A stretch of 48,596 nt of DNA, taken from positions 1 through 48,596 of the forward strand of contig VXNO01000043.1 of assembly GCA_009840575.1 (NCBI GenBank). Direction: 5' to 3'. Source of the stretch: Chloroflexota bacterium. GTDB lineage: Bacteria > Chloroflexota > Anaerolineae > Aggregatilineales > Phototrophicaceae. Position numbers and translations under genes: made by a program. The notes under the pieces are model-generated. The model had not been told where the DNA came from. It ran no database searches and saw only the letters and a program-made list of their open reading frames with translations. This document shows positions 1 to 48,596 of the stretch, piece by piece (the stretch's first letter is position 1; the number at the start of each line of letters is the position of its first letter).

Positions 1-2861
1 ACCTCGCCATAAAAGCGGCGGTCGAGCAGCTTGCGGTTTGCGTCGATGTGCAGCTCGTGCAGCGGTTTGAGCGGCAGTTGACAGGTGTCGTCAAAGATGC
101 GCGCGGCAGTAGCGAGTTGGTCAGGGCTGAGCGCGGTGATGTCGAGGACGGGCAGGGTGGCGAGTGTTGTTTTGGTCAACACGCCGCGTCCGGGCTGCTG
201 TCTGGAAGAGTGCCACCAGAACATGAGTAGTCCAAGTGCCGTATTTGCCCATACAACCAGCGCTTTTTCTAGGTCGACAGTGGCTAATTGAATGGAAATC
301 CAGGCTGAGCCACCTAATGATTTTCGCCCTGTAAATTGCATAGCTGTTGATTGACTGTTAAAGCGGAAAGCGAGATTGGAGTGACAGTGTGAGGCTGTTT
401 GGAATACTTGCGTGGCCTTCTCAAAGATAGTTTCTTGCGCTGACTTTGAAGAGACGAGGCGCGGCACTGCTTCGCGATTTGCCTCAAACATTAAGGTGCG
501 TTCTTCTTTTGCGTTGTGCGCCCATAATGCAGGATAGGTAGGGATACTGTTGGGATGGAGATCTCGCACTTCGAACGGGCCACGGATAGTTCCATCTGGA
601 TTAGTGCCGTTGATATCTCGATGAATTGGGCCCAACTTGCCGATATCTTTTACTGAAGTCATTGCAGTTGCGATGGAAGCCCCCTGTGTCGGCAGCCAAA
701 TGCTGTTGTTTTCAGCCAGTTGATACGCGCTCTGCGCCAGGGAGAAATCCACAATTCGGGCAACTTTCCAACTGCCCGACTTTGGCAAAGGCGCGTCAAT
801 CGCTTGTCCGACTAGCTCGCTGCCGAGAACAATGTGCGTCCCGCCAACAGGAGCGCCTTCCAGGGGTCTGATCGCTTTGTCTGCGATAAGCTCTCTGAGG
901 CGTTCAGCGATTTTTTGACTGAAGCCAGGATGTTGTGGCGACTTCTCCAGCACAACGAAGGTCGCTCTGGTCTGTCGTTTGCCATTGCGCTTGCCGATGA
1001 CTAAACACTCGCCCATATTTGTATCAGCTGAAAATGACAATGGTTGATTTCCTCTACCAGCAATTGAGATTAAAATGAGATTCTCATAGGACTCGGCTAG
1101 GCGGCTGCGGCATTTTTCCCAGGACGACCCAGACATAAGCGTTAATGGCATCACCAGCGCCAGCATACCGTCTTTCGCCAGCTTGCGGTCGGCTAAGGCC
1201 AGGAATATGGAAGCCTGCCCGGCATTGCCATGCGCTACACTGCCTTTGGTAAGTTTTTTCGTTTCATCCGCCATAGCTTTCTGCTCTTCGGCGCTTGAGC
1301 CAAAAGCGGCGAACATCGGGTTGGGCACATTTTCATGACGACCTTCATGATTGGTCGGCCTGGTGAAGGGCGGATTCATAATCACCAAATCAAAGGACAC
1401 ATGCGGCGCGTATCGCCAGGCCTCTCTCTCCTCCTCGCCTAGGCTTTCCGACGCTTTGGCTGTGATTTCCGAGCCTTTCAACAGCGCCAAATCACGCAGC
1501 AAATCAATCGCTCCCAGCGCTACCGCGCCATCTTCCTGAGTTCCGTAGCGCAATGTGAAAATGCGACCGCCTTGATACTGCACGGTCGGATGCGCGCCTG
1601 TGAGCATCGAAGCGGTCAAATGGGACGCGGCTGGCAGGATATCACAACCTAGAATGGCGTTCTCAATCATCTCGGCGTGGATAGCGGCTGTGTTGCCGCC
1701 GTGCAATTCGTGCAGTTGGCTGATGCGCTGGTAGGCGGCGGAGAGCAAGGTGCCAGTGCCACAAGCGAAATCGGCGATGCGCAGGGATTTCACCTCGCCA
1801 GGATTCGCCCAGCCGCTATCGCCTAGCAAGTTGTCTTCATTCACCGCCAAAGCAGCCAGGAGCGCGGCGGAGGCTGGCTTCGTGTAAAAGGCGGCGAGAA
1901 ATTTTCTATCGGCGATTAGTTTCTGAAAGACTGTGCCAGTCAAATCGTGCGAGCGCAGCAAGTTGTTGCTCAGCAAGCTGCGCGCTGTGAGTACCAATTG
2001 TTCAATAAGTGGGATGCTCTGCAGGGTAGGGATTTCCCCTAGGATTCTCAACGCAATATCAAAAATGGGCCAGTAATTTACCTGGAGGATCTTTCGCCAC
2101 TCGCGCCGAATAATTGATTTATGCAAGCCTGGTGTTTCTTCTTCCAATATATCAAGCGACCGCACATGCTGTAATTCGCCGCTTCCGCCAGCCAACTGTT
2201 CATGGAACAAACAGGCGTTAATCAAAATAATCATTGCCATCCGCCGCGTCTGCACGCTATCTTGCTGATGCAACTCCGCTACGATGCGACTGAAAGCGCC
2301 GGCATGGCTATCCGCAATAAGATTCAGATGATACGCCGCAGCGTTTACACCCATCTCCAAGATATTTGCCGCTTCGTCGACGAGAAATGAAGGCATTGAG
2401 GCTGATTGCGCCAACAGAGAAAGCTCATGGATGCCGCCGCTCAGCCAGCCAGATGTTGGGAACCGTGTAGTCTTGTCGGGACTGCGGCCGGCATAGTGCG
2501 CGAACTCCAGATCATTTGCGTTGCGAATCGCTTTGCGCAACGTCTGCCCCTGCGCCTCACGAAATCGTGGCGGCAGGCGCAGCGCGATAGCCGATAATAT
2601 CGACTGCCCCGAACCCGCGAGGACCGCGCCCAAGCGGTCAACCGCTTCTTCTTCCACCGTGAGGGCTGGCAGCAACTCCGTCTCGATGACCACCGCCGCT
2701 GTGTATGGTTCACGGATCATAATATCCGGCCGCTTGCCCGCTGACTCGGCCAGCAGCCCGGTTGTCTCGGAGCGCACGACATCTTCGCCGCGCCAGGCAT
2801 AGCGCGTGCCACGCAGCAATCCCGCTATGCAATCATTGATGCTGTGTTCAGTTGTGGCCAT
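1..2861 (-). CDS. N6-adenine DNA methyltransferase, restriction-modification type (3' end outside window)
   Basis: The reading frame runs leftward off the window edge, giving 953 residues without a stop. The N-terminal ~100 residues contain a RPDIMI...VVIETE stretch that resembles a PD-(D/E)xK-type fold. A helical region follows. The methyltransferase core has the SAM-binding motif FACGTGTLL at residues 365-373 and the catalytic motif IV NPPF at 496-499, which identifies an adenine-N6 (gamma-type) enzyme. The region after about residue 620 looks like a target-recognition part. This layout fits a single-chain R-M enzyme or the methylase of a defence island. No separate helicase or specificity subunit is visible. 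The ATG at 2861 is preceded by a weak GGACGAG and by a good promoter. The residue preceding the stop, and so the total length, cannot be known here. The methyltransferase call is firm. The nuclease call is tentative. Confidence 0.85.
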   Translation of the reverse strand, partial: MATTEHSINDCIAGLLRGTRYAWRGEDVVRSETTGLLAESAGKRPDIMIREPYTAAVVIETELLPALTVEEEAVDRLGAVLAGSGQSILSAIALRLPPRFREAQGQTLRKAIRNANDLEFAHYAGRSPDKTTRFPTSGWLSGGIHELSLLAQSASMPSFLVDEAANILEMGVNAAAYHLNLIADSHAGAFSRIVAELHQQDSVQTRRMAMIILINACLFHEQLAGGSGELQHVRSLDILEEETPGLHKSIIRREWRKILQVNYWPIFDIALRILGEIPTLQSIPLIEQLVLTARSLLSNNLLRSHDLTGTVFQKLIADRKFLAAFYTKPASAALLAALAVNEDNLLGDSGWANPGEVKSLRIADFACGTGTLLSAAYQRISQLHELHGGNTAAIHAEMIENAILGCDILPAASHLTASMLTGAHPTVQYQGGRIFTLRYGTQEDGAVALGAIDLLRDLALLKGSEITAKASESLGEEEREAWRYAPHVSFDLVIMNPPFTRPTNHEGRHENVPNPMFAAFGSSAEEQKAMADETKKLTKGSVAHGNAGQASIFLALADRKLAKDGMLALVMPLTLMSGSSWEKCRSRLAESYENLILISIAGRGNQPLSFSADTNMGECLVIGKRNGKRQTRATFVVLEKSPQHPGFSQKIAERLRELIADKAIRPLEGAPVGGTHIVLGSELVGQAIDAPLPKSGSWKVARIVDFSLAQSAYQLAENNSIWLPTQGASIATAMTSVKDIGKLGPIHRDINGTNPDGTIRGPFEVRDLHPNSIPTYPALWAHNAKEERTLMFEANREAVPRLVSSKSAQETIFEKATQVFQTASHCHSNLAFRFNSQSTAMQFTGRKSLGGSAWISIQLATVDLEKALVVWANTALGLLMFWWHSSRQQPGRGVLTKTTLATLPVLDITALSPDQLATAARIFDDTCQLPLKPLHELHIDANRKLLDRRFYGE

Positions 2862-2892
2862 GCTGCCGCTCGTCCATTCTTGTGGCTATTCT

Positions 2893-2922
2893 ATTGTACT
2901 CGCTGCCGCGCCGCCTTTCCAA
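2893..2922 (-). promoter_or_regulatory. Sigma-70-like promoter for the methyltransferase gene
   Basis: Read on the minus strand, TTGGAA (2922-2917) and TACAAT (2898-2893) are separated by 18 bases. The predicted start of transcription lies about 25 bases upstream of the ATG at 2861. Matches are 4/6 and 5/6 to consensus. Confidence 0.45.
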
Positions 2923-3033
2923 GCGCCGCGCAATCCGCCCGCGCTTCTATTACAATACAGATGCCCTCGTTAGCCGCGCGTAAGTTTTCTGACCGAAACT
3001 GGCTGTAACGCGATGCAGAAAGGACCGACCGCC

Positions 3034-3474
3034 ATGACCGCGAAAATCCGCAAGTCCGATGCCGAATGGCGTCGCCAGCTCAGCCGGGAGCAATACGCCA
3101 TCCTGCGCCAGCAAGCCACCGAGCGCCCTTTCAGCGGCAAATATGTGCATGAAAAATCGCCGGGCATCTATGCCTGCGCCGCCTGTGGGCAAGCGCTCTT
3201 TTCCTCGACGACGAAGTACGATTCGCATTGTGGCTGGCCCAGCTTTTGGGATGTGGTCGATGGCGATCATGTCGAGCTGCGCGAAGACCGCAGCTACGGG
3301 ATGCGCCGCATCGAGGTCCTCTGTAGGCGCTGCGATTCGCACCTGGGGCATGTCTTTGAGGATGGCCCGCGCGAAACCACCGGCTTGCGCTATTGCATCA
3401 ATTCCCTGGCGCTGGATTTGCAAGCGGAAACCCCCACCCCAAACCCCTTCCCCATTCAGAGGGAGGGGCTTTAA
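3034..3474 (+). CDS. msrB: Peptide-methionine (R)-S-oxide reductase MsrB
   Basis: This 146-residue MsrB reduces methionine-R-sulfoxide in oxidised proteins. Two CxxC pairs (CAAC and CRRC) bind structural zinc. The family motifs CGWPSFW and HLGHVF are present, and the catalytic cysteine sits in RYCINS. The ATG at 3034 is preferred over the one at 3013 because AGAAAGGA lies 9 bases upstream. The last dozen or so residues (from about ETPTPNPF onward) are not MsrB sequence: they are translated from a C/G-run palindromic repeat that also provides the TAA stop. The gene is divergent from the methyltransferase and is followed by the thioesterase gene in the same direction. Confidence 0.95.
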   Translation: MTAKIRKSDAEWRRQLSREQYAILRQQATERPFSGKYVHEKSPGIYACAACGQALFSSTTKYDSHCGWPSFWDVVDGDHVELREDRSYGMRRIEVLCRRCDSHLGHVFEDGPRETTGLRYCINSLALDLQAETPTPNPFPIQREGL

Positions 3475-3540
3475 TCAGCGCGATACAGGACAGGAATCTC
3501 CCCTTCCCGCATTTTGGGGGCAAGGGCTGGCGGATGGGGG
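3431..3540. repeat. BIME-like pair of inverted C/G-run palindromes
   Basis: Two copies of the same short palindromic family lie in opposite orientation. The first (3431-3470, minus orientation) ends in GGGAGGGG. The second (3498-3540, plus orientation) starts CTCCCCTTCCC and ends in GGATGGGGG. About 28 bases separate them. Similar copies are at 6825-6867, 17352-17388 and 47472-47613. The first copy forms the end of msrB. The second lies directly upstream of the thioesterase start. Confidence 0.7.
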
Positions 3541-3541
3541 C

Positions 3542-3988
3542 ATGGGCGCAATGAACCCAAAGGACGCGCGCCGCGAACACTATCGGCATCAGCGCCGCAT
3601 CCCCACGCGCTGGCGGGACAACGATGTTTATCATCACATCAACAATGTCATCTATTACGAATTCTTCGACACGGTCATCAATGGCTATTTGATGGACGCG
3701 GGCGGGCTGGATTATCGCGCTGGCGAGAGCGTGGGCTTCGCGGTGGAGACGCATTGCCAATTCTTGCAGCCGGTGCGCTTCCCCGAAGTGGTCGATGCCT
3801 GTTTGCGCGTGGGGCACCTGGGCAATAGCAGCGTGCGCTACGAGGTCGCTATATTCAAAGTCGGCGAAGCGTCCGCGGCGGCGGTCGGCTACTTTGTGCA
3901 TGTTTTCGTCGACCGCCAAAGTCAGCAGCCCGCGCGCATCAGCGGTCGCCTGCGAGAAGCCATGCGAGCGCTGCAAATGCCGGAATGA
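3542..3988 (+). CDS. Acyl-CoA thioesterase, 4-hydroxybenzoyl-CoA thioesterase (hotdog) family
   Basis: A 148-residue single hotdog-fold protein. The family signature is clear: RWRDNDVYHHINNVIYYEFFDT, shown here as the motif D-x-Y-x-H-x-N-N followed by YYEFFD, with the catalytic aspartate in RDND. Later strands include GFAVETHCQF and the paired GNSSVRYEVAIF. Such enzymes hydrolyse acyl-CoA thioesters in the cytoplasm. The substrate cannot be predicted. Two starts are possible: ATG 3542 (MGAMNPKD) and ATG 3551 (MNPKD). The G-rich sequence upstream of both belongs to the repeat at 3498-3540, so no classical ribosome-binding site decides between them. It follows msrB by 67 bases and may be co-transcribed with it. 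Confidence 0.85.
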   Translation: MGAMNPKDARREHYRHQRRIPTRWRDNDVYHHINNVIYYEFFDTVINGYLMDAGGLDYRAGESVGFAVETHCQFLQPVRFPEVVDACLRVGHLGNSSVRYEVAIFKVGEASAAAVGYFVHVFVDRQSQQPARISGRLREAMRALQMPE

Positions 3989-4004
3989 AGCTCCAGCGGG
4001 TTAT

Positions 4005-4019
4005 GTAGAGGCGAGGCGG
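4005..4019. repeat. Dispersed repeat word GTAGAGGCGAGGCGG
   Basis: This 15-base word recurs exactly at 41749-41763. It resembles the GTAGGGGCG module found in other intergenic regions of the window. Here it lies between convergent genes. Confidence 0.5.
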
Positions 4020-4070
4020 TGACGCACAGCCCAACCGCCAATTCAAACAGCGCCGCAACATTGCTGTCGT

Positions 4071-4808
4071 TCAGCGCAACAGGCTCTTGGCTCGCGCAAG
4101 TTCCGCGCGCACTGCGCCAAAGACATCAATGCCCTCACGCAGCAGTTGCGCGACATCTCTCGTGATATAGGTTACGGTCACCCAGTCGGCGCTGATGGGT
4201 AGCTCCAAGCGGCCATCGCGAATCAATCGCGCGACCTGTGTCGGCGAATATACCATGGCATCTCTTCCAAACTCGATATGAGAGCGCGCATTGCCCACGA
4301 GGTAGCCTGCCAGAGATTCTTCAAGATTTTGTTCTTGTTCCGTGCCATAGCGAAGCAAGCCTGCCAGCGTCCTTTGTACATGGCAGGCTTCATGCACAAG
4401 CAGCAACGCCAGCACATGGGCGGGCTTTGCAGCGGCGGAAGGTGAGATGAAGATACTATCGTCAGTCGCGTATCCGTCTGGCGAGCCCGGAGCGGATTCA
4501 CCGATTTTCGCCGGACCTTTGGCGACATAAGCATGCCATTGCGGTGCTCTGCTTTTGAGCAGATCAAGCGCTGTGTTGATTTTAGTGATGAAAACCTCAC
4601 TGCCTTCGATGATCAGTCCTTGCTCACAGCAGCTTTCGGGTTCTGTCGCCGTGGTCGCCGGACCGCGCTGATTGTTCCGATAGGCATGGTAGCCGTTTGC
4701 CCAGTCTTGGTCGTTGTTACATTGCCAGCCAACGAAGCAGCAGTTATCAATTTCCCCGGTCGCATTGCCCGCGGTCGCGGCAGATGAGTTGGATTGCCCT
4801 GCGCCCAT
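4071..4808 (-). CDS. HExxH-like (HEACH) protein with cysteine motif, putative exported metallopeptidase-like protein
   Basis: A 245-residue protein from the ATG at 4808. The frame stays open upstream, into the oppositely oriented moeA gene. The N-terminal part has a cysteine-rich stretch, NCCFVGWQCNNDQDW, of a kind often seen in exported Chloroflexota proteins. The centre carries LVHEACHVQR, an HExxH zinc-binding motif, followed by EQNLEESLAGYLVG, whose glutamates could supply the third ligand. No signal peptide follows any candidate start, and no ribosome-binding site precedes 4808. The gene may therefore have lost its true N-terminus, or may be transcribed without a leader. Hydrolytic function is inferred from the motif only. 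Confidence 0.55.
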   Translation of the reverse strand: MGAGQSNSSAATAGNATGEIDNCCFVGWQCNNDQDWANGYHAYRNNQRGPATTATEPESCCEQGLIIEGSEVFITKINTALDLLKSRAPQWHAYVAKGPAKIGESAPGSPDGYATDDSIFISPSAAAKPAHVLALLLVHEACHVQRTLAGLLRYGTEQEQNLEESLAGYLVGNARSHIEFGRDAMVYSPTQVARLIRDGRLELPISADWVTVTYITRDVAQLLREGIDVFGAVRAELARAKSLLR

Positions 4809-4819
4809 AAGCGAAAGGT

Positions 4820-4848
4820 TTGCCGCTGCCCGCCAAGTGTGCTTAAAT
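4820..4848 (+). promoter_or_regulatory. Candidate promoter for leaderless moeA transcript
   Basis: TTGCCG (4820-4825) and TTAAAT (4843-4848) are 17 bases apart. Transcription would start at about 4855, which is the A of the moeA ATG. No ribosome-binding sequence precedes that ATG, which fits a leaderless message. Confidence 0.35.
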
Positions 4849-4854
4849 GCTAAT

Positions 4855-6783
4855 ATGCCCAAGCGCAATGTGTACCTCAGCGATATCCCGCTGGACGAGG
4901 CGCGTGCGACCCTGCAAGCCGCGCTGGAAGCCGCCAATGCCGCGCAGCCCTTGCCCGCCGAGCGCATCCCCTTGACGCAGGCGCTGGGCAGGGTGACGGC
5001 AGCGCCGGTAAAAGCCATTCGCTCATCGCCGCATTTTCACTGCGCGGCCATGGATGGCTATGCCCTGCGCGCCGAAAGCACGATCTTCGCGCGGGAGACG
5101 CAGCCGCTGCGCTTGCGGCTGGGCATAGACGCCTTCCCGGTCAACACGGGCGATCCCCTGCCCGCCGCTACCAATGCCGTCATCATGATCGAGCATGTCA
5201 ACCCGGAGCCTGATGGCAGCTTGCTGATTTATGCCGCGCTGCCGCCCTGGCAGCATGTGCGTCTGATGGGCGAAGACATCGTTGCCACCGAGACCGTGCT
5301 GCAAGTCAACCATGTCCTGCGCCCGGTTGATTTGGGCGCGCTGGCTGGCTGTGGTCATGCGCAGGTGGCGGTGCGGCGGCGTCCACAGGCGCGCATCATC
5401 CCCACCGGCGACGAACTGCTGCCGCATGATCAAAGTCCAGGGCGCGGCCAATTGACAGAATACAACAGCCTGATGCTGGCCGCGCAGATCAACCAAGCCG
5501 GCGGGGCAGCCAGCATCAGCGACATCATCGGCGATGATCCAGACGAATTGACGGCGGCATTAAACGCGGCGCTGGACGAGGAGTCACAGCTAATCCTGCT
5601 GCTTTCCGGCTCATCGGCAGGCGCGCAGGACTTCAGCGCCGCCGCCATCTCACGGCTTGGCGATGTGCTGGTGCATGGCATCGCGGTGCGCCCGGGCCAC
5701 CCGGTCATCATCGGCATGGCGCGCGGACTGCCCATCATCGGCGTGCCCGGCTACCCCGTCAGCGCCGCTTTGACAGGCGAGCTGCTGATTGCCCCGCTAA
5801 TCCGCCAATGGTTGGGACTAGCGCCGCCGCCAGCCAGTCAAGTCGAGGCAATCTCGACGCAGAAGATCGCTTCGCCGCTGGGCGATGACGATTACGCGCG
5901 CGTGGCATTGGCGGAGATCGATGGAAAACTGCAAGCGACGCCGCTGGGGCGGGGCGCAGGCGTCATCACCTCGCTGGTGCGAGCGGACGGGCTAGCGCAT
6001 ATCCCGCGTTTTCATGAAGGCGTCGACCGCGGCGGACAGCTGCAAGTGGCGCTGCTGCGAAATCGGGAGGAAATCCAGCAGAGCCTCTTAATTATGGGCA
6101 GCCACGACCCGCTGCTGGAGCTGTTAGCGACGCATCTGCGGCTGAGCGGCGGCGGACGGCTGGTATCAGTGAATGTGGGCTCGCTTGGTGGCTTGCTGGC
6201 GCTGCGGCGGGGCGAGGCGCATCTGGCCGGCACGCACCTCTTCGACCCCGAGTCGGGCAGCTACAACACCAGCTATGTTCGGCGCTACCTGGACGAAGAG
6301 TCCGTGCAGTTGGTCACCTTTGCGCACCGCGAACAAGGACTGATGCTGGCACCGGGCAATCCACTGGACATTCAGTCGATCAGCGACCTGCGGCGAGCCC
6401 GTTTCATCAATCGTCAACGCGGGGCGGGCACGCGCGTGCTGCTGGATTATCTGCTGGCGCGGCAGGGCATTGAGCCCGCGGAAGTGGCTGGCTATGCGCA
6501 CGAAGAGCATAGTCATCTGGCAGTGGCGGCGGCGGTGGCGGATGGCATCGGCGATTGTGGCATGGGCTTGCGCGGCGCGGCTGAAGCGCTAAGCCTGGAC
6601 TTCATCGGGCTGGACTGGGAGCGCTTTGACCTGGCGATACCCCGACGATTCATGAGGCTGGAACGTATGCAGGCGCTGCTGGCGACCCTGCGTGATGCGG
6701 CATTTCGTGACGAGCTGGGCGCGCAACCGGGTTATCGCAGCGACGCAACCGGCAATTTTGTAAATCGCCGAGCATTCGCATAG
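4855..6783 (+). CDS. moeA: Molybdopterin molybdenumtransferase MoeA fused to a periplasmic-binding-like domain
   Basis: A 642-residue fusion. Residues ~10-400 are MoeA: the N-terminal domain with HCAAMDGYAL, the MoCF domain with PTGDELL and LLLSGSSAGAQD, and PGHPVIIG followed by GVPGYPVSA in the C-terminal portion. MoeA inserts molybdenum into adenylated molybdopterin during molybdenum cofactor synthesis. Residues ~410-625 form a PBP-like domain (MGSHDPLLELLA, RGAGTRVLLDYLL), similar to the ligand domain of LysR-type proteins and ModE-linked binding proteins. This known fusion may sense molybdate or a cofactor precursor. No other molybdenum-cofactor gene is nearby. The ATG at 4855 was chosen because the MoeA domain begins there and a promoter-like sequence ends just upstream. 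Confidence 0.9.
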   Translation: MPKRNVYLSDIPLDEARATLQAALEAANAAQPLPAERIPLTQALGRVTAAPVKAIRSSPHFHCAAMDGYALRAESTIFARETQPLRLRLGIDAFPVNTGDPLPAATNAVIMIEHVNPEPDGSLLIYAALPPWQHVRLMGEDIVATETVLQVNHVLRPVDLGALAGCGHAQVAVRRRPQARIIPTGDELLPHDQSPGRGQLTEYNSLMLAAQINQAGGAASISDIIGDDPDELTAALNAALDEESQLILLLSGSSAGAQDFSAAAISRLGDVLVHGIAVRPGHPVIIGMARGLPIIGVPGYPVSAALTGELLIAPLIRQWLGLAPPPASQVEAISTQKIASPLGDDDYARVALAEIDGKLQATPLGRGAGVITSLVRADGLAHIPRFHEGVDRGGQLQVALLRNREEIQQSLLIMGSHDPLLELLATHLRLSGGGRLVSVNVGSLGGLLALRRGEAHLAGTHLFDPESGSYNTSYVRRYLDEESVQLVTFAHREQGLMLAPGNPLDIQSISDLRRARFINRQRGAGTRVLLDYLLARQGIEPAEVAGYAHEEHSHLAVAAAVADGIGDCGMGLRGAAEALSLDFIGLDWERFDLAIPRRFMRLERMQALLATLRDAAFRDELGAQPGYRSDATGNFVNRRAFA

Positions 6784-6824
6784 CCATCGAAACCCATACA
6801 GAATCGCAATTCCGCCTGCCTTAG

Positions 6825-6867
6825 CTCCCCTCCCTGATGCTTCGGGGAGGGGACGGGGGTGGGGTAG
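6825..6867 (+). repeat. C/G-run palindromic repeat (single copy)
   Basis: CCCCTCCC (6827-6834) pairs with GGGAGGGG (6845-6852) around a loop containing TGATGCTTC. The tail GGGGGTGGGGTAG follows. It is the same family as 3431-3540, 17352-17388 and 47472-47613. It lies about 42 bases after the moeA stop and could act as a transcript-end hairpin. Confidence 0.6.
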
Positions 6868-6924
6868 ATCGATTAAGCGGCAATCGATTTGTAGTATCAG
6901 ACGAGCCGTACATCACTCCTATCT

Positions 6925-7030
6925 ATTTTTCGCATCACTTACTTGGTTCTACTAAGAACACAAGGTGCAAAAAGATTCCTTGCTATGAGATTTGTAGGGG
7001 CTTGCCTTGGCAAGCCCGCTCTATGCCCTC
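6925..7030. repeat. Mosaic intergenic repeat with perfect hairpin
   Basis: The module TTTTTCGCATCACTTACTTG (from 6927) is followed by a TTGTAGGGG motif and a perfect 9-base hairpin, GGGCTTGCC/GGCAAGCCC (6998-7017). The same parts recur at 22558-22640, with the first module reversed. The 6784-7160 gap contains this mosaic, the palindrome at 6825-6867 and the GH4 promoter, and no gene. Confidence 0.6.
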
Positions 7031-7100
7031 GTAAAGACTTGGCGCACTCAGTGGTAAAGAGTTTGAGGCATTGTCTTTTAGAGGGCTTTATTTGATGCGA

Positions 7101-7128
7101 TTGCTATGAGGACAACCGCGTGTATAAT
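7101..7128 (+). promoter_or_regulatory. Sigma-70-like promoter for the GH4 gene
   Basis: TTGCTA (7101-7106) and a perfect TATAAT (7123-7128) are 16 bases apart. The predicted start at about 7135 leaves a 26-base leader containing TAGGAGG. The -35 region overlaps a repeat word, TTGATGCGATT, that recurs near 22684. Confidence 0.55.
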
Positions 7129-7160
7129 GCAGACGCGCTTAACTAATAGGAGGCTTGCGC

Positions 7161-8462
7161 ATGCCCAAAATCACCTTTATCGGCGCTGGCAGCTTCGGCT
7201 TCACGCGCAAACTCGTCAAAGACATCCTCACCTTTCCTCTGCTGGAAGGCGCGGAGATCGCGCTGATGGATATTGATGCTGAGCGGCTGGACTTCGCCCG
7301 GCGCGCCGTAAAGCGCATCGTGGCGGCTGGCGGCTATCCGGCGAAAGTTAGCGCCACCCTCGACCGCGAAACAGCGCTGCGCGATGCCGATTATGTGGTG
7401 GTGACCATCCTGGTCGGCTCCACCGATGTCTGGCGGCACGATATCGAAATCCCTATGAAGTACGGCGTGGATATGAATGTCGGCGATACGCGCGGTGTCA
7501 GCGGCATCTTTCGCTCGCTGCGCACCATCCCCGCCCTGCTGGATATCGCCCGCGATATGCAGCGGCTCTGCCCGAAGGCGCTGATGCTGAATTACACCAA
7601 CCCCATGGCCATGCTGTGCCGGGCGCTGGATATCGAAACCGACATCCTCGTGACCGGGCTCTGCCATAGCGTGCAAGGCACCTCCAAGATGCTGGCGGAT
7701 TGGATCGGCGCGCCCTATGACGAAATCAACTACACCTGCGCCGGCATCAACCACACCGCCTGGTTCATCGACTACACCTGGAAGAGCGAAGACGCCTACC
7801 CGCTCATCAAAAGCGCCATCAGCGACAAACCCGCGATTTATAATGCCGAGCAGGTGCGCAACGAAATGTACCTGGCGCTGGATTATTATGTAACTGAATC
7901 CAGCGGGCACAACAGCGAATACAACTGGTGGTTTCGCAAGCGCCCCGACTTGATCGAGAAATACGCCACGCATGGCACCAACTGGAACCCCGGCGAACAT
8001 GCCTACATCCTGAAAGAATATCGCCGCCGCGAGCACGACTGGCGCGATGACATCCATGCCTGGTTCGCCCAAGACGAGATCGAACTGGCGCGCGGGCACG
8101 AATACGCAGCCTATATCATCAATGCCATGGAAGGCGGCGATCCCTTTAAGTTCAATGGCAATGTGCCCAACCGCGGCTTGGTCGATAACCTGCCCGCCGA
8201 AGCCTGCGTGGAGGTACCGGTCTGGGCTTCGAGTGATGGGCTGGAGCCAGTGGCGGTGGGCGCGCTGCCGGCTTCGGTCGCGCCCTTGACCAACCTGTAC
8301 GCGCAGATTGAAGAGATGGCGGTGGCGGGCATCTTGCAGGGCGACAAACGGCTGATTTATCAAGCCGTCGCCTACTCGCCCCTGTCGGCAGCCGTCTGCT
8401 CCCTGAGCGAGATTCAGTCGATGGTGGATGAGCTCTTCGCGGTGAACGCGGCATATATGTAA
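7161..8462 (+). CDS. Family 4 glycoside hydrolase (alpha-galactosidase/alpha-glucosidase/alpha-glucuronidase type)
   Basis: A 433-residue GH4 enzyme. This family uses NAD+ and a divalent metal and cleaves glycosides by oxidation and elimination. The Rossmann motif GAGSFGFT is at residues 8-15. NYTNPMAML is at 144-152. The metal-binding Cys-His pair lies in GLCHS (C168, H169), and the second ligand is in GINH (H198). [17 protein letters not shown] (residues 108-124) also fits the family. GH4 enzymes act on alpha-galactosides, alpha-glucosides, 6-phospho-sugars or alpha-glucuronides. The exact substrate cannot be read from these motifs. The ATG at 7161 follows TAGGAGG by 7 bases. It is a single-gene transcript unless the downstream membrane-protein gene is included. 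Confidence 0.93.
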
Positions 8463-8524
8463 GCCGGCTTGCGCTATTGCTGTGTAAATTGCATTACAAT
8501 AGGCATCAAGCAAAGGCAATCCCT

Positions 8525-9025
8525 ATGTGGCGGACGATTCCTCTGAGTAAAATGCTGGCGCGCATCGTGCTGGCGGGCATGGTGATCCAGGCAGTCGAGA
8601 TGTTTATGCTGCTCGTTGGGGAATCAAACTTTGACCGCAGCATGTCCTTGGGCGAGATGGTCATTGATGCCGGGATTCATGGCGGGATTTTCAGTTTGAT
8701 AGTCGCCGTGCCAATGATTCTGGTCACGGCGCTGTGCTTCAGGGAAATCCGCCGACCGCTCTTCTACCGCTTTGCGATGGTGACGGTCGCGCTCATCGTG
8801 CTGATAGAGACCATACTGAGGCCATCATTGTCCTTCATACAGCATGCCTTGTTCTCGCCGGACGGCAGCCCATGGATGCTGAAAATCATCGCTTTAATGC
8901 TCATCAGCCAGGCAGCGTTGGTCTTCGCCTGTAGCTTGGCAGCGCGAGAATATGTTGGAGAGATCCAGCAGCGCAAGCTAGCGCGTCAAGAACAAGTGGC
9001 AAAACCCTACCGCAAGCAGCAATAA
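8525..9025 (+). CDS. Small integral membrane protein of unknown function
   Basis: A 166-residue protein with about four hydrophobic segments: near residues 8-30, 47-70, 78-97 and 116-137. A basic, glutamine-rich cytoplasmic tail ends in KPYRKQQ. The spacing suggests both termini in the cytoplasm. No recognised family motif is visible. The ATG at 8525 follows an AAAGG sequence by about 9 bases. It lies 62 bases after the GH4 gene, and a TACAAT hexamer (8495-8500) in between might give it a separate promoter. Its end is 6 bases from the convergent C39-like gene. Confidence 0.6.
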   Translation: MWRTIPLSKMLARIVLAGMVIQAVEMFMLLVGESNFDRSMSLGEMVIDAGIHGGIFSLIVAVPMILVTALCFREIRRPLFYRFAMVTVALIVLIETILRPSLSFIQHALFSPDGSPWMLKIIALMLISQAALVFACSLAAREYVGEIQQRKLARQEQVAKPYRKQQ

Positions 9026-9031
9026 ACGGTT

Positions 9032-10069
9032 TCAAGCGCCTTGCGCGCGCAGGCGGTCGCGGGCTTCTCTTGCTGGTGAGAAGTTGGGGTTGAAGCTCAG
9101 CGCGGTGATATAATTCTGCAGCGCCTTGTCCAGTTCGCCGCGACCCTCGCGCGCCAAGCCCAGGTAATAATAGGTTTCTTCGACATATTGTCCGCCGCCA
9201 TCATTCTGATTTTGGCGCGCGATGCGCAGCATGTCGTCATAACGCCCGGTCTGATAATAGGCTTCCAGCGCGCCAAATTGATACCAGAACATGCGCCAGG
9301 GCAGCCCCAGCGCGATCGCCCGGTCGTAGGCTTGCGCGGCCGCGTCATACATCTGCAAAGCGACGAAGCTGCTGCCCATATTGAACCAGGCGTGCGCGTC
9401 TTCCAGGTCGGCGCTGGCTTCGGCGCGCGCCATTTCCAGCGCGTTGATGGTGTTCTGCCACTCATCGGCCTCCGCGCCCAACAGCGCCATTAATTCTTCG
9501 TGGCGGTTGACCGTATAAAGCACGATGTACTGATAATTGAAATGCTGCCAATAGCGCAGGATATCGGCGTAGGCATAGCGGGTGTCGGGACCACGAAAGC
9601 TGTCCATGGTCATGAATTCCGCCAGCGCGTCATCATAACCCGCCATCAGCAGGTAATGCCCCATCCAGTCGTAGCCGTTGGGCTCGTAGCCTTTTTCGAT
9701 GACCACAGGGAAGCCATTCGCCAGCAGGGTCTTCAGCAAGTCCAATGTGCCGCCGCTGCGCACGACGGCAAAGACGGGCAGCTCGGGTATCTGCGTATTG
9801 ACAAACTCCGCCATCTGCCAGGGGCTGACATTTTTGTCTTCATAGTTGGGTTTGAGCCAGTCGGCGGCGCGGTGTTGGTCATCCGCATAGCCAAAATGCG
9901 CCAGCGCGTTGGTCAAGGTGGCGGGACCGCAATTGTTCCAGCCTTGATATTCTTTGCCCAGCCCAGCCATTCGGAAGGCGGCGGGCCGCGACAAGCTGGT
10001 TTCGTTGGTCTGCGCGAAAGCCGGCAACGCCAGGAAAATGCACAGGAAAACAAGCCAGGGACGAATCAT
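9032..10069 (-). CDS. Exported C39-like peptidase-fold protein with TPR repeats
   Basis: A 345-residue protein. The N-terminus MIRPWLVFLCIFLALPAFAQ is a clear signal peptide. A C39-like (papain-fold) domain follows, with NCGPATLTNAL carrying the catalytic-type cysteine and GHYLLMAGYDD carrying the histidine. C-terminal helices (from about residue 210) form about three TPR units, for example AWFNMGSSFVAL and ETYYYLGLAREG. The combination suggests an extracytoplasmic cysteine-peptidase-like protein that binds partners through its TPRs. Bacteriocin processing is unlikely because no ABC exporter is fused or nearby. The start at 10069 was chosen because the signal peptide begins there. No strong ribosome-binding site is visible. 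A TATACT hexamer lies about 30 bases upstream. Confidence 0.75.
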   Translation of the reverse strand: MIRPWLVFLCIFLALPAFAQTNETSLSRPAAFRMAGLGKEYQGWNNCGPATLTNALAHFGYADDQHRAADWLKPNYEDKNVSPWQMAEFVNTQIPELPVFAVVRSGGTLDLLKTLLANGFPVVIEKGYEPNGYDWMGHYLLMAGYDDALAEFMTMDSFRGPDTRYAYADILRYWQHFNYQYIVLYTVNRHEELMALLGAEADEWQNTINALEMARAEASADLEDAHAWFNMGSSFVALQMYDAAAQAYDRAIALGLPWRMFWYQFGALEAYYQTGRYDDMLRIARQNQNDGGGQYVEETYYYLGLAREGRGELDKALQNYITALSFNPNFSPAREARDRLRAQGA

Positions 10070-10118
10070 GAATAGCGGTCTCGGTCGGCAGATGCTGAAT
10101 GTAGTATACAATGATTTT

Positions 10119-10248
10119 CACCACAGAGGCACCGAGAAAAATGTAGGGGCGCGGTGATGACGCGCCCGTCTCAGGATTCTTGCAGGCTTCACAGCGGGCA
10201 AGTCGACGCCTCGCCCCTACAACAATCCTGTGTGCCTCTTTTTCTCTT
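10119..10248. repeat. MITE-like intergenic element with inverted arms
   Basis: CACCACAGAGGCACCGAGA is followed by GTAGGGGCG (10143-10151). The matching CGCCCCTAC is at 10212-10220, so the element is bounded by an inverted repeat about 78 bases across. A GTGCCTCTTTTTCTCT arm closes the right side. It fills the gap between the C39-like and sulfatase genes. No gene is seen inside. Confidence 0.6.
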
Positions 10249-11602
10249 AGTGCCAGGCTTCCGCGCTGCTGACGCGCCATTGATTGATGCAGTTTTGGGC
10301 GGGCGCTAGCTCGATGGTTGGCTCGGATTCGCCCGCGGCGAGCATACTTTGGATTAGCCGTCCGCGCAGGACTTCGGCGACTTCGCGATGGGAGGCGCAG
10401 CCGGCGCGATTGTCCAGCTCTTCCGGGTCCGCAAGCAGGTCGTACAATTCCGATTCGACATAGCGGTCGCTGTCGGCGTGGTCCCTGCCGCTGCGGTGAG
10501 GCGCTTGCACAGCATATTTCCAGCGCCGGCTGCGGATGGCGCGCCCAACCTGCGCTTCGCTGATTTGCATAAAGACCTCCTTTTGCCAGTCCACCGCATC
10601 GCCGCGCAGCAATGGCAAGATTGACCGCCCCTGCATCTGCGCTGGCACGGGGATGCCCGCGGCATCAAGCAGAGTCGGTGGCAGGTCAACCAAGCTGACC
10701 AACTGCGAAATGCGCCCGCCGCCCGTGAAGGGACCTCCATGCAGCATCGTGGGCAGGCGCACCGAGGCCTCGTGGCAAGAGCGCTTGTATTCGGCATTGC
10801 GCGTTTTGAAGTGGTTGCCATGGTCGCTGGTGAACAGGATGATGGTGTCCTCCAGCTTATCCAGGCTGATGAGCGCATCGACCAGCCGCCCCAGCGCTTC
10901 GTCCAGCCGCTTGATCATGCCGCAATAACCCGCCCACTGCTGATGCGCCGAGCCACCCAAAGCCCGCAAATCAGGCGGCATCCAACTGCCGCGGTAGCGT
11001 GTTTCATAGCCCGGCGGCGCGGGATAATCATCGCGATGATTCTGGTGGTGCGGCTCCAGGTAGGAGATGAAGAGGAAGAAGGGATCGTCCTGATGCGCGT
11101 CAATGTAACGGATGGCGGCATCAGTCTGCGCATCCACCCGATAGCCAGGCAGCTTGACCGCCTCGCCACCGTTATCATACATCACGCAGTCGTAGGCGTC
11201 CGAGGTGAATTCCAGCGCGTTGGCTGCCAGCCAATACGCATAGCCGCCGCGCTGCTCGGTCGGCACCGCGCCCGGCCCCTGGTCAGCCAGGTGCCACTTG
11301 CCGATGTAACCAGTGGCATAACCCGCCGCACTGAAATAATGCGCCAGGGTGCGGCTCTCGGCGGGCAGCGCGATGCCATTGCGGTAGCAGCCGGTCGTCG
11401 TGGCATACTGCCCCGTCTGCAAGCAACTGCGCGCGGGACCACAGACCGGCTGGCTGGTAACGGCATAATGCACATCCGTGCCGGCGCGGGCGAGCCGGTC
11501 GAAGTTGGGCGTCAGGTCGAGCGGGCAGCCGTGAACGCCCGTCGTATCCCAACGCTGCTGGTCGGTGAAAAAGACAACTACGTTCGGTTGAGAATCAGAC
11601 AT
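10247..11602 (-). CDS. Type I sulfatase
   Basis: A 451-residue cytoplasmic sulfatase of the alkaline-phosphatase superfamily. The N-terminal FFTDQQRWD supplies metal-binding aspartates. The CGPARSCLQTG signature gives the C-x-A/P-x-R core whose cysteine is converted to formylglycine. GYIGKWHL, LEPHHQNH and TSDHGNH hold further active-site residues. It would release sulfate from sulfated sugars or glycans, or from related choline-type esters. The ATG at 11602 lacks a strong ribosome-binding site. No signal peptide is visible. No anaerobic sulfatase-maturating enzyme gene is in the window, so maturation must depend on a protein encoded elsewhere. Confidence 0.92.
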   Translation of the reverse strand: MSDSQPNVVVFFTDQQRWDTTGVHGCPLDLTPNFDRLARAGTDVHYAVTSQPVCGPARSCLQTGQYATTTGCYRNGIALPAESRTLAHYFSAAGYATGYIGKWHLADQGPGAVPTEQRGGYAYWLAANALEFTSDAYDCVMYDNGGEAVKLPGYRVDAQTDAAIRYIDAHQDDPFFLFISYLEPHHQNHRDDYPAPPGYETRYRGSWMPPDLRALGGSAHQQWAGYCGMIKRLDEALGRLVDALISLDKLEDTIILFTSDHGNHFKTRNAEYKRSCHEASVRLPTMLHGGPFTGGGRISQLVSLVDLPPTLLDAAGIPVPAQMQGRSILPLLRGDAVDWQKEVFMQISEAQVGRAIRSRRWKYAVQAPHRSGRDHADSDRYVESELYDLLADPEELDNRAGCASHREVAEVLRGRLIQSMLAAGESEPTIELAPAQNCINQWRVSSAEAWH

Positions 11603-11631
11603 AGGAATTCGTCCGCCTGGTCAATCACAAT

Positions 11632-11973
11632 TCAAGACAACTGCCCGACAATGAAGGCTGCCGTCGCGATGACAACGCCCGCCAAAGCAATCGACGCGCC
11701 GATGGGCCACCTCAAGAACTGCCTCAGCCTTTTTTCTGCCGCCGTATTAACTTCTCTGATGCTCTCTTCCAAGCCAGAGCGCGTCTCAACAACCAGCGTC
11801 TCCAGCCGCGCGATATCGGCTTTTGCTGCTATATGCGGCTCTTCCGCTTCACGGGCGCTTTCGATGCGCGAAACCCGCTGCTCTATCTGTCCGACGCGCT
11901 CGACAACGCGGGCATGCGAAATCTGCTCCAAAGCCTCCACCCGCTGCATTAGACTCGCGCTTGATTCTGCCAT
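11632..11973 (-). CDS. XhlA-like coiled-coil protein with C-terminal membrane anchor
   Basis: A 113-residue protein. About 80 residues of heptad-rich coiled coil (QRVEALEQI through GLEESIREV) lead into one C-terminal membrane segment, IGASIALAGVVIATAAFIVG. The layout resembles phage haemolysin XhlA and DUF1640-type proteins. The KADIARLE word fits that family. A shorter protein of the same design is encoded at 43888-44109. It lies 29 bases upstream of the sulfatase gene in the same direction. Function is unknown, and there is no phage context. Confidence 0.6.
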   Translation of the reverse strand: MAESSASLMQRVEALEQISHARVVERVGQIEQRVSRIESAREAEEPHIAAKADIARLETLVVETRSGLEESIREVNTAAEKRLRQFLRWPIGASIALAGVVIATAAFIVGQLS

Positions 11974-12131
11974 GTTTCACCTGCTTCGTCGTTGGCTTCC
12001 ACTCATTGGACTATACAACGACTGTCTGCCACAATCAAGCTGTCTGGCATCAGAGTGGGTCGTCAGCCGCGTGTATTTTGCTTCCTCCTGACTTGCCGGG
12101 GACCGAGGGGGTTGAATCGGGCGAGGAGCTT

Positions 12132-13625
12132 ATGAAGCGAGGCAAGCATATAGCTGACCATGTCGTCCTGGGCATTGACCTGGGCACGCAGGGGCTGAAA
12201 GTCATCGCCGTCCGCGGGGACGACGCATCCATAATCGGCGCGGCATCGGCGGCTGTGCCTAGCCTGACACCCGCGCCCGGCTGGCTGGAGCAGCAGCCCG
12301 AAGACTGGTGGCGCATTCTCTGCGAGCTGCTGCGAAAATTGCTGCGCCAGCAGGCCATCCCGCCTGAGTCTGTGGCGGGCATCGGCTTGTCCGGGCACAT
12401 GCACTCGCTCCTGCCACTGCGCGCGGATGGCGGCATCGCCCACAATTGCCTCGTGTGGGCGGATACCCGCACGCAGCCACAAGCGAGCCGCCTGGCGCAG
12501 CTGCAAGAACGGCTGTGGAACCCAGCCATCGCGCCCTACAGCCTGGCAAAGCTGCTCTGGCTGCGTGAGCATCGTCCCGCCGTCTATGCTGAAATGGCTG
12601 TCGCGCTCTTCCCAAAAGATTATCTGCGCTGGCGGATGACTGGCGCTTTCGCCACCGATTATTCCGATGCCTCCGCCTCGCTGATGTGGGACTTCGCCGC
12701 CCGCCAATGGGACGAAAAGCTGCTGGCGGAGCTAGCGATACCCAGCCATCTGATGCCGCCGGCTGGCGATTCTTGCGCCCCCAGCGGGAGATTGACCACC
12801 CAAGCCGCTGCCGAGCTGGGTTTGCGGCCCGGCACGATTGTGGCGCGGGGCGGTGGCGATGCGGCTTGCGCTGTGGTTGGCGCGGGCATCCCAGATAGCG
12901 ATACTTTGCTCATCAATGCCGGCACGGCTGTGCAGGTGATTGAATTGATCGCCCAGCCGACCCCCTTTGATGTCCAGCGCGCCAATCGTTATTTGTTTGA
13001 GTTGGGCATCGACGGTCGCTGCTTCATCATCGGCGCATTGAACAGCGCCGGGCAATCGCTGGACTGGTGGCGGCGCTTGTTGAACCCCGCGCAAAGCCAC
13101 GCCGACCTGGAAGCGCTGGCGGCAACGCAGCCTGGCGCAGCCGATGCGCCGATCTTCTTGCCTTGGCTGCAAGGCACGGGCACGCCTTTTTTGTTGGATG
13201 GTCCTTATGGCAGCTTCGCGCAGCTTTCCGCAACTGCCGATCAAGCCGCTTTGACTCGCGCCGTGTACGATGGCGTGGCTATGGGCATCCACCTGTGCGC
13301 CGAGGCTCTAGTCGGCGCGGACGGGCTAGCGAGCAAGCAACTGCTTTTCACCGGCGGCGTGCCCAAAAGTCCGCTGATGCGGGGGATATTGGCGGGCGTC
13401 TTTGGCAGAGAAATCCGCTGTCGGTCATTTTCTGATATGTCGGCATTGGGGGCGGCGGCGCATGGGGCGGTGGCGGCGGGATTGGCCGAAAGCGCCCAAA
13501 GCTGGCTCGCCGACTTTGATTATGGCGAGGTCAGCCAGCCCGCCAGCGACTCGCTCGTCGAGCAGTACCGCAGCGCCTATGGCCGCTACAAGCTGTGGGC
13601 GGCGCGCATCGCAGCGCAGAAGTAA
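12132..13625 (+). CDS. xylB: Xylulokinase (FGGY family)
   Basis: A 497-residue FGGY carbohydrate kinase, the usual length for xylulokinase. It phosphorylates D-xylulose to D-xylulose 5-phosphate. The phosphate-1 loop GIDLGTQGLKVIAV opens the first actin-like domain. LSGHMHSLLPL and DYSDASASLMWDF match the substrate-side motifs of XylB. GGGDAACAVVGAG and FTGGVPKSPLMRGILA lie in the second domain. The ATG at 12132 is preceded by GAGGAG. No xylose isomerase or xylose transporter gene adjoins it, so the specificity rests on sequence motifs alone. Other FGGY kinases remain possible. Confidence 0.85.
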   Translation: MKRGKHIADHVVLGIDLGTQGLKVIAVRGDDASIIGAASAAVPSLTPAPGWLEQQPEDWWRILCELLRKLLRQQAIPPESVAGIGLSGHMHSLLPLRADGGIAHNCLVWADTRTQPQASRLAQLQERLWNPAIAPYSLAKLLWLREHRPAVYAEMAVALFPKDYLRWRMTGAFATDYSDASASLMWDFAARQWDEKLLAELAIPSHLMPPAGDSCAPSGRLTTQAAAELGLRPGTIVARGGGDAACAVVGAGIPDSDTLLINAGTAVQVIELIAQPTPFDVQRANRYLFELGIDGRCFIIGALNSAGQSLDWWRRLLNPAQSHADLEALAATQPGAADAPIFLPWLQGTGTPFLLDGPYGSFAQLSATADQAALTRAVYDGVAMGIHLCAEALVGADGLASKQLLFTGGVPKSPLMRGILAGVFGREIRCRSFSDMSALGAAAHGAVAAGLAESAQSWLADFDYGEVSQPASDSLVEQYRSAYGRYKLWAARIAAQK

Positions 13626-13683
13626 TCGTAAGTAAGTGCAAAGCGCTTGCGATTACTCAGGTTGGGCACGATTTTCCGCAGGG

Positions 13684-14088
13684 CTATTCCACTTGTAGGT
13701 TCGCAGGTCCGAAGCCATGGGGCAGCAAGGCTTTCAGTGTGGTGGTCACGCGGATATTGCCCGCCATGTCCGCCATGATCACCCGCATGGGCGGCGAAAA
13801 CTCATAGAGCAATTGGCGGCAGACACCGCAGGGCGAGCCGGCATCGCGCGTCGCTACCGCCACCGCCGTGAATTCGCGCTTGCCTTCGCTGATTGCTTTG
13901 ACCAATGCCGTGCGCTCGGCGCAGATGGTCGGCGAATAAGACGCGCTTTCGACATTGCAGCCGGTATAGACCGTGCCATCGCTAGCCAGCAGGGCAGCGC
14001 CAACTGCATAGCGGCTATAGGGGATGTAGGCTTGCTGGCTGGCGGCGATGGCGGCGGCGACAAGCTGCTGGTCGCTGGTTGTTGCCAT
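13684..14088 (-). CDS. cdd: Cytidine deaminase
   Basis: A 134-residue homotetramer-type cytidine deaminase that converts cytidine and deoxycytidine to uridine and deoxyuridine in pyrimidine salvage. Zinc is bound by CAERTA (cysteine plus catalytic glutamate) and CGVCRQ. YSRYAVGAALL and GCNVESASY fit the substrate-binding region. The ATG at 14088 is preferred over the one at 14112 because GAGGAA precedes it by about 6 bases. It lies 20 bases downstream of the CorC-like gene in the same direction, so the two are probably one transcript. Confidence 0.95.
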   Translation of the reverse strand: MATTSDQQLVAAAIAASQQAYIPYSRYAVGAALLASDGTVYTGCNVESASYSPTICAERTALVKAISEGKREFTAVAVATRDAGSPCGVCRQLLYEFSPPMRVIMADMAGNIRVTTTLKALLPHGFGPANLQVE

Positions 14089-14108
14089 GGCCTGTTCCTC
14101 GTTATTTT

Positions 14109-15425
14109 TCACTTGGCGGCGGCTGTGGCGGGGTTCGGCGCGCCATTGATGGTGGCGGTTGGCAAGACCTTTTGTACTTTGACCTTGCGGATGCGATGCC
14201 CGTCAATCGACAGCACGGTCATGCGGAGGATGTCGGTATCTATTGTCTCGTCGGGCTGCGGCACCCGTCCCAGCGTCAGGTAGATATAGCCGCCCAACGT
14301 ATCGGCGCTCGCTGTGTCGATGCCGACATCCAGCAGGGTATTCAGGTCGTCCAGGTCCATGCCGCCTTCGATGTGGTAGCTGCCATCCTCCACCGCGATG
14401 TAGTCCGCTTCTTCGCCAATATCGTATTCATCGCGGATGTCGCCGATGATTTCTTCGATGAGATTTTCGATTGTAACCAAGCCGGAAGTCCCGCCGTATT
14501 CATCAACCACCATCGCCAGGTGCACATTTTTGGCTTGCATCTCCTTCAGCAGCACATCAGCGCGCTTGGTTTCCGGCACAAAATATGCGGGGCGGATCAA
14601 TTCGCGGATTGGCTGGCTGCGCAGGTCATCGCGGTACTTCAGCAGTGTCAAAATATCTTTGGCGTATAGCAAGCCCAGAACATTGTCGATGCTGTCCGCG
14701 TAGACAGGAATGCGCGAGAAGCCGGATTCTACAAATGCCGCCAGCGCCGCCATGATGCTCTCGTTCACATCCAGCGCAACAATATCGATGCGCGGCGTCA
14801 TCAGCTCGCGCGCGCTGGTTTCCCCCAGTTGCAGCACATTGGCGATCATATCTTTCTCTTCGGCTTCGATGACTCCGCCGCTGTGGCTGGCGTTGACGAT
14901 GGTCATGATCTCTTCTTCGGTTACCATGTTGCCGAGTGGCTGGCTGCCGATGAGGCGCGATAGCAAGCGCGCCAACAGCAGCACAGCAGCCGTCAAGGGC
15001 GCGACCAGCGTCAGCAGCAAGCGCATCAGCGCGATCGCTAGCGGCAAGAGCGCCTCGCCATACGCTGAGCCCAGCGCCTCCGGCAACAGATCCCCCAGCA
15101 GCAACGTCATGCCCGCGCCCAGCGCGACCGCCAGGCAAGCCCACAGCAAGCCCTGCGCGGGGTCGCCACTGGCGAAGCGCTCGCTCAATAACAGCGTGAG
15201 CAACGCCGCAATCGCCATCCGCGTCAAGAGGTGGGTGATGGTTACGGTCATGCTGAGGCGCAAGGGATTTTCGTAAATCATCAGGAAGCCCAGCGCCCGC
15301 GCATCGCCATCATCAGCTAGCTCGCGCAGGGCCGAGCGACTGACACTTTGCAGAGCCGCGTGCAGCAGACTGACGGCCGCGTGCAGCAGCAGCGCCAGCA
15401 GCAACAAGGCCGCGCTAAGCCCCAC
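14109..15425 (-). CDS. CorC/HlyC-type membrane protein with CBS pair
   Basis: A 438-residue hemolysin C/CorC family protein. A CNNM-type domain with about four membrane segments occupies residues 1-165. A CBS pair follows (about 205-325; LMTPRIDIVALD, LIRPAYFVPET, VVDEYGGTSGLVTIE). The C-terminal CorC_HlyC domain is at about 345-425. Members are linked to Mg2+/Co2+ efflux or regulation. The frame begins at GTG 15425, which places the first membrane segment at the N-terminus. It leads a likely two-gene transcript with cdd. Confidence 0.88.
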   Translation of the reverse strand: MGLSAALLLLALLLHAAVSLLHAALQSVSRSALRELADDGDARALGFLMIYENPLRLSMTVTITHLLTRMAIAALLTLLLSERFASGDPAQGLLWACLAVALGAGMTLLLGDLLPEALGSAYGEALLPLAIALMRLLLTLVAPLTAAVLLLARLLSRLIGSQPLGNMVTEEEIMTIVNASHSGGVIEAEEKDMIANVLQLGETSARELMTPRIDIVALDVNESIMAALAAFVESGFSRIPVYADSIDNVLGLLYAKDILTLLKYRDDLRSQPIRELIRPAYFVPETKRADVLLKEMQAKNVHLAMVVDEYGGTSGLVTIENLIEEIIGDIRDEYDIGEEADYIAVEDGSYHIEGGMDLDDLNTLLDVGIDTASADTLGGYIYLTLGRVPQPDETIDTDILRMTVLSIDGHRIRKVKVQKVLPTATINGAPNPATAAAK

Positions 15426-15644
15426 GGATCATCCGCCCTTGCGCATTAGACCCGCCAAGCACGAAAGGCCGCGCCAGCATAATCGCGGTCGGCTGAACAG
15501 AATTGGCTATGTGCGCGGGACTCCGGGAAGGAGGCTCAGCTAAGTCGTCCACTGCTTTGTCAATACTAAATCAAAAGACTGTCGTGAGTGTAGCATACCT
15601 CGGCGGGCTCGTCCAGCCCCCAGACAATCGCTTTAAATCTTTTT

Positions 15645-15781
15645 CACCACCGAGTGCGCCGAGAGGGAAGTCATCTCGGACGAGTCACCGCCTTGCCCAG
15701 AATCATCACAGAAAACGGCGGGCGACCCAAGGGTCGTCCTTACATTCCTTCCTGGATTTTCGCATTACTTTCTTGATTCTA
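15645..15781. repeat. Mosaic of dispersed repeat modules in a 479-base gap
   Basis: The 15426-15904 gap has no convincing gene. It contains a diverged CACCACAGAG-type module (15645-15665), a hairpin GGGCGACCC/GGGTCGTCC (15720-15739) followed by TTACATTCC, and TTTTCGCATTACTTTCTTGA (from 15757). The last module recurs at 6925-6951 and, reversed, at 22558-22586. Confidence 0.55.
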
Positions 15782-15833
15782 CCTGTGGTGAATAATTTTG
15801 AAGCGACTGCCCTGGTAAATCCGCGCCAATATT

Positions 15834-15861
15834 TTGCCGCTTGCACAAAAGGTGTTATGAT
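15834..15861 (+). promoter_or_regulatory. Sigma-70-like promoter for the 15905-22527 transporter operon
   Basis: TTGCCG (15834-15839) and TATGAT (15856-15861) are 16 bases apart. The predicted start is near 15868. The leader then contains TAAGGAGG (15888-15895) upstream of the ATG. Confidence 0.45.
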
Positions 15862-15904
15862 TAAAAAGTGGCAATTATTCCGCTAATTAAGGAGGCAAAG
15901 GGAG

Positions 15905-17248
15905 ATGATTTCGAAGATGCGCCTAGTTGTGATTCTTGCTCTACTTTTGACATTGCTGGCAGGCATCGCCGGCGCGCAAGATGCCGTCAGCATCACCATT
16001 CGTTGCAAAGCCAGCCCGCCGGAAGAAGACTGGCGCTGCAACAACTTTGCGGAAGTCGAAGCCCAAGTGGAAGCTGACCTGGGCATCGAAATCGACTTGA
16101 ACTTGATCCAGGACAACGCTGGCTGGGGCGACTACAAGAACGAATTTGTGTTGGCTTCGGAAGCTGGCGAAGCGCCTGACATCGTCTTGTCCGGGCACGA
16201 GGATATTGGCGCCTGGGCACCGGCCGGGTTCATTATCCCGCTGGATGATGCCATCCCCGCGCACAGCGAATTTGACGATATGGTGCCGTCCTTGTGGGAT
16301 TCGCACGGGTATGCGGGCCAAATTTGGGGCATCCCGCAGGATGCCGAAGCGCGACCCATCTTCTACAGCAAGCTGCTGCTGCGCGACCTGGGCTGGAGCG
16401 AAGAAGAACTTGACTCCTTGCCAGACCGCGTCGCCGCCGGCGAATGGACCTTCGCCGATATGCAAGCGACAGCGGTTGCGGCTGTTGAAGAAGGCGTCGT
16501 CGACAGTGGCAACGGCTTCTGGCATCGCCCCAGCAACGGTCCGGATTTCCTGTATTACTACTTCGGGCACGGCGGCGAGGTGCTGGATGAAGGCGGCAAC
16601 CTGGTTGTGGACAGGGACGCCCTGGTCGCGACGTACGAGCTGCTGGGCGGCTTGGTGGAGTCGGGCGCGATGCGCTCTGATATCATAGGCATCGACTGGA
16701 ACGAAGTCTGGCACCCCAGCGTCGGCGGGGCGGAAACTGTGCTCTTCGCCGCTGGCGGCACCTGGAACTGGCCCAACTGGGCGATCAACTATGTAGCTGA
16801 TCAAGGTGGCGACGAGTATCTCTTTGAGAATATCGGCTTGACGCTGATCCCCGCTATGGCAACCGGCAAAGCCATCACCCTGACGCACCCGCTGACTTAC
16901 ATGATCAGCAGCGGCAGCCCGCACCCGGATGTGGCTCTGGCTTTGATTGCCGCCATCACCACACCCGAGCACAACAACAAGCACGCCATCGACAGCTTCC
17001 ATCTGGGCATTCTCAACGCGCAGTTGGAATCCGAGGCCTATGCCAACAACCGCTTGCTGAGCAGCGCGCACTATATGCTGGATCACACGACGGCGCTGCC
17101 CAACCATCCGGGTTGGAATGCCTGGTCAAACGCCTACTTCCTTGGTATCCAGGCTGTGGAAACAGGCGAGGCAGACGCGGCTGGCGCAGCTGACATTGCC
17201 ATCGCGCAGATGCAGAATGAGTTGGGAGACGGCATCGCCGTTCGCTAG
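15905..17248 (+). CDS. ABC transporter extracellular binding protein, family 1 (sugar/glycerol-phosphate type)
   Basis: A 447-residue binding protein with a signal peptide (residues 1-24, ending ...AGIAGAQ). The absence of a lipobox cysteine near the cleavage site suggests secretion or an uncleaved anchor. The mature part has the type I binding-protein pattern: EAGEAPDIVLSGHEDIGAWAP near the hinge, then LPDRVAAGEWTFADM. It captures solute outside the cell for the two permeases encoded downstream. TAAGGAGG and AAAGGGAG precede the ATG. The GDPD gene at the end of the operon suggests glycerophosphodiester-like ligands, but this is inferred. Confidence 0.88.
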   Translation: MISKMRLVVILALLLTLLAGIAGAQDAVSITIRCKASPPEEDWRCNNFAEVEAQVEADLGIEIDLNLIQDNAGWGDYKNEFVLASEAGEAPDIVLSGHEDIGAWAPAGFIIPLDDAIPAHSEFDDMVPSLWDSHGYAGQIWGIPQDAEARPIFYSKLLLRDLGWSEEELDSLPDRVAAGEWTFADMQATAVAAVEEGVVDSGNGFWHRPSNGPDFLYYYFGHGGEVLDEGGNLVVDRDALVATYELLGGLVESGAMRSDIIGIDWNEVWHPSVGGAETVLFAAGGTWNWPNWAINYVADQGGDEYLFENIGLTLIPAMATGKAITLTHPLTYMISSGSPHPDVALALIAAITTPEHNNKHAIDSFHLGILNAQLESEAYANNRLLSSAHYMLDHTTALPNHPGWNAWSNAYFLGIQAVETGEADAAGAADIAIAQMQNELGDGIAVR

Positions 17249-17250
17249 AT

Positions 17251-17279
17251 GTAAGGGTGTCTCAGTGAGACGCCCTTAC
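17251..17279 (+). repeat. Perfect intercistronic hairpin after the binding-protein gene
   Basis: GTAAGGG and GTCTCA pair with TGAGAC and CCCTTAC across single unpaired bases. It begins 2 bases after the TAG stop. It is probably an mRNA-stabilising or attenuating hairpin, and also resembles the GTAGGGGCG family. No U-run follows. Confidence 0.6.
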
Positions 17280-17307
17280 GCGAAACCCTTGGCTGGCGAT
17301 AAAACAG

Positions 17308-17328
17308 GGGCGAGTCACCGACTCGCCC
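17308..17328 (+). repeat. Second intercistronic hairpin
   Basis: GGGCGAGTC (17308-17316) pairs with GACTCGCCC (17320-17328) around a 3-base loop. Confidence 0.6.
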
Positions 17329-17351
17329 ATACAGTATCTTCGCAGGCTTAG

Positions 17352-17388
17352 CCTCCCCCCGATGCTTCGGGGGGACCGAGGGGGGTAG
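17352..17388 (+). repeat. C/G-run palindrome abutting the permease start
   Basis: CCCCCCGA (17355-17362) pairs with TCGGGGGG (17367-17374) around TGCT. The tail GACCGAGGGGGGTAG runs into the start region of the next gene. The tail's GAGGGGGG sits where a ribosome-binding site belongs. Confidence 0.6.
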
Positions 17389-17392
17389 ACCA

Positions 17393-18349
17393 TTGTCTAC
17401 ACTCGGGAAAAGCAGCCGCAACAATGCCCTGCGCGCCCATGCCAGCGCCTATGGCTTTATGGCACCGGCGGGTATCCTCGTCATCGTCTTTTTTCTCATC
17501 CCGGTCGCCATCATTCTGTACCTCAGCGTAACCAACCTGGCCAGTTCCAACTTCACCTCCAATCTGGCGGCGATGGAATTCATCGGCTTGCGGAATTATG
17601 AGACTCTGCTAAACGATCAGTTCGCCCGCAAGATATTTTTTAATACCATCTTTTATGTGCTGGTTACGTTGTCGATCTTCAATGTATCGCTGGCATTGAT
17701 TGTCTCGCTGCTGACGACGCATATTGACCGTGGCGCGGGTTTCTTCTTCCGCGCCTTGTGGATTTTGCCGCGCATCACCTCGCCGGTCGTTTACATCCTG
17801 CTTTGGAAACGGATGATGGCGGAAGCGCCTTTCGGCATCATCAACCAGTTCAACGGCTGGCTGGGTATGCCCACCTACAACTACATCGCCACCAATCCCT
17901 GGGTTTTCGTGGTCTTGGTCAATGGCTTCATCGGGCTGTCCTTCGGCATGATCATCTTTACTTCCGCCATTGAATCGATCCCCAAAGACCTGCTCAACGC
18001 CTCGCTGGTGGACGGCTCCTCCAAGCTGCAGCGCATCCGTTATGTGATATTGCCCATCATCCGCTGGCCCTTGCTCTTCGTCTTTACCTATCAAACCTTG
18101 TCGCTACTGACATCGTTTGTCGAAATCCAACTGCTGACCGATGGCGGGCCCGGGCTCTACCGCACCGAGGTCTGGTCGCTAACTGCCTATCACCGCGCTT
18201 TGTCAAATTATTTTGGCAACGCTCAATGGGGCTATGGCTCGGCATTTGCCGTCCTGCTGGTGTTGATTGGCGTGGTGTTGGCGGTGATTTATATGCGCGT
18301 ATTCCGTTTTGACGAGCTGGTGGCGGAGCCGCGGGTGGAGACGTTATGA
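17393..18349 (+). CDS. ABC transporter permease, MalF-like
   Basis: A 318-residue sugar-type permease with six predicted membrane segments. The first is FMAPAGILVIVFFLIPVAII. The ATPase-coupling (EAA) loop reads IPKDLLNASLVDGSSKLQRI followed by ILP. The start is probably TTG 17393, because it gives the usual cytoplasmic N-terminus and lies about 9 bases after GAGGGGGG from the preceding repeat. The next methionine would remove the N-terminal arm. Three hairpins separate it from the binding-protein gene. Its stop overlaps the next permease start (ATGA), which implies coupled translation. Confidence 0.9.
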   Translation: MSTLGKSSRNNALRAHASAYGFMAPAGILVIVFFLIPVAIILYLSVTNLASSNFTSNLAAMEFIGLRNYETLLNDQFARKIFFNTIFYVLVTLSIFNVSLALIVSLLTTHIDRGAGFFFRALWILPRITSPVVYILLWKRMMAEAPFGIINQFNGWLGMPTYNYIATNPWVFVVLVNGFIGLSFGMIIFTSAIESIPKDLLNASLVDGSSKLQRIRYVILPIIRWPLLFVFTYQTLSLLTSFVEIQLLTDGGPGLYRTEVWSLTAYHRALSNYFGNAQWGYGSAFAVLLVLIGVVLAVIYMRVFRFDELVAEPRVETL

Positions 18350-19926
18350 CCTTGCGCCAAGCGTTATTCAGCGGCAGCAGCAAAGCGAAAACAGACGCGC
18401 AGCCGCCGAGCCTGGGGCAGGACCTGCTGGAAAGTCTGCGCCTGGCAGCCATCAGCGCGCTGGTTTTATTGCTGACGGCATTTGCGCTCTCGGGCCTCAT
18501 CGGTCCCTTCTTTGCTTTGGGCAGCGTGGAAGAAACGGTGACGGATGTATTGACGCGGCTCTGCCTGTTGGCGCTGCCGTTTGTGGCCTACATCGCGGCA
18601 GTCAGCGTCGCTCGTCCCTACACGGCAAAGGACTGGCGGCGGGCGCTGGGCCTGGCGCTGGGCAGCAGCTTATTGATTTACGCCCTTATTTCGGCGGCGC
18701 ATTATGTGCTGGATTATGGCGTTTTCGCGCCGCGGCAATCGCTGCAAATGAACCTGAGTCAAACAGAAGCCGGCATCCGTGTTGACGCGGTTGCGCCCGG
18801 GGGAGCTGCCGATAGCGCAGGCTTGCAGGCGGGCGATATTATCACAGCCATACGCCGGGATGCGGTCGACCTGGCGGCTTTCAACCTGCGCCTGAGCCAG
18901 TCGCAAGCTGACGACCCGCTGCGGCTGCGTTTTCTGCGTGGCGATGAGCAGCTGCAAGAGACTGTCCGCGTCGTCCTCGTCACCGACAAGCAAGTGGAGG
19001 CGTTGCTGCCGGGCTTGGCAATGGCTTTGGCCTTCAGCGCCATCATCTTGGTATTGCCTGGACACTGGGCACCCTACATCGCGCTGGTCGGCTTGCTATT
19101 GCCGCTGCTGGTTGGTTATTTCTGGGTCATCATCGCGACATTTTCCTACCGCACCGAGGGTTTGATCCCGCTGGATGGGAAGGACAACTTTGGCGGCTTC
19201 ACGTTGAAGAACTGGGAGTCGATCTTCGCTGGCAACATCGCGGGCATGGAGTTCAACATTTTGCCCATTCTGATGACTTCGCTGGCGATTGCCATCATCA
19301 TGACCTGCGTGGTGCTGTTGGTATCGTCGATGGCTGGCTATGCCTTGTCGCGGATGAGCTTTCCCGGTCGGCGTTTCTTTTTGTCCTTCACGCTTATCTT
19401 GCATGGCTTCCCGGCAATCACACTGTTGATCCCGATTTTCATTGTGCTGCTGCGGCTGGGGGATATTCCGCTTATCGGTGATTTGATCGGCTTCAACACG
19501 GCTGGCGGCATCGCTATGGTCATGGTCGCCTTCCAGCTACCGCTTGGCGTTTGGCTGATGAAAGGCTTCTTCGATAATATCCCTTGGGATATGGAGCGTT
19601 CAGCTTTGATTGACGGTGCCTCGCGCTGGCGCACCTATTGGGAGATTCTCTTGCCGCAGATCCGCCCTGGCTTGCTGGCGCTGGGCATATTTGCCTTCAT
19701 CGGCGGCTGGAACGCCTACATTATCCCGGCGACGTATTCCATCGGCTCTGGCGTCAGCAACCTGCCGGTCTTTTTGAATGAACTGATCGACGAAACCGCG
19801 CCCGTGGACTGGAATCAAGTGGCGGCAGTCGGTCTTTTCCAATTGATCCCTATCTTCATTTTCTTCATCTTCGCGCAGGAATACCTGCTGAATATCTATG
19901 CCGGCGGCACCAAGGGCAGTTCATAA
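18346..19926 (+). CDS. ABC transporter permease (MalG-like) with inserted PDZ domain
   Basis: A 526-residue permease, almost twice the usual MalG length of about 280. Residues ~240-526 are a standard MalG-type unit. Its EAA loop reads IPWDMERSALIDGASRWRTY then ILLPQIRPG. The extra N-terminal half has membrane segments near 34-58, 70-89 and 101-122, a PDZ domain at ~134-213 (GIRVDAVAPGGAADSAGL, QAGDIITAIRRDAVD), and a fourth segment at ~221-237. Basic residues before segment 1 and between segments 2 and 3 put those regions inside, so the PDZ domain should face outward. The binding protein, a peptide C-terminus or a membrane protease are possible PDZ partners. The ATG overlaps the upstream stop. 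The ATPase gene follows by 18 bases. Confidence 0.9.
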   Translation: MTLRQALFSGSSKAKTDAQPPSLGQDLLESLRLAAISALVLLLTAFALSGLIGPFFALGSVEETVTDVLTRLCLLALPFVAYIAAVSVARPYTAKDWRRALGLALGSSLLIYALISAAHYVLDYGVFAPRQSLQMNLSQTEAGIRVDAVAPGGAADSAGLQAGDIITAIRRDAVDLAAFNLRLSQSQADDPLRLRFLRGDEQLQETVRVVLVTDKQVEALLPGLAMALAFSAIILVLPGHWAPYIALVGLLLPLLVGYFWVIIATFSYRTEGLIPLDGKDNFGGFTLKNWESIFAGNIAGMEFNILPILMTSLAIAIIMTCVVLLVSSMAGYALSRMSFPGRRFFLSFTLILHGFPAITLLIPIFIVLLRLGDIPLIGDLIGFNTAGGIAMVMVAFQLPLGVWLMKGFFDNIPWDMERSALIDGASRWRTYWEILLPQIRPGLLALGIFAFIGGWNAYIIPATYSIGSGVSNLPVFLNELIDETAPVDWNQVAAVGLFQLIPIFIFFIFAQEYLLNIYAGGTKGSS

Positions 19927-19944
19927 ACGGGAAAGACGAGCGCC

Positions 19945-21027
19945 ATGAAAGTCACAATTGATAATCTCACCAAGAAGTTCGGTGATGTAGTTGGCGTCGA
20001 GAACCTGACCTTGCACATCGACGATGGCGAGTTCGTCGCTTTTCTTGGTCCTTCTGGCTGCGGCAAGACCACCACGTTGCTGACCCTGGCCGGCATCTAC
20101 AAGCCGAGCGATGGGCGGATCCTGTTTGGCGAGCGGCTGGTCAATCTCGTGCAGCCGAAAGACCGCAATATCGGCATGGTCTTTCAAAGCTACGCGCTGT
20201 ATCCGCACATGACCGTCTTCCAAAACATCTCGTATCCGCTGAAGCTAAAAAAGGTAGCCAAGAACGAACAGCACGAGCGCGTCCAGCAAGTCGCGGATGT
20301 GATGGGCATTGGCGAGCTGCTCGATCGCCGTCCGGGGCAGCTGTCCGGCGGGCAGCAGCAGCGAGTCGCCTTGGGGCGGGCGCTGGTCAAGGAACCAGAT
20401 TTGCTGCTGTTTGACGAGCCCCTATCCAACCTGGACGCGCGCCTGCGACTGACCATGCGCGGCGAAATCAAGCACTTGCAGAAAGATCTGGGCATCACCT
20501 CCATCTATGTGACGCATGACCAGGTCGAAGCGATGACCATGGCCGACCGCATCGCCGTGATGAATGCCGGGCAGCTGCAAGCCTTTGATTCGCCGGACGA
20601 ATTGTACAATCGCCCCAAAACGCAGTTCGTGGCTGGCTTCGTCGGCAATCCGCCTATGAACTTCATCGATGTCGAAGTCTCAGCCGCCAACGGGCAGTAC
20701 CTTGCCGAAGCGGAGGCGCTGCGCCTCACGCTGGGGAAGGAACGTGGCGAGTCGCCAGCCACCTGCGACGGCGCAGTCGTCATGGGCGTCCGCCCGGAAG
20801 ACATTCAGATAGCCGAAGCGGGCGATGTCGCCGGCGAGATCTTCGTGGTCGAGCCACTGGGGCGCGAAGATTTAATTGATGTGCGCGTCGGACGACACAG
20901 CTTCCTCGTGCTGGCCAATACCGAAAAGCAGCACCGCGCCGGTGAGCGCGTCAAGCTGAAATTCGATACGCAGCAACTCCAATTCTTCGATCTCAAGACC
21001 TCGCGCTCGCTGTTGTGGCGTCAGTAA
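19945..21027 (+). CDS. ABC transporter ATPase, MalK/UgpC type
   Basis: A 360-residue sugar-ABC ATPase. Walker A is GPSGCGKTT, the Q-loop lies in MVFQSYALYPHMTV, the signature is LSGGQQQRVALGRAL, Walker B is LLLFDEPLSNLD, and the switch histidine is in YVTHDQ. A C-terminal TOBE-type regulatory region (from about residue 240) matches MalK/UgpC. It would power the two permeases upstream. The gene lies 18 bases after the PDZ-permease stop and 15 bases before the GDPD gene. Confidence 0.95.
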   Translation: MKVTIDNLTKKFGDVVGVENLTLHIDDGEFVAFLGPSGCGKTTTLLTLAGIYKPSDGRILFGERLVNLVQPKDRNIGMVFQSYALYPHMTVFQNISYPLKLKKVAKNEQHERVQQVADVMGIGELLDRRPGQLSGGQQQRVALGRALVKEPDLLLFDEPLSNLDARLRLTMRGEIKHLQKDLGITSIYVTHDQVEAMTMADRIAVMNAGQLQAFDSPDELYNRPKTQFVAGFVGNPPMNFIDVEVSAANGQYLAEAEALRLTLGKERGESPATCDGAVVMGVRPEDIQIAEAGDVAGEIFVVEPLGREDLIDVRVGRHSFLVLANTEKQHRAGERVKLKFDTQQLQFFDLKTSRSLLWRQ

Positions 21028-21042
21028 GGGGTTGAGTTCAAC

Positions 21043-22527
21043 ATGCGTGACCTGCCGATTCAGGGCTTGGAGCGGGCTATCGATTCAACGCGCGACCATG
21101 AGCTTGCCTTGCGGCACGCGCCCATCATTCGTTTTGATGCCAATGAGCCTTTCTTCCCCTCCGTTGTCGGCTACACCGTCTTTCGTGAAAGCGCGCCATC
21201 CCCGTCCTTTCCCCGCCAGATTCAGCTTGGCGAGGCGATCGATTGCGCCATTGAATACGCCATCTGGTGGGACTGGGATATCCAGCACCTGTATGAACTT
21301 GAGCATATCTGGGTCTATATCGGGAAGGGTGGCCAGCTTGTGGCGGCGGAGGCGAGCTGGCATGGCGGCTATCATGTGATGCTGGACGCGGACAATCCGC
21401 TGCCCTTGGAGGGGAGGCGCCTGGCGCTGTATTCCGAGCCTGGCAAACATGCTTTCGCCCGCGAGCCAGGAGACTTGCTGCAAAGACGCGCTAAAACAAT
21501 CGCCGGCTGTGGCGCTCATGCCGGGCGCATGGGCGTCCATGTGACGCCGCTCTTCACCGGCATCATCAAGGGGCGCAAGCCGCTAGCGAATCGCCTGGTG
21601 CATGGCTACCTGGAAAGCCGACGATTCTTGCCATCCTTTGATTTTTCCATCCGCTTTGACCTGCGCCACAGCATCATCCTGCCTTGGCGTCATCTCTACG
21701 CCTGGATACCGGGGCGTGTTGAGCAGTGCATTGACCGGCTGCGGGCGACTGTCGCGCCCCATCAACGGCGGGTCCTGCGCATCGCCCATCGTGGCGCGTC
21801 CGCCTATGCCCAGGAGAATTCCCTTGACTCCTTCCGCAAAGCCGCGCAGCTCGGCGCGGACTTGGTGGAGATCGACATTCGTGTCAGCGCGGACCATGTT
21901 CCGGTCGTGACGCACGACAGCAGCTTGAAGCGGCTCTATGGCATCGAGGGCATCGTATCGGATTATCGCCTGGACGAGCTGCGCGTGATGACGGCGGCGG
22001 CGGGCGGCATCCTCAGCTTTGACGAGGCGCTGGAAAGCTGCCGGGGGCTTGGCTTGGGCTTGTATCTGGACTTGAAGCAGTTGACTATGCGGGCGGCGGC
22101 GGACATGTTGGCGGCGATTGACACGCGGCAATACCTGCGTAATGTCATCTTTGGCTCCTTTCGTCCCGATACCCTGGCAGACATCAAAGCGGCGCGCCCG
22201 GATGCCCGGACTTCGATCCTGTTCAGCGCCACGCGGTTGGACGCGGTGAAGCTGGCGCAGTCGATTGGAGCGGATTATGTGCATCCTTGCTGGGAAAACC
22301 GGGCAACGCAACCCCACCGACTGCTCACGCGCGAGTGGATAGAGGCGGCGCGGCGGGCGGAGTTGGGCATCGTCTGCTGGCACGAAGAACGTCCGGCTGA
22401 AATTGCCGCGCTGATGAAGCTGGGCGTAGACGCCATCTGTTCCGACAAGCCGGAGCTGCTGCTGGCGGCGGCGCGTTCGATAGGGGGCAGGCTTCACCAT
22501 AGAGGAAACGAGGCAACGCAGAAATAA
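21043..22527 (+). CDS. Glycerophosphodiester phosphodiesterase with unusual N-terminal domain
   Basis: A 494-residue protein in two halves. Residues ~245-485 are a GDPD TIM barrel with the active-site set IAHRGASAYAQENS, DLVEIDIRV and VVTHD. It hydrolyses glycerophosphodiesters to glycerol 3-phosphate and an alcohol. Residues 1-240 are a separate domain with AIWWDWDIQHLYELEHIWVY and a later EASWHGGYH, rich in tryptophan, acidic residues and histidine. It vaguely recalls Vps62/DUF946-like sequences, but I do not assign it. No signal peptide is visible, so it acts in the cytoplasm on imported substrate. It is the last gene of the transporter operon. Confidence 0.88.
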   Translation: MRDLPIQGLERAIDSTRDHELALRHAPIIRFDANEPFFPSVVGYTVFRESAPSPSFPRQIQLGEAIDCAIEYAIWWDWDIQHLYELEHIWVYIGKGGQLVAAEASWHGGYHVMLDADNPLPLEGRRLALYSEPGKHAFAREPGDLLQRRAKTIAGCGAHAGRMGVHVTPLFTGIIKGRKPLANRLVHGYLESRRFLPSFDFSIRFDLRHSIILPWRHLYAWIPGRVEQCIDRLRATVAPHQRRVLRIAHRGASAYAQENSLDSFRKAAQLGADLVEIDIRVSADHVPVVTHDSSLKRLYGIEGIVSDYRLDELRVMTAAAGGILSFDEALESCRGLGLGLYLDLKQLTMRAAADMLAAIDTRQYLRNVIFGSFRPDTLADIKAARPDARTSILFSATRLDAVKLAQSIGADYVHPCWENRATQPHRLLTREWIEAARRAELGIVCWHEERPAEIAALMKLGVDAICSDKPELLLAAARSIGGRLHHRGNEATQK

Positions 22528-22557
22528 GCCCAAACAAGTCATGCAACAAACCAACCA

Positions 22558-22640
22558 CAAAAACGCGAAAATAGAACCAAGAAAGTCGTGAGAACGGAAT
22601 CTGCAGGGGCTTGCCTTGGTAAGCCCGCTTGGTGTACTCG
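22558..22640. repeat. Mosaic intergenic repeat, related to 6925-7030
   Basis: The reversed TTTTCGC...CTTGGTTCTA module (22558-22586) is followed by a GGGCTTGCC/GGTAAGCCC hairpin (22607-22626) with one wobble pair. A TTTTGATGCGATTACC word is at 22682-22697. The gap 22528-22692 holds no gene. Confidence 0.6.
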
Positions 22641-22692
22641 GCGGTTAAAGTTTCGTATCTACGCGCTTGTATAGGGCTTCATTTTGATGCGA

Positions 22693-23586
22693 TTACCCTG
22701 AATCCGTCTGCGGCAGCCACATCTCCAGCAGCGCCAGCCCGTTCACCCAGCGACCCCGCCAGCGAAGCTCCCAATGCAGGTGCGGCGCGCTGCTGCGGCC
22801 GGTGTTGCCACTGAGTCCGATAACCTGCCCAGCCGCCACCGTCTGTCCCGCTTGCACTTGCAGCGCCGAAAAATGCGCGTAGCCAGTATAGAGACCCAGC
22901 CCATGGTCAATCAGCGCATAGCTGCCGCGGATCGCCAGTTGCCCGGCGAACGCTACCCGCCCAGCCGCCATCGCGCGCACCGGGGTGCCAGTCGCCGCGT
23001 GTTGATCCCAGCCCGTATGCCGCGTCCGCAGGCTCGCATTCATCGCGCGGAAGCTGCCAAATGGCGAAGCAAACGCGCTGGGCAAAGGCAGCGCAAAGCC
23101 AGCCGCGTCCCATAGCGGGGCGCTGCTGGTCCTAGCGGTCATCTCCGCGATGGCTGCCATCTCTGCCGCTTCGATATCCGCATCCACCAAGCCAGCCGCT
23201 GCGCCTTGCAGAGTGAATTCCTCACGCAGAAACATGCCCGGCATGATGCGCACGCGCCGCGCAAAAGTCGCCGCGCCAGTTTCCAACTGCGCACGCGCCA
23301 CCAGCGGCACCTGGCGAGGCAGTGTTTCCATGCCAGCCGCCAGCAGCGCATACCAGCCCCCCTCGGCGCGAAAAAATGGCACGATCTCGCCGAGCCAGTA
23401 CACCTGCGCAGACCTGATGCCGCCCCCAAGCAGGCAGAGCAAACCCAATTCGCCCTGGCTCAACGAAGCAAAATGCCAATCCAGTTGAACGCCGACAGCA
23501 AATTGCCCGGATAAAGGGATGGGGCGCGGCGCTGGCTGGGGCTGGGGGCGGGACATGATCGCTGTGGCGCTCCCGTCAGTGTGCAT
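22693..23586 (-). CDS. M23 family (LytM-type) peptidase-like protein
   Basis: A 297-residue protein. The C-terminal half is a LytM/M23 domain: RHTGWDQHAATGTPV supplies the first metal-binding His and Asp, and HLHWELRW supplies the second His pair. The N-terminal ~150 residues (PLSGQFAVGVQLDWHF through RVRIMPGMFLREEF) look like a beta-rich accessory region. M23 enzymes cut glycine-rich or peptidoglycan peptide bonds. Neither a signal peptide nor a membrane segment is visible, which is unusual for a wall hydrolase. The start at 23586 is supported by a TATAAT 5 bases upstream, indicating leaderless transcription. An internal ATG at 23556 is the alternative. Confidence 0.78.
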   Translation of the reverse strand: MHTDGSATAIMSRPQPQPAPRPIPLSGQFAVGVQLDWHFASLSQGELGLLCLLGGGIRSAQVYWLGEIVPFFRAEGGWYALLAAGMETLPRQVPLVARAQLETGAATFARRVRIMPGMFLREEFTLQGAAAGLVDADIEAAEMAAIAEMTARTSSAPLWDAAGFALPLPSAFASPFGSFRAMNASLRTRHTGWDQHAATGTPVRAMAAGRVAFAGQLAIRGSYALIDHGLGLYTGYAHFSALQVQAGQTVAAGQVIGLSGNTGRSSAPHLHWELRWRGRWVNGLALLEMWLPQTDSG

Positions 23587-23591
23587 GGTCG

Positions 23592-23597
23592 ATTATA
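23592..23597 (-). promoter_or_regulatory. -10 box for a leaderless M23 transcript
   Basis: The minus strand reads TATAAT here, 5 bases before the ATG at 23586. Transcription would start at or next to the ATG. No clear -35 hexamer is seen at 17 bases. Confidence 0.45.
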
Positions 23598-23656
23598 CGC
23601 GCAGAAAACATTCCGAGTTAGTCATGCAATTGGCATCAGCAGGGCAAGGAACGCGA

Positions 23657-23685
23657 ATGCCAGCCTCGCGCGACTGTGCTACACT
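23657..23685 (+). promoter_or_regulatory. Candidate promoter for the M20 peptidase gene
   Basis: ATGCCA (23657-23662) and TACACT (23680-23685) are 17 bases apart, each matching 4/6 of consensus. It is divergent from the M23 promoter. Confidence 0.35.
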
Positions 23686-23724
23686 ATCCCACTTGCCCGA
23701 ACAGTACATAAGGAAGTTATCGCC

Positions 23725-24867
23725 ATGCCCAAGGCCGACAATCGCCACGTCCTGGAATACCTTCGCCAGCATCAGCAACGCATGGTCGCTGATTTGCAGC
23801 GCTTCATCGAGCTGGAATCGCCGACCTCGCACAAAGCTGCCGTCGATGCCTTTGGCGTGGCGCTGGCGGAAGAACTGCGCGGCTTGGGCGGCGAGCTCGA
23901 GGTCATCCCCAAAGCCGAAGTCGGCGATGTGCTGCGAGCGCGCTGGAACCCGGGCGCGGGCGGCGTCGTCATCCTCAGCCACATGGACACAGTCTGGGAT
24001 GTCGGCACAGTCGCGGGCAGGCCCACGCGCATTGATGGCGACCGCATCTATGGAGTCGGCTCCATGGACATGAAAGGCGGCATCGTCATCGCGCTATGGG
24101 CATTGCGGGCGCTGCGCGAGCTGGCGCTTTTTCCCGCGCAGCCCATCACCTACCTGCTCAACTCGGACGAAGAAACCGGCAGCCGCCACTCCAGCGCGGA
24201 GATCGAAGCCGAAGCCCTGGCGCACGATGTCGTCTTCGTAACCGAGCCGCCGCAAGATGGCAAGTACAAGACACAGCGCAAAGGCACCGGTCACTACATC
24301 GTTACGGCAAAGGGACGAGCGGCGCATTCAGGAGCCGACCACGCCCGCGGCATCAACGCGATCAAAGAACTGGCGCATCAAGTGCTCGCCATAGAAGCCA
24401 TGACCGACTACAGCATCGGCACAACCGCCAATGTCGGTGTCATCAACGGCGGCACGCGCGCCAATGTTGTGCCAGCCCAAGCGCAAATGGAGATCAATAC
24501 GCGCGCCACCACCCGCGCCAACCAGCAATTTATCCACGAACAGATCATGAGCCTCCAGCCGCGCCATCCCGAAGCCGAGTTAATCATCGAACACGGTGGT
24601 GGTGTACCGCCGATGGAACGCACACCTCAGATCGCCGCGCTCTTCAAACGGGCGCAGGCGCTCGCGGCGGAAATGGGCATCGCCCTGGACGAAGGCAGCA
24701 CCGGCGGCGGCAGCGATGGCAACAAGACAGCCGCGCTGGGCGTGCCGACCCTGGATGGCATGGGCATCGTCGGCGATGGCGGGCATGCCATCAATGAATA
24801 TGGCGAAATCTCGTCCCTGTCCGAACGCGCGGCAATCATGGCTGCCATGCTGCGAGAAGACCTGTGA
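23725..24867 (+). CDS. M20 family metallopeptidase (carboxypeptidase G2-like)
   Basis: A 380-residue zinc peptidase of the ArgE/DapE/CPG2 superfamily. The first metal ligand and catalytic Asp lie in LSHMDTVWD, the bridging Asp in GVGSMDMKGG, and the general-base glutamates in NSDEETGS. TGHYIVTAKGRAAHSG is the dimerisation-domain signature. Members hydrolyse C-terminal glutamate or acyl-amino-acid bonds. The ATG at 23725 is preceded by AAGGAAG by about 8 bases. No membrane or signal segment is visible. The start of the EEP-like fragment follows its stop by 10 bases. Confidence 0.9.
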   Translation: MPKADNRHVLEYLRQHQQRMVADLQRFIELESPTSHKAAVDAFGVALAEELRGLGGELEVIPKAEVGDVLRARWNPGAGGVVILSHMDTVWDVGTVAGRPTRIDGDRIYGVGSMDMKGGIVIALWALRALRELALFPAQPITYLLNSDEETGSRHSSAEIEAEALAHDVVFVTEPPQDGKYKTQRKGTGHYIVTAKGRAAHSGADHARGINAIKELAHQVLAIEAMTDYSIGTTANVGVINGGTRANVVPAQAQMEINTRATTRANQQFIHEQIMSLQPRHPEAELIIEHGGGVPPMERTPQIAALFKRAQALAAEMGIALDEGSTGGGSDGNKTAALGVPTLDGMGIVGDGGHAINEYGEISSLSERAAIMAAMLREDL

Positions 24868-24877
24868 GCGTCCAGCG

Positions 24878-25117
24878 ATGCGCATACTGAATTGGAATAC
24901 GCAGGCAGACCGACACCGCGTCGGATCTGACAAGCTGCGCGCAATCGGAGAACGGGTCGCCTGCTATAACGCGGACATCATTTGCCTGACCGAAGCCTAT
25001 CCAGAGGCGATGCCAGACGGCGGTCACACAATCACGAGCGAGTTATCACGCGCGGGCAATATCGAAAATCGTGGCGCGCAAAATGGCGTTTTTCTGGAGA
25101 TCGGACCCTCCCACTAA
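24878..25117 (+). pseudogene. N-terminal fragment of an endonuclease/exonuclease/phosphatase family gene
   Basis: The 79-residue product starts like an EEP-superfamily enzyme: RILNWNTQ (first metal-site Asn), then NADIICLTE (metal-binding Glu). It ends soon after residue 55 in sequence (RAGNIENRGAQNG) unlike EEP enzymes, which normally run 230 residues or more and carry catalytic His and Asp residues further on. Those are missing here. It is therefore a truncated remnant. The gene may have been cut by the rearrangement that brought in the aminotransferase gene 25 bases downstream. Confidence 0.6.
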
Positions 25118-25142
25118 ACGGACTAACACGAGGCAATGCCCA

Positions 25143-26264
25143 ATGAAATACCCACCCTTTGAAATCGAAAACTTCTTCCGCCAGTACGAATTCAGCTCGC
25201 CCTACCAGCTCAGCGCGTCGGATTGTGAACCGCTGACGCTGCCCGAACTGCTGGAATACGCTAGCCCGGCGCGCCGCCAGCAATTCGAGTCGCTGTGGCT
25301 GGGTTATACCGAGGCGCAGGGGCATCCCGAGCTGCGCGCTGCCATCGCGGATATGCACGCGGGCATTGAGCCGCAACAGGTACTGACAGTTGTGCCCGAA
25401 GAAGGCATCTTCCTGGCGATGAACGCGCACCTAAACGCCGGCGACCATGTTGTGGCTATCTATCCCGCTTTTCAGTCGCTCTACGAAATCGCCCGCGTGA
25501 AAGGCTGTGAGCTTTCGTACTGGCAGCCGCAGCGCACAGAAGACGGCTGGGATTTTTGTGTCGATGAACTGGCAGCGCTCATCCGCCCGGATACGCGCAT
25601 GCTCATCATCAATTTTCCGCATAACCCCACCGGCTACCTGCCCAGCCAAGCCGACTTCGCGCGCATCATCAAGCTGGCAAGCGCGCGCGGCCTGCTGCTA
25701 TTTTCGGACGAGATTTATCGCTTCGCCGAGCAAGACCCGGCGACGCGCCTGCCCTCGGCTTGCGAAGTTTATGAAAGGGCGATCGTACTGGGCGGGCTTT
25801 CCAAATGCTTTGGCGCGCCCGGCTTGCGCACGGGCTGGCTGATTACGCGGGACGAGCGGCTGCTGAACGAATGCCAGGAGCTCAAGAGCTACACGACCAT
25901 CTGCGCGAGCGCCCCCAGCGAGATTATGGCCATCATCGCGCTGGAGAATTGGCAGGCGCTCGTGGGGCGCGCCATCGACATCGTCCAGCGGAACATCGCC
26001 AGCGCAAAAGCCTTCTTCGGGCGCTACCCCGATTTGTTTTGGGTGGGTTATCCGCGCTGTGGCACAATTTCGCTGGCTGAGCTAAGAGCCGAGATGCCCG
26101 TCAGCGAATTCGCCGCAGCCATCGTGCGCGAACAAGGCGTGATGGCGCTGCCGGGCAATATCATGCACTTCGCCGGCAACTACTTCCGCCTGGGCTTTGG
26201 TCGGCGCGCCCTGCCGCAGGCATTCGAGCCCTTTGAGCAATTCATTCACGACCACTTGCTCTAG
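25143..26264 (+). CDS. Pyridoxal-phosphate aminotransferase, class I/II fold
   Basis: A 373-residue aminotransferase. The substrate/cofactor-site motif NFPHNPTGYLP is followed by DEIYRF, and the Schiff-base lysine is in GGLSKCFGAPGLRTGW. The conserved C-terminal arginine is in FRLGFGRR. GAPGLRTGW is typical of alanine/aspartate-type or MalY/tryptophanase-like class II relatives. The preferred amino acid cannot be predicted. The ATG at 25143 has GAGG about 10 bases upstream. Its last 23 bases overlap the end of the convergent propeller gene. Confidence 0.88.
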   Translation: MKYPPFEIENFFRQYEFSSPYQLSASDCEPLTLPELLEYASPARRQQFESLWLGYTEAQGHPELRAAIADMHAGIEPQQVLTVVPEEGIFLAMNAHLNAGDHVVAIYPAFQSLYEIARVKGCELSYWQPQRTEDGWDFCVDELAALIRPDTRMLIINFPHNPTGYLPSQADFARIIKLASARGLLLFSDEIYRFAEQDPATRLPSACEVYERAIVLGGLSKCFGAPGLRTGWLITRDERLLNECQELKSYTTICASAPSEIMAIIALENWQALVGRAIDIVQRNIASAKAFFGRYPDLFWVGYPRCGTISLAELRAEMPVSEFAAAIVREQGVMALPGNIMHFAGNYFRLGFGRRALPQAFEPFEQFIHDHLL

Positions 26265-27672
26265 CGCAACCCTTGACGGAATAGACTACGGCTTTCCGCA
26301 ATTCCAGCAGCAGGCGGAAGGGCTGAGCGCCTAGGGATGCGACCGTTTTATCACACCAGCGCAAAGGCAGGCTCGCGCCGTCCCCGCGTATGGCAGGGCA
26401 GTCATCCAGGCTCAAGCCCGCCACCGCTTCGCCCGCCTGGTTGATTATCGTCGCGCGCAGGCCGCCGCCCCTTGATACCTGGGCATTCAACCGCAGTTGC
26501 CGCCCCGTCATTCGCAGCGGCACAGTCCGTATCAGCGCCGTTTGGCTGTCCTGGCGCGGGGCATAGCCGGCAAAGCGATCGAGGGGCAGCGTCGCCAGAT
26601 TGAGCGAGCCTTCACGCCAGTCATTGTGGCGACCGTTGCTGCCGCCGTAAAAGATATAGATTTCGCCTCTGTGCACGAAGGGCGCTGCCGCATAGATGCA
26701 GCCACAATCGGCTGCGCCATCCGGATACGCGCCGTCCCCACGCGGGATCAGCGGCTCGCCCGGGCAGATGCGCCGCCATTCAGAAGTGTCGCTGCTGACC
26801 GCCAGTTCGGTATCTACGCAATCCCAATCCGCCGCGTTTTCATCGCCCTTATGGAAGATGGCTGGCAAGCCGATGTATAGGTCTTGATAACGCGCGATAG
26901 GCATGGAATAAATCTGATCATGAGCGCCAGCGCCGCGCAGTATCTCGACCGGCTGCGACCAGTGCCGGAAGTCGCGGCTTTCGCTGCGCAATACAGTGCG
27001 GACTCCACGAAAAGCGTCCGCCGACCAGCCGCGCGTGATGCAAACATAGCGGTCAATTTCCGGCGACCAGAGGGCGTTGTTGTGCGTATCGCCGACAGCG
27101 TCATGCTGCGGCCAGGGCTGCGGCTGCGACCAACGCAAACCATCGGCGGAGAAACAACTGGCCATACGCCCCAGCCGCGGATTGCGATGAATGAACTTGT
27201 AGCGCCGGGCCAGGTCGGGATCGTTCTCGTCCTTGAGTACGCCACCAGCATGCAGCCCATGTGTAGCGCGGCGCATGACGATGTTGTTTTGGGACGAGCC
27301 GGCGAAGTTGATGATGCCCAGGCGCGGCTTGTCCCAGTGAATGCCATCGCGCGAGGTCGCATAGAGCAAACCCTCTTCGCGCTCGCCGCCATAGTAAGAG
27401 ACTGCGCGCCGGTCGGCAAGAGCGGTACTAGACGATGCTTCATCCTCGATGAAAGACTTGTACCAACATTTGAAGAGCTGCTCGTCCTCATCGTAGACGA
27501 CATTGGGATACACATTATCCAGGCGCGCTTCCCAGGCTTTTGGCGGCTTGGCGCGACTCTCTTCGCGGAAGAGCGGGTTGGCGGGGGATTTTTCGACCTG
27601 GCACAGCCTCAGGCGCGCCGCCTCGCTCCATTCAATGGCGCGCGGATGAATCAGCAGGAGTGGATTAGCCAT
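26242..27672 (-). CDS. Five-bladed beta-propeller glycoside hydrolase-like protein (GH43/GH32/GH130-like)
   Basis: A 476-residue cytoplasmic protein. Repeated propeller blades are recognisable: YATSRDGIHWDKP, CFSADGLRWSQP and LRSESRDFRHWSQP each carry the SxDGxxW pattern. DNVYPNVVYDEDEQLFKCWY and THNNALWSPEIDRYV lie near the active-site face. A C-terminal beta-sandwich (RLNAQVSRGGGLRATI) follows, as in family 32-like enzymes. Activity on plant side-chain sugars fits its place as the last gene of the leftward catabolic set. The start at 27672 has GGGGGCGACT upstream. Upstream in-frame methionines at 27705 and 27762 lie within the next gene. Confidence 0.72.
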   Translation of the reverse strand: MANPLLLIHPRAIEWSEAARLRLCQVEKSPANPLFREESRAKPPKAWEARLDNVYPNVVYDEDEQLFKCWYKSFIEDEASSSTALADRRAVSYYGGEREEGLLYATSRDGIHWDKPRLGIINFAGSSQNNIVMRRATHGLHAGGVLKDENDPDLARRYKFIHRNPRLGRMASCFSADGLRWSQPQPWPQHDAVGDTHNNALWSPEIDRYVCITRGWSADAFRGVRTVLRSESRDFRHWSQPVEILRGAGAHDQIYSMPIARYQDLYIGLPAIFHKGDENAADWDCVDTELAVSSDTSEWRRICPGEPLIPRGDGAYPDGAADCGCIYAAAPFVHRGEIYIFYGGSNGRHNDWREGSLNLATLPLDRFAGYAPRQDSQTALIRTVPLRMTGRQLRLNAQVSRGGGLRATIINQAGEAVAGLSLDDCPAIRGDGASLPLRWCDKTVASLGAQPFRLLLELRKAVVYSVKGCARASGRE

Positions 27673-27709
27673 AGTCGCCCCCGCAACCAATCCAGATAGG
27701 GGCATCGCC

Positions 27710-29014
27710 CTATGCCGACAAGACACGCCCCGCCTGGGCGATAAAGCGCTCGACCATGTCATCCAGCGCGAAGATGTCTTGCCCGATTAAGAAGGTATGC
27801 GCCTTGTTGTTGAAGTTCGCGTGCCAATGCTCGGGGATAGCGTCTTTGCCATAAACCGCGCCCCAGATGCTGCCGGCTGTCGCGGCGGTGCAGTCGTTGT
27901 CCAAGCCCATCGCCACTGTCTCGCCGATGACCTTGCTGTAGTCCTCGCCGCCGATGGTTAATCCCCAGATTGTCAGCACGGCATTGTTGATTGCGTGGAC
28001 CTTGTGCATGCCGGGGTAGCGGGCATCAACAGCGGCGCGGGCTTGGCGATAATTCTCGATATTTGGCGCTTCGTCCAGCGCCCAGCGGACTTCTCGCGCC
28101 AAATAACATTCAGCAGGGATCTCCTCCAAGCCGATGCGCAGCGCCTTGACGGGGTCATCTACTGCGAAGGCGGCGGCGATGGCTGCCGAGAAATACATCG
28201 CGCCATAGATGCCGTTGCGGCGGTGGCTGACATAGGCATCGCGATGGGCAAATTCCGCCGCTTTTTCCGGGTAGCCGGGCGCGGCATAGCCCCAGGGGTC
28301 AGAGCGGATATCCGCGCCGATATACTGCACACAAGGGTTATCAACATCCGCCGCTTGCAAAGCTGGCACGCCCTTGCGCAAGTTGTCCAGGGCGATGCCC
28401 TCGGCTGTGAAGGCGAATGGCAAATACTTGACCCAAGCCGCGCCCAGATCATCAGTGGTGAAGTCGAGGCCATATTCTTCCAGGATGAGCAGGCCCAGCT
28501 GGGTATAATTGATGTCATCGTCGGTGGGTACGCCGTCCATCTTGGCGGGGGTAAAGTCTTCGCGCCGGCTGGTCTGGTATTTGTGTTCGTGGGGCTGCTC
28601 CGCCTGGCTCCAATAATCCACCAGCGGGTAGCTGTCGCCCAGGTAGGCTGCCCAACGTTCCATGCGCGCCACATCCCAGCCTTCTACGATCGACCCCAGG
28701 GTGCAGCCAGCGCAACGCCCCAGCAGCGCGCCTTCCAGCCGAGCGCGGAAGTCATCCCCCAGCGATGACCACATGCGCCGCGCGCCAGCCGGACGCAAAG
28801 CCTGGATCGCTTCCAGGGCGTCGGGTTCGGCTCGCGCCAGCGCCTCGTCGTCGGGCAAGGCGATCAACTCGTCCAGCTTTTCTTGCAGCGCCGTCTGGAT
28901 TTCCGCCATTTTTTTGGCGACGCCTGCCGCGCCATATTCGGTTTTGAGCATGGCATAGCGGGTGAAACTTGCATCCCAGCCCGATACCGCCTCAGGGTAA
29001 TCAAAGAGTTGCAT
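27710..29014 (-). CDS. ADP-ribosylglycohydrolase-fold protein
   Basis: A 434-residue protein of the ADP-ribosylglycohydrolase family. GALLGRCAGCTLGS, TDDDINYTQLGLLIL and GLDNDCTAATAGSIWGA match the two metal-binding aspartate clusters and the intervening helices. The first ~90 residues are an additional N-terminal arm. In sugar-catabolic loci of this kind, family members are often found without evidence for ADP-ribose chemistry, so a glycosidic hydrolysis role on a sugar conjugate is possible. AAGGAGAA precedes the ATG at 29014. Its stop lies 37 bases upstream of the propeller gene. Confidence 0.85.
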   Translation of the reverse strand: MQLFDYPEAVSGWDASFTRYAMLKTEYGAAGVAKKMAEIQTALQEKLDELIALPDDEALARAEPDALEAIQALRPAGARRMWSSLGDDFRARLEGALLGRCAGCTLGSIVEGWDVARMERWAAYLGDSYPLVDYWSQAEQPHEHKYQTSRREDFTPAKMDGVPTDDDINYTQLGLLILEEYGLDFTTDDLGAAWVKYLPFAFTAEGIALDNLRKGVPALQAADVDNPCVQYIGADIRSDPWGYAAPGYPEKAAEFAHRDAYVSHRRNGIYGAMYFSAAIAAAFAVDDPVKALRIGLEEIPAECYLAREVRWALDEAPNIENYRQARAAVDARYPGMHKVHAINNAVLTIWGLTIGGEDYSKVIGETVAMGLDNDCTAATAGSIWGAVYGKDAIPEHWHANFNNKAHTFLIGQDIFALDDMVERFIAQAGRVLSA

Positions 29015-29052
29015 GATTTTTTCTCCTTCAATTCGTTTTTTTCTTTGTTGAT

Positions 29053-30030
29053 TTAAGCGATTCCAAACAACTTCTGCGCATTCTCGGCGAGGATTTTGCG
29101 CTTATCCGTCGCGCTGCATTCGATGCTCCGCGCGTGTTCCAGCATGACATCGATGCTGACCCAAGGATGGTCACTGCCAAAGAGCAGTCGGTCGGCACCG
29201 GCGAAGGCAAAGGCGAATTGCAGCGCCAGCGCATCGGGCGCAACAGTATCCAGGTAGACGCGCCGATAGGTCTCGCGGGGCGATTGCGTGATATGCTCGC
29301 GGCCGCGGCGCTTGACTTCAGTCTGCTCGATGACTCGCCCCATCACATAAGGCAAAACGCCCCCGGCATGTGGATGCACCACGGTCAATTGCGGATGCCT
29401 TTCCATGACGCCGCCCAAGATTAGCCGCAACATGGCGATAGAAGTATCGACCATGAAGCCGAACATGGGGATCATGCTGTGCGCCTGGATTGCCTGCCCC
29501 CAGGTCGGCACGTTTGGGTGCAGTACCAGCGGAACGCCCAAGGCGGCGCATTCGGCATACAGCGGCTCGAAGCGCGGGTCGTCCAGCGGCGCGCCATTGA
29601 TATGTGAAGGCGTGAAGACGCCTCGCAGACCCAGTTCATGGGTAGCGCGGCGCAGCTCATCAATGGCGGCTGGCACATTATCCAGCGGCAGCGAGGCGAT
29701 GCCGGCAAAGCGCTGCGGATGTCGGGCGCAAAGCCCAGCGACAGCCTCGTTGCAGATGCGCGCGCCCGCCACAGCCAGCTCCGCATCCAGCAGGTCGGGG
29801 CTGGGGATGTTGACGCTGAGCAGGCTCATATCCACGCCGCAGCGATCCATATCCGCCAGCTTGCGCGCCGGGCTGTAATCATCCAGCGACAGGCGGAAGC
29901 GCTGAACGCCATAATCAATCAGATAAACGCCATCCCCGCCCGTCGTCTGTACACTGCCGCGATTTTTCAGCAGCAGCTCGGCATAGCCACGCGGGAAGAT
30001 GTGACTCTGGCAATCGATGACGACGCTCAT
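29053..30030 (-). CDS. Amidohydrolase-family TIM-barrel protein (ACMSD-like)
   Basis: A 325-residue amidohydrolase of the ACMSD/COG2159 group. The family includes decarboxylases and lactonases that need one metal. The usual HxH at the barrel N-terminus reads QSH (DCQSHIFP), so the first ligand is Gln. Other ligands look normal: VLHPNVP carries the next histidine, VVHPHAGG the next, and FGSDHPW the aspartate. A sugar-lactone hydrolase would fit the pathway. The ATG overlaps the upstream oxidoreductase stop (ATGA). Confidence 0.82.
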   Translation of the reverse strand: MSVVIDCQSHIFPRGYAELLLKNRGSVQTTGGDGVYLIDYGVQRFRLSLDDYSPARKLADMDRCGVDMSLLSVNIPSPDLLDAELAVAGARICNEAVAGLCARHPQRFAGIASLPLDNVPAAIDELRRATHELGLRGVFTPSHINGAPLDDPRFEPLYAECAALGVPLVLHPNVPTWGQAIQAHSMIPMFGFMVDTSIAMLRLILGGVMERHPQLTVVHPHAGGVLPYVMGRVIEQTEVKRRGREHITQSPRETYRRVYLDTVAPDALALQFAFAFAGADRLLFGSDHPWVSIDVMLEHARSIECSATDKRKILAENAQKLFGIA

Positions 30031-31073
30031 GCGGTATTTCCCTGGCGCAGCGGGTCGGCAATATCAACATAAGCGCCGCTGGCGAGCGACTCGATGGCGG
30101 CTTGGATGACAGCCAGCACGCGCAGGTTCTTGCGGCCGCTGAAATGTGGCTCTTCGCCGCCGCGCAGATACTCATGCCAGCGGTCAAAGAACAGCGACCA
30201 GGGCTGGCTGGGCGGGCGTCCGCGGTCGAGGTCGATTTCCGCGAAAGATTCGCCGCGCCGGGCAAATTCATAAGTCATTTGATCCTTGGACATGTGCAAG
30301 CCGCGGCAGCGCAATACCCCGCGCGAGCCCTCCAGCCGCAGCCCATAACAATCCGACTGCGCGGAATAGCCGGCGTGGTAGAGCAGGCGCTCCCCGCCCT
30401 GGCCGCGCAGCACAGCGTTGATCATGCAGGCGCTGTCATACACGGACCAACTGGGCATAAAGCCATCGCAGAAGATGGCTTCGGGCATGAGCATCGGCAA
30501 GATGCCAAACAGGCAGTCCAGGTGGTGGCAGGTCATCTCCCATAACACCGGCTGCTCAAAGCCCGCTAGGTTCTTGGCTTGGTGGCGCGGCTTGGCGTTG
30601 AAAAAGAAGATTTGCTCGATGCTGCCCAGCTCGCCCGCGGCAACGAATTCAGCGACAACCTGATAATGGCGGAAGTAGCGCATCTGCTGCCCGACGCACA
30701 GGCGCAAACGCTGCTGCGCCGCCAGGTCAACCAGCGCACAAGAATTGGCATAGTTGTTGGTCAAGGGCTTGGCGACTAAAGGCGAAAGCCCCGCAAGCAA
30801 CGCCGCCTTTGCCTGGCTATAGTGCAGCTCCGAGGGCGTATTGATGAGCGCGACATCGGCATCTGTCTGCTGGAGCGCCGCGCCCAGGTCGCGGAAAAGC
30901 GCCGCTTCCGGCAAGCCATAAGCGTCGGCCGCCCGCTGCAAGGCCGCCGGGTTGATATCGACCACCGCCGCGATTTCCTGCCAGGGCTTCTGCGTCAGCG
31001 ACCGCAGCATTGAGCGGGTTAAGCCGCCCATGCCGACGACGATGGAACGGATTGGCTCTGCTGCATTCTTCAT
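30027..31073 (-). CDS. Gfo/Idh/MocA-family oxidoreductase
   Basis: A 348-residue NAD(P)-dependent sugar oxidoreductase. The Rossmann start VGMGGLTRSMLRSL precedes a DINPAAL acidic residue that usually favours NAD. The usual EKP motif reads VAKPLTN, so the lysine is kept. CHHLDCLFGIL supplies the histidine of the active site. A cytoplasmic role on the carbohydrate released by the neighbouring lyases is likely. AGGAG lies before the ATG. It is coupled to the amidohydrolase gene by a 4-base overlap. Confidence 0.87.
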   Translation of the reverse strand: MKNAAEPIRSIVVGMGGLTRSMLRSLTQKPWQEIAAVVDINPAALQRAADAYGLPEAALFRDLGAALQQTDADVALINTPSELHYSQAKAALLAGLSPLVAKPLTNNYANSCALVDLAAQQRLRLCVGQQMRYFRHYQVVAEFVAAGELGSIEQIFFFNAKPRHQAKNLAGFEQPVLWEMTCHHLDCLFGILPMLMPEAIFCDGFMPSWSVYDSACMINAVLRGQGGERLLYHAGYSAQSDCYGLRLEGSRGVLRCRGLHMSKDQMTYEFARRGESFAEIDLDRGRPPSQPWSLFFDRWHEYLRGGEEPHFSGRKNLRVLAVIQAAIESLASGAYVDIADPLRQGNTA

Positions 31074-31094
31074 AGCGCTCTCCTGTTTACCTTG

Positions 31095-31883
31095 CTAGCC
31101 ATCGAGCAGCGCCAGCAACTGACTGTGATTGGCGCGCACAGCATTTTTGCGGTCATGCCATTGATGCGGCTCAAGCGTGTAATAGCCGGCATAACCATCG
31201 GCCTGCAAAGCCCGCACCTGCGCTTGCATATCGACAATGCCAGCGTCAATCGCCACCACGCCCTGTTCATGCGACCAATTTTTGAAATGCACAGCGACCA
31301 GCGCATCCCGCACCTGCGCATAACCAGCGGGGAATGCCTCTTCGCCGGACTGGGCGGCGTTACAAGGATCCCACACGATGCCGATGCCCAACTCGCGCGC
31401 GATTTTCGCCAGGTTTGCGCCGGTATCGCTATAGATGCTGGAGGCGTTTTCCAACAGCGCCTCGATGCCCTCGCGAGCGCAGAGCTCGACAGCGCGCCCC
31501 AGATGATCGTATATCTCGGCGGGGATGGCTTCGTCACGAGACCCGCGGCGGAAGGTGAATAGTGTCATGCGCCGCAGCCCCAGGCGCTCCATACGCCGGA
31601 AAGCCAAAGGCAGGTCATGCTCGAAGGTGCGAGCGATGACTTCCGCATCCAGCGGTCCTTTGAAAAAGCCGGGGCTCACGCCAATCAGTTCCAAATCATG
31701 ACGAGCGACCGTCGCGGCGACTTCGTCTAGGGCGCGCTGCGTAACATGCGGGAAGCGACCGCCTTCCAGCTTGCGCAATTCATAGGCGCGGATGCCCAGC
31801 GGCAGGCAGAAATCAACCGCCGCGGCGAAAGAGTCGTCGACTTCGTCGCTGATGATGGCGATCCGCCCTCTCCAGTCTGTCAT
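31095..31883 (-). CDS. Sugar phosphate isomerase/epimerase-type TIM barrel
   Basis: A 262-residue xylose-isomerase-like (AP endonuclease 2 family) TIM barrel. The metal-binding positions are recognisable: LLENASS (Glu), VWDPCNA (Asp) and VHFKNW (His). The C-terminal YTLEPHQW supplies the second Glu. Members isomerise or epimerise ketoses and inosose derivatives, or dehydrate them. No specific sugar can be named. AGGAG precedes the ATG at 31883, which was preferred over the upstream start at 31907. Its stop is 21 bases before the Gfo/Idh gene. Confidence 0.85.
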   Translation of the reverse strand: MTDWRGRIAIISDEVDDSFAAAVDFCLPLGIRAYELRKLEGGRFPHVTQRALDEVAATVARHDLELIGVSPGFFKGPLDAEVIARTFEHDLPLAFRRMERLGLRRMTLFTFRRGSRDEAIPAEIYDHLGRAVELCAREGIEALLENASSIYSDTGANLAKIARELGIGIVWDPCNAAQSGEEAFPAGYAQVRDALVAVHFKNWSHEQGVVAIDAGIVDMQAQVRALQADGYAGYYTLEPHQWHDRKNAVRANHSQLLALLDG

Positions 31884-31955
31884 GTCGCTCTCCTGAATGC
31901 TTGTCAAATGCGCTAATTGTAACTTGTCCGCATGGTCGCCAGCCTTTCAGCCCCA

Positions 31956-34919
31956 TCATGTCGGGTCGAGTTCAAGCGGCGATTCACTCAGCGTTGCCAG
32001 GATGGACGGCACATAGCGCATCTGCTGCGCCATCGCCTTGCCCATGCCGCTGTGGTCGATACCCACGGGGAAGCGCCCGATAACACCCAGCCCGCGCTGT
32101 AAATAGCCGCCGACCTCTACATCGCCCGAGATTGACCAAGCCGCCGCCAAGCCTTCCAAGACCCATTGCGTGCATTGAAACTTGCCGCCCAAAGTGCGAT
32201 TTGCGCAACTGGTATAGCGGAAGTAGCCGCTTTCATGGTCAAAAGTGTTGGCGATCAACCAGCGCGCCCCGCCCAGAATCGCCTCGGCAACGGCAGGATC
32301 GCCCGTGTGGCGATAGTAGCGCATCAAGCCTGAAAGCAGCACGCCGACCATGAAGCCGGCCTCGCCCCGACAGCGGGGGTAGCCACAGCCACAATGGCTA
32401 TCGGTCAGTATGCGCTCCCAGCCGCCACCTGGCGACTGCCGCTCCAACACGCGCTCTACCAAGATGCTGGCGGCATTCAAAGCGGCGGGGTCATCCAGCC
32501 AGGCTAGCGCGCACAAATGAATCAAATGCCAGCCAGCCTCACGCGCATTGCTGAAGTCGTAGGCTTCAAAGAAGCGCGCTTGCAAGAGCCAGCCGCGCGT
32601 TTTTTGCAGCGATTCCGCAACCGCCGCGTCGCCAGTGAGCAGCCAGTGCAGCAGCGGACCCTCGACCCAGGTATGCGATGGTATCAAGTTGGTGCCGCGC
32701 ATCTTGCTGCGGAAGAAGGGCGGCAGGTAGCCACCCAGGTGCCCAGGTATGTGCATGGCTTGCCCGCCGATGTTCGCCGCAACTGCTGAAAAATTGACCG
32801 TGTCGACATCAGCCAGGTGTCGCGCCGCAGCCGCAGCCCAGGCCGCCCAACCCACATCGCCGCCGCGCAGGAATTCGCTGTAGCCGCAATAAATCGAGTC
32901 GTATTCGTTATTGCCCCAGGACCAGCCACTTTCACCATACCAGTCGCCGAAATTGAGCTGTCCATAGGCGCGGTGCGCTTCGCGGTCGTCAACGAAGGAC
33001 TGCAGGGCACGGTCAGTCAAGGCCTCATAGCTGGGCAAAAGCGAATCCTGCCGAGCGCCGATGGGTGGCAAAACGCCCGTGCTGTTGAGGTAATCGATGG
33101 CTGGGCGAGCCAGCGGCGGCGCTTCCAGCCAATCGAATGCGCGCGCCTCCGCCCCGAAGTCAAGCAGGATGTCGCTGGTCAATGCCAAGCCAGCTTTGAG
33201 CCTGTAGCCGGCTGCGTCCAGCCAGAAATACAGCCGGTGCGCGGCGTCTTCATCGCCAGGCAATTCGCGTCCAGCGCGTTCGGGCAATAGACAAATGTCG
33301 ATGCCTTGCGCATCGACTGTGAGAGCCTTGGGGTAGCTCTGCCAGAAATGCCGCAGCCCGATGCCCAGCGAGCCAGCGTCGCCATGCACGCGGATATGCC
33401 CAGCAGCGCGCCCCGCCCGGGCTTCTCGACAGATTTCGTGCCACTGGTCATGGTCATGGCGCAGTTGCCATTCGTCCGCCAGGGATGATTGCCTGCCGGC
33501 ATGGTCCACGCGCTGCCCGGCGAAGGGGATGCGCAGGCTGAATTCTCGCAGCGACAAGAGCGCGTCGCTCTCGTCAGAGGCTTCTGCATGCTCTGGCGCA
33601 AGCACTTCCAGGCGATGCCTCAGGCGAATGAAGCGCTGCCCACTGTAAAATTGTAGCCACAATTTGCTGCGCAGTTGAGCGACTCCGCGCGCATCCTGAT
33701 GCTCGATAACATAGGTCGCTTTATGCTCATCGCGGCGGATGGGCTTGAGCGCGCTGGCTCGCAGCCTCGTGCCATCCGCCAGCGTCGCGCAAAATCGCCA
33801 GTCGGCAAGGCGCAGATCGCGCAAAGTGATGCCAAGCCCGTCGGCAGCGGCTTCTATAGGCAGCTCGCTGTTGATATGCAGAGCGGCAGCCGACACAGTC
33901 TGTGGCAGGCGCGTCTCAATCAGCGCCCACTGCGCCGAGCCATCTTCCCAGCGGCTTTGGATGCGCGCGCGGGCTGGCAGCGTCTCGTCGCCGGCGCGCA
34001 GGTGGCAATCATCCAGCTCTGGGGCGGCTCCACGCGCCAATGGCAAGCCAAAACCCAGCGGCAAGCCGGTCAAGTCGGCAGCGGCGGGGCTGAAGATCTC
34101 CAGCGGCACGACGACCTCCCGCTTCGGCTGCGGCTGCGGTGATCGCGTCGCGAATTGCAGCGTGGCAGTCGCCATTTCACCAGACTGGTCACGGGCGCTG
34201 ATGCGGGCGGTAAGCTGCTGGTCAGGCGGCAAGCCAGCGAAAGTCAACTGATGCAACCGACCCGCTCGCCCGCTGGTCATGCTGATTTCCTCGCCAGCCG
34301 CACCCATCAAGCGCGCCTCGGCCGCAGCCGCCAGGTCGGTCGTGAAATGCAGCTCTACATCGTAGCCGCCAGTCTCGGTCTTGCGCAGCCGGTGCTGCAG
34401 TCGCTCAATGCTCGGCACATAGCGGCTGGGCTGCGGGCGCTCATGCAGCAGCGCGAAGCTCTCGATGCGGTAGCGGCCGCTGCCCACGGCGCTCATCTGC
34501 AAGACTTCCATTTCGCCGATGAATTCCACCACTTGGTCCGCCACGATCAAATGTGAGCGGTTGTCTTGTCGGCGCGGCTCTATGCGCCCGATGTCCCTAT
34601 CGCCCAGCTTTAATTCCAGCGGGTGCGCTTCGCCCACCGCCAGGTAGATGACGATGCCGATATAGCGCGGACCAGTGTGGTCCGCTTGCTGCTCGATTGT
34701 CTGCCAGAAGCGATGCCGCAGCCGCGAGACGATGCCCGCCTGCGCAACAGCCGACGAACGCACGATGCTCGGCACAGGATAGGCGCTCAAGCCCAGATCA
34801 GGCGTGAAGGTATCCAGCTTTTCGCTATCGATGGCGCGCCAGCTGTAAGTGCGCGGGTCCTCCAGCAGCGCCTGGATGCGCGCCGGCTCCTTGATATCGA
34901 TATGGGGAAGCAAGTTCAT
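31956..34919 (-). CDS. PcRGLX/YetA-like protein (PL26-type exo-rhamnogalacturonan lyase family)
   Basis: A 987-residue intracellular protein, with no signal peptide. Residues 1-180 are an unassigned beta-rich region. A fibronectin III-like segment occupies ~185-265. The RIFT-barrel domain follows, with LPLGFGLPLARGA and SRWEDGSAQWALI, which match the YetA/PcRGLX family. The C-terminal half is an alpha/alpha toroid with GDWYGE and WGNNEYD near residue 655-672, and HTWVEGPLLHWLL. Exo-RG lyases remove disaccharides from rhamnogalacturonan I. Assignment rests on fold-level motifs, so another uronyl lyase or hydrolase is possible. Its ATG overlaps the glycosyltransferase stop (AATGA), and AGGACTG precedes it. 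Confidence 0.72.
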   Translation of the reverse strand: MNLLPHIDIKEPARIQALLEDPRTYSWRAIDSEKLDTFTPDLGLSAYPVPSIVRSSAVAQAGIVSRLRHRFWQTIEQQADHTGPRYIGIVIYLAVGEAHPLELKLGDRDIGRIEPRRQDNRSHLIVADQVVEFIGEMEVLQMSAVGSGRYRIESFALLHERPQPSRYVPSIERLQHRLRKTETGGYDVELHFTTDLAAAAEARLMGAAGEEISMTSGRAGRLHQLTFAGLPPDQQLTARISARDQSGEMATATLQFATRSPQPQPKREVVVPLEIFSPAAADLTGLPLGFGLPLARGAAPELDDCHLRAGDETLPARARIQSRWEDGSAQWALIETRLPQTVSAAALHINSELPIEAAADGLGITLRDLRLADWRFCATLADGTRLRASALKPIRRDEHKATYVIEHQDARGVAQLRSKLWLQFYSGQRFIRLRHRLEVLAPEHAEASDESDALLSLREFSLRIPFAGQRVDHAGRQSSLADEWQLRHDHDQWHEICREARAGRAAGHIRVHGDAGSLGIGLRHFWQSYPKALTVDAQGIDICLLPERAGRELPGDEDAAHRLYFWLDAAGYRLKAGLALTSDILLDFGAEARAFDWLEAPPLARPAIDYLNSTGVLPPIGARQDSLLPSYEALTDRALQSFVDDREAHRAYGQLNFGDWYGESGWSWGNNEYDSIYCGYSEFLRGGDVGWAAWAAAAARHLADVDTVNFSAVAANIGGQAMHIPGHLGGYLPPFFRSKMRGTNLIPSHTWVEGPLLHWLLTGDAAVAESLQKTRGWLLQARFFEAYDFSNAREAGWHLIHLCALAWLDDPAALNAASILVERVLERQSPGGGWERILTDSHCGCGYPRCRGEAGFMVGVLLSGLMRYYRHTGDPAVAEAILGGARWLIANTFDHESGYFRYTSCANRTLGGKFQCTQWVLEGLAAAWSISGDVEVGGYLQRGLGVIGRFPVGIDHSGMGKAMAQQMRYVPSILATLSESPLELDPT

Positions 34920-35692
34920 TTTTCAGTCCTGTTTTCAGAATCGTGGATATATTGCTGATAATAAGGCAGCATGAATGGTTTGCGTCGCCCTTTGAAATGC
35001 AGCGCCGCCGCGTCTGGGTACTGCCCGACCATGTCGGCTGCCCGCCGAGTAGAGAAGTTGTAGCGCGCGCAGGGCAAAAAACGTACAGCCAAGCCAGCCA
35101 GGCAGCAGCCGAAGCAGTCGTCCCGCGCGAAGTCGACCTCGCTGAAGAGTTCACGCAGGGCATCCTGGTCGCCGCCCCAAACGCCGCTCTGCTCGTCCGC
35201 CAGCAGGAAGCGCCGCAGCCATAACTCATGAAAAGCAGCCGCCACCGTCAGGTAGCAGCCATGCGCGAAGTTGATGCCCGCGTTGATGGGCCACTTGCGC
35301 TCGTCGCGATAAGTCAGCGCTACGGCAAATTCCTCCGCGAAGACATGCCCCAGGTCGCCGTTGATCAAGATGTCGTTATCCAAAAAGATGACATGCCCGC
35401 TGGCTTCGCGCAGGTAAGCAAGCCAGGCTCTTGCGCGCGCGAGCATAGGCGCTTTTTTATCCAGTGGCAGCCGCCGGATCTCGGCATTTGTCCCGGGCGG
35501 AAAATGCGTGTGTTGGTCGCTGAGGATGACTCGCCCGCAGCCGGGATGAAAATGCCGCGCCGAAGCGAACATGGTCTGGATGAAGCAATGCGGCTCGGTA
35601 ACGGTGATGGTCGATGTCGTCTGGTGGATGCGCTGCATGGTCGCCGCGCTGACATCCATATAAAAGGCGACAAAAGTGATGCGTTCAGTCAA
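34916..35692 (-). CDS. GT-A-type glycosyltransferase-like protein within the catabolic operon
   Basis: A 258-residue nucleotide-diphospho-sugar transferase-like protein. VIFLDNDILING carries the DxD-type metal motif. INAGINFAHG, GVWGGDQDALRELF and the terminal LHFKGRRK fit GT8/GT77-like patterns. The start is probably TTG 35692, which overlaps the tarD stop (TTTGACTGA) and has GGAG upstream. The next methionine lies 11 codons in. A glycosyltransferase in the middle of a degradation operon is odd. A role in storage, modification or a side reaction is possible. Family membership is moderately sure and function is unknown. Confidence 0.65.
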   Translation of the reverse strand: MTERITFVAFYMDVSAATMQRIHQTTSTITVTEPHCFIQTMFASARHFHPGCGRVILSDQHTHFPPGTNAEIRRLPLDKKAPMLARARAWLAYLREASGHVIFLDNDILINGDLGHVFAEEFAVALTYRDERKWPINAGINFAHGCYLTVAAAFHELWLRRFLLADEQSGVWGGDQDALRELFSEVDFARDDCFGCCLAGLAVRFLPCARYNFSTRRAADMVGQYPDAAALHFKGRRKPFMLPYYQQYIHDSENRTEK

Positions 35693-36851
35693 AGAGTCGC
35701 TCCAACTCGGGTAGCAAATCGGCTTTGAGTTCCATGCCGATGCCGGGCGTCTGCGGCGGTTGGATGCGCCCGTCCCGCACCGGAATGTCATCGCCAAAGC
35801 CGCCAAAAGGCTGGAAGACATGCGGGTAGGATTCGTTGCCATACAAGCCCAGCCCAGCCGCGATGTGCAGCGCGAACTGGTGCCCGCCGTGCGGGATGCA
35901 GCCCCGCGCCGACCAGCCATGCTCCGCCAGCATATCCAACGTGCGCAGGTATTCGACCAAGCCATAACTCAAGACCGGGTCCATCTGCAAGAAGTCGCGC
36001 TCGGGGCGCAAGCCGCCATAATGGATGAGGTTCTGCGCGTCTATGGTCGAAAACAGATTTTCGCCCGTAGCCAGCGGCAAGCTCGTAACGCTGGCCAGCG
36101 CGGCATTCAAGCGATAATCCAGCGGGTCGCCCGGTTCTTCGTACCAAAATAAATCGTAGGCTTCCAGCGCCTCGGCATAAGCAAGCGCCTGCTTAAGGCT
36201 GAAGCGCCCGTTGGCATCGACAGCCAGCGCGGCTGCTTCGCCAAGCACAGCCAGCGCGGCTTCAATGCGGCGGCAGTCTTCCGCCAGCGATGCGCCGCCA
36301 ATCTTGATTTTGACCGTGTTGTAGCCCATGTCGAGGTAGCTTTTGACTTCGTCTTGCAGCGCGCCCAAGTCTTTGCCGGGGTAATAATAACCGCCCGCCG
36401 CATACACGAAGACATCTTCGTCAACCGCGCCGCCGCGGTAACGGTGTCCCAGCAGCCGATACAGCGGCAGCCCTTCGATCTTGGCGACCAAATCCCAAAG
36501 CGCCATATCCAGCACGCCCACCGCCACTGACCGTTCGCCATGCCCGCCCGGCTTCTCGTTTGCCATCATGATGTCCCAGGCTTTGGCGGGGTCGAAGCTC
36601 GCCCCATCGTCCGTCAATAGCGCGGCCGGCGGCGCATGGAGCAAACGCGGGATGAAGCGCTCGCGCAGTAGCCCGCTCTGGGAATAGCGTCCGTTGGAAT
36701 TGAATCCATAGCCGATTAGCGGCTTGCCATCCCGAAGGATATCGCTGCGGATGCCCACCACCGAGACCGTCATCTGCGAAAAGTCGATGAAGGCATTGCG
36801 GATGTCGGACTTGATCGGCACAACCCGCTCGGCGATGGCGGTGATTTTCAT
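35685..36851 (-). CDS. D(-)-tartrate dehydratase-like enolase-superfamily enzyme
   Basis: A 388-residue mandelate-racemase/enolase-superfamily acid-sugar dehydratase. Its sequence closely follows the D-tartrate dehydratase pattern as remembered: PIKSDIRNAFIDFSQMT, GYGFNSNGRY, NEKPGGHGERSVAVG, VYAAGGYYYPGK and CIPHGGHQ. Catalytic lysines lie in VKIKIGG, metal ligands in LAVDANG, YEEPGD and ATGENLF. D-tartrate dehydratase (EC 4.2.1.81) yields oxaloacetate. Related acid sugars remain possible. The ATG at 36851 was chosen because the family N-terminus begins there. The aldolase gene lies 43 bases upstream. Confidence 0.83.
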   Translation of the reverse strand: MKITAIAERVVPIKSDIRNAFIDFSQMTVSVVGIRSDILRDGKPLIGYGFNSNGRYSQSGLLRERFIPRLLHAPPAALLTDDGASFDPAKAWDIMMANEKPGGHGERSVAVGVLDMALWDLVAKIEGLPLYRLLGHRYRGGAVDEDVFVYAAGGYYYPGKDLGALQDEVKSYLDMGYNTVKIKIGGASLAEDCRRIEAALAVLGEAAALAVDANGRFSLKQALAYAEALEAYDLFWYEEPGDPLDYRLNAALASVTSLPLATGENLFSTIDAQNLIHYGGLRPERDFLQMDPVLSYGLVEYLRTLDMLAEHGWSARGCIPHGGHQFALHIAAGLGLYGNESYPHVFQPFGGFGDDIPVRDGRIQPPQTPGIGMELKADLLPELERLFD

Positions 36852-36894
36852 GGCGCGCGCCCCCATTCCAGCGCGGTCTGCAAGTAAACGTTGC

Positions 36895-37818
36895 TCAGAC
36901 GCCGCGGGCAAAGCTGATGCCGACGAAAGGATTTTCACGCGCGATATAGTCGTCCAGTATGGATGTATCGCGCTGGAAAAAACCCTGGGCGGCAGGGGCG
37001 CGGCTGTAGGCATGAATTGGCAAGCCACGCCGCGTCAGGATGTGTTTGGCGCTGGCGGGGAAGCCATGCGCGACCATCACATCGTAGAAAGCCAGCAACG
37101 CCTCTTGAGCCGCGACCCGCACTTCCGCCGGCAGCGACAAATCGCAGACCTGGGCGCATAGCTCAGGCGCGACAATCGGCATCCAGCCACAGAATCCACA
37201 GCCGCCCGCATCCATAGAAGCCGGCAGCATTCCCAAATTGGCTTGATAGATTTTGAGCGGGCTGCCGGCGCTGGCTGCAACTTTGGCGCGGAAAGCCTCC
37301 ATCTGGCGGCTGGTCTCTTTCATGAAGAAATAACGACCGCTGGCTGCGGCGGCTCCTACTTCCGCTGGCATAAGCAGCCGGTGCTCTGGCTCGGGCAGTT
37401 CATAGATGCCCAGCCGCACATGCGTCGGCACGATATGCGCGATTTCTAACAGTTGCGCGCCCAGGTTGTCCGCGCTGGGCAGCAGTGAAAGCGCCACCAC
37501 CACGACATCCGTGCCCTGTTCATAGATGCGCTGCAGGCTGCGCGCTTGCTCTGCTAATGTCGCGCCGAAGTTGCCGACTGTCGCCAGGGTCATGCTTCCA
37601 CGCGGGCGCTGCGCGACATACTGCGCGACTCGGCGGCGTTCCGCGTCATCCAACAGCAGCACTTCACTGGCTTGCCCCAGCGCCAGGACGCCCGGCAAAT
37701 CCAGCGCGGCATAGAAATCCAGCATAGCGCCCATCGCCTTCAGGTCGAGCTTGTCGTCCTCGTCAAAGGCGGTCAGCAGGATGGGCATCCCGCCATCGCG
37801 CAGGCAAAACTCTGGCAT
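36895..37818 (-). CDS. DHDPS-family aldolase/dehydratase
   Basis: A 307-residue TIM-barrel lyase of the DapA/NAL superfamily. The Schiff-base lysine is in FFMKETS. GVLALGQASEVLLLDDAER corresponds to the GTTGE-LT-E region of DapA, but with changed residues, which argues against true DapA. Such proteins often cleave or dehydrate 2-keto-3-deoxy acids made by enolase-family dehydratases, the likely role here. AAGGAGAG precedes the ATG at 37818. It is the first gene of the leftward set. Confidence 0.85.
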   Translation of the reverse strand: MPEFCLRDGGMPILLTAFDEDDKLDLKAMGAMLDFYAALDLPGVLALGQASEVLLLDDAERRRVAQYVAQRPRGSMTLATVGNFGATLAEQARSLQRIYEQGTDVVVVALSLLPSADNLGAQLLEIAHIVPTHVRLGIYELPEPEHRLLMPAEVGAAAASGRYFFMKETSRQMEAFRAKVAASAGSPLKIYQANLGMLPASMDAGGCGFCGWMPIVAPELCAQVCDLSLPAEVRVAAQEALLAFYDVMVAHGFPASAKHILTRRGLPIHAYSRAPAAQGFFQRDTSILDDYIARENPFVGISFARGV

Positions 37819-38012
37819 GGCAACTCTCCTTAGTCTTCGGGCGATGATGCCAAGAGTTTACCCGCAATAGGCAAATGAAAACAAAAGCCAATTTTCAGCG
37901 CGCCCAATTTTTGTATTTTTTGCAAGTTGGATAAGATATCTGTGGCTTCATTCCGACCCAGCCACAGTGGCCGCGTGGCGCATTGTTCCTAACCCCATAC
38001 TGGAGGAAAGCT
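37819..38012. promoter_or_regulatory. AT-rich divergent intergenic control region
   Basis: A 194-base region separates the leftward aldolase from the rightward binding-protein gene. It is far richer in A and T than its flanks around 37870-37940. Poly-T tracts (TTTTTGTATTTTTTGCAAG) and ATAAGATATC are visible. On the minus strand TTGTTT and TAAACT are 18 bases apart, a weak promoter. I expect promoters for both operons and a site for the MocR-type regulator, but no operator is proven. Confidence 0.4.
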
Positions 38013-39629
38013 ATGACTCGAAAAATGCTTTGTATGCTGCTTGTCGGGCTGCTATTGCTGCTCGGCGTGACGGGCGCGCTGGCGCAAGACCAGGAGTTGC
38101 GCATCGCTACCGGCTCGTCCGGTGTGGCCAACTTCAGCTTCCAAATCCTCTCGGCGGGTGGCGACCAGCAAAACTGGATTACTTTCCAGTCCGTGCCGCC
38201 GCTCTACTTTGATGTCGACTTCAACTTGCAGACTGGCTACTTCAACGACTGGTCAAAGAGCGATGACAGCAAGAGCTGGACGTTCACTGTCGACCCCGCC
38301 GCGCGCTGGTCGGATGGCGCATCCATCACCGCGCAGCAGGTCATTGACTCCTGGCAGGTGCAAGCCGCGCCATTGAACAGCGTCGGGCGCATCCGCACCT
38401 ACCTGGGCAATGTGGTTGGCTTCGCCGATGCGCGCGAGATGGCGGCTGAAGATGCCATGACCGTCGAGGTCAGCGGTCTCTCCGCGCCCGATGAGTCGAC
38501 TGTCGCGGTCGAGCTGGTGCTGCCCGACCCGATCTTCTTCTGGCGCATCGCTACCGCGCACATGGCAATCGCCCGCGCCGAAGATGTGCTCGAACATGGC
38601 TTCAACGAATTCTGGAAGCCGGAGAACAACCCCATCGTCAATGGTCCTTTCATCCTCACCAGCTTTGATGCCGACAACCAAACGGCGGAGATGACCCCCA
38701 ACCCCGAATGGTGGAAGGATGGTCCGCTGCTGGACAAGGTCAGCTTCATGTTTGTAACCGACCAGACGACCGTCGGCGCGATGGCTTTGAATGACCAGAT
38801 TGACGCCAGCCTGGCTGCGGCGCCGTCGGTGATGCGCGCGCAGATGCCCGATTACTTCCGCCAGTTTGACGCCATCGGCTTCAATACCTTCTGGATGCAG
38901 CCAACGCGCGAGCCGACCAGCGACCCCCATGTGCGCGAGGCTTTGATCAAATCGGTCGACTGGAACGCCGTCTTCCAAGCCGCCTTCCCGATCGAAGGCA
39001 GCGGCGTTATGACAACGCAGACCCTGGACGACATCGTAACCTGCCAGAACCCGGACGCGACCGGCTACCCCTATGATGTCGAAGCCGCGCAAGCCGCCCT
39101 CGCCGCATCCAGCTATGGCAGCGCCGAGAACTTGCCGAAACTGCGCGTAACCCCGCGCGGCAGCAACGAGTTCAACAACCGCGCGCTGACAGCCGTCATC
39201 GAATTCTGGCGGCAGAACCTGGGCATCGAAAATGTTGAGTTCCAGCAGGACCCCAACAGCTTCGGCGATGATTACGACAAGATCAACCTGAGCCGCGACG
39301 ATGTGGTCATCCGCTTCCCCGATGCCGCTACCTATATGTGGGCGGCTGGGCACTCGGCGGGACCGGTTGCCGGCAGTTCCATGCTCGGCGGCTATTACAA
39401 CGAAGCGCTGGAGGCGGCGGTCGACGAAGCGCTGACCCTGGCACCCGATGACCCGCGGCGCTGTGAGCTGGCGCTCGAGGCGCAGGAGCACTACGAGGGC
39501 GACTATGTCATCATGCACTTCGGCAAGCCGCTGCGCACCGCCAATGCCCGCGAACATGTCAAAGAATACTACAGCGGTCCCGATGTGAGCGTCATCGAAC
39601 CCTGGAAGATCTACATCGAACGGATGTAA
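38013..39629 (+). CDS. ABC transporter substrate-binding protein, family 5
   Basis: A 538-residue family 5 (peptide/nickel/oligosaccharide) extracellular binding protein. A signal peptide covers about residues 1-25 (LLVGLLLLLGVTGALAQ). The family pattern includes ARWSDGASITAQQVIDSW, NPIVNGPFILTSF, EWWKDGPLLDKVSF and REALIKSVDW. Such proteins can bind peptides or oligosaccharides. Given the lyase neighbours, pectin-derived oligosaccharides are the likely ligand. GGAGGAAAG lies just upstream of the ATG at 38013. Confidence 0.92.
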   Translation: MTRKMLCMLLVGLLLLLGVTGALAQDQELRIATGSSGVANFSFQILSAGGDQQNWITFQSVPPLYFDVDFNLQTGYFNDWSKSDDSKSWTFTVDPAARWSDGASITAQQVIDSWQVQAAPLNSVGRIRTYLGNVVGFADAREMAAEDAMTVEVSGLSAPDESTVAVELVLPDPIFFWRIATAHMAIARAEDVLEHGFNEFWKPENNPIVNGPFILTSFDADNQTAEMTPNPEWWKDGPLLDKVSFMFVTDQTTVGAMALNDQIDASLAAAPSVMRAQMPDYFRQFDAIGFNTFWMQPTREPTSDPHVREALIKSVDWNAVFQAAFPIEGSGVMTTQTLDDIVTCQNPDATGYPYDVEAAQAALAASSYGSAENLPKLRVTPRGSNEFNNRALTAVIEFWRQNLGIENVEFQQDPNSFGDDYDKINLSRDDVVIRFPDAATYMWAAGHSAGPVAGSSMLGGYYNEALEAAVDEALTLAPDDPRRCELALEAQEHYEGDYVIMHFGKPLRTANAREHVKEYYSGPDVSVIEPWKIYIERM

Positions 39630-39662
39630 GCGGGAAAGCAATCCCTTTCACCAGAAAGGATT

Positions 39663-39735
39663 GCAGGGGCGGCACTTGCGTCGCCCGTCAATATCCTCTT
39701 TTCAGCAGTGGGCGGCCCAAGGGTCGCCCCTACAT
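39663..39735. repeat. GGGGCGG...CGCCC intergenic repeat pair
   Basis: Two short hairpin modules (GGGGCGGCACTTGCGTCGCCC and GGGCGGCCC/GGGTCGCCCC) end in CCTACAT. They lie between the binding-protein and permease genes, as in the 17251-17388 region. Members of the GTAGGGGCG family. Confidence 0.55.
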
Positions 39736-39779
39736 GCAGCGGAAGTCAGTCGCAAGCTGAAAGACACTAGGAATCCGCT

Positions 39780-40730
39780 ATGGCAACCTTCCTGCTAATT
39801 CGCCTCTTGCGCTGGTCGGTTGGGCTGCTGCTCATCCTCTTCATCGCCTATGCCATGATGTATTACGGCGCGGGCGACCCCATCCGCATGATGTTCATAC
39901 AAGGCGAAGACTTCGACAGCGAAGACGAAGTTGTCATGCTGGCGCTGCGCAAGAAGTACGGCTTGGACGACCCCTTCCTGGTGCAATTCGGCAATTACCT
40001 GAACAACTTGCTGCAAGGCGATTGGGGTCGCTCGATCCGCTTGCAGGTCGACCGTCCGGTGCTGGAGATCGTGCAATTCCGCCTGCCGATTTCCATGCAA
40101 CTGGGCTTCGCCGCGACTGTCATCGGCGCGGTGGCGGGCATTGGCTTGGGCATACTCTCCGCGCTATATCACAATCGCTGGCAAGACCGGCTGACGATCA
40201 GCAGCGTCTTGTTCATCAACGGGATTCCGTCCTTTGTCATCGTGCCGATGCTGCTGTACCTGCTGGTATTGGAGCTTAAATTGATTGATGTGCCTTATGG
40301 CTGGCATGGCGTATTTCATGTTGACGCCATGTTGCCCATCGCGGTCATATCGATCGGCGTCCTGCCTATCGTCGTCCGCCAGACGCGCTCCGCCATGCTG
40401 GAGGTCAAGAGCCAGCTCTATGTGCGCACCGCGCGCGCCAAAGGCATGCCGGAATCACGCATTATCCTGCGGCACATGCTGCGCCCGGTCTTGACGCCGG
40501 TGGCGACCACGTTGGGCCTCATCATGATCAGCCTCATCAACGGCTCGCTATTTGTGGAATATATCTTGAATATCCAGGGTTTCGGCTTGTTAACCATCGA
40601 AGGCATCAAAAAGGTCGATTATCCCATCATCATGGCGGTGGTGGTCGTCGGCACTTTGATCATTTTTGTGAGCAACTTTTTGGTCGATATCATTTATCCC
40701 ATCCTGGATCCGCGGGTGCGGGCGCAATGA
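39780..40730 (+). CDS. ABC transporter permease, DppB type
   Basis: A 316-residue DppB/OppB-type permease with about six membrane segments, starting RLLRWSVGLLLILFIAYAMM. The large extracellular loop carries KYGLDDPFLVQFGNYL and GDWGRSI. The coupling loop YVRTARAKGMPESRIILRH precedes ALTPV-type residues. It would form a heterodimer with the next gene's product. Its stop overlaps that gene's ATG by 4 bases. The start at 39780 follows an AAGACACTAGGAATCC leader with a weak AGGAA. Confidence 0.92.
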   Translation: MATFLLIRLLRWSVGLLLILFIAYAMMYYGAGDPIRMMFIQGEDFDSEDEVVMLALRKKYGLDDPFLVQFGNYLNNLLQGDWGRSIRLQVDRPVLEIVQFRLPISMQLGFAATVIGAVAGIGLGILSALYHNRWQDRLTISSVLFINGIPSFVIVPMLLYLLVLELKLIDVPYGWHGVFHVDAMLPIAVISIGVLPIVVRQTRSAMLEVKSQLYVRTARAKGMPESRIILRHMLRPVLTPVATTLGLIMISLINGSLFVEYILNIQGFGLLTIEGIKKVDYPIIMAVVVVGTLIIFVSNFLVDIIYPILDPRVRAQ

Positions 40731-41710
40731 CAGGCGCGGCGGCAGGGGCAAGGGTCTCGCGAGTCGTCGATGACGGCAGCATTACCATTGGCGAACAACG
40801 CAACCTGTGGCAAGACGCGGCGCGGCGCTTCCGCAGGAATTGGCTGGCTGTCGGCGGGTTGGTGGTGGTGGCCTGCTTCCTCGTGCTCGCTACGATTGGC
40901 CCGCGAATCGCGCCTTACGACTTCCTCGAACAAAACATAATGAAAGCCTTCCAGGGTCCATCGGCAGAGCACTTCCTGGGCACGGACGACCTGGGGCGCG
41001 ATATCTTCAGCCGTATGCTGCATGGCGCGCGCACCGCCGCATTGGTCGCCTTCTCCACCACCGCCATCAGCCTCTTTATCGGTGCCCTGGTCGGGGCTTG
41101 GTCGGGCATTCGCGGCGGGCTGGCGGACGAATTCCTGATGTGGATCAGCGATTTGATCCAAGCCATGCCCGGCTTGCTGCTGGTCATCCTCATCAACACC
41201 ACCCTGCGCCGCCCAATTGTCAACTGGTTCGACACCCTATACGAGCAGACCAGGAATCCCTTCTTTCTGAATACATTGTGGCTGGATTATGCGCTGGTCT
41301 TCAGCGCGCTAGCTTTGATTGGCTGGCCCGGGCTGGCGCGCCTCGTCCGCGGGCAGGTACTGAGCATCAACGAAGAAGATTATGTGCTGGCGGCGCGGGC
41401 GCTTGGCGCATCAGAATGGCATATCATGCTGCGGCATGTCATCCCTAACGCGCTGGGACCCTTGATTGTGGCGGTGACAGCGGGTATGGGCGGCGCTATA
41501 TTTCTCGAAGCTGGCTTGAGCTTTCTGGGCATCGGCATCCAGCCACCCAACGCCAGTTGGGGCTCCATGCTGGAAGAAGGGCGGCGCTATTGGCAGATCT
41601 TCCCGCATTTGATGCTCATCCCAGCCGTGACAATCGGTATTGTCCAGGTGGCATTCGTCTTCCTGGGCGATGGCTTGAACGACGCCCTTGACCCGCGCCG
41701 CACTACCTGA
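40727..41710 (+). CDS. ABC transporter permease, DppC type
   Basis: A 327-residue DppC/OppC-type permease. LGTDDLGRDIFSRMLHGART is the family signature near residues 83-103. The coupling loop is YVLAARALGASEWHIMLRH followed by PNALGP. FLEAGLSFLGIGIQPPNASWGSML is the conserved C-terminal stretch. It is translationally coupled to the DppB-type gene. No DppD or DppF ATPase gene follows. The pair must borrow ATPases encoded elsewhere. Confidence 0.92.
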   Translation: MTGAAAGARVSRVVDDGSITIGEQRNLWQDAARRFRRNWLAVGGLVVVACFLVLATIGPRIAPYDFLEQNIMKAFQGPSAEHFLGTDDLGRDIFSRMLHGARTAALVAFSTTAISLFIGALVGAWSGIRGGLADEFLMWISDLIQAMPGLLLVILINTTLRRPIVNWFDTLYEQTRNPFFLNTLWLDYALVFSALALIGWPGLARLVRGQVLSINEEDYVLAARALGASEWHIMLRHVIPNALGPLIVAVTAGMGGAIFLEAGLSFLGIGIQPPNASWGSMLEEGRRYWQIFPHLMLIPAVTIGIVQVAFVFLGDGLNDALDPRRTT

Positions 41711-41748
41711 GCAGGCGCGTATGGAAACTGCCAACACAGAGGAATGGC

Positions 41749-41763
41749 GTAGAGGCGAGGCGG
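41749..41763. repeat. Dispersed repeat word GTAGAGGCGAGGCGG
   Basis: Exact second copy of the word at 4005-4019. It lies in the 123-base gap between the DppC-type and aldolase genes, followed by a diverged tail. No gene is seen in the gap. Confidence 0.5.
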
Positions 41764-41833
41764 CGAGGTGCCCGCAACGCATTGATTTGCAGGGACGAGC
41801 CAAAGATAATCATGCAACGAGAGGAAGGGATTC

Positions 41834-42781
41834 ATGTTCAATAAACCCTGGACGGGCGTGCTACCAGCCACGCTCTGCCCATTCAACAGCGACGACTCGC
41901 TAGACGAAAGCGGCTTGCGCGACTATGTGCGCTACCTGGCATCAGTGGACGGCGTGACGGGCTTGGTCTGCAACGGACATACCGGCGAGGTTATGTCCTT
42001 GCGCAATCACGAACGTGCCCGCGTAACCCAGATCATCGCCGAAACAGTCGGCGACCACGTCAAGGTTGTCTCCGGCGTCTGCGCCGAGGGCAGCGATGAA
42101 GCCATTGCCCAGGCGCTGGCTGCCAAAGAAGTCGGCGCGGATGCCATCCTGCTGATGCCGCCGCACCACTGGCTGCGCTTCGGACGCACCAGCGAAACCG
42201 CCGTCGGTTACTTCCAGGATGTGGCGGAAGGGGCGGATATCGACATCATTGTGCATCAATACCCCGCCTGGACGAAAGCGGGTTACAGCCTGGCGGAGAT
42301 GCTGGAGATGACCAAGATCGAGCGCGTCGTCAGCATAAAAATGGGCACGCGCGAGATGTCCCGCTGGGCTTATGACTATCGCAACCTCAAACAAGCCGCG
42401 CCCGATGTCAGCATCATCAGTTGCCAGGACGAGTACCTGCTGGTTACGCTCTTGGATGGGGCGGATGGCGCGCTGGTCGGTTTTGCCGGCTTCGTGCCTG
42501 AGCTGATTACAGCATTGGTACGCGCGGCGCTTTCGGGCGACCTGGAACAAGCCAATTTCCTGCAAGACAAGGTGCGCCCGCTTTCGCAAATCGTCTACCG
42601 CTTCGGCGAGCCTTCCAGCGATGCGCACCAGCGGATGAAATGCGCCATGACCTTGCTGGGCAAGTTCCCGTCCATGCACATGCGCCGCCCGCTGCGCCCG
42701 CTGCCACCGGCAGAAATCGCGCGCATCGCCCAAGAGCTGGAAGCGGCGGGCTTCGAAGTAGTAGCGAAGGCAGTTGCTTGA
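41834..42781 (+). CDS. Second DHDPS-family aldolase/dehydratase
   Basis: A 315-residue DapA/NAL-superfamily TIM barrel, not closely similar to the one at 36895. The Schiff-base lysine is in VVSIKMGT. CNGHTGEVMSL replaces the GTTGE motif, with the tyrosine of IIVHQYPAW as the likely proton donor. An acid-sugar (deoxy-keto) lyase role is likely in this context. GAGAGGAAGG precedes the ATG at 41834. Its stop abuts the start of the lyase-like gene. Confidence 0.88.
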   Translation: MFNKPWTGVLPATLCPFNSDDSLDESGLRDYVRYLASVDGVTGLVCNGHTGEVMSLRNHERARVTQIIAETVGDHVKVVSGVCAEGSDEAIAQALAAKEVGADAILLMPPHHWLRFGRTSETAVGYFQDVAEGADIDIIVHQYPAWTKAGYSLAEMLEMTKIERVVSIKMGTREMSRWAYDYRNLKQAAPDVSIISCQDEYLLVTLLDGADGALVGFAGFVPELITALVRAALSGDLEQANFLQDKVRPLSQIVYRFGEPSSDAHQRMKCAMTLLGKFPSMHMRRPLRPLPPAEIARIAQELEAAGFEVVAKAVA

Positions 42782-43891
42782 ATGGTGCGTGGCCGCAGCT
42801 ACCCGTCCGAGGCGCGCGTATTCCATGACGACAGAACGGGCGCGCGTATCCGCCAGGTTACCGACCAACCCAGCATCCATCATCATCCCTTCTTCTTCGT
42901 GCCCGCTTATGATGATGCCATGGCGCGGCTGGTCTTCGTCAGCCACCGCAGCGGACGCCCGGAAATCCACGCCGAAGACCGCGCCACCGGCAATATCGTG
43001 CAACTGACCGAGCGCGCCGGGCTGGCTGAGTATTCTGTTTACCCGTCTCACGATGGGCGCTGGGTCTATTTCACCGCCGGAACGGGCGCCTACCGCATCG
43101 ACACAGAAACGTTGCGCGAAGAGCAACTGCTTGATTTTGACGACGCGCGCCTACGCGAGTCGGGCATGGTCGCTGATGCCATGGGCACCACCGCGCTCAG
43201 CTTTGATGACCGCTATTGGGCGCTACGTTTCAGTCAAGGCGGGCGCGCCAACCTGGTCATCATCGATACCAACAGCGGCGCGAGCGAAGTCATCCTGCAA
43301 CGAGACACAATCGCCCATTTGATGTTCTGCCCCGACGACAGCGACCTGCTCTATTACGCGGGTCCTTTGACAGACCGCGTTTGGATCATTCAGCGCGATG
43401 GCAGCGGCAACCGGCGGCTCTATCAGCGGCAACCCGGCGAATGGATCACGCATGAGGTGTGGATCCCCGGCACGCGCGAATTGGCTTTTGTGGATTGGAA
43501 CAAAGGCATCCGCGCCATCCAAGTCGATACCGGCGCGGAGCGGCGCGTCACTTCATTCAACGCCTGGCACGCCATCTGCAATCCAACTGGCACGTTGATG
43601 GCGGCGGATACCAACTTCCCCGATATCGGCCTCCAACTATTCAATCCGCGCGATGGGCTTGGCGAACCCATGACGCTTTGTCATCCCCAAGCCAGCAACG
43701 CAGGCGCGCACTGGGCGGGCGCTTTTCCCTATGAGCAGGGTCCTATCGCCGTTTATGCGCCCCAGCACACACATCCGCATCCGTCGTTTTCGCCCGATAG
43801 CCAGCGCGTCGTCTTCACCAGCGACAGAACTGGCATGGCGCAAGTCTATGAAGTAGAAATACCGCGGCAGATGCAGCTTGGAGAGGGCTAG
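42782..43891 (+). CDS. Oligogalacturonate lyase-like protein (PL22 family)
   Basis: A 369-residue seven-bladed propeller protein without a signal peptide. In PL22 oligogalacturonate lyases Mn2+ is held by a Gln, two His in a Q-x-x-H-x-H pattern, and another His. Here APQHTHPHPSFSPD gives Gln, His and His at exactly that spacing, and NAWHAICN gives the fourth ligand. HHHPFFF near residue 33 is also family-like. It would cut unsaturated or saturated digalacturonate to 5-keto-4-deoxyuronate. The ATG directly follows the upstream stop. Confidence 0.85.
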   Translation: MVRGRSYPSEARVFHDDRTGARIRQVTDQPSIHHHPFFFVPAYDDAMARLVFVSHRSGRPEIHAEDRATGNIVQLTERAGLAEYSVYPSHDGRWVYFTAGTGAYRIDTETLREEQLLDFDDARLRESGMVADAMGTTALSFDDRYWALRFSQGGRANLVIIDTNSGASEVILQRDTIAHLMFCPDDSDLLYYAGPLTDRVWIIQRDGSGNRRLYQRQPGEWITHEVWIPGTRELAFVDWNKGIRAIQVDTGAERRVTSFNAWHAICNPTGTLMAADTNFPDIGLQLFNPRDGLGEPMTLCHPQASNAGAHWAGAFPYEQGPIAVYAPQHTHPHPSFSPDSQRVVFTSDRTGMAQVYEVEIPRQMQLGEG

Positions 43892-44109
43892 CTGCCCATG
43901 AGGCGTTCAATTAGCGCCAATTGCAGGTTATGAAGGTGTATGATGAGCCCGCCGAGCAAGCCGATTATGACGATGGCAACGCGATACAGGTCAGACTTTG
44001 TGGCAGTATGCTTGGACCGTTCCTCCAGCATCGCAATTCGCCCGTCGGTCGTCAAATTTGTATTTGGAGCCATTTGTTGCTGCCCAATTTGCGATTCGAG
44101 CGTGGCCAT
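43888..44109 (-). CDS. Small XhlA-like coiled-coil/membrane protein
   Basis: A 73-residue protein. A short coiled coil (GRIAMLEERSKHTATKSDL) leads into one membrane segment (YRVAIVIIGLLGGLIIHL). It resembles the protein at 11632-11973 in layout. Its 4-base overlap with the convergent PL22-like gene and its opposite direction show that it is not part of that operon. Function unknown. I see no phage context. Confidence 0.5.
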   Translation of the reverse strand: MATLESQIGQQQMAPNTNLTTDGRIAMLEERSKHTATKSDLYRVAIVIIGLLGGLIIHLHNLQLALIERLMGS

Positions 44110-44218
44110 TTGCCGCCCCCTTGGCTTCGATGCGCATCCATTGGCACAAATAATGTAACCTGCCAGCCAGTATCTGTCAACAGTAGCGAGTCAATACCGA
44201 CTCGAAGGAAGAGCAGCC

Positions 44219-45481
44219 TTGCACATAGACAGCGCAACACACAAAACGATCTCACCTCTAGCCGAACCACTCTCCGTCGCCCTCATCGGCACGGGCAATC
44301 GGTCCAAGACGACCTACCGACCGCTCTTTGATTATCTGAAGCCTTGGATACGCATCACGGCTGTGTGTGACCCCGTGCGCGAATCAGCCGATGCCTTCGC
44401 CGAGGACCTAGGCGTGCCGGCTTTTTATGACCTGCATGAACTCATCCGCGCGCGACCTATGGAAGCGGCTTTTGTGGTCAGCCCCATACCTTCGCACCAC
44501 AGCATCTGCTGCACCTTGCTGGCGCATGGCGTACCGGTCAATGTCGAGACGAGTATGTGCAACCTGCTGCTGCAAGCGCAGGAGATGGTGGCGGCGGCGC
44601 GGCGGCACAAGACCATCCTGCGCATCGCCGAAAACTTCTTCCGCTTCCCTTTCGACCGCATGATGAAAGTAATCGCGGCGGACGGCTTCATCGGCGAGGT
44701 CAAGCGCTTGACCTGCTGGCATGACCACACCGGCTTCCACAACAATTCCCGCTGGATCCATTTCTTTGGCGCGCAGCCGCTGGCAGTCCAAGCCATCACC
44801 CACGAAATGCCGACAGTCGGGCATTATCAACTGGCGCATCGTTATCACGAGACAGAGAAATATCGGGCGCATTTCTATTGGTTTCCCGATGATGCGCTTG
44901 TAGTCGACCATGCCGGCAACATCAAGAGCATGCTGGGGCGCTATCCACGACCAGGCTATACCGAGCTGGCGGGCGCGCGCGGAGCCATCGTGCAGCAGGC
45001 GGCGGCTGGCTGGCATGGGCAAGGCGAAGTGCGCTACTGCACGGACGCGGCTTTGGCAAATGGCGGACGCCACGATTTGAGCTACCCGATCGTGCATGTG
45101 GGCGATGGGCGTGACTGGCTGTCTTCGCATGTTGACCTGCCGGACAGGCGCATCGAGGTTGTGAACCCGTATCGGCTGGGGGCGAGCGCCTACCACCGCC
45201 GCAACTATTACAGCGCCGCGGTCATCGGGCATATTGTCGATTTTGCCGAGGCCGTGCGTGGCATACGCGAATCCGAATATACCGACGAAGACGCGCTGAT
45301 GGCGATGATGATGGAAGTCGCCACCCGTGAATCAACGCTGCAAAATGGCAAACGACTGCAACTGCCTTTGACAGGCGAGCTGGAATCAGAAGTGGCGCTG
45401 CGGGCGAGCCTGCGCGAAGAATATGGCGTCGACCCGCTGGATATCGAGGCTATGCTGGCGATAAGCTACCCGCGACCCTAG
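44219..45481 (+). CDS. Gfo/Idh/MocA-family protein lacking the usual EKP lysine
   Basis: A 420-residue Rossmann-fold sugar oxidoreductase-like protein. ALIGTGNRSKTTYRPL and VCDPVRESADAF are the nucleotide-binding motifs. The EKP motif reads VETSMCN, so the conserved lysine is replaced. The central domain is rich in His and Trp (CWHDHTGFHNNSRWIH), suggesting a modified active site. The probable start is TTG 44219, preceded by GAAGGAAG. The next methionine would remove part of the Rossmann fold. Its stop lies 4 bases before the MocR-type gene. Confidence 0.82.
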   Translation: MHIDSATHKTISPLAEPLSVALIGTGNRSKTTYRPLFDYLKPWIRITAVCDPVRESADAFAEDLGVPAFYDLHELIRARPMEAAFVVSPIPSHHSICCTLLAHGVPVNVETSMCNLLLQAQEMVAAARRHKTILRIAENFFRFPFDRMMKVIAADGFIGEVKRLTCWHDHTGFHNNSRWIHFFGAQPLAVQAITHEMPTVGHYQLAHRYHETEKYRAHFYWFPDDALVVDHAGNIKSMLGRYPRPGYTELAGARGAIVQQAAAGWHGQGEVRYCTDAALANGGRHDLSYPIVHVGDGRDWLSSHVDLPDRRIEVVNPYRLGASAYHRRNYYSAAVIGHIVDFAEAVRGIRESEYTDEDALMAMMMEVATRESTLQNGKRLQLPLTGELESEVALRASLREEYGVDPLDIEAMLAISYPRP

Positions 45482-45485
45482 CCAG

Positions 45486-46938
45486 ATGGGTAGCTCCACG
45501 CTCAACATCACGTTAGACCGCGACAGCGCAACGCCGATTTACCGCCAGTTGATCGCGCAGATCCGCAGCTTGATCGAGAGTGGCGAGCTGCCCGCCGGCG
45601 CTCGTCTGCCCGCCAGCCGCTCGCTCGCCCGCCAGCAAGGCATCAGCCGCATCAGCGTCGTCAATGCCTACCGGGAATTGCGCGGCGCGGGTTTGCTGCA
45701 CAGCCATGCAGGCAAAGGCACTTTCGTCGCGCGCCAGAGGTCTGCCAGCGCCATACTACGCTCGCCACTGCCCGAGCCGAGCCAGCGCGCCCCCGCCCTG
45801 CGCCACATGCTGCGGAAAGACCGCGAAGGCATCATCGATTTCAGCGGCGGCACGCCACCCACCGAGTTCTTCCCGGTGCGTTACTTGCAGGACGCCATCA
45901 ACCAAGTCATCGACCGCGATGGCGCGGAGGCTTTGTCCTACGAAGCTGCCGAAGGCTATCTGCCGCTGCGCAGCGCCGTGCGCGACTATGTGCAGGCGAT
46001 TGGCATTCGCTGCCGCTACCAGGATGTGCTCATCACCGGCGGCGCGCAGCAAGCCATTGACCTCGTCCTGCAATCGCTGATGCAGCCCGGCGAAACCCTG
46101 CTGACCGCCGACCCGACCTACCTGGGCATCATCGATATCGCCCAGGCGCGGCGCGTGCGCATCCATGGCTTGCCCGTCGATGACCAAGGCATCCGCATCG
46201 ACGCGCTGGAGCAAGCCTGCCGCGACTTGCAGCCACGCCTCATCTATGTCATGCCCAGCTACCAAAACCCGACCGGCCACTTGATGCCCCTGCACCGCCG
46301 CCGACAACTGGTGCGGCTCGCGGCTCGGCTGCGCATCCCCGTCCTGGAAGACGAGGTCTACCGCGAATTCCGCTTTGATGGCGAGGCGCTGCCACCGTTG
46401 AAGGCGCTGGACGAAAGCGGCGTAGTCATCCACACCAACGCCTTCACCAAAGTGCTGCTGCCGGGCGTGCGTATCGGCTATCTGGTGGCGGATGGCGCAT
46501 GGCATGAGCGGCTGGCGCGCGTCAAGCAAGCGGCGGATATCTCGACATCGGGCTTGAACCAACGCGCGATCCACTTGCTGTTGGAGCGGGGCGTGCTGGG
46601 CAAGCAGCTAGAGCGCAACCGACTGGAGCTGCTGCGGCGGCGGGGGGTGGCATTGGCGGCTGCCCAGCGGCATTTTCCTGCTGGCGCGCGTTGGGTCTCG
46701 CCGCGGGGCGGTTTGTATCTGTGGGTGGAGCTGCCCGGCGGCAGGACCCAGCGCAGCCGACACCTTGGAAGCGGCGCTGGCGCGAGGAGCGGCTTTTGCG
46801 CCGGGCGAGCAATTCTCGACGCGTGGCAAACATCAGCATGCGCTGCGGCTGAACTTTGGCGTACATCCACCGGCATTAATTGAAGAGGGCTTTCTTCGCA
46901 TCGGCGCGGCATGGCGGGGCTTGGCGGGGGACTTATAG
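45486..46938 (+). pseudogene. MocR-type GntR/aminotransferase regulator, frameshifted near 46743
   Basis: Residues 1-80 form a GntR winged helix (IYRQLIAQIRSLI, SRSLARQQGISRISVV). The remainder is a type I aminotransferase domain, with the PLP lysine in AFTKVLLPGVRIGY. This is the MocR architecture, usually a PLP-dependent repressor. The uninterrupted frame ends at 46883 in a tail (RTQRSRHLGSGAG) unlike the family. One extra base near 46743 would explain it. Removing it restores ARGAAFAPGEQFS and LRLNFGVHPP up to the TAG at 46936-46938, a natural C-terminus. The total of 1453 bases is one more than a multiple of three. It may be a real mutation or a sequencing error. Confidence 0.8.
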
Positions 46939-46945
46939 CCTTATT

Positions 46946-46967
46946 CACCACAGAGGGCACTGAGAAA
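46946..46967. repeat. CACCACAGAGGGCACTGAGAAA repeat module
   Basis: The third copy of the module seen at 10119-10140 and 15645-15665. It lies between the frameshifted MocR gene and the decayed ISP gene. Confidence 0.55.
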
Positions 46968-48030
46968 TCACTCAATTGGAAAGCCAGGTATCGCCGCGTC
47001 GATCGCCGCCATAAGCCGCCGGGTCTCGGACAGGGCGACGATGATTTTCTGGTAATGCGTCAGGTCATCGTAAGCGAGCTTGCGGCCGCGGCGGTCTTTG
47101 AGCCACTTCTCCGCCACGCGGTAGCCGCCAATATGGAAGTCCCAGATCTCGGGGGCGACGCCGCCGAAGCATTGCGTCTTGTTGATGTAGACGCGCTGCC
47201 TGACATCATCGTACTTGGGGTAGCCGCGCGACTTCATTGTCGCCTTCGATATCGAATGTGGTGACAAAGTTTGACAGCTTCGACGATTTCATCAGGTGCA
47301 GGTCGACCAACTCCGCGCCCAGTTTGACGAGCGCCGCGAACAAACCCACATCCGCCGTCAAGGGCAAGCGGGGAAAGTCGATTTTGAGGAACTCGGCATA
47401 GCGCTCGCGGTAAGTCGGGCTGTGGAAGATGGCGTAAGCGTAGAAGAAGATGTCTTCGGGACCGAACCAGTCACCCCCCTCAGTCCCCCCATTGCAATGA
47501 GGGGAAGCCGCATCCGCGAAAGCGCTAGGGGGATGATCGTTGCGATGACCTGCCGCGTTATCGGTGGCGCTCCCCTCTCCAATGCCTTGGGGAGGGGCTG
47601 GGGGCGGGGTTAGAAAAGCGCTGCCCTCGGTGACGAAGCGCAGACCCAGCCTGGCTTCCATTTCGCTGACGAAGGCGCGGCTGAGGTTGGGGCGGCGGCC
47701 CTTGTGGCTTAGGCGGAATTCGAGGTAGTCAGTCAGAATCAGATTGCCATGCGCCAGGTAGCGCTTGATTTGCTGTGATTTTTCGGTTCGGCTCAACTGG
47801 TTGCCGATGTCTTTGGCTTCGACGATGCCAATCGGCACATTGCCCGGTTGCCGCAAGACGACGAAATCTGGCATGCCGATTTCTGTGCGCGCTGGATCAT
47901 TCACGGCTTGCAGGCTGCCGTTGGTGGATTCCAGCAATCGCTTAAGCGCCGGACGGTAGGCGTGTTCGCCCGCCATGCTGGTCTTGTATTCAGCCTGTAT
48001 TTCACTGAGATAATCGCGAACGGCGCTCAT
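46968..48030 (-). pseudogene. Type ISP restriction-modification gene remnant: core deleted, repeat inserted, frameshifted
   Basis: Read from ATG 48030, the first ~110 residues are the nuclease part: MSAVRDYLSEIQAEYKTSM, GMPDFVV and VEAKD (residues 54-73, the PD...ExK core), ending in DYLEFRLSHKG. The sequence then jumps to RRPNLSRAFVSEME, which belongs near the C-terminus of such enzymes. The intervening methyltransferase and helicase parts are gone, in frame. Residues ~139-187 are translated repeat. After FGPEDIFFYAYAIFHSPTYR the frame breaks at a C-run (47217-47220). The other frame continues RVYINKTQ and the true end at 46968. The 1063 bases are one more than a multiple of three. It is unlikely to be functional. 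Confidence 0.85.
47472..47613. repeat. BIME-like inverted pair inside the ISP gene
   Basis: A minus-oriented copy (47472-47506; CACCCCCCTCAGTCCCCCC) and a plus-oriented copy (47571-47613; CCCCTCTCC...GGGGAGGGG, tail GGGGGCGGGGTTAG) are separated by about 64 bases. This is the arrangement seen at 3431-3540. The pair is translated in the frame of the ISP remnant as a proline/glycine-rich insert. Confidence 0.7.
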
Positions 48031-48110
48031 GCTCTTTTACCCCTCTCCCACACAAGAGGATGCAGGGAGTTTGCAACCCAGACTCTTCTGTCATCTGGAA
48101 TGCTTAAAAC

Positions 48111-48596
48111 CTACCGCCGCAGCAGCAAATTCACCATGCCCATGCCTGCCAGCAGACGCGCCGTTTCGCGCTCAATCAGCGCCGCTCGCCCCCCCAGTCC
48201 GCGGGCCGCGTCCAGGACCGCGGTCGGCGCGTGCCCGAAGGCTTGCAACGCGCTCGGATTGTATTCCATCACCAGAGCCAAATCGGGCGAACGGCGAATG
48301 GCCCGCCGCATCCCGCGTAGCGCAGTCAGCTCCGCGCCTTCGATGTCCATCTTTATAATGTCGACGCGGTCGATGCCCCATTCAGCCAAGCAGTCGTCGA
48401 TGGCGATAGCGCGGACGCGGTATGTTTGCGGCTCGAAGCCTGCCAAGACACGCGGCGCTACATCGTCCGCGCCCATTTGCGCCTGCTGCTGACGCGCTAG
48501 CGTTTCGTCATAATGCAGCGAGCTACTGGCCGACATCATCAGGTAATCGTGGAGTTCGGCGCTGCCGGGCTTGTCGGCGACCGCGAGTTGCAGGGC
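48111..48596 (-). CDS. FkbM-family methyltransferase (5' end outside window)
   Basis: The frame extends to the window edge, giving 161 residues and a stop at 48111. The FkbM signature DIIKMDIEGAELTAL is clear, followed by a family-like LALVMEYNP. FkbM proteins are SAM-dependent O-methyltransferases acting on sugars or small molecules, often beside glycosyltransferases. The SAM-binding N-terminal portion is not in this window. It lies 80 bases upstream of the ISP remnant, in the same direction. Confidence 0.85.
   Translation of the reverse strand, partial: ALQLAVADKPGSAELHDYLMMSASSSLHYDETLARQQQAQMGADDVAPRVLAGFEPQTYRVRAIAIDDCLAEWGIDRVDIIKMDIEGAELTALRGMRRAIRRSPDLALVMEYNPSALQAFGHAPTAVLDAARGLGGRAALIERETARLLAGMGMVNLLLRR

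Follow-up and report, generated by a model that had tools for sequence, protein, structure and literature searches.

A PDZ domain within a MalG-type ABC importer permease of Chloroflexota: predicted extracytoplasmic position, single gain and a putative role in binding-protein docking

The window considered here, i.e., the whole analysed stretch of 48,596 nucleotides, carries an ABC importer operon in which a MalG-type permease with an added PDZ domain is encoded together with a solute-binding protein (SBP), a second permease and a MalK-type ATPase, the first same-strand gene after the ATPase being that of a glycerophosphodiester phosphodiesterase (GDPD). The genes and the parts of the PDZ-bearing permease are located as follows.

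15905..17248, + strand: sugar-type solute-binding protein, extracytoplasmic (SBP_bac_1, 75.9 bits)
17393..18349, + strand: MalF/UgpA-type permease partner, 318 aa (BPD_transp_1, 35.9 bits)
18346..19926, + strand: PDZ-bearing MalG-type permease, 526 aa, one chain
18412..18711, + strand: three added membrane helices, residues 23-122 (AlphaFold helices 23-58, 64-87 and 97-122)
18727..18984, + strand: PDZ domain, residues 128-213
18739..18750, + strand: altered carboxylate-binding loop SLQM, residues 132-135
18994..19053, + strand: fourth added helix, residues 217-236 (AlphaFold)
19066..19923, + strand: MalG-type permease core, residues 241-526 (BPD_transp_1 at 327-514)
19594..19668, + strand: presumed EAA coupling loop, residues 417-441, ERSALIDGASRWRTYWEILLPQIRP (sequence reading)
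19945..21027, + strand: MalK/UgpC-type ATPase (ABC_tran, 117.7 bits; OB_MalK; TOBE_2)
21043..22527, + strand: GDPD (GDPD, 114.9 bits, residues 249-471)

The segment 417-441 reads as an EAA-like loop. With 54.8 bits for BPD_transp_1 against a cut-off of 26.4 and with SugB and MalG chains of the PDB matching the core at E 2e-27 to 4e-20, the protein is a MalG-type permease, while its PDZ segment belongs to the PDZ superfamily both by score (PDZ_2, 28.6 bits, curated cut-off 27) and by fold, the nearest folds being the ligand-binding PDZs of HtrA2, DegS and DegP. Thus, the original prediction that both domains reside in one chain was borne out, as were the four extra membrane segments, which correspond to the AlphaFold helices listed above. 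PDZ models match all 26 module sequences at E 0.1 or better; a precomputed PDZ family is absent in 51 of 120 relatives among the matches listed. The helices and the PDZ of the module are predicted with high joint confidence, and helices 97-122 and 217-236 flank the domain through short linkers that keep it close to the membrane. The PDZ is accordingly modelled between these two membrane helices on the predicted extracytoplasmic side, in line with the outside location proposed originally. A fold search with the membrane part of the module returned match lists filled by PDZ matches. No peptidase family was detected in the permease by Pfam at E 1 or better, and its sequence has no HExxH motif.

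PDZ-bearing importers were absent from the literature among the matches listed. According to the main text of a survey of microbial PDZ proteins (PMC6411480), 93% of 7,852 proteins are assigned to 12 families, 7% are unclassified, and 88% of the classified ones are protease-linked; neither “transporter” nor “permease” occurs in that main text, which agrees with the earlier suggestion that such a domain is unusual for an ABC importer.

Of the 33 other genus genomes sampled, 27 contain full-length relatives of the permease, and so do three (G047, G051 and G038) of 27 more that represent the family and order; a fourth of the latter (G040) has a close core with the module absent by eye. In a phylum-wide sample of 400 genomes the core was present at E 1e-50 or better in ten, own genome included, and none of the nine others has the module. 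Two core motifs, run against the contigs, picked out 76 loci that overlap with the genus, family and order genomes. Of these loci, 47 contain the fusion, 26 do not and three are cut inside the core; 46 of the fusion loci are labelled as Chloroflexota or its subgroups and one as “Bacteroidetes”. Searches by core motif or core profile would miss independent fusions of PDZ and permease elsewhere. On a core tree of 61 rows, from which 21 near-identical genus rows and five too short ones (L075, L081, L100, L101 and L103) were left out, the fusion requires one change, on a branch with support of 91/93 that is present in 87% of bootstrap trees, and the nearest row outside the fusion clade is L158, from the same order and without PDZ. 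The N-terminal four-helix module with its PDZ was thus gained once in the sampled tree. The module was met only within this permease: a profile search restricted to a protein length of about 135-430 aa found 35 matches, and the seven short ones that were read (P0135-P0141) appear to be permease genes that are broken or incomplete rather than a stand-alone form, P0136 to P0139 and P0141 running out of frame and P0135 and P0140 stopping short. Mean differences among 28 genus sequences give a dN/dS of 0.145 in the PDZ, as against 0.18 in helices 1-3 and 0.043 in the core, values to be read with synonymous sites near saturation (mean pS 0.54-0.65). Purifying selection keeps the PDZ, less tightly than the core.

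The glycine of the X-phi-G-phi carboxylate loop serves binding of the C-terminus in HtrA-type PDZ domains. The corresponding position 134 was read in 168 distinct permeases, a set to which one genus contributes many members: 122 have Gln there, 43 Glu, two Gly and one His, so that the loop Gly is absent from 166; in 26 diverse permeases Gln or Glu occupies this place in 25, the exception being L072 with Gly. In PDZs from other proteins of the same order, counted by eye, Gly was found in 26 of 26 readable loops, these controls being top-scoring PDZ_2 matches and therefore biased toward canonical domains (from the initial 30, the misframed L249, L255 and L258 as well as L247, ending before the loop, were dropped). 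Loop residues S132 and L133 and strand b2 are conserved in the permease PDZ. Across the 26 diverse permeases the most conserved elements are the turn 170-175 and the strands 165-169 and 191-208. R171 and R198 are present in all 168 permeases and R195 in 167. Among the controls, R198 is also common, but R171 and R195 are not, their places being taken mostly by Gly, Glu or Asp and by Thr, respectively; Arg at these two positions is therefore family-specific. Going by PDZ topology, R193, R195 and R208 face away from the peptide groove. Five of the deepest members (L067, L068, L070, L076 and L077) lack R170, R193 and R208, so only R171, R195 and R198 count as general. E63 in loop 1 is kept by 165 of 168 permeases. 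Conservation is lowest in helix B, in permease PDZs and likewise in the controls, and the variability of this helix was dropped as an argument against peptide binding.

The N-terminus of the window SBP (...LAGIAGAQ) reads as a Sec/SPase I-like signal with no Cys at the lipobox position. The SBPs of PDZ operons long enough at the N-terminus number 42 (the window and 41 loci), and 41 of them have, by eye, a signal without lipobox; that of L033, with an over-long start, is lipobox-free by regular expression only, and in L040 the flagged match falls in an over-long start, the actual signal having no lipobox. Among 14 Chloroflexota loci without PDZ, a lipobox-like Cys was recognised by eye in all nine readable SBPs (L078, L079, L096, L097, L147, L151, L152, L153 and L155), L096 and L097 belonging to one genome and L147 having Asn before the Cys; the sister row L158 does not enter this comparison since its SBP is cut. 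The regular expression flagged 13 of 25 loci without PDZ and passed over 12, missing L096, and it also flags ambiguous signals of Bipolaricaulota and the like, with Cys inside the hydrophobic stretch. The same absence is seen beyond the PDZ operon. In the genome of the window, which has 47 PF01547 matches, 43 of the 45 other SBPs read are devoid of lipobox, and of the remaining two, one has a match in an over-long start and the other is without a signal (the starts of L142, L161, L165 and L173 are uncertain). In eight other PDZ-bearing genomes (G038, G051 and G460-G465) the regular expression was positive in 1 of 30 and 3 of 30 loci, none convincing, the reading covering the 30 best of 62 and the 30 best of 104 matches (60 of 166), several with unreliable starts. 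The lack of lipobox was thus rejected as a peculiarity of the window SBP in favour of a lineage-wide trait, and for this reason the correlation between PDZ and missing lipobox has one or few origins and is confounded. Sugar-type SBPs of the lineage mostly carry SPase I or Tat signals without lipobox despite the presence of Lgt and LspA genes (matches in 61 of 61 and 60 of 61 genomes, respectively). The Lgt-like gene of the window's genome (G000:C33:11310-12293), a single frame of about 360 aa, is matched by the LGT model in two pieces, which looks like an insertion and recurs in the genus.

Two further traces of adaptation to the PDZ were sought in the partner subunits. The last residue of the SBPs is in most cases Arg, Lys or Gln, their C-termini are alike at loci without PDZ, and the conserved terminus of the NELGD...R type, considered as a PDZ ligand, gives no specific evidence. 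On the stem branch of the PDZ clade no rate burst specific to the SBP or MalF was found, the ratios to the ATPase (2.6, 4.1 and 2.8) being equalled or exceeded on other inner branches, so that adaptation of these subunits to the PDZ gains no support from stem rates.

A precedent comes from TAXI-TRAP transporters such as VcGluQM, where the claw, a domain in a periplasmic loop between membrane helices, accompanies an untethered SBP, is modelled to bury 816 square Å with it and was proposed by the authors to dock it, the same report leaving open whether docking domains and SBPs without a tether occur together (PMC11574862), the main text of which does not mention PDZ. The claw family DUF3394 (PF11874) matches two of 26 module sequences at E 0.1, in the case of L072 over the PDZ with 15 bits against a cut-off of 28.2; the window permease has no match at E 1. 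In the phylum search, positions 102-151 of the DUF3394 profile fell, below threshold (21.8 bits), on the PDZ of a CtpA-like protease. Claw sequences were met at L277:3729-4307 and in plasmid TRAP-permease loci L281, L282, L283 and L285. In full plasmid claws the two halves of a PDZ can be read in exchanged order, the first stretch comprising helix B and the b5-b6 hairpin and the second the loop, b2-b3, helix A and b4. A profile of five of nine claw sequences (left out were the near-copy L280, L284 and L286 with the motif lost, and the cut L287) was aligned by hhalign with 27 control PDZs and 26 permease PDZs. The unswapped claw gave 91.7% with the controls and 93.5% with the permease PDZs over about 40 columns, the claw with swapped halves 94.2% (70 columns) and 96.1% (80 columns), and the reversed sequences 0.4% and 0.1%. 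The permease PDZ profile outscores the ordinary one on five of five single claws, and native claws exceed the best of 1,000 shuffles in five of five cases with the permease profile and in four of five with the control one. Swapping raises single-claw scores slightly (e.g., from 13.8 to 14.2 and from 21.6 to 23.3 bits), and Pfam PDZ models reach E 0.04-0.16 only. Since these gains are small, it is the profile-profile result and the element order that carry the case for permutation. Judged from sequence, kinship of the claw with PDZ is well supported, and its being a circularly permuted PDZ is likely rather than proven.

Around the PDZ loci, codirectional GDPD genes occur at 29 of 47, 25 of these in the genus-level group, and at nine loci no GDPD lies in that direction although over 5 kb are available after the ATPase, one of them (L066) having it on the opposite strand; the link is partial, and the expectation that such permeases always sit with GDPD genes proved false. 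The only neighbours common to at least 4 of 15 loci compared are the transporter genes, partly GDPD, and frames overlapping these. The first 245 residues of the window GDPD match no Pfam family at a threshold of E 1. At L033:9578-17575 no matching ATPase or GDPD lies within 8 kb downstream, relatives being different in this respect, and at L059:5646-6982 the SBP gene is split over two overlapping frames, perhaps by assembly error. Some relatives bear the JGI label “inositol-phosphate transport system permease protein”, and together with the frequent codirectional GDPD this makes a substrate of phosphate or polyol type possible.

We place first, at about even chances, the reading of the PDZ as a putative SBP-docking platform. 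The MalG-type subunit would have gained an N-terminal four-helix module holding the PDZ just outside the membrane, where it may raise the residence of a free, non-lipidated SBP at the transporter. It would thereby fill the role of the MalF-P2 loop of E. coli, with a different fold and at a different site, and parallel the docking proposed for the claw. Docking would probably use a face other than the canonical C-terminus groove, perhaps that of R171, R195 and R198. This reading is favoured because the PDZ fold is predicted outside on the very subunit where the SBP must dock, because the module, gained in one change and constrained (PDZ dN/dS 0.145), occurs within this permease only, because SBPs of PDZ operons have no lipobox as against those of the nine readable Chloroflexota loci without PDZ, and because the claw provides a precedent that is itself PDZ-related. 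Against it count the lineage-wide absence of lipobox, the PDZ-independent SBP C-terminus and the lack of a stem rate burst; neither C-terminal conservation nor neighbourhood nor stem rates added support. Eight PDZ_2 matches against more than 40 SBPs in the genome of the window also imply that most importers do without such a domain. Even so, tethering of the binding protein is the best of the three functions initially suggested.

The conserved E63 and R171 fit as well a rigid structural or lipid-facing scaffold, in which the basic face would lie on acidic residues of loop 1 (E63) or on lipid headgroups and stabilise the importer, with no separate protein partner; the short linkers and the joint confidence of helices and PDZ speak for it, but relatives with the full operon exist without the module, which is thus not needed for assembly in general, and we hold this reading as rather improbable. 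A ligand sensor would gate the importer in the way HtrA PDZs control their protease, by binding a C-terminal peptide that belongs to a damaged protein, to the SBP or to some secreted partner. It would accord with the nearest folds and with the conserved S132, L133 and strand b2; nevertheless, the exchange of the loop Gly for Gln or Glu in 165 of 168 permeases, set against the canonical-leaning controls, and SBP C-termini that are unchanged without PDZ weaken the earlier idea of peptide sensing and make it unlikely, helix B deciding nothing since controls vary there too. PDZ domains are general protein-docking folds, and the partner could be another extracytoplasmic protein, such as a protease, a protein of the wall or an enzyme at the surface that supplies substrate, and a GDPD does follow in part of the family; yet no further neighbour is shared by at least 4 of 15 loci, the window GDPD has by eye no signal sequence, and no protease gene recurs at that frequency, which leaves the suggested protease link unsupported and this reading quite unlikely.

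In a broader and more tentative form of the docking reading, to which we incline less than evenly, a membrane-held PDZ may be a recurrent docking device for free SBPs replacing the lipid anchor, gained separately by an ABC importer as a MalG fusion and by TAXI-TRAP transporters as a claw of permuted PDZ, its use being non-proteolytic and, in the ABC case, independent of a classical carboxylate loop. Textbooks present type I ABC importers as machines built from a fixed set of parts, and a PDZ on an importer subunit widens this picture along with the protease-centred view of microbial PDZ domains given by the main text of the survey (PMC6411480). The altered carboxylate loop, the operon pair with and without module and the link between PDZ and claw are the main additions; the pair is a natural one for asking how a free SBP stays at its transporter, and the relation of docking domains to untethered SBPs becomes testable in two unrelated transporter families.

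Among the closest known systems are the module-less MalG-type relatives from Bipolaricaulota, Atribacterota, Aerophobota and some Anaerolineae, with the same operon order where read and core identity up to 62%; complete ones measure 276-336 aa when counted from the earliest start, and they have no added helices or PDZ. The UgpBAEC-UgpQ uptake operon consists of SBP, permease, permease, ATPase and GDPD genes. The window operon has the same order; however, its scores for UgpC (412.7 bits, cut-off 432), UgpA (76 bits, cut-off 335, the top NCBIfam match of the MalF/UgpA-type partner) and UgpE (59.9 bits, cut-off 297) all lie under the NCBIfam equivalog or subfamily cut-offs, and GDPD is missing in part of the PDZ-permease family. 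Unlike HtrA-type proteins (HtrA2, DegP, DegQ and DegS), the permease PDZ has no protease domain, its loop Gly is replaced, and Arg stands at 171 and 195, where control PDZs differ. The P2 domain of MalF in E. coli MalFGK2 (residues 91-271) is extracytoplasmic and contacts the SBP (PMC3150292). As with the module, a permease subunit of an importer of this class carries here an additional domain on its outer side; P2, however, is larger and lies in MalF, while the PDZ is placed N-terminal to the core in the MalG-type subunit and brings four helices of its own. The fold of P2 differs from PDZ, and the 318-aa partner in the window is too short for a loop of P2 size. Since extracytoplasmic docking domains on permeases are already known from MalF P2 and proposed for the claw, the earlier notion of a docking domain of a new kind goes too far, whereas the unusual placement of a PDZ on an importer stands. 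The claw, finally, is likewise a globular domain between membrane helices of an added permease extension, but it belongs to a secondary transporter, sits on a C-terminal three-helix extension and has its elements apparently in rotated order.
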